Shown here: one piece after another, positions 1 to 33,724 of the stretch
Layout: each line of letters opens with the position of its first letter
Numbering within the stretch: position 1 is the stretch's first letter
Assembly: GCA_014237365.1 (NCBI GenBank)
Contig: JABZFQ010000368.1
Location: forward strand, 1 to 33,724
Direction of reading: 5' to 3'
DNA: 33,724 bases
Source: Desulfobacteraceae bacterium
GTDB taxonomy: Bacteria > Desulfobacterota > Desulfobacteria > Desulfobacterales > ETH-SRB1
Translations under genes and position numbers: made by a program
Notes under the pieces: model-generated
Told to the model about the DNA's origin: nothing
Databases searched by the model: none
The model's input: only the letters and a program-made list of their open reading frames with translations

Positions 1-15
1 AACCACAGGGCGAAA

Positions 16-36
16 GGGCAACCACAGGCGTTGCCC
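16..36. repeat. Small hairpin repeat, GGGCAAC/GTTGCCC
   Basis: A perfect 7-bp stem (GGGCAAC and GTTGCCC) encloses a 7-nt loop. The word AACCACAGG occurs twice in the first 28 bases. It resembles the short GC-rich dispersed repeats common between genes in AT-rich bacterial genomes. From here to base 243 I see no gene, only a second small hairpin at 166-182 (AGTCGAA, loop GAT, TTCGACT). Confidence 0.5.
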
Positions 37-243
37 CTACGTTATTTGAAAACGAATTGTATCACATAATAGGGAACCATCATCAAGATGGCATTGTTTT
101 ATTTTGGTTACACTCAAGTTGTTTTTTACCGAACCCTAAGTTTAGCCAACAGGGTGATAGTACGTAGTCGAAGATTTCGACTGATAGTGAAATTATTTAT
201 CTGAAAAGTCTATAGTGGAATACTGAAAATTTTAAGGGTCTAT

Positions 244-498
244 ATGGGCAAAAAAAATTTAAAAGAAATCGAAAATATATTGGCTCAAGAGATTGCAATA
301 ATTTTATCTGTTGATCCGTCCAGGGTTATAAAGGATATTCCTCTTCATGAAATGGGGATTGATTCCTTGAGCTTTGTAGAACTCCTTGTGTTTATAGAAA
401 AAACATTTAACATAAAGTTGATGGAATCAGGGTTAACCAGGGAAGATTTTAGAACGATTCGTTCCCTGGCATCATCTATTCGGGTTCAGAGTGAGTGA
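244..498 (+). CDS. Acyl carrier protein
   Basis: An 84-residue acyl carrier protein, the usual size for the family. The phosphopantetheine attachment motif is GIDSLSFVELL with Ser41 as the site to be modified, followed by the typical helix II (FVELLVFIEKTF) and a C-terminal helix. It should carry acyl groups as thioesters in the cytoplasm. The start ATG follows an AAGGG ribosome-binding site about 6 nt upstream. It heads a same-strand group with a CAT/condensation-like acyltransferase, an FAD oxidoreductase and an AMP-dependent ligase, so it is more likely dedicated to that small pathway than to housekeeping fatty acid synthesis; no fab genes are nearby. A family A repeat separates it from the next gene. 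The class is clear; the cargo is unknown. Confidence 0.9.
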   Translation: MGKKNLKEIENILAQEIAIILSVDPSRVIKDIPLHEMGIDSLSFVELLVFIEKTFNIKLMESGLTREDFRTIRSLASSIRVQSE

Positions 499-512
499 AG
501 GTTAACCTAAAG

Positions 513-538
513 AAAGGCAAGCATGAACGCTTGCCCTT
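513..538 (+). terminator. Hairpin downstream of the acyl carrier protein
   Basis: AAAGGCAAGC pairs with GCTTGCCCTT (9 of 10 positions) around a 6-nt loop, 15 bases after the ACP stop. There is no U-run, so it may be an attenuating or mRNA-stabilising stem rather than a strict terminator. It abuts family A copy 1. Confidence 0.4.
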
Positions 539-723
539 AAGGAACGGGGACGAAATAACTTCCCCAATTAGGCATCACAGCTTCAGGCCGCCTTTGTTTG
601 ATCTCAGATCACAAAATTATTGAAATAGCTCGCTATTCCTTCAACTTTTGTGATCTGAGATCGAACAAATTCGACCCAAATCTGTGCGCCTACTTGGGGA
701 AGTTAATTCGTCCCCGTTCCTAA
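538..723. repeat. Family A palindromic element, copy 1 (full length)
   Basis: A full-length family A element between TAAGGAACG and CGTTCCTAA. The left arm (about 91 bases) is nearly the reverse complement of the right arm along its whole length: outer ends GGGGACGAA and TTCGTCCCC, an inner block GATCTCAGATCACAAAA with its complement, and a centre AATAGCTCGCTATT. The arms differ at fixed places (left GGCATCACAGC, right TCTGTGCGCC), which gives the element an orientation (here +). It sits between the ACP and acyltransferase genes. Its terminal TAA is in frame six bases before the next start codon. Confidence 0.9.
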
Positions 724-726
724 AGG

Positions 727-2064
727 ATGAGTAAAATTAATTTTTCCAGAAAAAAACGTTATTTGTCGGGAATAGACTGGATTATTCATGCGCTTGACTA
801 CATTACCAAAAAGGCGATCGGTACAGGGAATACTTCTCAGATAGTTCTCGAATTAGAAGGCTCTCTACAGGAAGATAAATTCAGAACCTGCCTTGATAGT
901 TTAATAAAAAAATACCCTGTTTTGTATGGCAGGCCGTCCAGGAATTATAATCTTGCTCCTTACTGGAAGATTTTTTCGAAGAGGCAGTCCAGATTATTGC
1001 CGGTTAAAGTATACCACCTCGAATATATTAATCATACCAACATATTCAAACTCTTAGAACAAAAAGCCAACTTAAAGTTTATCAACGAGCAGGAACATTT
1101 ATTTTTTCATCTTATACATGCCGAAAATAAAACTTATGTAGCTATGACTTTTGATCATCGTTTGTTTGATGCTCTTGGCGCTGAAGCATTCCTTGAAATG
1201 CTTCAGAATGAGTGGAAAAACAAGGATAACTCATTTTGCGATAAAAATATTATTGTTCCTGCGGAATCAGCACATCTTTGTAATTGGCGAAGAAAATTCA
1301 TTGCGGGTCAACAGGCAAACCGTGCATTCTTAAAAATGAGTAAAAATGCTCCTCCGCGTGTTCTTCCTTTACCGGCATCGCTTAATAATCTTGGATTCAG
1401 GTTTAAAGTTATTCCCTTCGACAAATATCAAACCGATTTAATACTCGAAAATGCTTATAAGGATGCCGGCTATTTAATGCTCATGCCATATGTTCTTGCA
1501 AGTGCGATATGGGTTATCCATAGATTGTTCAGCAAGAGGAATATCAAGTCCGGGGATTATGTAGTACCTGTTTCTATTGATATGCGCCCGACAGATAAGG
1601 TTCAACAAGAAGTATTCTTTAACCATGTTTCTTTTCTATTTTTTATAATCCGCTCTGATGAAGCCGAGCATTTCCCTTTTCTTATAAAATCAATCAAACA
1701 ACAGCTTTATGACCAGGTCAAATCAGGGCTGCCCAGCAATTTTCAAGAAGCAAGCTTATTAATGCGAATTTTACCTTTACCGATTCTAAGTAATATTATG
1801 CGTCTGTATTTAAAAGGCCAAATTGCTTCATTTTCATTCTCAAACGTTGGCGAAGGCGCGTATAGATCTTCAAATTTCATGGGTAAAAAAATACTGAACA
1901 TTTTTCACATGCCGCGTGTTCCGGTCCCGCCAGGTCTGGGAATATTTTTTCACCAGTTTCAAAATAAATTAAATGTCGTTCTTTCCTTTTTAGAAGGCAT
2001 ATTAAGTGATAAAGAGGCAAATGAGCTTATACATACATTGCAATCCAGGCTTGGAGAGAAATGA
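727..2064 (+). CDS. CAT/condensation-fold acyltransferase
   Basis: A 445-residue stand-alone protein of the chloramphenicol acetyltransferase / NRPS condensation superfamily. The active-site HxxxD is seen as DHRLFDALG with His144 and Asp148; the canonical HHxxxDG is altered at its first His (Asp) and last Gly (Ala), closer to CAT or BAHD enzymes than to chain-elongating condensation domains. Such proteins move an acyl group from a carrier protein or CoA to an alcohol or amine. The start is fixed by an in-frame TAA six bases upstream, contributed by the flanking repeat; no well-spaced ribosome-binding site is visible (AAAGG directly abuts ATG). It overlaps the FAD oxidoreductase by 4 bases (ATGA), suggesting translational coupling. 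The acceptor is unknown. Confidence 0.75.
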   Translation: MSKINFSRKKRYLSGIDWIIHALDYITKKAIGTGNTSQIVLELEGSLQEDKFRTCLDSLIKKYPVLYGRPSRNYNLAPYWKIFSKRQSRLLPVKVYHLEYINHTNIFKLLEQKANLKFINEQEHLFFHLIHAENKTYVAMTFDHRLFDALGAEAFLEMLQNEWKNKDNSFCDKNIIVPAESAHLCNWRRKFIAGQQANRAFLKMSKNAPPRVLPLPASLNNLGFRFKVIPFDKYQTDLILENAYKDAGYLMLMPYVLASAIWVIHRLFSKRNIKSGDYVVPVSIDMRPTDKVQQEVFFNHVSFLFFIIRSDEAEHFPFLIKSIKQQLYDQVKSGLPSNFQEASLLMRILPLPILSNIMRLYLKGQIASFSFSNVGEGAYRSSNFMGKKILNIFHMPRVPVPPGLGIFFHQFQNKLNVVLSFLEGILSDKEANELIHTLQSRLGEK

Positions 2065-3239
2065 AGTATAAAAAAATAGAGTGTGAAGTTCTCGTTGTCG
2101 GTGGCGGTGTTGCAGGGATAGCTGCTTCTATCAAAGCGGCACGCGAAGGCGCAAGTACAGTTCTAATAGAAAAAAACAATTTCCCGGGAGGAACAGGAAT
2201 AACAGGTTTGCATCGTTTTATATGCGGATTATATGCCAATACAGAAGATATGCCTGATAAAATTCTTAATGAAGGAATTGCATCGGAAATATGTTCCATG
2301 CTGCAAGAGCTGGCCCCTGGAAAAATCCCGTTGCGTATGGGAAAGGTATATGTTCTGCCTTTTGCTACAAGCAACCTCATGTCAGTTCTCCGCTCATTGA
2401 GTGAAAAGGAAAAACAACTGGACATTTACTACAATACCGAAGCTGTCTCAGCCAAAACAGAAAATAATACTATTGTATCTGTAACCATCCAGAAGTTGAA
2501 TAAAAAATTCAATATTATTCCGCGCGTAGTTGTAGATTGCAGTGGTGACGGAGTTATTATTAAACTGAGTGGTGCACGATATAGAACAACTCCTCCTGAC
2601 CAGCACCAGCTCGCTGGTTATACATTCAGGGTAAATGGATTGAAGCATGTTGATGATATTCTGGCAGTGAAGGTACCATATTATTTAGCCAGGGCTGTAG
2701 AACAAAAAAAAATGCCCTTTTACCTTAAGTACACAACATTTACAGCCGGAGATACTGAAGATGAAGGATACTGCAAACTCAATATGCCTTCGGCAGGAAT
2801 AATGGAAAGGGAAAAGCAGGCCAAAAAGGATGCCCTGTCAGTGCACACTTATTTAGCCAAAGTTTTGCCTGTATTCAATGAGTCTTACATAGTAGAAATG
2901 TCGCCTGAAGTCCTTGATCGCGAGGGGCCCCGTCTCTACGGAAAATATACCCTCACTGCAGATGATGTTATTACTGCACGAAAATTTCCTGACGGGATAG
3001 TTAAAAATGCCTGGCCTATTGAGCTTTGGGACCAGCAAAAAGGAGTTCGATATCAATATCTCAAGCCTGGTGAAAATTACGAAATACCTCTGCGATGTCT
3101 GGTAACAAAAAATATTAAAAACCTTTTCTGTGCCGGCCGCTGTATCTCGGTTACCCATGAAGCATTGGGCTCCACAAGGGTTATTGGGACATGCATATCG
3201 TTAGGTGAAAAAGCTGGCCGCGAAGCCGCGCACCGGTGA
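2061..3239 (+). CDS. FAD-dependent oxidoreductase
   Basis: A 392-residue flavoprotein of the FAD_oxidored type. The N-terminal Rossmann motif reads VLVVGGGVAGIAASIKA, followed by the ribose-binding acid in LIEKNNFPGGTG. The C-terminal FAD motif NLFCAGRCIS plus EALGSTRVIGTC is typical of the family. It probably oxidises or desaturates a substrate in the cytoplasm. The start overlaps the previous gene by 4 bases and has GGAGAG just upstream. Its position between an acyltransferase and an adenylate-forming ligase suggests it acts on a carrier-bound or freshly acylated intermediate. This is inference; the substrate cannot be read from sequence. Family membership is firm. Confidence 0.85.
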   Translation: MKYKKIECEVLVVGGGVAGIAASIKAAREGASTVLIEKNNFPGGTGITGLHRFICGLYANTEDMPDKILNEGIASEICSMLQELAPGKIPLRMGKVYVLPFATSNLMSVLRSLSEKEKQLDIYYNTEAVSAKTENNTIVSVTIQKLNKKFNIIPRVVVDCSGDGVIIKLSGARYRTTPPDQHQLAGYTFRVNGLKHVDDILAVKVPYYLARAVEQKKMPFYLKYTTFTAGDTEDEGYCKLNMPSAGIMEREKQAKKDALSVHTYLAKVLPVFNESYIVEMSPEVLDREGPRLYGKYTLTADDVITARKFPDGIVKNAWPIELWDQQKGVRYQYLKPGENYEIPLRCLVTKNIKNLFCAGRCISVTHEALGSTRVIGTCISLGEKAGREAAHR

Positions 3240-3274
3240 TATAGAACAAAGGATTTCGACCTGTTCGGTAGCCA

Positions 3275-3337
3275 TTAGGATTCGCCCAAAAATAAATTTA
3301 CATTTTGATGCGCCGATCCATCCCGCATGACTGCGTT
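3275..3337. repeat. Family B element, one-end fragment
   Basis: These 63 bases match the reverse complement of the right part of the full family B copy at 32912-33075, starting with TTAGGATTCGCCC and continuing through CCCGCATGACTGCGTT, then diverging abruptly. A 10-bp inverted repeat (CTGTTCGGT near 3259 and ACCGAACAG near 3342) flanks the fragment. It lies between the FAD oxidoreductase and the ligase. Confidence 0.8.
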
Positions 3338-3424
3338 CCTAACCGAACAGCTCCAACTTTTTGAGAAGTTACGGATTTGACAGAAAATGCTTTGAAATCG
3401 CCCCAAATTTTATAATAGCCAACA

Positions 3425-4861
3425 ATGAATATTGTTCACACAATAAAAAACGAAACAACCGGCTGCCTGGGAAAAATAGCGGTTATTGACGGTGAACGAA
3501 AGTTCTCATATAGTGATTTATTTACTGCCGTAGATTGCGTTGCGGCTGAACTGAGCGATCATGGTATCAGACCTGCTCGTCGTGTAGCATTTTTGTGCGG
3601 CGACAGTATTGATTATATTATTGTCAGCTTGGCGGTACTGTCTTTGCGGGCCGTTATTGTACCTGTATCTGCATCTCTTTCTCTGGATGAATTAGAACCG
3701 GTTCTTGAAAGAATAGATATAAATTATCTGATCTTTGATAAAGCAGTACATTTTCGCGACCAATCTGACCGTATTTTTACCGGCAGTTTTTTTGAAAAAG
3801 ATTTTTTTTTGTATAAAAGAAAAGCAAAGGAAGAACTTCCTACAGATTATTATAAAATGAATCCAGCCTTCATAAGATTTTCATCAGGCACAACAGGCAC
3901 AAGCAAGGGAATTCTTCTTTCACACGAATCTATCGTAGAAAGAACTGATGCCGCTGACAAGGCACTTAAAATTACAAAAGACGACGTTGTTATATGGGTT
4001 CTTTCCATGAGTTTTCATTTTGTTGTAACAATCCTGCTATTTCTCCGCCGCGGAGCAACAATAGTTCTTTGCGGCGGGTTGTTCCCTGAATCGCTGTTAG
4101 AAGGACTTACCAGTCAAAAAGGAACATTTATTTATGCTTCCCCATTTCACTACAATATACTTACTAAATCCGAAATGTTTAAACCTGAACTGTTTGCAAA
4201 TATACGACTGGCCGTATCAACGGCAATGAAATTGCCTGATTGTCTGGCTCGTGATTTTTATGAAAAATTTGGATTAGAATTGATAGAAGCATATGGTATT
4301 ATCGAAGTTGGGCTGCCATTTATTAATTCTTCCAGAGATCCTGTGAAAAGAGGCTCAGTTGGAAAAATTCTACCTGATTATGAAATTAAAATTGCGAACC
4401 AGGATAAAAATGGAATTGGCGAAGTTTACATAAGAGGTAAAGGAATGTTTGACGCATATTTTTCACCATGGCTTAGAAAATGCGATTTAATATCTGATGG
4501 ATGGTTCAAAACCGGTGATATTGGAAGGCTTGATAGTGAAAAATTTCTTTATATTGACGGAAGAGAAAAAAATGTAATAAATTTTACGGGTATGAAGATC
4601 TTCCCTTATGAAGTAGAATCTGTTCTCAATCAGCATCCTTACATCAAAGAATCTTTAGTTTACGGGACATTATATGCTCAGTATGGTGAACTGCCATGTG
4701 CTAAAATTGTTCTTATGGATGATATTAAGACTGATTTTGATATAAATGAAATTCGCAAATACTGCTACAAACATTTAGCGCAGTACAAAGTCCCAAAAGA
4801 ATTACACTTTGTATCAAATCTGGACAAAACAGCGAGCGGCAAACTAAAGCGGTGGAAGTAA
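3425..4861 (+). CDS. AMP-dependent acyl/aryl ligase (ANL superfamily)
   Basis: A 478-residue adenylate-forming enzyme that should activate a carboxylic acid with ATP and pass it to CoA or to the phosphopantetheine of a carrier protein. Core motifs occur in order: A3 RFSSGTTGTSKG (phosphate loop), A5 AYGIIEVG, A7 GWFKTGDIG, A8 GREKNVINFTGMKIFP, and A10 KTASGKLKR with the C-terminal catalytic Lys. The protein is shorter than a typical long-chain acyl-CoA synthetase and lacks a fused carrier domain, so the free ACP at 244-498 is a natural acceptor (inference). There is no clear ribosome-binding site before ATG. A family B fragment separates it from the FAD oxidoreductase, so it may have its own promoter. 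Confidence 0.87.
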   Translation: MNIVHTIKNETTGCLGKIAVIDGERKFSYSDLFTAVDCVAAELSDHGIRPARRVAFLCGDSIDYIIVSLAVLSLRAVIVPVSASLSLDELEPVLERIDINYLIFDKAVHFRDQSDRIFTGSFFEKDFFLYKRKAKEELPTDYYKMNPAFIRFSSGTTGTSKGILLSHESIVERTDAADKALKITKDDVVIWVLSMSFHFVVTILLFLRRGATIVLCGGLFPESLLEGLTSQKGTFIYASPFHYNILTKSEMFKPELFANIRLAVSTAMKLPDCLARDFYEKFGLELIEAYGIIEVGLPFINSSRDPVKRGSVGKILPDYEIKIANQDKNGIGEVYIRGKGMFDAYFSPWLRKCDLISDGWFKTGDIGRLDSEKFLYIDGREKNVINFTGMKIFPYEVESVLNQHPYIKESLVYGTLYAQYGELPCAKIVLMDDIKTDFDINEIRKYCYKHLAQYKVPKELHFVSNLDKTASGKLKRWK

Positions 4862-5104
4862 AAGGCTTCGATAAACTGTTTTCAGGTACATCCCAACCGT
4901 TTGTTGCTTCTATCAAAATTGAGAAAAGTTGCATGTAAAATCACCGCATTTTTTTAAAATTGAATACTCGGATTATTTTTAGATACAATGAATTCAATGA
5001 GTTATAGATGGCTTAGATAGTTTTCGGCATCATCTGCATGGCTATCCGTCTAATTTTATCCAAAAAAATTCGTTAAAAATCACAAAATCTGACAGAGGAG
5101 TTTT

Positions 5105-5500
5105 ATGGAAAAGAAATTAATAAAAATTATTAATCTTGAAAACGGGCTGGAATTGAAATTATATGATGCTTCCCGAAAATTGGCTGGTGACAGGTGGCTT
5201 GTTTCATTAATTGCCAGGATAGAAATTCCAACCAACGAATCCTTGCTTAAAGAGGATGCCTCCCCATCATTAAATGTTGACGAAATTAGAAAAGTTCTCG
5301 GGGAAAAATTGCTTTTTGAGCTGAAAAGGGAAAAAATTTTTATTGATGAGAAAAAAAAAGATAAAGTCATGAAAGAAATACAGGATTTGTTTTTGAGCAG
5401 CTCGCTTTCATATCTTTCATATTCAGATTTTCCCAAAAAGTATGTTTTAAAAAAATTTAATGAGAAAATTAAAAAAGATTCATGGTATAAGAATATTTAA
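5105..5500 (+). CDS. Conserved-looking hypothetical protein, 131 aa
   Basis: I do not recognise a family. The protein is soluble, highly charged and lysine-rich (pI probably basic), with no cysteine cluster, signal peptide or membrane segment. An N-terminal beta-like stretch (LIKIINLENGLELKLYDASR) is followed by helical segments around residues 55-90. A strong ribosome-binding site (GAGGAG about 6 nt before ATG) and normal codon use support a real gene. It stands alone between the ligase and a convergent radical SAM gene, with a heptad-type repeat directly after its stop. Function unknown. Confidence 0.7.
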   Translation: MEKKLIKIINLENGLELKLYDASRKLAGDRWLVSLIARIEIPTNESLLKEDASPSLNVDEIRKVLGEKLLFELKREKIFIDEKKKDKVMKEIQDLFLSSSLSYLSYSDFPKKYVLKKFNEKIKKDSWYKNI

Positions 5501-5590
5501 CCGTTTACGGTTGTCGGTTCACAGTTCACAGTTTTTCCAACCGTGAACAGCTAAAAGAATATGCCTTCTGCCTATTCACCTAATAGTAAT

Positions 5591-5797
5591 AAAAGTTTCC
5601 CAAATGACTTAACGTTTTGTAATTATTGAACATCAGTGCCTAAAATGAGCTAAAGTATATTAAAGTGCCTAAAGTTAAGGAACGTGGACTAATTAACTTT
5701 GGCTTATCAATTAGCACGCCGAAGGCGTACCACCAATATTCATTTTTCAATCTAACACATTAAAATTATAGCATAATAATTCATTTGGGAAACTTTT
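5591..5797. repeat. Inverted-repeat element D (about 207 bp)
   Basis: AAAAGTTTCCCAAATGA at 5591 and its exact reverse complement ending at 5797 define a 17-bp terminal inverted repeat. The interior is AT-rich, codes for nothing and contains a family A end fragment at 5675-5702. The right end reaches the stop codon of the KamA-family gene: reading the minus strand, the TAA of the stop runs into TAAAAGTTTCCC. It may be a small non-autonomous mobile element or a bidirectional terminator region between convergent genes. Confidence 0.6.
5675..5702. repeat. Family A fragment, copy 2 (left end only)
   Basis: TTAAGGAACGTGGAC followed by TAATTAACTTTGG matches only the outer end of family A. No opposite end is present nearby. 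It is nested inside element D. Confidence 0.65.
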
Positions 5798-7595
5798 AAT
5801 AGTAATACCAAATTGTGTTATATTGTGAAATATTCTCGCCGATAGATTTTAATCTTTTTAGGTAATCATAAATTGAAACATCAGTGTAGACATAGGTGTC
5901 TGCAAGCGAAAGTTTTTTTTCCCACGGGTGGAATTCAAAGACTCTTCGGCCGTCAGGCAATATGGATATTACATCATGGTGCTGATTTGCCCTCAGGTAG
6001 TTTTTGCCAAGTCCAGGCACATTAAAGACTATCTCGTCCGTACGAACAGATCCTGGCAAAAGCCTGGCTTCTTCATTCTGTTCCTGCATCAACCTGGCAA
6101 TTGGCACCCTGAAATTGTCAGTCTCTTCTTTTCCTTTTGTGTTAAAGGTGTAGTAAGGGGTTACTCCTATTAAACACAGATTCAGCCTTAACGCAACAGC
6201 TTCGAATTTTCTTGAATTATAGAAAGTATATACGAGTTGATTATTAACCGTTATCCCTGTGCTTCGAAATTTCTGAATTGCTTCTATTGTTCTGGGAGTA
6301 ATTTCGTAAGAGTGCTCAAAATGAGTTACTATTAAAATTTCTCTTTTGCCAGGCTTATGAAATTTACTTATTTTTTCTATCAGTGAATCGGTTATTCTCA
6401 TTGGAAGAGTTACGAGTGTACGCGTTCCTATTCTAATTCTTTCTATGTGTTTTATATGTGAAAGCTTTAAAAACAATTCTTCAATTTTTGTGTCTGATAA
6501 AAGAAAGGGGTCTCCTCCGGTTATCAAAATTTCTTTGATTTCTGGTGTTTCAGCTATCCACTGTATGGCATTTTTCAGCTTTTCTTTCGATAATACGGCC
6601 TTTCTAGAGTAAACATCTTCTATCTCCCAGTTTCTCTGACAATAAACACATATCTGGGGACATGTCATAATTGGTTTAAGAATCGCTATCATGGGATACC
6701 GACGGGTTATTCCTTCTATAGGAGATGTATCCCGCTCAAGCATAAAGTCCAAAGAAGATTCTTTATTTTCCTTCTTTTCTTTCAGTTTTTTTATATAATC
6801 AATGCTTGGAATAACCTGTGAGCGTATAGCATAGTCATTATTGCGGCTTGTATTATTGTCCATAAGCGAAAGGTAATATGGAGTTATGCCAAAAGGTATT
6901 TTGTATTTCCTTGCAAGTTTAACAGCATGGTATTCTTCATCAGTAATTTTAACTAGAGAATCCAGCATGTTTGCATTTCTTATTATATGACGTGTGTGCC
7001 ATTTCCAGTTTTTCCAATCTGATTCAGTTGCATTAAAATGTTTTAATATCCTTGCTATATTATTATTTCTTTTTCTTATTATATCTTTATCAAGGCCGTC
7101 AGGATAGCGCTCTATAAATTTTTCTGCGGTTTTTCCCATGGTTGACAAATTGCTTGACCTCATTCTTGCGGCCCTTTTCCCCTTGTGTTTTACAAAAGCA
7201 GGAATTTTATCTGTATATACACCGGTTTTCCCTGTAATTCCTCTTATCAGGTGGTCAAGCTCTGCAAAAAATCCGGAACTGGGCATTTGAATTTGTTCAA
7301 AACTTTCTTTATGTAGCAAATCGTTGATGTATTGAAGCAGGCTGAACCCGGTAAGGCTTTCGTTTCTGGTGGACAAAATGTTCCTAAAAACCCGAATCGC
7401 ATCTCTGGTCAATATCCATTCGAGTGGTGGAATAGCAGGATCATCATCAAATGTAGCCATCAACATATCGGCCAGGAATTTATTTATTTTCTTTCTTTTG
7501 ATATCAATTGGATCTGAGGAAAATATAATTTCTTTTAACACCGGTGCTTCATTTAATATTTTATCAAGTCTGTTTCTGATACTTTCCTTTTTCAT
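5796..7595 (-). CDS. KamA-family radical SAM / PLP aminomutase-like protein
   Basis: A 599-residue protein of the lysine 2,3-aminomutase (KamA) family. The radical SAM cluster is CPQICVYC, a CxxxCxxC with Cys312, Cys316 and Cys319. The SAM-binding region ILITGGDPFLL follows. The PLP lysine is probably Lys531 in NVPGLGKNY, equivalent to the PGGGGK loop of aminomutases. Classical enzymes are about 410-470 residues; this one has some 290 residues before the radical SAM core, a longer helical N-terminal region. It probably moves an amino group within an amino acid or a residue on a protein; the substrate is open. The start has only a weak upstream GGGAT. The stop coincides with the end of element D. 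It lies downstream of carB on the same strand, separated by family A copy 3. Confidence 0.85.
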   Translation of the reverse strand: MKKESIRNRLDKILNEAPVLKEIIFSSDPIDIKRKKINKFLADMLMATFDDDPAIPPLEWILTRDAIRVFRNILSTRNESLTGFSLLQYINDLLHKESFEQIQMPSSGFFAELDHLIRGITGKTGVYTDKIPAFVKHKGKRAARMRSSNLSTMGKTAEKFIERYPDGLDKDIIRKRNNNIARILKHFNATESDWKNWKWHTRHIIRNANMLDSLVKITDEEYHAVKLARKYKIPFGITPYYLSLMDNNTSRNNDYAIRSQVIPSIDYIKKLKEKKENKESSLDFMLERDTSPIEGITRRYPMIAILKPIMTCPQICVYCQRNWEIEDVYSRKAVLSKEKLKNAIQWIAETPEIKEILITGGDPFLLSDTKIEELFLKLSHIKHIERIRIGTRTLVTLPMRITDSLIEKISKFHKPGKREILIVTHFEHSYEITPRTIEAIQKFRSTGITVNNQLVYTFYNSRKFEAVALRLNLCLIGVTPYYTFNTKGKEETDNFRVPIARLMQEQNEEARLLPGSVRTDEIVFNVPGLGKNYLRANQHHDVISILPDGRRVFEFHPWEKKLSLADTYVYTDVSIYDYLKRLKSIGENISQYNTIWYYY

Positions 7596-7625
7596 AAATC
7601 TATCCCAAAAAAACTAAAAAATATG

Positions 7626-7695
7626 TAAGGAACGGTTTTATGTTTTGATCGGGCATATCCACGAGTTGGGGAAGTTATTTCGTCCCTCTTCCTAA
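7626..7695. repeat. Family A element, copy 3 (internally deleted, 70 bp)
   Basis: It keeps both outer ends (TAAGGAACGG and TTGGGGAAGTTATTTCGTCC with CCTAA) but the internal arms are replaced by about 30 unrelated bases. The right end touches the carB stop codon. Confidence 0.7.
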
Positions 7696-10600
7696 TTATA
7701 AAATATCTGCGTGATAATTTTGCAGGGACTTAACTTTAGACTGTCCTTTCCTTCGAGCAGCAATTCCCTTTGCAGCAGCAAGAGCGGCGGCTGTTGTCGT
7801 AATATTCAGGATTTTATAATTAATAGCTGCTTTACGAATATAAGAATTGTCTGTTTTGCACTGTTTCCCGCTCGGTGTGTTTATTACGAGCTGAATTTCT
7901 TTATTTTTAATTGCATCAACAAGGTTGGGTCTGCCATATCCCAGTTTTGGGACAGGTTTTGAATCTATCCCATGTTCTGTAAAGAATTGGTGAGTTCCTT
8001 TTGTTGCCAGTATGTTAAATCCAAGCTCCTTGAAGACCCTTGCAGCTTCCAGCGAACCTGGCTTGTCTTTCTCTGCAATGGTAAACAGAACCGTTCCTTC
8101 AATTGGCAGCGATAACTGTGTTGCTTCCTGTGATTTGAAGAATGCCAGGCCAAAGGAATCCGCCAGACCCAGAACTTCTCCTGTTGATCGCATCTCAGGA
8201 CCGAGAAGCGGATCTACTTCCGGGAACATGTTGAACGGGAAAACCGCTTCTTTTACTCCGAAATGTTTGATCTGTTTTTGTTTAAGACCAAGATCTGAAA
8301 TTGTTTTACCAAGCAAAATCTGTGTGGAAAGCCGCGCCATGGAGATATTACAGACCTTTGAAACTATTGGCACGGTACGCGACGCTCTTGGGTTTGCCTC
8401 AAGAATGTAAACTGTGTCATTGACTATAGCATACTGGATATTCATAAGCCCGATGACATTTAACTCGATAGCGATTTTACGTGTGTATTCGCAGATAGTT
8501 TCAATGTGTTTGGGCGGAATGCTGATGGGCGGAATTACGCATGCAGAGTCACCTGAATGCACGCCTGCAAGCTCGATATGTTCCATAACAGCAGGAACAA
8601 ATGCGTCAGTTCCGTCTGAAATTGCATCTGCTTCAGCTTCAATGGCATTTTCAAGGAACCTGTCAATTAAAATGGGCCGCTGAGGTGAAATATCTACTGC
8701 TGCTGCCATATAATGTTTGAGCATTTCTTCGTCATGTATAACTTCCATCCCGCGTCCCCCCAGAACATAAGAAGGGCGAACTATAAGAGGATAACCGATA
8801 TCTTTTGCAATATCCAAAGCTTCCTTAAATGAATGAGCCATGCCGGATTTGGGCCTGGGAATCCCCAGCTTTCGCATCATTTTGTAGAAACGATCACGGT
8901 CTTCCGCAAGATCTATGGCTTCAGGAGATGTGCCGAGTATCTTTACACCAGCTTCAGCCAGATCGTTTGCAATGTTCAGCGGTGTTTGCCCTCCATACTG
9001 TACAATTACTCCTTCAGGCTTTTCCTTTTCGTAAATACTTAATACGTCTTCTACTGTAAGAGGTTCAAAATACAGTTTATCCGAAGTGTCGTAGTCTGTG
9101 GAGACGGTTTCAGGATTGCAGTTGACCATTATGGATTCATATCCTGCATCGCGGATGGCAAAAGCCGCATGCACACAGCAATAGTCAAATTCAATTCCCT
9201 GTCCAATCCGGTTTGGCCCGCCGCCGAGAACCATAATCTTCTTACGGTCGCTTACTTTTACTTTATCGGATGCATTATAGGTAGAGTAGTAATAAGCTGC
9301 ATCTTCTTCGACGCCACTTACCGGAACAGGTTCCCATGCCTCGAGTAGATTCAATGAAATGCGTTTTTCACGGATATCCTTTTCGGGAATGTCAAGAAGC
9401 CTGGCAAGATACTTATCTGCAAATCCATCTTTTTTAGCCTGCAAAAGCAGATCATCCGGAAGCATTCGGCCTTTGTGCTCTAAAATTTTATCTTCAAGTT
9501 CTACCAACTCTTTCATTTGTTCGATAAACCAGGCTTTTATGTGAGTTTTTTCATAAAGAGCCCGGATATCTGCGCCTTTGCGCAGCGCCTCGTACATGAT
9601 GAAGTGTCGTTCACTGGTAGGAATGTTCAGCATATGCATTAATTCGTTCAATGATTTATTGTTGAAGTCTTTGGCAAATCCAAGCCCATACCGGTTAATT
9701 TCCAGCGAACGTATAGCTTTTTGAAAAGCTTCTTTATAATTTTTTCCTATGCTCATTACTTCACCAACTGCGCGCATCTGAGTGCCGAGCTTATCTTCCA
9801 CGCCTGGAAATTTTTCAAAGGCCCACCTTGCAAATTTAACTACAACATAATCACCGGATGGAGTATATTTTTCCAGGGTTCCATCCCGCCAGTAGGGAAT
9901 TTCATCAAGAGTAAGGCCTCCAGCCAGAAGCGCTGAAATAAGAGCGATCGGAAAACCGGTTGCCTTTGACGCCAGCGCTGACGAGCGAGAAGTCCTGGGA
10001 TTGATTTCTATAACCACAACTTTTCCAGTTTTGGGATCATGTGCGAATTGAATATTAGTGCCTCCGATGACTTCTATTGCCTCAACAATATCATAGGAGT
10101 ATTTCTGAAGACGTTGCTGAAGTTCAGGAGCGATTGTCATCATTGGCGCTGTGCAGAATGAATCCCCTGTATGAATGCCCATTGCGTCGACATTTTCTAT
10201 GAAACATACCGTGATCATCTGATTTTTGGAATCACGGACAACTTCCAGTTCAAGTTCTTCCCAGCCCAGCACAGATTCTTCGACCAGAATCTGATTTGCC
10301 ATACTTGCAGCAATGCCTCGAGCGGCTATTGTACGAAGTTCTTCGACATTGTAAACAAGACCGCCTCCTGTTCCTCCCATGGTGTATGCCGGACGTATTA
10401 CAACAGGGTAACCAAGTTTTTCCGCAACTTTTTCCGCATCCGAAATGCTGTTAACAGCCTGATTGTCTGGCATTTCAATGCCGAGTCGATTCATGGTTTC
10501 CTTAAATGCTGTACGGTCTTCCCCGCGCTCAATCGCATCAATATTAACTCCGATGACCTTAACGCCGTATTTTTCAAGAACGCCCGATTTTGCCAGCTCG

Positions 10601-10899
10601 GATGAAAGATTAAGTCCTGTTTGGCCACCCAGGTTAGGCAGCAAAGCATCCGGACGTTCAGTTTCAATAATCTCTGTTAATACTTTAAGGTTGAGAGGTT
10701 CTATATAAGTTACATCGGCTGTTCCAGGGTCTGTCATTATAGTGGCAGGATTCGAGTTCACCAGTACTATCTCGTAGCTAAGGCTTCGCAAAGCCTTACA
10801 GGCCTGTGTTCCCGAATAATCGAACTCGCATGCCTGGCCGATTATTATTGGACCCGAACCGATAATTAATATTTTATTGATGTCGTTACGTCTGGGCAT
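7696..10899 (-). CDS. carB: Carbamoyl-phosphate synthase large subunit
   Basis: A 1067-residue protein, essentially the length of E. coli CarB (1073). It makes carbamoyl phosphate from bicarbonate, ammonia supplied by the CarA glutaminase, and two ATP, for pyrimidine and arginine synthesis. Two homologous ATP-grasp halves are visible: IIGSGPIIIGQACEFDYSG at the N-terminus and VLGGGPNRIGQGIEFDY from about residue 560. Metal- and ATP-binding signatures are IEINPRTSRSSALASKATG and ILEANPRASRTVP. The C-terminal MGS-like allosteric domain begins near FTIAEKDKPGSLEAAR. The start follows AAAGGAG by about 6 nt. carA is not adjacent in this window. The stop TAA is one base from family A copy 3. Intact and confidently identified. 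Confidence 0.98.
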   Translation of the reverse strand: MPRRNDINKILIIGSGPIIIGQACEFDYSGTQACKALRSLSYEIVLVNSNPATIMTDPGTADVTYIEPLNLKVLTEIIETERPDALLPNLGGQTGLNLSSELAKSGVLEKYGVKVIGVNIDAIERGEDRTAFKETMNRLGIEMPDNQAVNSISDAEKVAEKLGYPVVIRPAYTMGGTGGGLVYNVEELRTIAARGIAASMANQILVEESVLGWEELELEVVRDSKNQMITVCFIENVDAMGIHTGDSFCTAPMMTIAPELQQRLQKYSYDIVEAIEVIGGTNIQFAHDPKTGKVVVIEINPRTSRSSALASKATGFPIALISALLAGGLTLDEIPYWRDGTLEKYTPSGDYVVVKFARWAFEKFPGVEDKLGTQMRAVGEVMSIGKNYKEAFQKAIRSLEINRYGLGFAKDFNNKSLNELMHMLNIPTSERHFIMYEALRKGADIRALYEKTHIKAWFIEQMKELVELEDKILEHKGRMLPDDLLLQAKKDGFADKYLARLLDIPEKDIREKRISLNLLEAWEPVPVSGVEEDAAYYYSTYNASDKVKVSDRKKIMVLGGGPNRIGQGIEFDYCCVHAAFAIRDAGYESIMVNCNPETVSTDYDTSDKLYFEPLTVEDVLSIYEKEKPEGVIVQYGGQTPLNIANDLAEAGVKILGTSPEAIDLAEDRDRFYKMMRKLGIPRPKSGMAHSFKEALDIAKDIGYPLIVRPSYVLGGRGMEVIHDEEMLKHYMAAAVDISPQRPILIDRFLENAIEAEADAISDGTDAFVPAVMEHIELAGVHSGDSACVIPPISIPPKHIETICEYTRKIAIELNVIGLMNIQYAIVNDTVYILEANPRASRTVPIVSKVCNISMARLSTQILLGKTISDLGLKQKQIKHFGVKEAVFPFNMFPEVDPLLGPEMRSTGEVLGLADSFGLAFFKSQEATQLSLPIEGTVLFTIAEKDKPGSLEAARVFKELGFNILATKGTHQFFTEHGIDSKPVPKLGYGRPNLVDAIKNKEIQLVINTPSGKQCKTDNSYIRKAAINYKILNITTTAAALAAAKGIAARRKGQSKVKSLQNYHADIL

Positions 10900-10918
10900 A
10901 GAAACTCCTTTAATTATA

Positions 10919-10957
10919 ACAGTTCACGGTTGTCAGTTATCGGTTTACAGTTCACAT
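10919..10957. repeat. Degenerate heptad repeat (GGTTCAC/GGTTTAC type)
   Basis: Irregular reiterations of a 7-base word such as GTTCACG, GTTGTCA, GTTTACA just upstream of carB. Similar tracts occur at 5501-5555, 13506-13557 and 14900-14920. They are simple-sequence intergenic repeats, not coding. Confidence 0.5.
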
Positions 10958-11111
10958 TTTTATGTTTTGATCCACCGTAAACCATTTAACAGCTACATAA
11001 GCTTTGGTATTATTTATGAAATATTCTGGCCAAACTATTTCAGTAGTGGTACATGCATTTTTTTTGCATCGAATCTATACACCTTATTATTATGAATGAC
11101 AACTCTGATTT

Positions 11112-11251
11112 AAATTTTCAGCAATTCTAATTAGGAACGCGAAGTAGATCTTGTTATTTTTTTTATTTCTTCGTGATCTTCGTGTGCTTCGTGGTATTCT
11201 ATTTTTTTGATCCGCAAAAATTATTCCATAATTAGAATTGCTGTTAAATTT
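11112..11251. repeat. Inverted-repeat element C (about 140 bp)
   Basis: The ends share CAGCAATTCTAATTA and its reverse complement, with matching AAATTT flanks on the outside and GGAA on the inside, a terminal inverted repeat of about 25 bases with few mismatches. The interior contains the irregular CTTCGTG word four times. No coding potential is convincing. It occupies the 486-bp gap between the divergent carB and lipoprotein genes, which also holds the hairpin at 11292-11323 and otherwise shows no gene. Confidence 0.6.
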
Positions 11252-11291
11252 TCGTGTTGATTGTAATTCTTGCAACAATTTGATATTAATT

Positions 11292-11323
11292 AAGTGGTCG
11301 AGTGATTGACTACTCGACTACTT
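11292..11323. repeat. Hairpin in carB-lipoprotein gap
   Basis: AAGTGGTCGAGT and ACTCGACTACTT are reverse complements except for one position, separated by 8 bases. It lies 63 bases before the lipoprotein start. It is either a repeat remnant or a leader structure. Confidence 0.45.
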
Positions 11324-11385
11324 ACATGCTTTTGTGCCTTTGTGGCTGAACTATTACCTTTTTTCGAAGCTGTCAATTTTGAGTT

Positions 11386-13362
11386 ATGAAAAAAATAAAT
11401 TTAAATTTTGTTCTAATAGCGGTCCTGTTTTTATGCTCATGTGGGTTAAAAAATATTTTTTTGCCTGTTCCTGTCCAGCTTGGCCCTGCGGATGAGTTGT
11501 TTTTAAAAGCAGAAAAATTGTATCAGGCTAAATCATATGACAAAGCCCTTAATGCTTATAATGAGTATCTTTCCAGATTTCCTCATAGACCCCTTGCCGA
11601 TGCCGCACTCATAAAAACAGGGGCAATTTATACAGCGCTTGGAGATTATGCAAAAGCGCGTGATAGTTATAAACGTTTGCTTGTACAATATCCTGACAGC
11701 TCTTTTGTGCCTGATGCAAGAGTTGAAGGACTCATGACATTTTATAATGAAGGTAAATACGAAAGAGTAATAAGGGAAGCTGACAGCGTTCTGGGAAAAA
11801 TTGTATCCAGGATTCACATTTTGAGAACGTATGTTCTTGTGGGTGATAGTTATATTGCAATCGGTTCACCTTTGGATGCTTTACATTTTTATACATTAGC
11901 ATTTGAGAAATCAAAAGATCCGGAAAAAGAGACAGTTATTTCAAAACTTAAAGAAACAGTCGTACTGCTTGATAAAACAGATATTATGTCCATTGTAAAA
12001 CATATGGGATATACACCGCCTGCAGGTATGCTTATGTATCTATACGGCCTTAAAAAGGCTGAAGAAAAGCAATATGATGATGCTGCAATGATGCTTTCTG
12101 ATTTTACAGACAGGTTTCCTGGGCATAATTATGCTAAACAGGCAAAAAATATTATGGCAGAACTCAGCACAAAATCTATATACAGTCGCTCCATAGGTTG
12201 TTTGCTTCCGCTTAGCGGTTATTACAAAGCTTTTGGCGGCAGGGCATTGAAAGGAATTGAACTTGCACTTGGGCAATTCTGTTCTCAGGGCGATCTGCCG
12301 TCTATTAAAATAATAATAAAGGATACATGTTCTGATCCGGATGTTGCTGTTAATGCAGTAAAGGAATTATTTGAAGAGCATGTTGCAGCGATTATCGGAC
12401 CAATTTTTACTGCTGAGTCTGCGGCTTTAGAAGCACAAAGCAGGGGGATCCCTATAGTTACTATAACCCAGAAAGATAATATCTCTGATACCGGAGATTA
12501 TGTTTTCAGAAATTTTTTTACCCCCAAAATGCAGGTTGAAACAATTGTTTCTTATGCAATTGAAGAGCTTGAGCTGAAAAATTTTGCAATCCTTTATCCG
12601 AATGAAAATTATGGTAAAGTGTTTATGAATCTTTTCTGGGATGAAGTTATGGCTTATGACGGGAAAGTAGTCGGGGTTGAATCGTACGAGCTTGACAGCA
12701 CTGATTTTGCTGATCCAATAAAAAAACTTGTGGGGCTTTACTATGAATTACCGGAGGATCTGAAAAATACAGACGAGCTGATTGAAGGCGAAGATAAAAA
12801 TGATAATTTTGAAGAAGTTAAGGATGAAAATGAGATTGATGAGCCTGTAGAGGAAGAGGATCTTATAGTGGATGATGAGCCAAAGCCTGTTATTGATTTT
12901 GATGCTATATTTATTCCTGACTCACCGAAAAGAGCAGGACTTATTATCCCTCAGTTGTCATTTTATGATGTTGATAATGTATATCTTTTTGGTACCAATC
13001 TATGGCGTTCAGATACTTTAATCAAAATGGCACGCCAATATGTACAGAATGCCATAATGCCTGATATCTTTTTTGCAGAAAGCTCTTCAGAAAATGTAAG
13101 AGATTTTGTCAGAACTTTTGAGAAGACTTTCAGGGAGAAACCCGATTTCATAGAAGCTGTAGCTTATGATACCGCAATGATGTTGTTTCAGATAGTCAGC
13201 CGTCCGGATATCCAATTCAGAGGCGCAGTAAAAAATGAGCTACTGAAACTTAGTAATTTTCAGGGGGTGACAGGTCTTACTTCATTTGATAATAACGGGG
13301 AGCTTAAGAAAGATCTTTATCTTCTTAAAATTAAGGGTAATAAATTTGTTGAACTGGAATAA
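11386..13362 (+). CDS. TPR plus periplasmic-binding lipoprotein (LpoA/penicillin-binding protein activator-like)
   Basis: A 658-residue predicted lipoprotein. The signal peptide (MKKINLNFVLIAVLFL) ends in a lipobox L-C-S-C with Cys19 as the likely lipidated residue. TPR-type repeats follow (LFLKAEKLYQAKSYDKALNA, then GDYAKARDSYKRLL) through about residue 250. From about residue 265 a type 1 periplasmic-binding fold begins (IGCLLPLSGYYKAFGGRA, then IIGPIFTAESAA). This arrangement matches LpoA-like activators of penicillin-binding proteins, which act from the outer membrane; Leu/Ile/Val-binding proteins are the alternative. Between roughly residues 461 and 501 sits an acidic, Glu/Asp-rich insert unlike the rest. 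No strong ribosome-binding site is seen. It is divergent from carB and convergent with pfkA. Confidence 0.8.
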   Translation: MKKINLNFVLIAVLFLCSCGLKNIFLPVPVQLGPADELFLKAEKLYQAKSYDKALNAYNEYLSRFPHRPLADAALIKTGAIYTALGDYAKARDSYKRLLVQYPDSSFVPDARVEGLMTFYNEGKYERVIREADSVLGKIVSRIHILRTYVLVGDSYIAIGSPLDALHFYTLAFEKSKDPEKETVISKLKETVVLLDKTDIMSIVKHMGYTPPAGMLMYLYGLKKAEEKQYDDAAMMLSDFTDRFPGHNYAKQAKNIMAELSTKSIYSRSIGCLLPLSGYYKAFGGRALKGIELALGQFCSQGDLPSIKIIIKDTCSDPDVAVNAVKELFEEHVAAIIGPIFTAESAALEAQSRGIPIVTITQKDNISDTGDYVFRNFFTPKMQVETIVSYAIEELELKNFAILYPNENYGKVFMNLFWDEVMAYDGKVVGVESYELDSTDFADPIKKLVGLYYELPEDLKNTDELIEGEDKNDNFEEVKDENEIDEPVEEEDLIVDDEPKPVIDFDAIFIPDSPKRAGLIIPQLSFYDVDNVYLFGTNLWRSDTLIKMARQYVQNAIMPDIFFAESSSENVRDFVRTFEKTFREKPDFIEAVAYDTAMMLFQIVSRPDIQFRGAVKNELLKLSNFQGVTGLTSFDNNGELKKDLYLLKIKGNKFVELE

Positions 13363-13505
13363 TAGCGGGTTACGGTTTACATACTGTAATTGTTGCATAG
13401 TTTATTACATGGGTTTTATAATGCTTTGTTATTATTGACGATAAGAAATTTCTAAAAAAGTCAAGAACTATTTTTCGAAAACTCAAGTATTAAAAAAACG
13501 AAAAA

Positions 13506-13557
13506 ACCGTGAACCGTGAACCAACAACCGACAACCGACAACCGACAGCCGTAAACA
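13506..13557. repeat. Heptad repeat tract at pfkA 3' end
   Basis: Reiterated 7-base words (CCGTGAA twice, then ACAACCG-type words three times) run up to the pfkA stop codon. This is the clearest of several such tracts in the window and lies between convergent genes. Confidence 0.65.
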
Positions 13558-13558
13558 G

Positions 13559-14884
13559 TTAGTCATTTTTAAATGAACTTTGTCCTGTTGCATGAAGCAC
13601 ACTTAGCCACAATTTACCGTTTGGATCAATTCTTTTTCGCTTGCCGGCTGAGGCGTCCATTGGGATATGAACAAAATAGTTGTTCCAGTGGCCGATTAGA
13701 ACTCTCGTTTTTCCTGCCATGCCGGCATGAACAGCGTCGCGTCCCAGAAAGCTGCAGAAAACATGGTCATTGGCATTTGCCGGCAGACTCCTTATCATAT
13801 AACTGGGATCAATATATTTAAGTGATAGATTAATGTTTCTGGATTGGAAATAAGATATTATTTTGTCTTTTAAAAACAGCCCTATATCCTTGAGCCTGAT
13901 GTTTCCTGATTCATCACGTTCATTTTTATTGATTTCAAAAAACTTCTGGCCTGCTCCCTCAGCCACCAGTATTACAGCATGCTTTCTGAGATGGATACGC
14001 TTTTCAACCGCGTTTAGAAAACCTTTTGGCCCTTCAAGATCAAAATCGACTTCCGGTATGAGCACAAAGTTTACATTCTGTTGAGCGAGGGCGCTTGTTG
14101 CCGTTATAAAACCGGAATACCTTCCCATAAGTTTTATAAGTCCTATTCCGTTTGGATATCCTATAGCTTCATTGTGGGCTCCCCTGATTGCCTGTGTGGC
14201 CATTTCAACAGCGGTATCAAAACCGAAAGTCCTTGATACCATATAAATATCATTATCTATTGTTTTCGGTATTCCAATAACACTTATTTTCAGGCCAATT
14301 TTTGCTATGGTATCGATTATTCTGGTTGCAGCCATAAGTGTTCCGTCGCCCCCGATCATAAAAAGAATGCCTATGTGCATTTTCTTAAGGGTTTTGACAA
14401 TTTCCTCTATTGACTGCGCTCCTCTTGAAGACCCTAAGATTGAACCACCCATTTCAAGTATATTAACAACTGATTCAGGTTTAAGATCCATTATCTCGTG
14501 GCCGTATTTTGGAATAAAGCCCTGGAGGCCGTATCTTATACCATAAACATTCCGGACCCCGTAACTGTAGTAAAGTTCCAAAACTATTGAACGAATTATA
14601 TCATTCAAACCAGGGCATAGCCCGCCACATGTTACAATTGCACACTTTAGTTTGCCGGGATCGAAAAATATTTTGCTTCTGGGACCAGCCTTTTCAAATG
14701 ATGAGGGTATTTTTCCTGTCTTTACTGTTTTCATAAGTCTCTCAAATTTTACGTCTATTAATACCCTGTCATTATCAGAGACGAAATTTTGACTTTTTGC
14801 GCTTTTTTCCCATTTGCTAATTGGTGATAATATTTTGGGCTCACCTAAAGTCTCTATTTTTGCGTCGATGGAATTATAATCCAT
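13559..14884 (-). CDS. pfkA: 6-phosphofructokinase, plant/trypanosome-like group
   Basis: A 441-residue phosphofructokinase, longer than the 320-residue E. coli enzyme. It phosphorylates fructose 6-phosphate in glycolysis. Motifs: TCGGLCPGLND near residue 85, GGDGT at 178-182 and PKTIDND at 206-212. Gly in GGDGT (rather than GGDD) predicts ATP as donor; Lys in PKTIDND is shared with PPi enzymes and with plant and trypanosome ATP enzymes, so this belongs to the long mixed group and the donor should be treated as probably ATP. I prefer ATG at 14884 (GAGG six bases upstream) over a TTG four codons earlier. The gene lies about 40 bases downstream of kdsD on the same strand, with a family A end and a heptad repeat between them. 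Confidence 0.93.
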   Translation of the reverse strand: MDYNSIDAKIETLGEPKILSPISKWEKSAKSQNFVSDNDRVLIDVKFERLMKTVKTGKIPSSFEKAGPRSKIFFDPGKLKCAIVTCGGLCPGLNDIIRSIVLELYYSYGVRNVYGIRYGLQGFIPKYGHEIMDLKPESVVNILEMGGSILGSSRGAQSIEEIVKTLKKMHIGILFMIGGDGTLMAATRIIDTIAKIGLKISVIGIPKTIDNDIYMVSRTFGFDTAVEMATQAIRGAHNEAIGYPNGIGLIKLMGRYSGFITATSALAQQNVNFVLIPEVDFDLEGPKGFLNAVEKRIHLRKHAVILVAEGAGQKFFEINKNERDESGNIRLKDIGLFLKDKIISYFQSRNINLSLKYIDPSYMIRSLPANANDHVFCSFLGRDAVHAGMAGKTRVLIGHWNNYFVHIPMDASAGKRKRIDPNGKLWLSVLHATGQSSFKND

Positions 14885-14920
14885 AATTAACCTCAATAGT
14901 TTAACGGTTCACGGTTTTCA

Positions 14921-14943
14921 ACTATTTCGTCCCCCGTTCCTTA
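14921..14943. repeat. Family A fragment, copy 4 (right end only)
   Basis: ACTATTTCGTCCCCCGTTCC then TTA corresponds to the outer right end of family A. The terminal TTA is the reverse complement of the kdsD stop codon, so the repeat end and the stop overlap. Confidence 0.6.
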
Positions 14944-15915
14944 CTTGCCATTAAATTTAAAATCACCTTTACCTAATATATCGTGGAGATGCAAAATACC
15001 ATGAACCTTTCCAATTGAATTAGTTATCGGGAGGATAGTTATCTGATGCCGTTCCATTATGTTAAGTGCATCATAAGCCGCAGAATCAGGGCTGACAGTT
15101 CGTGGATTTTTTGTCATAACATCTTCGACTTTAAGCACAAAAATATTCTTTTTCTTTGCAATAATACGCCTTATATCACCATCGGTTATTATACCTGCAA
15201 GAATTTTATCTTCCGTTATTACAAGAGTTGTTCCCAGTTCAAGACGATTGATTTCATCTATAGCGATTTCCATGCTTGTTCCCGCGAAAACTTCTGGCAC
15301 AGACTCTCCTGTTAGCATGATATCTTTAACTTTACTGGAAAGCCGCTGTCCCAATATGCCTCCCGGATGAATTTTTTTGAAATCGCTGGGTTTAAAATGT
15401 TTTTTGTTAATGAGAACAACAGCAAGCGCATCCCCCATTGCAAGCATGGCGGTTGTGCTCGCAGTAGGTACAAGACCTAAAGGGCATGCTTCTTTTTCGA
15501 CACCAACGTTAATTAGTATATCACTGTGTTTTGCCAGGGTTGAATGTATATTCCCTGTAAAAGCTAAAATCTTGCACCCTATTTTGCATATGCTTGGTAA
15601 AAGGATATTAAGCTCATCGGTTTCACCGCTGTAAGAAAGAGCAAGGAATATATCATCCCGACATACTATGCCAAGATCTCCATGCATGGCTTCAACAGGA
15701 TGTAAAAAAATTGATCTTGTGCCTGTGCTGTTCAGGGTGGCTACGATCTTTCTGCCTACTATTCCGGATTTGCCGATACCACCTATTATTACACGACCGC
15801 TGGAATTGAAGATAAGTTCCACCATTTTGGAGAAATTGCTGTCAATCCGATCTGTCAATCCAAGTATGCCCTCTGCTTCTATTTTAAGAACCTCAATTGC
15901 TTCTTTAATGATCAT
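14941..15915 (-). CDS. kdsD: Arabinose-5-phosphate isomerase (KdsD/KpsF/GutQ family)
   Basis: A 324-residue enzyme that interconverts ribulose 5-phosphate and arabinose 5-phosphate, the first step towards KDO for lipopolysaccharide. The SIS domain carries IIGGIGKSGIVGRKIVAT near residues 43-60 and the family signature LHPVEAMHGDLG at 71-82, with SYSGETDEL downstream. Two CBS domains follow from about residue 205 (VKDIML, then VEDVMTKNPRTVSPD). The ATG at 15915 has AAAGGA about 10 bases upstream; an in-frame extension of 30 codons upstream runs through repeat-like sequence and is rejected. It supports a Gram-negative host. The stop overlaps a family A end. Confidence 0.93.
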   Translation of the reverse strand: MIIKEAIEVLKIEAEGILGLTDRIDSNFSKMVELIFNSSGRVIIGGIGKSGIVGRKIVATLNSTGTRSIFLHPVEAMHGDLGIVCRDDIFLALSYSGETDELNILLPSICKIGCKILAFTGNIHSTLAKHSDILINVGVEKEACPLGLVPTASTTAMLAMGDALAVVLINKKHFKPSDFKKIHPGGILGQRLSSKVKDIMLTGESVPEVFAGTSMEIAIDEINRLELGTTLVITEDKILAGIITDGDIRRIIAKKKNIFVLKVEDVMTKNPRTVSPDSAAYDALNIMERHQITILPITNSIGKVHGILHLHDILGKGDFKFNGK

Positions 15916-16230
15916 ATATATTATTTCCTTTAATCTTTCCCAAATTTCTACTTTCCAATTTCCAGTTTCAAGCCGTGAACGGCAAAGTTTAAGATAGGTT
16001 GTCAATTTTTCGATTAAAAATCAAGCCCTGACGTATGATTATGCACAGTCAAGCTATCCAAGGATTTATGAAGAAAGGAAATATTTTTTATCGCATGCTT
16101 AAAAGATAGTTATTTACTTAGTTGTGGACGTTCGCAAGTCCCCGTCCCGCAAGTCTCCGCAAGTCCCTCGGCATGTAATGCGAATAACATATCCCCGGCA
16201 TGAACTCCCTCCCTTATATTCAGCTTACTT
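15916..16230. other. Gene-free spacer with short direct repeats
   Basis: No coding region is convincing here. The 8-base word CGCAAGTC occurs at 16133, 16148 and 16158. The remainder is AT-rich with no recognisable element. Confidence 0.5.
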
Positions 16231-16398
16231 TTAGTTCAGTGTCCCTGGAATTGGTTTCTCTTTTGAAACATAATTAATTATTGCATTGTTTGTTGTAATC
16301 AAAGGCGCTTCTATGGTTATCGTCGATGCCAGGACGAGTTTGTCATGGAGATCATGTTTTTTCAAATTTCCGCCAATGCTGCTTCTACATTCTGAACT
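16231..16398 (-). pseudogene. PIN-domain (VapC-like) toxin remnant, C-terminal part
   Basis: Reading the minus strand, an open segment ending in TAA at 16231 gives KKHDLHDKLVLAST, then IEAPLITTNNAI and NYVSKEKPIPG. This matches the C-terminal third of PIN-domain RNases: HDxxDRLIxAxA followed by PLIT(x)D. The usual last Asp appears as Asn. Upstream, the reading shifts frame (VQNVEAALAEI is in another frame and ends in TGA), and no N-terminal half or start is found before the nucleotidyltransferase gene begins. I infer a decayed toxin gene, lying with an MNT/HEPN pair. Short and recognised by eye, so moderate confidence. Confidence 0.5.
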
Positions 16399-16408
16399 TT
16401 ACACCTGG

Positions 16409-16738
16409 TTATATCCCAATGTCATTGATTGGAATTCCATCCTTTTTTATTTCCCAGACCAGAGGATCATCTTCAATAAAACTGCCTGGCGTAAATGGAA
16501 TCGGTTCAATGCGGTTATCAATTTGCCCTGCAATCCTGGCCAGTTTTATTCCTTCCTCAAAACGGTCCTCAGAAAAATCAGATGATATAACGGCCACATC
16601 TATATCGCTAAACTTGCTGCTCATGCGCTTTGCATATGAACCAAAAAGATAAGCAGAATCAACAGACACACCGCTTTCCTTTAATTTAAATAGAAACATT
16701 TTAACTTTCTTAACGATCAAATCATTGATTTCAGCCAT
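16409..16738 (-). CDS. MNT-type minimal nucleotidyltransferase (antitoxin-like)
   Basis: A 109-residue protein with the minimal nucleotidyltransferase signature: LFGSYAKRMSSKFSDIDVAV, in which Gly33-Ser34 and Asp45/Asp47 form the GS-x10-DxD metal and nucleotide site. In characterised HEPN-MNT systems the MNT partner AMPylates and silences a HEPN ribonuclease. The HEPN gene lies directly upstream on the same strand, but the two are now split by a family A element. The ATG has AAGGA nine bases upstream, located at the repeat junction. The catalytic residues are intact, so the enzyme may still be active. Confidence 0.85.
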   Translation of the reverse strand: MAEINDLIVKKVKMFLFKLKESGVSVDSAYLFGSYAKRMSSKFSDIDVAVISSDFSEDRFEEGIKLARIAGQIDNRIEPIPFTPGSFIEDDPLVWEIKKDGIPINDIGI

Positions 16739-16751
16739 TTAAAAATATCCT

Positions 16752-16937
16752 TTAGGAACGTGGACGAAATAACTTCCCCAACTATGCATCACAGCTTCAG
16801 GCCGCCTTTGTCCGATCTCAAATTCCAAAACTATTGAAATAGCTCGCTATTCTATCAACTTTTGTGATCTGAGATCAAACAAATTCGACCCAAATCTGTG
16901 CGCCTACTTGGGGAAGTTATTTCGTCCACGTTCCTTA
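16752..16937. repeat. Family A palindromic element, copy 5 (full length, inside HEPN gene end)
   Basis: Full length with TTAGGAACGTGGACG at the left and CGTCCACGTTCCTTA at the right, in the same orientation as copy 1. It sits at the 3' end of the HEPN gene: the reading frame runs into the element and stops inside its inner arm. Confidence 0.9.
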
Positions 16938-17310
16938 TCTTCTTAAGTTCATTTTCAGTAAATTCTTTTGTGCATTTTTTTCTAAAGCTTCTTTTTTGAT
17001 CAGGGTATCGCGATTCCAAGTTGAACCTTGTGATTGTTATCAACTTTTCTGTTTGGTCATCAGTTAATTTTATATCCAGTATTTCCGCAAGTCTTTGCAG
17101 ATTGTGGATATAAGGAGCATGTTCCCCTTTTTTTAATACAAACAATCCTTTTAACAGTTTTTCAATTGCAAGATGACCGAAAAATAAGGAATAAGAGTAA
17201 TCATTTTTCTCATAAAAATGATCGGCAACGTTCAGCGCTTCTAATGCTTCTTCAAGCCAGTATTCTTTAATTTCTTGAACATTGATTTTCTTTTTTTCAT
17301 CGTTACTCAT
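16855..17310 (-). CDS. HEPN-domain protein with repeat-encoded C-terminus
   Basis: A HEPN-fold helical protein, the usual partner of MNT nucleotidyltransferases: EALEALNVADHFYEKNDYSY, then FFGHLAIEKLLKGLFV, HAPYIHNL and SRYPDQKRSF. About 125 residues are native. After LKKI, the last 26 or so residues are translated from the family A element (RNVDEITSPSRRTDLG, ending SDHKS), so the native C-terminal helix is lost. No clear RxxxxH ribonuclease motif is visible in what remains; HAPYIHNL is the nearest His-rich part. I prefer the second of two adjacent ATGs (17310) because GAGAGG is better spaced. It may be a functional truncated protein or a decaying gene. Confidence 0.75.
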   Translation of the reverse strand: MSNDEKKKINVQEIKEYWLEEALEALNVADHFYEKNDYSYSLFFGHLAIEKLLKGLFVLKKGEHAPYIHNLQRLAEILDIKLTDDQTEKLITITRFNLESRYPDQKRSFRKKCTKEFTENELKKIRNVDEITSPSRRTDLGRICLISDHKS

Positions 17311-17393
17311 CATAACCTCTCAATATCAGTATATGTTTCAAGTAAAGTTACTATTACCTAACTTGAGCAATTTTTAGCTCGCTCTGCAGTGAT

Positions 17394-17411
17394 CTCTTTA
17401 TTTATAAAGAG
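17394..17411. terminator. Hairpin after the three-Cys-motif gene
   Basis: CTCTTTA and TAAAGAG form a perfect 7-bp stem with a 4-nt loop, downstream of the operon ending at 17506 on the minus strand and before the HEPN gene. There is no U-tract, so its role as a terminator is uncertain. Confidence 0.35.
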
Positions 17412-17505
17412 TCAAACGTAGACATTGACCCGTTGCCGACCCAGAAAGAAACTTTTTGTCAAGAGTGCAGACGCGACCCATCAATCCCTTCCCAATCTGC
17501 CTCAT

Positions 17506-18225
17506 TTATGAGTAAGCATAAACAGGCATTTCATCCCATGTTTTATTTAAAAGAATCCGGCCTTTTTTCTTCTTACGCACACCGCCCCATTGTTTAAAAA
17601 AGAACGGAACATTGTATTTTACGCATTGTCTTTTTATTTCAAGTACCCATTCTTCCTTCATTGGTCTTGCTCCAGGACCGGATTCTCCGCCAACAATAAC
17701 CCAATCTATTCCTTTAAGATTAATTTTTCCAATATTCCCGATTAATGGCTCAAATGATAAAAATTTTACGTTTGCTTTTGCTTTTCGTAAATCGTCTATT
17801 CTGAATTTATAATCTCCATTTTCAACAGTTACTCCCATCCAGATATGTTTTGACCATGGGATTTCCGAATTTAGCTCAAGCATTCTCTCGGATCGTTTAG
17901 TTAATATTTGGTATAAGTGCCAGTCTGCTTTATTCATTACATCAAACAATTTAAATATAAATGCTTTAGGAACTAATTCGTGAAAAATGTCACTCATGGA
18001 ATTTACGAAGATGGTTTGAGGTTTTTTCCATTTCAATGGCAGCTCAGTTGTATGTGGGTGAGTAGTTATTTTAAAGCCGTTACGATAATTTGCTTGCCCC
18101 ATAGCTTTTAATCTTTTAGCCATTCTTTCGGCATAGCAGTTTTTACATCCTGGGCTTATTTTAGAACAGCCAGTAATGGGGTTCCAGGTAGATTCTGTCC
18201 ATTCAATAGATGATTTTTTTGACAT
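17506..18225 (-). CDS. Three-Cys-motif protein, phage Gp37/Gp68 (DUF5131) family
   Basis: A 239-residue member of the Gp37/Gp68 family. The N-terminal motif SIEWTESTWNPITGC then SPGCKNCYAERMAKR gives Cys20, Cys27 and Cys30 (C-x6-C-x2-C), reminiscent of radical SAM cluster ligation, with FLSFEPLIG and WVIVGGESGPGARPM downstream. The biochemical role is not established to my knowledge; it regularly neighbours TcmP, as here, where the genes are only 2 bases apart. The start has GAGGT eight bases upstream. It is the last gene of a four-gene minus-strand operon led by a PLD-helicase and a DNA methyltransferase. It could act in nucleic-acid modification; that is inference. Confidence 0.88.
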   Translation of the reverse strand: MSKKSSIEWTESTWNPITGCSKISPGCKNCYAERMAKRLKAMGQANYRNGFKITTHPHTTELPLKWKKPQTIFVNSMSDIFHELVPKAFIFKLFDVMNKADWHLYQILTKRSERMLELNSEIPWSKHIWMGVTVENGDYKFRIDDLRKAKANVKFLSFEPLIGNIGKINLKGIDWVIVGGESGPGARPMKEEWVLEIKRQCVKYNVPFFFKQWGGVRKKKKGRILLNKTWDEMPVYAYS

Positions 18226-18227
18226 TA

Positions 18228-19112
18228 TTACCTCTTTAAAATATCCTGTGCAATTTTTATTGCGGTTTTTGCGCCTCTTGGACTACCCGATGCAAAACAC
18301 AGCAAATATAATGGATTATTTTTTGAATTGCGGAGTAATAAAGGATTTTTAGCAACACCGGCGAATATAGATTTAAGTCTTTTTACAATAAATTTGCTTA
18401 TTTTATTAAAATCAGTGTCTTTAACTGTTTTTGTTTCACTAGCAAACAACGTTGTCTCTTGGGTTTCGCTATAAAAAGCCTCTTTCCATTCATTTGTTCC
18501 AAAAATGCTATCTAACTTTGCTTCCCACGAAGCAGGCATTTTACCGGCATCTTTTTGAAGAAGTCTATTCACACCAATACCAAAAGGGAAAAGATACCAT
18601 AAATCTATAGCTTCTGTGTTTGCAATGGCTTTGATTGTTTCCCAATTAACCTGCATTCCATAGGGATCAAGAAATAATACAGCGCGGTTATATTGCCACT
18701 TATAATTGTTACAGAGGTCTATTATCCAACTATTTGCATCTGTGTTGATTAAATCAATCTTTTTCTCTTTGTTTTTGAATTCCTCTTTTAGTTTCAGTAA
18801 TTCTGTAAAATGTTTTCTCGATTTTTCAATAAAGATATATTTGTCAAATTCCGGTTTAATCTCCAAAGCAATTCGGGCAGAGCCTTTTGAATATGTTTCA
18901 ATCTCTTTTATATCATTTTGTTGGAACATGAATATTTGGTCATCAGTTTTATTCTTTTTTTCTTCTATGTATCCAGTACCGGCAAAGGCATCAATATAAG
19001 CAAACCGAAAGTTTTGCTTATTCATAATGGTAGCATAAGCTTTCAGGTATTTTTCTACCCGTTTGAGTTTTTCTTCTGTCCAGTTACCTCCGAATCCATG
19101 TGTTTCTGTCAT
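18228..19112 (-). CDS. tcmP: Three-Cys-motif partner protein TcmP
   Basis: A 294-residue protein recognised as TcmP from its start (THGFGGNWTEEKL) and its neighbour, the three-Cys-motif protein. It reads like a class I methyltransferase fold: motif I YIDAFAGTGY with Asp41, an acid in KYIFIEKS near residue 97, INTDANSW near 123, and a motif-IV-like DPYGMQ at 149-154. In N6-adenine and related enzymes the DPPY/NPPY loop occupies this place, so a nucleic-acid methyltransferase is plausible. The start overlaps the upstream methyltransferase stop by 4 bases (ATGA), indicating coupled translation. No target is known to me. Complete length. Confidence 0.88.
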   Translation of the reverse strand: MTETHGFGGNWTEEKLKRVEKYLKAYATIMNKQNFRFAYIDAFAGTGYIEEKKNKTDDQIFMFQQNDIKEIETYSKGSARIALEIKPEFDKYIFIEKSRKHFTELLKLKEEFKNKEKKIDLINTDANSWIIDLCNNYKWQYNRAVLFLDPYGMQVNWETIKAIANTEAIDLWYLFPFGIGVNRLLQKDAGKMPASWEAKLDSIFGTNEWKEAFYSETQETTLFASETKTVKDTDFNKISKFIVKRLKSIFAGVAKNPLLLRNSKNNPLYLLCFASGSPRGAKTAIKIAQDILKR

Positions 19113-22100
19113 TTGGATTTTTCGCCCTCCACAATTTTGATTTCTTCCGGGGTTAGGTCATAGAGTTTATAGATAAGTTGATCAATTTCGGTTTCTATGG
19201 CTGAAACGTTAGCTTTCGGATTTTCCTTCTTCATCGCCAATATTTTCTCCACCCGCTCTTCAATATCGAACCGGTCTTTTGTAGTGGGCGGCAATTTTAC
19301 GGGTATCAGAGCCAAGGGCTTGTTGAAGTATTCTCGTGCATCGCCTTTTGGTTTGCCAATAAATCCGTAAAACCAATCCAAAAGAGTCGAGTTCAATAAA
19401 GCGAGTACGTATTTGCAGGAGAATCTCTTGTCGGTTATGACTATAGCCCTAATATCACCCCCGTCGTTGAAGTATTGTTCATTATCATAGGCAAAACGAT
19501 TGGATGGCGCTCTGTAAGGGACAACTATCTTTTCCGACGCGTCAAAGATGTGTTTTTTCCGCGGCCTTTCAAACCTGTACCAAGGATATAGTCCTTTCTT
19601 AACTTCATTACGGGCAGAAAGCTCGCTCTCATGCAATATCAGGTAGGCATGCGCATTTGGAAATTGTTCGATCTGTATTTCATTATTGGTGTAGATCAAC
19701 CAGCTTTGTCTGTTATGTAAAAAATAACGCTCAATATCACTGTTTTTTAAATTACGTCGCAAAAGAGGTCTTTCAATTTTTAATTTCTCGGCGACTTCAC
19801 CTTGGAGAGTAAACACCGTGTTCCGTCCTGACGTAGATCCCTTCTCTATCTCCGCTATATTTCTGAGCAACAGCGCCCTTTTATGCAACTTTTCGATCAA
19901 AGCATTATCATTGTCACCAGCAATTAACCATTTCTCGTTAAGCTGCGTTCTTTGAATTGATACATGTCGCAAGACAGCTTCAAGCATGGCACTAGAATCA
20001 GTATGATCGTTACCGCTCTCGTAAAAGTGCACTGTGTCGTTGGTCGGGCGAGCCTGTAGGAATGTTATGCAAGTATGAACGCTGGCTTCTGAAAAAACTT
20101 GGTGCTCTTTGAAATTAAGAACTTTCGAGACATGCGGAACAAGCTCCACCCGAAGTTTTTGAGCATACTCATTACCGAGGTAATAGTTTGATGTAATTAG
20201 AGCAGATATTCCATTCGACGAAAGTTGCTTAAGACTCAGATAGATGAAGTAATAAACAATGTCATTATATCCTGTGTGAATTTTCTTGTATTTCTTTTTT
20301 AGATAGCCAACAATTTCCTTATCCACATTGCTGAGATTAAAATACGGCGGATTACCGATGACAACATCAAATCCGCCTTTCTTGTGAAAAACTTCAGAAA
20401 AATAAACCTCAAAATCAAACTCTGTATGTCCGTTCGTAATCGCACGAATTAGTTCATCAATCTGCTTCTTATATTCCTGTTTTTTGGTGGGGTTGGTTTC
20501 ATTGAAAAATAGTGGTTTCAGTTTTTCCAGTTCATTGAAGAGATTAAAGTTAAACAGATTTTTTTCAACTCCAAGCAGAGAATTCCCGCATACGATTTTA
20601 TAGTCCAGATTCGGCAGGGGCTTGATATTCTTGATATCATCCTCATCCACTACAAGCGAAAGCCACAACCGCAGTTTGGCAATTTCTACCGCGCCCGGGT
20701 CAATGTCCACACCGTAAAGGGAGTGTTCAATGCAGCGGCGTTTGAAGTCATAGGTTTTTCTATTTTTATCATTTAGAAAAACGGACAGCACATTTCTGGC
20801 TTTTACAATCTCGCTCATCATGCCTACAGGGAAGGCGCCGGAACCAACTGCCGGGTCGCATACCGTGATTTCCGCAAGTTTATCATCAATCAGTTTTGCG
20901 TTTTTTCTGATGCTGTCAGGCAGTATCGATTTTATACTGGTAGTCTTTTGCTCCCCTTTTTTAATCTTTTGTTCTTTTTCTAAAAAAATTGCTTCGTTTT
21001 CGCTGAACTGTTCGCCGGTGTGTATCAGCTTTTCAATATCTTTTTTAGGAATAATAGGCTTATATGAATCCAAAGTAAGAGTTTGTTGCACAGGACTTTG
21101 AGGCCCAAATATTTTCTTTTGAACAGCCGGTTTTGTAATGATTGATTCTTTATGAGTGTTAACTGCTGTATCAAGATAATTAATCAAACTCTGCTGACAC
21201 ATGTAGTGAACAATTTCGCGAGGGGTGTAATAGACACCGAACTTTTTGTTGAATTTGTTTTCTTCTCCTTTTTTGCCGCTTTTTAATGCTTTTTTAAATT
21301 CAGCATAATTATCCGGGCGGATAGCATTAAATTTTTCATAGGATTTTCCCAAAAGCTCCGGGTCGATGGCCACTTCCTTTTCAAGCGGCTCATCTTCTTT
21401 AACGGTAAAATTGTAGCGGTCAAACACATCCAGTATGCCTGTTCCTTTATCACCTTCTTTGGTTTTTACATTATTGGAAAAGAGCTTGTCAGGAATAATT
21501 ATATCAATATGCACCCAGTCGTAATTGCCGATGGGATCAAAAAGACCGCCGTTCAGGAAAGGTATTTTGCAGTTAAAACGGCTGTAGTAACCATCGTCAT
21601 GGCTCCGGTCATTACGTAAGGCGTCATAAAAGAGCGGCTCCAGAATATCATTGAAGAAATTGTTATAATCTCCATGTGTTTTCCCAAACAGTTCCCGTAA
21701 AAAATGCTTTGAGCCTGTACCCCAGTCATCATCGCGGCCCACGCCGAACCAGCCTTTTTTCTGCAAAAAATAGAGGAATATAATCTGGCCCAGTAGTTTT
21801 TTGGCAAAATTTACAGTATCAACACCTTTGGCTTCAAATTCATTCCTCAGGCTGGAAGGCTGAGTTACTATCTTATCCAGCTCTTCTTTGGTGTGCAGGA
21901 AAAGCTCGCGGTATTTGAGGAAAAATTCTTTGGTGACGGTTTCAATGTCAAAGGCTTGTTCAATTTCTTTCAGGGTCGGGTCATGTTTGTCATTTGCCAG
22001 GATACTGACAAGCTGGCTTTGTGCGGTGTGGCTTTTTTCATTGGTGCCTACAAGGAACGACCAGCGCCGGGCAGGGGTAAATTCTTTTTTGACCTTCACT

Positions 22101-22519
22101 TTTTCGCCGGAGGTATCCAGCCGGTAATCCATTTTAACAATGGAAAATCTCCAGTCTTCGCTATCAGGCGAGACAAAAGCGGCCAGTGCAGCATCTTTTA
22201 AAATGTCACCACGACTTCCGTTTAGATACCAGGCTATAAAATTCCTCTGCATTGTGCGGGCGCGTTCAAGAGAAGTCTCTTTTTTAAGCTGGACAATCAA
22301 AAGATCAATTCTGTTTCCTTCTCTATCTTCGTATTTTCCTATGCGTTCAAGAGTGCGAATATATGGTTTGTAGGCATCCGGAATAAAATTGCCACGGTAG
22401 ATAAACGGCGCAGCCTCAATATGATCAAGCATATTGCTGACAAGACAAGCAAATTTCCTTTTATCAAAAGGATTTTCTAAAGTATCTCGAATCAAGCTGA
22501 TTGCGGATATTTTATCCAA
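19109..22519 (-). CDS. Eco57I-like N6-adenine DNA methyltransferase (type IIG/PglX-like)
   Basis: A 1136-residue protein. The SAM-binding motif I is VCDPAVGSGAFPVG (555-563 core) and the catalytic motif IV is IGNPPY (723-726), the arrangement of N6-adenine methyltransferases. The region KFGVYYTPREIVHYM before motif I is typical of the Eco57I group. After about residue 880 a TaqI-like target-recognition domain is suggested by LLRRNLKNSDIERYF and VPYRAPSNRF. The N-terminus has a degenerate PD-(D/E)xK-like stretch, IDLLIVQLKKE, with Gln77 where a catalytic acid is expected, so cleavage by this subunit alone is doubtful. It overlaps the helicase gene by 8 bases and tcmP by 4. It probably marks self DNA in a restriction or defence system with the adjacent helicase. 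Confidence 0.88.
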   Translation of the reverse strand: MDKISAISLIRDTLENPFDKRKFACLVSNMLDHIEAAPFIYRGNFIPDAYKPYIRTLERIGKYEDREGNRIDLLIVQLKKETSLERARTMQRNFIAWYLNGSRGDILKDAALAAFVSPDSEDWRFSIVKMDYRLDTSGEKVKVKKEFTPARRWSFLVGTNEKSHTAQSQLVSILANDKHDPTLKEIEQAFDIETVTKEFFLKYRELFLHTKEELDKIVTQPSSLRNEFEAKGVDTVNFAKKLLGQIIFLYFLQKKGWFGVGRDDDWGTGSKHFLRELFGKTHGDYNNFFNDILEPLFYDALRNDRSHDDGYYSRFNCKIPFLNGGLFDPIGNYDWVHIDIIIPDKLFSNNVKTKEGDKGTGILDVFDRYNFTVKEDEPLEKEVAIDPELLGKSYEKFNAIRPDNYAEFKKALKSGKKGEENKFNKKFGVYYTPREIVHYMCQQSLINYLDTAVNTHKESIITKPAVQKKIFGPQSPVQQTLTLDSYKPIIPKKDIEKLIHTGEQFSENEAIFLEKEQKIKKGEQKTTSIKSILPDSIRKNAKLIDDKLAEITVCDPAVGSGAFPVGMMSEIVKARNVLSVFLNDKNRKTYDFKRRCIEHSLYGVDIDPGAVEIAKLRLWLSLVVDEDDIKNIKPLPNLDYKIVCGNSLLGVEKNLFNFNLFNELEKLKPLFFNETNPTKKQEYKKQIDELIRAITNGHTEFDFEVYFSEVFHKKGGFDVVIGNPPYFNLSNVDKEIVGYLKKKYKKIHTGYNDIVYYFIYLSLKQLSSNGISALITSNYYLGNEYAQKLRVELVPHVSKVLNFKEHQVFSEASVHTCITFLQARPTNDTVHFYESGNDHTDSSAMLEAVLRHVSIQRTQLNEKWLIAGDNDNALIEKLHKRALLLRNIAEIEKGSTSGRNTVFTLQGEVAEKLKIERPLLRRNLKNSDIERYFLHNRQSWLIYTNNEIQIEQFPNAHAYLILHESELSARNEVKKGLYPWYRFERPRKKHIFDASEKIVVPYRAPSNRFAYDNEQYFNDGGDIRAIVITDKRFSCKYVLALLNSTLLDWFYGFIGKPKGDAREYFNKPLALIPVKLPPTTKDRFDIEERVEKILAMKKENPKANVSAIETEIDQLIYKLYDLTPEEIKIVEGEKSK

Positions 22520-25500
22520 GTTCGTCCCCTCCGGTTAAAAATTCAGACAATATGACTTCCCTTTTTGATGATATAATTAGCTGGTCCGGTCTTTCCACGC
22601 TCAGGATATTATAGGGGATATTTTTCTTCAGTATCGCAAGAACTTTAAGCGGATTGATTTCTTTTTCGATCTTTTTCTTGATTCCTTTAGTGGTATTCTT
22701 TGGAATCACGCCGTATTCGTATCCTTTCAGAACCAGTCTGACGTAGTCCTCATCATCATCTGTAAAGCCCTGGTATCTTCTAAATTCATTCGCCTTTAAA
22801 CGCATGATTACATAACGTTCATTGGAAAGTCCGCCCTTGCCACCTGATCTTCCGGTCTCCATCACATCACCTGATGTTATTAAATAAAACCGTGTCTTGT
22901 TTCTGTCCAGCATCGTATAGTATTGTTTTGGAATTTTCCGTCGTGGTGTGTCGGGCTCACATTTAAAAATATCCGCAGCCTCAAAAAACGTAAGCTCTCT
23001 GGAACTTTTGCCGCCGGAAATAAAAAATTTTTTCAACTTGCCCTTTCTAAAAAATGTAAGCAACAGATCGGATTCTGCATCATTGTCTCTGGCAGAGCGA
23101 GCCTTTTTAGGGAGCAATTTGATCTTTTGAAAAAGTTCGGGTTGGCCGTCTCTGATATCCCGGATGAACTTGAGATATTCCAGCTCAGAATGCTTTTCCT
23201 CATCATCGCCCTGATACGTTTTTTTGCTTGTGAGTCGCTTATATAAGCTATCACCAAAAAGTTCATGAGATGATACAATCTCTTCTTCTGTAAGATATCT
23301 TGCATCTTCGCCCAGCGTGTCGTGAAACGCCTGGATCTTGGCTTTGATGTTATCTTCAAGACCAATATGCCTGTCCGACTGCTCCGTCGGAAAAAAGTTA
23401 AATACATAGATGCTTTTGTGTTCAGTGCCGACGCGGTTCACCCGCCCTACCCTTTGAAGCACTTTTGTCGGATTCCACGGCAGATCGTAATTGATGATAA
23501 TATTGGAACGGTGCAGGTTGATGCCTTCCGCGAGTATATCCGTGCTGATCAGGATGCGCAGTTCATCATTCCGGATTTTGCATGTTGGGTCGTAATTTCC
23601 CTTTATCAAATCCCTTGCAACAGAGACAGGCTTTCTGCCATCAGATAACAGACCTCCATTGCTGGAATAGAACAAGACTTTATCCGAAAAATGTCTGTTC
23701 AGATTTTCAAACAAATAATCGCCTGTTTCCTTTGATTCCGTGAAGATAATGATCTTTTTGTCTTTGAGTTCTTTATCGGTTTTCAGGTCATGAATAAATG
23801 TTGTTAGCTTAGGATCTGAATCTACCACTGCCCATAGATCCCGAATGGCTTGAAGTGATTTAAGATCTGCATTCAGATATTCTATTAATTCCGGCTTAAA
23901 TTCATCGGTATTATATCTTTCAAGCTTTTCCTGCTCTATGAGCTGAAGTATTTTTTCTTCATTGTCTTCATCCAGGAGATCATAAACATCCACTTTTTTG
24001 CTGATAAGGATCGTTCCCTTATTGAACATATCAATGAAATTAACATAGGATTCAACAAAGCGTTCCAATGTCTTGCGGAAGGCATAGAAGCTGCTTTCAA
24101 GGCGTTTAACTATAATGACCTTCATAAAACCGCCGACATTTCGCTGGCTTTGCTTTTCAAATTCAGGAAGTTCCTTTTTCAGGTAGAGAAGAGGCGTGTA
24201 GCGTGCGTATTTAATTTTTTTCAGCAAATCTATGGTTTGACCAAAAATAGCGCTTATATGTTCATCAAACTGGTAAATGAATCTCCTCGGATCTTCGATT
24301 TCAGGAAAAAACAGACCCTGTTCATCAATATCATTGCCAAAATATTTGGTAACCTCGGCTCGTGTTCGTCTAACCATGATGTATTTAAGTATATTCTCAC
24401 GGATCTCCTTTGATCCTTCCTGTATGATTCCCATATATGCCGAATCGGATTTATTAATGCCTTTGAGTTTATGCTCTAATCTTTTAAAAAACTTTTCAAG
24501 GTTCGGCACTCCGGGGATGGTGGATTTCTTGGGAATTTGAAAAAGTTTCAACTGGCTGAGAATATCATCAAAAGTATTATTTAGCGGTGTGGCTGAAACC
24601 AGTATAACCTTTTTGCCAAAACAGATCTGATGTATGCTTTCAAAACTTTGCGTGTATTCATTCCTGAAACGGTGGGCTTCATCTATGAAGATATAGTCAT
24701 ATTTATCCGCCCCATCTTTTATTACTTGATCAAGTTTTCCAAGGGATTCTAACCTGAATTTTTGAATCCCAAATTCAAAAAATGTTTCTTCCCAGTAATC
24801 CTTCAGGACGGGCGGGCAGATTATCAGTTTACTGCCGGGCAATTGTTGAGCCAAAAGCGCAGAGATATAAGTTTTACCCAAACCCACAACATCGGCCAGA
24901 AATACACCGTTGTAAGCATCCAGGATTTTCCTGGCGGAGACGACCGCCTGCTTTTGATACTTCAGCTCCATAAAGCCTTCTGGAAGGTATAGATCAATTT
25001 CCTCATCAAGATTGATGTCTTCCTTCAGGTATTCATAGATCATTTTAAGATAGAGGTGATAGGGTGTGATAGTGTCATTGAGCCAGGTTTTATTCTGGAT
25101 AGTTTCGACGTATTCCTGCGAGATGTTTACACCGTCTTTCCATAGCGTTTCAAATTGGTTTAATGCAAAATCAACATCAACCTTGTTCTTTAATTCGACG
25201 TTGAATTCCCTATTAGCGACAAGTCCGCTTTCGGAAAAATTGCTGGAACCTGTGATTACCCTGCCAAAATCCAATTCTCCTTCTTTGAAACGGCTGATAT
25301 AAACCTTGGCGTGGATGTTTTCACTGGGATAAGCGCGAAGCTCCATCTTTTTTCCATTGCCGCCGTTGGCTATGTCTTGTTCTTTGTTTAGACAGTCAGC
25401 GGCAAGAAATTCTATAAATTTTCTAATGCCGATTTCGGTTTTATAGGAGTCCTCAGATCCATCCATCTCGGATGCTGTATGGTCACTGAATATATGTTTT

Positions 25501-25763
25501 GTTCTGCTGTGGGATTCAAAATCAAATTCTCCCCTGGATCGCACTGATTCAATAATGTCATATGCTTTCCGATCAATATTCAACCCGACTAAAATTCTGA
25601 TTTTGTCAATGGATTCGAAAGATTCGCATAATTGATGAAAGCCGCTGGTACGGAAATATCCGACCAATACATCAAAGTATTGAACATGCTCCAGGGTCTT
25701 TTTGAATCGATCAAGCAATGCATAGCCTGGTTCATTTGTAAAAAAGGTTGTATCGGTAATCAT
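22512..25763 (-). CDS. PLD-nuclease-like plus SNF2/DEAH helicase fusion
   Basis: A 1083-residue fusion, first gene of the operon. The N-terminal phospholipase-D-like domain shows HAKVYI (His151, Lys153) and GSSNFSESGL (172 on); the Asp of a full HxK(x)4D is not obvious. A superfamily 2 helicase follows: Walker A ADVVGLGKT (to 298), DEAH at 361-364, SATPLNN from 390, and C-terminal motifs STDILAEGINL and LQRVGRVNRVG (770-777 core). It probably translocates on DNA and may cleave it. I choose ATG at 25763, which has ACAGGAAA about 8 bases upstream; a longer in-frame reading from 25889 begins inside family A copy 6. The domain set recalls DISARM (PLD, SNF2 and methylase as separate genes), but no DUF1998 gene is present. 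Confidence 0.87.
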   Translation of the reverse strand: MITDTTFFTNEPGYALLDRFKKTLEHVQYFDVLVGYFRTSGFHQLCESFESIDKIRILVGLNIDRKAYDIIESVRSRGEFDFESHSRTKHIFSDHTASEMDGSEDSYKTEIGIRKFIEFLAADCLNKEQDIANGGNGKKMELRAYPSENIHAKVYISRFKEGELDFGRVITGSSNFSESGLVANREFNVELKNKVDVDFALNQFETLWKDGVNISQEYVETIQNKTWLNDTITPYHLYLKMIYEYLKEDINLDEEIDLYLPEGFMELKYQKQAVVSARKILDAYNGVFLADVVGLGKTYISALLAQQLPGSKLIICPPVLKDYWEETFFEFGIQKFRLESLGKLDQVIKDGADKYDYIFIDEAHRFRNEYTQSFESIHQICFGKKVILVSATPLNNTFDDILSQLKLFQIPKKSTIPGVPNLEKFFKRLEHKLKGINKSDSAYMGIIQEGSKEIRENILKYIMVRRTRAEVTKYFGNDIDEQGLFFPEIEDPRRFIYQFDEHISAIFGQTIDLLKKIKYARYTPLLYLKKELPEFEKQSQRNVGGFMKVIIVKRLESSFYAFRKTLERFVESYVNFIDMFNKGTILISKKVDVYDLLDEDNEEKILQLIEQEKLERYNTDEFKPELIEYLNADLKSLQAIRDLWAVVDSDPKLTTFIHDLKTDKELKDKKIIIFTESKETGDYLFENLNRHFSDKVLFYSSNGGLLSDGRKPVSVARDLIKGNYDPTCKIRNDELRILISTDILAEGINLHRSNIIINYDLPWNPTKVLQRVGRVNRVGTEHKSIYVFNFFPTEQSDRHIGLEDNIKAKIQAFHDTLGEDARYLTEEEIVSSHELFGDSLYKRLTSKKTYQGDDEEKHSELEYLKFIRDIRDGQPELFQKIKLLPKKARSARDNDAESDLLLTFFRKGKLKKFFISGGKSSRELTFFEAADIFKCEPDTPRRKIPKQYYTMLDRNKTRFYLITSGDVMETGRSGGKGGLSNERYVIMRLKANEFRRYQGFTDDDEDYVRLVLKGYEYGVIPKNTTKGIKKKIEKEINPLKVLAILKKNIPYNILSVERPDQLIISSKREVILSEFLTGGDELG

Positions 25764-25867
25764 CTGACAGTTTCCTGTTATATTAAGTAGTGCGTGACCG
25801 AAAACTCCGAAATATGGTTTTTCAATTTTGTTTAGAGATTTCCAACTCTCTGAGATTTCTTTCTTTT

Positions 25868-25944
25868 TTTGTGATTTGAGATCAAACAAATTTGACCCAA
25901 ATCTATGCGCCTACTTGGGGAAATTATTTCGTCCCTATTCCTAA
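25868..25944. repeat. Family A element, copy 6 (right arm only)
   Basis: TTTTGTGATTTGAGATC through GCGCCTACTTGGGG to ATTCCTAA is the complete right arm without the left arm. It lies about 105 bases upstream of the helicase start and, with copy 5, brackets the 8.9-kb HEPN-to-helicase segment. Confidence 0.85.
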
Positions 25945-26099
25945 GTAATATCCATATAGAATGCAATTTATCCTTTCAGGACGATTTTAATCATAAAATT
26001 TCAATATCATGCGCACAATCCAGGGTCAAATCACAAATTTTCCGCCTGAAACCGCTTTTTGAATTATTCTGTTCGATGGCGCTGTCAATTTTTACAAGA

Positions 26100-26140
26100 T
26101 CAATTTTAGTTGACAATCAATTTTTAGTTGATTATATATT
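26100..26140 (+). promoter_or_regulatory. Promoter with two operator-like dyads
   Basis: TTGACA at 26110-26115 is a consensus -35 box; TATATA follows after 17 bases (26133-26138), or TATATT after 19. Two near-identical partly palindromic words, TCAATTTTAGTTGA (26100-26113) and TCAATTTTTAGTTGA (26117-26131), overlap the -35 and fill the spacer; a third weaker word TCAATTTTTACAAG lies at 26085. This is a plausible repressor site controlling the PxxKW gene, with an untranslated leader of about 100 bases. Confidence 0.5.
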
Positions 26141-26244
26141 TTGCCTGTTTTTCTGAAAAGTATTTCTTGAAAGCCGGGGAACCCTTGATGTTCCAGAGGC
26201 TTTTTGGGGGGTTTAGGTTTCAAGGTAAAAAAGGAGGTGTTAAA

Positions 26245-26523
26245 TTGGTTTGTTCAACTGTTAGAGAAGGTGTGAATTGTCCATTTATGACCGCAAAGGG
26301 ATGTAATTACAATAACGGGATTTGCCATGAGATTGATGAAAAATGTAAAGGATGTAACCACAGTACTGAATTTTCATCCGGATGGTACTGCGCTGTATAT
26401 CCGGATCCATCTTTAAAATGGAAAAATGGGGACTGTAACTTTGCTTCTCATGTTTCCGTAGCATCAAATGGTACAAAAGCAAAGCTTAATCCATTAAAGG
26501 CATCCAAAAGAAGGAACAAATAA
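26245..26523 (+). CDS. PxxKW-family cysteine-rich small protein, TTG start
   Basis: A 92-residue cysteine-rich protein. After the start the sequence runs VCSTVREGVNCPFMTAKGC, then GICHEI, CKGCNH, WYCAVYPDPSLKW and GDCNF, giving about nine cysteines and the PSLKW (PxxKW) signature I associate with a deltaproteobacterial family of unknown role; metal or Fe-S binding is likely. I place the start at TTG 26245 because a near-perfect AAGGAGGTG sits 7 bases upstream and the preceding in-frame residues look like leader. An in-frame ATG at 26188 lacks such a site. The basic C-terminal tail (KASKRRNK) is unusual for a pure metal-binding domain. Confidence 0.75.
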   Translation: MVCSTVREGVNCPFMTAKGCNYNNGICHEIDEKCKGCNHSTEFSSGWYCAVYPDPSLKWKNGDCNFASHVSVASNGTKAKLNPLKASKRRNK

Positions 26524-26580
26524 TGTTGCTTGCTATAGATTTTCAGATAAATAATTTCACCCGGACTTCTCGACGACGTA

Positions 26581-26709
26581 TTAAGGAACGTGGACGAATT
26601 AACTTCCCCAAGTAGGCGCACAGATTTGGGTCGAATTTGTTTGATCTCAGATCACAAAAGTTGATGGAATAGCTTACCTATTTCAATATTTTTGGGATTT
26701 CGTTCCTAA
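26581..26709. repeat. Family A element, copy 7 (inverted orientation, internal deletion)
   Basis: Both outer ends are present (TTAAGGAACGTGG and CGTTCCTAA) but the element starts with the right-arm type sequence (AAGTAGGCGCACAGATTTGGG), so it is inverted relative to the other full copies. The second arm is missing between TTTTTGGGATTT and CGTTCCTAA, leaving 129 bp. It lies 58 bases after the PxxKW stop. Confidence 0.85.
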
Positions 26710-26803
26710 GATACAAACTCGTAACATTTTAACTTTTTGATCATTCCTGAAGCTCACCCATAGCAGGTTTGTTTCATAAAGTCATATCCGGAGGTTTTTG
26801 TTT

Positions 26804-28147
26804 ATGAATCCTATTGCTATACAGCTTAATAATATTATTGATAAAGGGAATTCCTATATAATGGAAATGCTGTCCGAACTCGGCAAAAACCTTTTTTTCC
26901 CAAAAGGTATCTTAAGCCAGAGCGCAGAGGCAAAGGAAAAGGCCTATAAAATTAACGCAACAATCGGTATCGCTAAAGAGCAGGGTAGAACCATGCATTT
27001 TGATTCGGTTGTATCGTCGATAAAGGAAATTCGTCCCAGAGAGTCATTAACCTATGCTCCATCATTTGGTATTCCTGCTTTAAGAAAGATATGGCAAAAA
27101 TCTCAATTCCAAAAAAACCCTTCTCTATCTGGCAAATCTATAAGCATGCCTGTGGTTACATGCGGTATTACTCATGCCATCAGTGTATTTGCAGATGTTT
27201 GGGTGGATCAGGGTGACGTTATAATATTGCCCGACATGATGTGGGGAAACTACAACCTTATTTTAAATGTTAGAAAAATGGCAAAAATCAGCAAATATCC
27301 TATTTTTTCAGAAAAAGGGAGATATAATCTTAAAGCCTTTGAGGAAAAGGTAAAGGATGAGGCAAAAAAACATGAAAAGATCATCGTTTTGCTTAATTTT
27401 CCGCATAACCCTACCGGATATACTCTTACTGAGAAAGAAGCAGATAGTATAGTTAAAATTCTTATCAATGCAGCAGAAAGTGGAACAAATATAATCGTTG
27501 TTTCTGACGATGCTTACTTTGGACTCTTTTATGAAGAAGGGATATTAAAAGAATCTATTTTTGCACGTCTTAGCGGGCAACACCCCAGGCTTCTTGCTAT
27601 AAAGCTTGATGGCGCAACAAAAGAGAACTTCGTATGGGGATTGAGAGTGGGTTTTATTACGTACGGATGTCAAATCCAAGATGATTCCGCAAATATCTAT
27701 GATGCTCTTGAAAGAAAAACCGCTGGAGGTGTCAGAGGTTCCATATCCAATGCCTCACATCTTGGTCAGACTATAATATTAAAATCTATGCAGCATGGAA
27801 AATATCCTGAAGAAAAGATGGAGAAGTTCGAAATACTTCAAAATAGAGCGATGCGAGTTAAGGAAGTTCTTTCGGATTCCAAATACAAAGATGCTTGGGA
27901 TGTGTATCCCTTTAATTCAGGGTACTTTATGTGTATTAGACCAAAACTGGTTAATGCTGAAAATCTCAGGCTCCATCTGCTGGAAAAATACGGAGTCGGA
28001 CTTATTTCCATGGGAGAATTCAATTTAAGAATAGCCTTTTCTTGCCTGGAAGAGGATGATATTCCTGAGTTGTTCGATATCATATTAAAAGGGATTGAAG
28101 ATTTAAGGGCAGGGGTCGGGGATCAGGAATCAGAGAACTTCTCCTGA
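26804..28147 (+). CDS. PLP-dependent aminotransferase, class I/II
   Basis: A 447-residue fold-type I aminotransferase. Landmarks: SLTYAPSFGIPALRKIW near residue 85, LLNFPHNPTGY (the NPTG substrate/PLP region), VSDDAYFGLF with the Asp that contacts the PLP ring nitrogen, and KLDGATKENFVWGLRVGF with Lys273 as the probable Schiff-base lysine and Arg further on. The substrate is unknown; its N-terminal region differs from aspartate aminotransferase. I choose ATG at 26804 with GGAGG nine bases upstream, rather than a TTG two codons earlier. The last dozen codons (AGVGDQESENFS) are encoded by inverted-repeat DNA shared with the downstream spacer, so the C-terminus may have been rewritten. It is followed after 35 bases by the ClC gene. 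Confidence 0.88.
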   Translation: MNPIAIQLNNIIDKGNSYIMEMLSELGKNLFFPKGILSQSAEAKEKAYKINATIGIAKEQGRTMHFDSVVSSIKEIRPRESLTYAPSFGIPALRKIWQKSQFQKNPSLSGKSISMPVVTCGITHAISVFADVWVDQGDVIILPDMMWGNYNLILNVRKMAKISKYPIFSEKGRYNLKAFEEKVKDEAKKHEKIIVLLNFPHNPTGYTLTEKEADSIVKILINAAESGTNIIVVSDDAYFGLFYEEGILKESIFARLSGQHPRLLAIKLDGATKENFVWGLRVGFITYGCQIQDDSANIYDALERKTAGGVRGSISNASHLGQTIILKSMQHGKYPEEKMEKFEILQNRAMRVKEVLSDSKYKDAWDVYPFNSGYFMCIRPKLVNAENLRLHLLEKYGVGLISMGEFNLRIAFSCLEEDDIPELFDIILKGIEDLRAGVGDQESENFS

Positions 28148-28181
28148 ACCTTAGGCCCCAGGCCTCTGATCCCTGTCACCC
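28112..28181. repeat. Inverted GGATCAG-type repeat over aminotransferase stop
   Basis: The left word GGATCAGGAATCAGAG and the right word CTCTGATCCCTGTCACC pair imperfectly across the stop codon, with an inner AGGCCCCAGGCCT. This can form a stem that may terminate or process the transcript between the aminotransferase and ClC genes. Confidence 0.45.
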
Positions 28182-28182
28182 A

Positions 28183-30015
28183 ATGGCTATGATTATTAAT
28201 CAATTTAAAAAAACCTTACAGTCTGTTGCCGGCAGAGAAAAATCTGTCAATATAGCGCTTGCCGGCAAGTGGACTCTTTATTTTATAGCAATTGGCGTTA
28301 TTGCCGGTCTCGGCTCAATTGTTTTTCATTATCTATGCCAGCTTGGAATTCATTACTTTATGGATTTTATAGCTGGTTATAGACCTCCGTTCCCTGCCGG
28401 TGAGCATCATCTACTGTCACCAACAACGACTCCCTTTAATAGATGGATTCTATTTTTTCTTCCTGCTTTTGGAGGAATTCTGAGCGGCTGGCTTGTATAT
28501 TCATTTGCACCTGAAGCAGAAGGACATGGAACAGATGCCGCTATTGATGCCTATCATAGAAAAGGCGGCTTTATGCGAGGCAGAGTTCCAATTATAAAAA
28601 CCATGGCTTCGGCCATCACTCTTACAACAGGAGGTTCAGGAGGCAGGGAAGGTCCTATAGCTCAAATTGGAGCGGGATTTGGTTCATTTCTTGCGACAAA
28701 GTTAAAACTTTCCAACAGAGAGCGCAGGATAATGATGGCTGCCGGCGTGGGCGCCGGTGTAGGCAGTATTTTCAGGGCTCCTCTGGCAGGAGCACTTTTT
28801 GCTGCTGAAGTCCTATACAAAGATCCTGAATTTGAGTCGGAAGTTATTATACCTGCTGGAATTTCTTCTGTTGTTGCCTATTGCACGTTCTGCCTTGTTT
28901 TCGGCTGGGGGTCTCTGTTTGATTCACCAGATTTTAAATTCCGCAATCCGCTGGAATTAGGACCTTATATCGTTCTTGCTTTGATTCTTGTAAGTGTAGG
29001 TGTTTTTTATATTAAATCATTTTACACTGTAACCAATTTTTTTAAATCATTAAATATTCCAAATCATATAAAGCCGGCTATCGGTGGACTCTGTACAGGC
29101 ATAATAGGTTTCTTTTTGCCTCAAACTTTGGCTTTTGGATACGGTTTTGCTCAGAAAGCAATTTTCAATGAGCTGACAATACCTTTTTTGCTCTTTCTTG
29201 CGGTCGGCAAAATTTTAACAACATCATTTTCTATTGGTTCCGGAGGGAGCGGTGGTGTTTTTGGGCCTTCGATTGTAATCGGTGGAGCAGTCGGCGGTGT
29301 GGTTGGAAAATTTTTCAATCAAATTATGCCAGGGGTCGTAACTCAGCCCGGAGCCTTTGTAATTGTAGGTATGGCTGGCTTTTTTACGGCTGTTTCAAAT
29401 ACTCCTATTTCAACCATTATATTTGTAAGCGAGATGACCAATTCTTATCATCTGCTTTTGCCGAGTCTTCTCGTTTGTTCTGTGTCTTACCTTGCGGCCC
29501 GAAAATGGACTATTTATAAAAAGCAGGTAAAAAGCAAAATAGATTCTCCGGCACATGCAGGAGATTTTTTTGTAGATATTTTGCAAACAATTAAGGTGAA
29601 GGATTTAATGCACCTTGTGAAAAAAGTAAATCTGATTCCTCAGGACATGCCTTTTTTGGATTTTAAGGAGTTTTTTTCAAAGACAAAGCAGCATTATTTT
29701 CCTGTTACGGACCAATATGAAAGACTTGTTGGAATATTTTCCAGTACTGATATCAGGGAGGTGCTCTTTTCGCAGGAGATCGAACACCTTGTTGTAATGC
29801 AGGATATTGTCGCACCTGATATAATTGTAGCTACAGCCTCAGAAGATCTTAACTCTGTACTTAGAAAGTTTACCATAAAAAATATAGACAGCCTTCCTGT
29901 AGTTAAAGAAGATGACCATGGCATTCTTGTCGGAATGCTGAACAGGAGAGAAGTAATTTCTTTTTATAATCAGCAGGTACAGAAGATAAAGAATAAGGCG
30001 GAAAAAAATAATTAA
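28183..30015 (+). CDS. ClC-family anion channel or transporter with C-terminal CBS pair
   Basis: A 610-residue inner-membrane protein with about 10-12 helices up to residue 440 and two CBS domains after about 465 (VKDLMHLVKKVNLIPQD, then DIVAPDIIVATASEDL). The filter motif GGSGGREGPIAQ holds the gating Glu156; GSGGSGGVFGPS is the second filter. Compared with E. coli ClC-ec1, the GSGIP serine motif reads GHGTD (His for Ser107), and the internal proton glutamate (Glu203) aligns with Val210 in LFAAEVLY, the residue type found in eukaryotic ClC channels. It may thus be a channel or unusual exchanger. No clear ribosome-binding site is visible; MAM offers two possible starts. The stop is followed within 6 bases by family A copy 8. 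Confidence 0.93.
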   Translation: MAMIINQFKKTLQSVAGREKSVNIALAGKWTLYFIAIGVIAGLGSIVFHYLCQLGIHYFMDFIAGYRPPFPAGEHHLLSPTTTPFNRWILFFLPAFGGILSGWLVYSFAPEAEGHGTDAAIDAYHRKGGFMRGRVPIIKTMASAITLTTGGSGGREGPIAQIGAGFGSFLATKLKLSNRERRIMMAAGVGAGVGSIFRAPLAGALFAAEVLYKDPEFESEVIIPAGISSVVAYCTFCLVFGWGSLFDSPDFKFRNPLELGPYIVLALILVSVGVFYIKSFYTVTNFFKSLNIPNHIKPAIGGLCTGIIGFFLPQTLAFGYGFAQKAIFNELTIPFLLFLAVGKILTTSFSIGSGGSGGVFGPSIVIGGAVGGVVGKFFNQIMPGVVTQPGAFVIVGMAGFFTAVSNTPISTIIFVSEMTNSYHLLLPSLLVCSVSYLAARKWTIYKKQVKSKIDSPAHAGDFFVDILQTIKVKDLMHLVKKVNLIPQDMPFLDFKEFFSKTKQHYFPVTDQYERLVGIFSSTDIREVLFSQEIEHLVVMQDIVAPDIIVATASEDLNSVLRKFTIKNIDSLPVVKEDDHGILVGMLNRREVISFYNQQVQKIKNKAEKNN

Positions 30016-30020
30016 TACCC

Positions 30021-30208
30021 TAAGGGAACGTGGACGAAATAACTTCCCCAACTATGCATCACAGCTTCAGGACGCCTTTGTTCGATCTCAAACCCCAAAA
30101 ATATCAAAATAGATAGGCTATTCCATCAACTTTTGTTACTTGAGATCGAACAAATCTGACCTAAATCTATGCGCCTACTTGTGGAAGTTATTTCGTCACC
30201 GTTCCTAA
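30021..30208. repeat. Family A palindromic element, copy 8 (full length)
   Basis: Full length, + orientation, TAAGGGAACGTGGACG to CGTCACCGTTCCTAA. It fills the gap between the convergent ClC and truA genes. The truA stop TAG is formed across its right end. Confidence 0.9.
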
Positions 30209-30945
30209 TATTTGACGTTCATTAAAAAAAGACCGTGCGGGGGCGCTGTAGCTCCGGCTTTATTGCGGTCCATGGAAAGAAGTATTTGCTTGAAGTCATC
30301 AGGTATGATTTTGCGAAGTCCTACATCTACAAGAGTACCAACAATATTGCGTACCATATGCTTTAAAAAACCATCTGCTTCTATTTCAATATAAAGATAT
30401 TGATCATTTTTTTCCTTAATCTTTGCATCAATAATATTTCTTGTCGTATGTGCCCTTGGGCTTCCTGTTCCTTCAAATGCCTTAAAATCATGCATGCCTA
30501 TTATATAAGAAATTGATAATAGCATAGCATGTAAATCAAGTTTTTTCCGAATAAACCATGCATACTGCCTGCCAATAGCAGCAGGTGTATGGCAATTTAA
30601 TATCCGGTAGCTGTAAATTTTGCTTTTTACATCATATCGGGCATGAAATTGTTCATCAACCTCCTTAAATTCCTTTATAATAATATCATCCGGCAGGAGG
30701 CTATTTAACCCTCTATAGAATTCTTTTGGCAACAAATTTGTATCGCAATGAAAGCCGGCTGCCTGGCCAAAAGCGTGAACCCCGGCGTCAGTTCTGCCTG
30801 AGCCTGTCAGGCTAACTTTATTACCTGTCATTCTCATTAAAACTTTTTCAATTTCTCCCTGAATTGTACGCAGATTTTTCTGCCTCTGCCAGCCATGATA
30901 GGAACTGCCGTCATATTCTATTATTAATTTAAAGTTTTTAGGCAT
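30205..30945 (-). CDS. truA: tRNA pseudouridine synthase A
   Basis: A 246-residue TruA, which converts U38-U40 in the tRNA anticodon stem-loop to pseudouridine. The catalytic motif is GSGRTDAGVHAFGQ with Asp53. The N-terminal KLIIEYDGSSYHGWQRQ and the C-terminal FLKHMVRNIVGTLVDVG are family hallmarks, and the length is normal. I choose ATG at 30945; an in-frame extension of eight codons upstream lies entirely in family A sequence. That ATG itself falls at the inner boundary of a family A end (AACTATGC, as in intact copies), and no ribosome-binding site is visible, so translation may depend on coupling to the upstream gene, whose stop is 30 bases away. The stop codon also overlaps a family A end. 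Confidence 0.95.
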   Translation of the reverse strand: MPKNFKLIIEYDGSSYHGWQRQKNLRTIQGEIEKVLMRMTGNKVSLTGSGRTDAGVHAFGQAAGFHCDTNLLPKEFYRGLNSLLPDDIIIKEFKEVDEQFHARYDVKSKIYSYRILNCHTPAAIGRQYAWFIRKKLDLHAMLLSISYIIGMHDFKAFEGTGSPRAHTTRNIIDAKIKEKNDQYLYIEIEADGFLKHMVRNIVGTLVDVGLRKIIPDDFKQILLSMDRNKAGATAPPHGLFLMNVKY

Positions 30946-30977
30946 AGTTGTGGAAGTTGTTTCGTCCACGTTTCTTA
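30942..30977. repeat. Family A fragment, copy 9 (one end, between PrmA-like gene and truA)
   Basis: Reading the minus strand: TAAGAAACGTGGACGAAAC, then AACTTCCACAACTATGC, matching the outer left end of family A with few changes. The first TAA is the stop of the PrmA-like gene and the last ATG is the truA start. Confidence 0.75.
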
Positions 30978-31799
30978 TGTCCTTTCGAGGTATATACCTG
31001 CCCAGTCTTTTTCAAATTTTTTCCATTTACATTCAAAGTACTTTTCCGTGTATAAATCAATTAGGGCTGAAATCTCATCCTGTTTTATCCCGGAAAGAAT
31101 AACTGCCCCCTTTTTTTCAATTATTTCCGCGACCTTTTGATATATATTCATTAATGTCGGATATCTTAAATTTGCAGTTATCAATGTAAATTTAGTATTT
31201 AAATCCTCTAAGGACATATTTTTTATTGCAAATTTATCCTCAAGTTTGTTAATTTTTGCATTATCCTTGGCTTCTTTTATGGAACATGGATCAATATCAA
31301 CACCAATAGCATTTTTAATTCCCAGCAGTAATGCTGTTATTCCCAAGACACCGGAGCCTGTTCCAATATCAAGAACGCTTGTTCTATCTTTTGCTTTTAA
31401 TAAATTTGTTCTATTTAAAGCATACTCAATACCTCTTATTGCCAGCCTGGTTGTTGGATGCTGGCCATTGCCAAATGAAACGCCCTGACATATCTCAATT
31501 ACCACATCATCTGCTTTAGGTTTATAATTAAATCCCGGCGGTTTCAGAATGACATGGCTTGATATGCGAACAGGTTTGTTGAAAGACTTCTCTATAAATG
31601 TCCGGCCATAGTGATTTGTATATGCCACGAAGTTTTCTGTTACCAGACCACTTATAAGTGATCTTATTTCTTTTCTTTCTAAAGAATATTTCCTGGATAA
31701 TGTTTTTTCCAGTTCTCCCTGTGTGATCTTTCTTCGGCTATTTTCGATAATATCAAGCAATTCCTTTTTAATCGCCTTGTTATCGGTCTGTAAATACAA
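30975..31799 (-). CDS. PrmA-like SAM-dependent methyltransferase
   Basis: A 274-residue class I methyltransferase. SFGNGQHPTTRLA at 108-120 is the hallmark of ribosomal protein L11 methyltransferases, and motif I is VLDIGTGSGVLGI (142-154) followed by IGVDIDP. The catalytic-region TANLRYPTL replaces the usual NIL(A)NPL-type loop. The N-terminal 80 residues look like a small winged-helix domain (ITQGELEKTLSRKYSLERKE), not the L11-binding domain, so the substrate may not be L11. The start is TTG at 31799, supported by GGAGAAG eight bases upstream. The stop is inside a family A end. It precedes truA on the same strand. Confidence 0.8.
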   Translation of the reverse strand: MYLQTDNKAIKKELLDIIENSRRKITQGELEKTLSRKYSLERKEIRSLISGLVTENFVAYTNHYGRTFIEKSFNKPVRISSHVILKPPGFNYKPKADDVVIEICQGVSFGNGQHPTTRLAIRGIEYALNRTNLLKAKDRTSVLDIGTGSGVLGITALLLGIKNAIGVDIDPCSIKEAKDNAKINKLEDKFAIKNMSLEDLNTKFTLITANLRYPTLMNIYQKVAEIIEKKGAVILSGIKQDEISALIDLYTEKYFECKWKKFEKDWAGIYLERT

Positions 31800-31852
31800 T
31801 TTTTATACTTCTCCAGAAAATATTTTCAAAAAAGACTTTGTAACATCCATTA

Positions 31853-31882
31853 TTAGGAACCGGGACTTCCCCAAGCAGGCGC
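31853..31882. repeat. Family A fragment, copy 10 (shrunken end)
   Basis: TTAGGAACCGGGACTTCCCC then AAGCAGGCGC corresponds to the outer right arm read in reverse, with a deletion of about seven bases. It lies six bases from the RNA ligase stop codon. Confidence 0.65.
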
Positions 31883-31888
31883 TTATGC

Positions 31889-32896
31889 CTAAAATTCTCC
31901 ATCAACTATGTTCATAAAATTAAGGCGTATCAGCTCCGCACATTGCTGACTCAGTTTGCGTGTCAATTGCTTCTGCTCTTTTTTTGCAAGTCCATTATAT
32001 TCCTTGAGGTAGTCTTTAAAAAAGTCATCAAGTATATCTTTTGAAAAAAGTTGTATGAGTTTGCCGAATTCATTTTGCCCAATCGGCCCGGTTTTTGATA
32101 ATACGTTGTGAAGTCGATTTTCTGTGATAAGGCTCTCCATCTCGTTAAATAGTTCCTCGCCTTTTTCAGAAAACGTCATCTTAGGCTTTTTGGGCATATC
32201 TCTTGCCTTTGCTTTTTCCGCCCATTTCTCATTCTTGTTTTTAAGAATTACTCTTGTTTTATCACTAAGAAATTTGGGAATTGCCGGTTTTATCACAATA
32301 CCTTCGCATATGTTATCTTCGAGTTCGGGAAGACCCAGCCATACGGAAATCTGAGAAGGAAAGCTGTTTGAATGTTTCAAGCATTCTTCAAACGTGCCTC
32401 TGAAAATAGTTTTTGCATACAAAAAACCGGCCATCTCCATGACCTGGTTGAACTTATCTACATCAATCAATTGGCCGTCTATCGCCGTATCAATAGCATA
32501 AAACTCGTTGTGCGGCGTGTAAAAAATACCTTTTTGAATTTTTGTGGCAAAAGAATCCTTTTCAACATCTTTGTGAGGATATGTTCCTCCAACTAATTCA
32601 CCATATACACACAACTCACTAAAATCGCAGCCTTCTTTCTTTAAAATCGCATAGAGTTTTTTAACTCTTTCCCTGTTTTTGTCTTCAACCGGCATATAAT
32701 CATAAAAGTTATCTTGTATAAAACCGCTCCTCTTGGCGGATTTCAGATCCTTTCCGTTATACCAGAAAGAAAGATTGGCACCATGAGCCTTTTCCTGAAC
32801 AACAAATTCGCCTTCGTCTAATTTTTCCACAGCAAGAATATCAAGAAACTTTTTGCGATAACTATTTTCAATATCGAAATATTTTCTAAATCTCAT
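31889..32896 (-). CDS. Rnl2-like RNA ligase family protein
   Basis: A 335-residue ATP-dependent RNA ligase of the T4 Rnl2 type. Nucleotidyltransferase motifs appear in order: motif I VVQEKAHGANLSFWY with nucleophile Lys36, motif III VYGELVGGTYPH (98-104 core), IIIa FYAID (132-136), motif IV EGIVIKP (198-204) and motif V ILKNKNEKW (217 on). The C-terminal 90 residues are helical, as in Rnl2. It would seal nicks in double-stranded RNA or repair cleaved RNA. I choose ATG at 32896 (GAGGA eight bases upstream) over a GTG five codons earlier. It shares a strand with the PrmA-like gene and truA. No other RNA-repair gene (such as Pnkp) is in the window. Confidence 0.88.
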   Translation of the reverse strand: MRFRKYFDIENSYRKKFLDILAVEKLDEGEFVVQEKAHGANLSFWYNGKDLKSAKRSGFIQDNFYDYMPVEDKNRERVKKLYAILKKEGCDFSELCVYGELVGGTYPHKDVEKDSFATKIQKGIFYTPHNEFYAIDTAIDGQLIDVDKFNQVMEMAGFLYAKTIFRGTFEECLKHSNSFPSQISVWLGLPELEDNICEGIVIKPAIPKFLSDKTRVILKNKNEKWAEKAKARDMPKKPKMTFSEKGEELFNEMESLITENRLHNVLSKTGPIGQNEFGKLIQLFSKDILDDFFKDYLKEYNGLAKKEQKQLTRKLSQQCAELIRLNFMNIVDGEF

Positions 32897-32911
32897 ATTT
32901 TCTGTCCTCAC

Positions 32912-33075
32912 TTAGGATTCGCCCAAAAATAAATTTACATTTTGAGGTGTCGAGGCGCTCGCATGACAAGGCGCGAGGAGGGCGAATAGCGAGGGCTATT
33001 TAACCGACGAGCAACGCAGTCATGCGGGATGGATCGGCGCATCAAAATGTAAATTTATTTTTGGGCGAATCCTTA
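32912..33075. repeat. Family B palindromic element, full copy (164 bp)
   Basis: TTAGGATTCGCCC at the left, running about 33 bases to CATTTTGA, is mirrored exactly at the right by TCAAAATG to GGGCGAATCCTTA. The GC-richer centre contains partly mirrored CGAGGCGCTCGCATGAC and GCAGTCATGCGGG with GCGAGGGCTATTT between. A fragment of the same family is at 3275-3337. It lies just upstream of the RNA ligase start. Confidence 0.88.
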
Positions 33076-33129
33076 CTTCCACATCCAAAATATACCTCGA
33101 AAAATTCCAGCATTGACCCGGTTTCAACA

Positions 33130-33316
33130 TAAGGAACGTGGACGAAATAACTTCCCCAACTATGCATCACAGCTTCAGGCCACCTTTGCCCGATCTCAAA
33201 TCCCAAAAATATCAAAATGGATAGGCTATTCTATCAACTTTTGTGATCTGAGATCGAACAAATCTGACCCAAATCTATGCGCCTACTTGTGGAAGTTAAT
33301 TCGTCCACGTTCCTAA
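33130..33316. repeat. Family A palindromic element, copy 11 (full length)
   Basis: Full length, + orientation, TAAGGAACGTGGACG to CGTCCACGTTCCTAA, closest to copy 8 (both have CCCAAAAATATCAAAAT in the left arm). It lies in the gene-free right end of the window. From 32897 to 33724 I see no convincing gene. Confidence 0.9.
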
Positions 33317-33449
33317 GCGATTACGCTTTCGGGCATTCCTACAAAAAAATACCGCAGCTTTTTACGAATTGTTTGTGCATACTGATGTATCATATTTTAT
33401 AATCATTTCAATATATTTTAGAAATTTATAAATCAAGCCAATAATCCTT

Positions 33450-33582
33450 CTTTGCCCGATCTCAAATCCCAAAAATATCAAAATAGCCTGCTATCCCATC
33501 AACTTTTGTGACCGGAGATCGAACAAATCCGACCCAAATCTATACGCCTACTTGTGGAAGTTATTTCGTCCCCGTTCCTTAA
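33450..33582. repeat. Family A element, copy 12 (left end missing)
   Basis: It starts abruptly at CTTTGCCCGATCTC within the left arm and continues through a normal right arm to CCCGTTCCTTA. It is only 133 bases downstream of copy 11 and in the same orientation. Confidence 0.87.
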
Positions 33583-33612
33583 TGCCCGGTAAAAAGCCAG
33601 CTTTGACTATAG

Positions 33613-33659
33613 CGCTCACATAAATTGAGACAGTTTCGCTCTGATAAATTGAGACGTTT
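33613..33659. repeat. Tandem direct repeat, 2 x 23-24 bp
   Basis: CGCTCACATAAATTGAGACA then GTTT is followed at once by CGCTCTGATAAATTGAGACG then TTT. Two adjacent near-copies like this resemble transposase-binding repeats at IS ends (for example IS21-like), but the window ends before any transposase could be seen. Confidence 0.55.
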
Positions 33660-33724
33660 GTTCACAGCACAATCCACCCAGAAACCATTTTTTTACCAAA
33701 TAGTATTTTTAAAAAACTTATTGG

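What the first reader, a model, noticed from the sequence alone, without database searches (positions are those of the whole stretch)
16855..16940. HEPN gene now ends inside a mobile hairpin
After LKKI the HEPN reading frame continues in frame for about 26 codons through the family A right arm and stops at TGA in the inner block. The native C-terminus is replaced by element-encoded sequence and the HEPN-MNT operon is split by 116 bases. The toxin may be disabled while the antitoxin stays intact.
Basis: partly seen in the sequence, partly recalled or inferred. Interest (0 to 1): 0.5.

Follow-up and report, generated by a model that had tools for sequence, protein, structure and literature searches.

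The report
Mobile hairpin inside a toxin gene
A short mobile hairpin repeat, common in this bacterium's genome, has landed near the end of one gene of a likely toxin-antitoxin pair, so the toxin-like protein loses its normal tail and gains one coded by the repeat.

Summary
A 180-bp near-palindromic MITE-like element (core 16755-16934, TTA duplicated on each side) sits inside the HEPN gene, 11 codons before its ancestral stop. A 97%-identical HEPN from another genus of the family is uninterrupted here (L034), as is a decayed relative (L074). The native last 11 residues, with a Trp kept in 29 of 30 aligned homologues, are replaced by 26 element-coded residues and a TGA. The usual HEPN-MNT gene overlap (42 of 52 placed loci) becomes a 116-nt gap. 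MNT's frame, start and Shine-Dalgarno-like site are intact. AlphaFold2 ends the last helix at residue 127 instead of 134, with a low-confidence tail. A disabled toxin is plausible but untested; neither this HEPN nor its intact relative has the classical Rx4-6H motif in native sequence. The element has 658 exact termini in this genome, occurs in 8 of 8 genomes of the genus searched, and puts the same kind of tail on PanC, LipA and a LysM-type protein. A second, decayed HEPN in this genome carries a copy almost at the same spot. It is a well-documented new case of a known kind: a bacterial MITE fused to reading frames.

The parts
16855..17313 (-). HEPN ORF as it now reads (152 aa, TGA at 16857-16855)
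   Evidence: the ORF listing; PF05168 3.4e-18, profile 2-110 of 117
16936..17313 (-). native HEPN codons 1-126
   Evidence: aligned to intact L034 HEPN: 97% aa identity, 96% DNA
16858..16935 (-). 26 element-coded codons that replace the native C-terminus
   Evidence: among 78 HEPN rows only in the window's own
16755..16934 (.). 180-bp near-palindromic MITE-like element core GGAACG...CGTTCC
   Evidence: boundary from the empty site and from 38 full copies
16752..16754 (.). target-site duplication TTA, left copy
   Evidence: (TAA once, L034 2204-2206)
16935..16937 (.). target-site duplication TTA, right copy
16717..16752 (-). orphaned native HEPN C-terminal codons K-D-I-F-K-W-L-K-S-M-I-stop, beyond the element and overlapping the MNT start
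   Evidence: far side translated on its own; matches L034
16409..16738 (-). MNT (minimal nucleotidyltransferase) gene, 109 aa, intact frame; AAGGA just upstream
   Evidence: PF18765 2.7e-9, PF01909 8.9e-8; MntA_antitoxin model 34.3 bits, under its cut-off of 60

Best explanation
A non-autonomous palindromic transposable element (MITE type, 180 bp, 3-bp TWA target duplication), amplified in this genus, inserted into the 3' end of the HEPN gene of a HEPN-MNT module that was probably shared horizontally. Shown by sequence: the insertion point, the duplication, the loss of the last 11 residues, the new 26-residue tail, the loss of the HEPN/MNT gene overlap, and the intact MNT frame. Inferred: the new HEPN lacks the second half of its last helix, including a near-invariant Trp, and is most likely destabilised or weakened, in its own activity or in MNT binding. 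MNT is probably still made from its own Shine-Dalgarno-like site, but no longer by overlap coupling. The cell can tolerate this because the antitoxin gene survives, so the locus is probably an early stage of toxin decay rather than a new function.
For: Empty site in L034 with TAA once and the same uninterrupted end in L074. Of 38 full copies, 33 have TWA on both sides, and 31 of these have identical triplets (18 TTA, 13 TAA), Fisher p 1.8e-7. 658 termini vs control 0; exact termini in 8 of 8 genomes of the genus, 2 of 7 and 0 of 2 of the two other genera of the family. G013, which holds the empty site, has no element match. Trp column: W in 29 of 30 homologues, I in the window. AF2: native last helix 116-134, block pLDDT 96-98; window helix ends at 127, later blocks 55, 50, 47. 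MNT overlap in 42 of 52 placed loci. Precedent: truncated HEPN in HEPN-NT pairs of Sulfolobus islandicus (passages of PMC3718332).
Against: Function is untested. The tail may be harmless: PanC and LipA carry the same kind of tail, though against their nearest relative they lose only 2 and 5 residues at variable ends. HEPN codons 1-126 show no other lesion (12 synonymous and 4 non-synonymous base changes against L034; MNT has 10 and 12). The Pfam score barely falls (69.1 to 66.3 bits). The toxin role of this PF05168 subfamily is a prediction. PMC3710099 says MNT almost always comes first in such pairs, whereas here HEPN does. The window model was built with homologues whose native ends align to the tail columns, so the low tail confidence is expected and proves little about the core.
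Confidence: 0.72

Rival explanations
1. The insertion is functionally neutral: the tail is tolerated, HEPN keeps its activity, and MNT keeps pace from its own ribosome-binding site.
For: Same kind of tail on PanC (296 aa, Pantoate_ligase 9.6e-101) and LipA; no further lesion in HEPN; predicted openness of the MNT Shine-Dalgarno-like site higher than in L034 in two of three contexts (0.73 vs 0.51, 0.66 vs 0.55).
Against: Here the insert removes a conserved half-helix with a Trp found in 29 of 30 homologues, not a variable end; the common gene overlap is lost. In the shortest context the Shine-Dalgarno-like site is less open (0.47 vs 0.57), and the AUG is less open in two of three contexts.
Confidence: 0.2
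2. The HEPN-element-MNT join is an assembly artefact at a high-copy repeat in a fragmented assembly.
For: 382 contigs and 658 element termini.
Against: Both flanks are the two parts of one cassette, in order, orientation and exact register, with a single 3-bp duplication; a chance misjoin would not do this.
Confidence: 0.02
3. The insertion is selected: the element-coded tail or the hairpin gives a useful change, such as a weaker toxin with a still-active antitoxin that protects against related HEPN modules.
For: A second HEPN-MNT pair in the genome (C156) has an element copy almost at the same place; the MNT frame is open here.
Against: The C156 pair looks decayed (frameshift in HEPN, no ATG, GTG or TTG seen at the MNT start), which fits relaxed selection better; termini are so many (658) that hits near gene ends can recur by chance.
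Confidence: 0.06

Closest known systems
Bacterial MITEs fused in frame with genes (ERIC, YPAL, Correia/NEMIS 107-bp form; review PMC2229807, passages)
   Same: Small (100-200 bp) palindromic non-autonomous repeat, stable stem-loop RNA, fused to or co-translated with genes; most have a target duplication
   Different: 3-bp TWA duplication, hundreds of copies; in the HEPN frame it gives a stop after 26 codons instead of reading through. Sequence was not compared with those elements
Rickettsia palindromic elements (RPE; passages of PMC10969869 and PMC2229807)
   Same: Palindromic repeat that adds a similar peptide to unrelated proteins
   Different: RPE are reported as in-frame fusions; here the insert keeps the frame (183 bp = 61 codons) but carries stops, so the native end is lost
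HEPN-MNT type VII toxin-antitoxin modules (Shewanella MntA/HepT; Legionella HEPN-MNT, passages of PMC11586414)
   Same: HEPN gene beside a short MNT (109 aa here, about 108 in Legionella); overlapping genes in relatives, as in Legionella (8 bp)
   Different: HEPN here belongs to PF05168; the only solved structure found by sequence is 1ufb; by fold 1ufb and 2hsb lead and the HepT structures rank 12th and lower, E 0.45 and weaker

Membership tests
MITE (miniature inverted-repeat transposable element) | short length, terminal inverted repeats, no transposase gene | tested here: met
   180 bp, too short for a transposase gene; arms 16754-16787/16902-16935 94% complementary
MITE (miniature inverted-repeat transposable element) | target-site duplication | tested here: met
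   31 of 33 TWA-flanked copies identical on both sides; 5 of all 38 copies have other or missing flanks
MITE (miniature inverted-repeat transposable element) | proof of movement: filled and empty site | tested here: met
   L034 and L074 against the window
MITE (miniature inverted-repeat transposable element) | related autonomous element that supplies the transposase | tested here: inconclusive
   Only two families were searched: 3 DDE_Tnp_1 and 11 Y1_Tnp places in the genome; the 14 loci were compared with the element and I recognised no transposase gene bounded by its termini
Rickettsia palindromic element-like coding palindrome | same peptide added to unrelated proteins | tested here: met
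   HEPN, PanC, LipA, LysM-type protein, with small differences in the peptide
Rickettsia palindromic element-like coding palindrome | frame open through the whole element | tested here: not met
   Four in-frame stops in this copy, the first after 26 codons
HEPN-MNT toxin-antitoxin module | HEPN domain gene next to a minimal nucleotidyltransferase gene | tested here: met
HEPN-MNT toxin-antitoxin module | Rx4-6H RNase motif in HEPN | tested here: not met
   None in the native part of the window protein or in L034; the one match in the window lies in the element tail. 22 of 30 homologues have none; 8 have a string of that form at residues 21-72, not in the RYP region. PMC3710099 notes D in place of H in several PF05168 proteins, with another conserved H; H70 and R102 are invariant in 31 rows
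HEPN-MNT toxin-antitoxin module | HEPN toxicity neutralised by MNT | not testable with these tools
   needs expression tests

The most novel reading that the evidence does not exclude
The element is a portable C-terminal tail with a stop codon: in this genome it has placed much the same 26-residue peptide on several unrelated proteins, among them enzymes that look essential, and on the HEPN of a toxin-antitoxin pair it has produced a weakened toxin with a live antitoxin, so that the locus now acts as an anti-addiction or modulating module.
Probability: 0.1. Interest if true: 0.6.

Novelty: new member of a known kind. Interest (0 to 1): 0.36.

Why it matters
It is a clean natural case, with empty sites, of a miniature transposable element rewriting the end of a toxin-like gene and separating it from its antitoxin gene. 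The same kind of tail on PanC, LipA and a LysM-type protein makes it possible to ask how often protein ends come from mobile hairpins, and whether such tails are tolerated.

Tried and rejected
Autonomous partner: searched DDE_Tnp_1 and Y1_Tnp in the own genome (no other transposase family) and compared the 14 loci with the element. A Y1 gene in L122 lies beside a part-copy (core positions 1-108, ending at 1418), but the unit that L122 shares with L121 (96% identical) begins at 1423, so I read it as nested, not as the parent. I set aside a Y1/REP origin because of the 3-bp duplication; that Y1 transposases leave none is recalled, not looked up.

Rfam: no family in the window at gathering score. 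Terminator-like site in 16400-17420: none found; two promoter-like sites, against a mean of 3.2 in shuffles. A hidden ribosome-binding site is not clearly supported (mixed results given under the neutral rival).

Hot spot at HEPN-MNT junctions: two of the three HEPN places found in the genome carry a copy near the HEPN end, but the case is post hoc and one pair looks decayed; left as a remark.

Papers: in the listings of the seven searches (5 to 15 rows each) I saw no report of a MITE ending a HEPN toxin gene. Only listings and abstract starts were seen, except for passages of PMC3710099, PMC11586414, PMC10969869, PMC3718332 and PMC2229807. The original RPE papers were not seen (the one asked for is not held).

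Full report
What is there. On the minus strand a HEPN gene (17313-16855; PF05168, 3.4e-18) is followed by a minimal nucleotidyltransferase gene, MNT (16738-16409; PF18765 and PF01909). After codon 126 the HEPN frame enters a repeat and reads 26 more codons to a stop; 116 bases separate that stop from the MNT start.

The repeat. It is a 180-bp near-palindrome (16755-16934) with ends GGAACG...CGTTCC. As RNA it folds at -112.9 kcal/mol (z -14.7; 0 of 200 shuffles as good). Among 38 distinct full copies read from 30 fetched loci and the window, 33 have TTA or TAA on both sides, and 31 of these have the same triplet on both (Fisher p 1.8e-7). The sample is made of the best hits and their neighbours, not a random draw; 5 of the 38 have other or missing flanks. 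A 26-nt terminus pattern occurs 658 times in the 3.49-Mb genome, its reversed control 0 times. In the 17 genomes of the family it occurs in 8 of 8 of the same genus (658, 150, 48, 38, 27, 7, 3 and 1 termini), 2 of 7 of a second genus (2 and 1) and 0 of 2 of a third; one genome of the third, G008, has a weak 33-base match to the element.

The empty site. A scan of genome contigs gave L034 (Desulfobacteraceae MAG SB_S3_bin18), 97% identical over residues 1-124; G013 holds the same HEPN at the same contig position, and the two HEPN sequences are identical. Its DNA matches the window at 96% (410 of 427) up to the element and at 94% (328 of 350) after it, the two matches sharing only TAA. Its HEPN is 137 aa and ends KDIFKWLKSMI; the MNT start overlaps the HEPN end by 22 nt. 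L074 (Eth-SRB1), a decayed copy with a deletion in HEPN and a broken MNT, has the same uninterrupted end. G013 shows no match to the element. The CarB protein is 84% identical between the two genomes, against 97% for HEPN, which suggests that the pair moved between genera (inference); the element then landed in one line.

What changed in HEPN. The native last 11 residues are still encoded beyond the element (16752-16717), in the same frame because the insert is 183 bp, but behind four in-frame stops. Of 78 HEPN rows (75 distinct; 63 of the 78 reach residue 119 of the query or later), only the window's own shows the tail; the decayed C156 HEPN, whose row stops early, reads into an element copy too. 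In an alignment of 31 proteins the column of the Trp of KWL has W in 29 of the 30 homologues (R in L072) and I in the window. AlphaFold2 gives the intact relative a last helix 116-134 at high confidence (mean pLDDT 93.6); the window protein's helix stops at 127, and the rest falls to block means of 55, 50 and 47 with only short helices of low confidence. The homologues' native ends align to the tail columns, so this low confidence is partly built in. Against a severe effect: the Pfam score falls only from 69.1 to 66.3 bits, and codons 1-126 carry no further lesion (12 synonymous, 4 non-synonymous base changes; MNT 10 and 12).

What changed in the operon. Of 76 loci given to a script, 55 could be placed; without the window's own locus and two duplicates 52 remain. 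In 42 of these the MNT start overlaps the HEPN end by 4-49 nt; in 5 there is a gap, in 2 no start was found, in 3 no MNT. In the window this overlap is gone. The MNT frame, ATG and the AAGGA before it remain. Folding gives no clear hidden ribosome site: the site is unpaired 0.73, 0.66 and 0.47 in three contexts of the filled locus and 0.51, 0.55 and 0.57 in L034; the AUG 0.36, 0.45, 0.49 and 0.47, 0.63, 0.46. No terminator-like site is found. Loss of coupling is therefore an inference.

Is HEPN a toxin here? Neither the native part of the window protein nor L034 has Rx4-6H; 8 of 30 homologues have a string of that form elsewhere, at residues 21-72. PMC3710099 (passages) says that several PF05168 proteins have D in place of H and another conserved H that may serve; H70 and R102 are invariant in 31 rows. 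It also says MNT almost always comes first, which is not so in these loci. The only solved structure found by sequence is 1ufb (3.7e-5); by fold 1ufb and 2hsb lead, with the studied HepT structures from rank 12 down. The toxin role is a prediction. A hairpin-ended HEPN beside an open MNT frame recalls the truncated HEPN genes reported in S. islandicus HEPN-NT pairs (passages of PMC3718332).

The wider pattern. Much the same tail ends other proteins of this genome: PanC (L140; five relatives end 0-3 residues after the point where the tail starts, a sixth genome had no match), LipA (L023; four relatives go on there for 5-17 residues of their own, others searched matched only in part or not at all) and a LysM-type protein (L141, weak LysM hit 1.8e-4), whose frame runs further into the element. 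In the 38 copies, 8 sides have an open frame of at least 70 codons reaching the element, 4 of which pass its edge, HEPN and LipA among them; these frames include unproven ORFs. A second HEPN-MNT pair (C156, L028) has a copy about three codons upstream of the corresponding place, with a frameshift in HEPN and no ATG, GTG or TTG seen at the MNT start.

Verdict. The functional claim, a disabled toxin beside an intact antitoxin, is the likeliest reading but untested. The thing is a new member of a known kind: a bacterial MITE fused to reading frames.

Noticed in passing
L028 (G000:C156, about 9635-10123): Second HEPN-MNT pair in the same genome with a copy of the same element near the HEPN end; HEPN frameshifted, MNT without a normal start codon in view.
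   Followed up: partly
L140:256-1143 (+), L023:524-1465 (-), L141:549-2471 (+): PanC, LipA and a LysM-type protein end in much the same element-coded tail as HEPN.
   Followed up: partly
22512-25889 (-) and 30205-30969 (-): A helicase-like ORF (TTG start at 25889) and a TruA-like ORF (name from its sequence, recalled; GTG start at 30969) are listed as starting inside partial element copies; the second also stops at the edge of a full copy. The element may supply starts too, or the starts are miscalled.
   Followed up: no
17506-25889 (-): Defence-like cluster beside the HEPN-MNT pair: PADLOC hits to PDC-M41B/M30B, PDC-M41A, a type IIG restriction-methylase (1148.7 bits) and a helicase.
   Followed up: no
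L074 (Eth-SRB1), 2454-3161: Decayed copy of the same HEPN-MNT pair: deletion in HEPN, broken MNT, no element at the site.
   Followed up: partly
15929-15981: 53 bases 92% identical to a stretch upstream of HEPN in L034, in a different relative place.
   Followed up: no
3277-3340 and 33010-33073: 64-nt inverted pair, 98% complementary, 29.7 kb apart; a different repeat.
   Followed up: no
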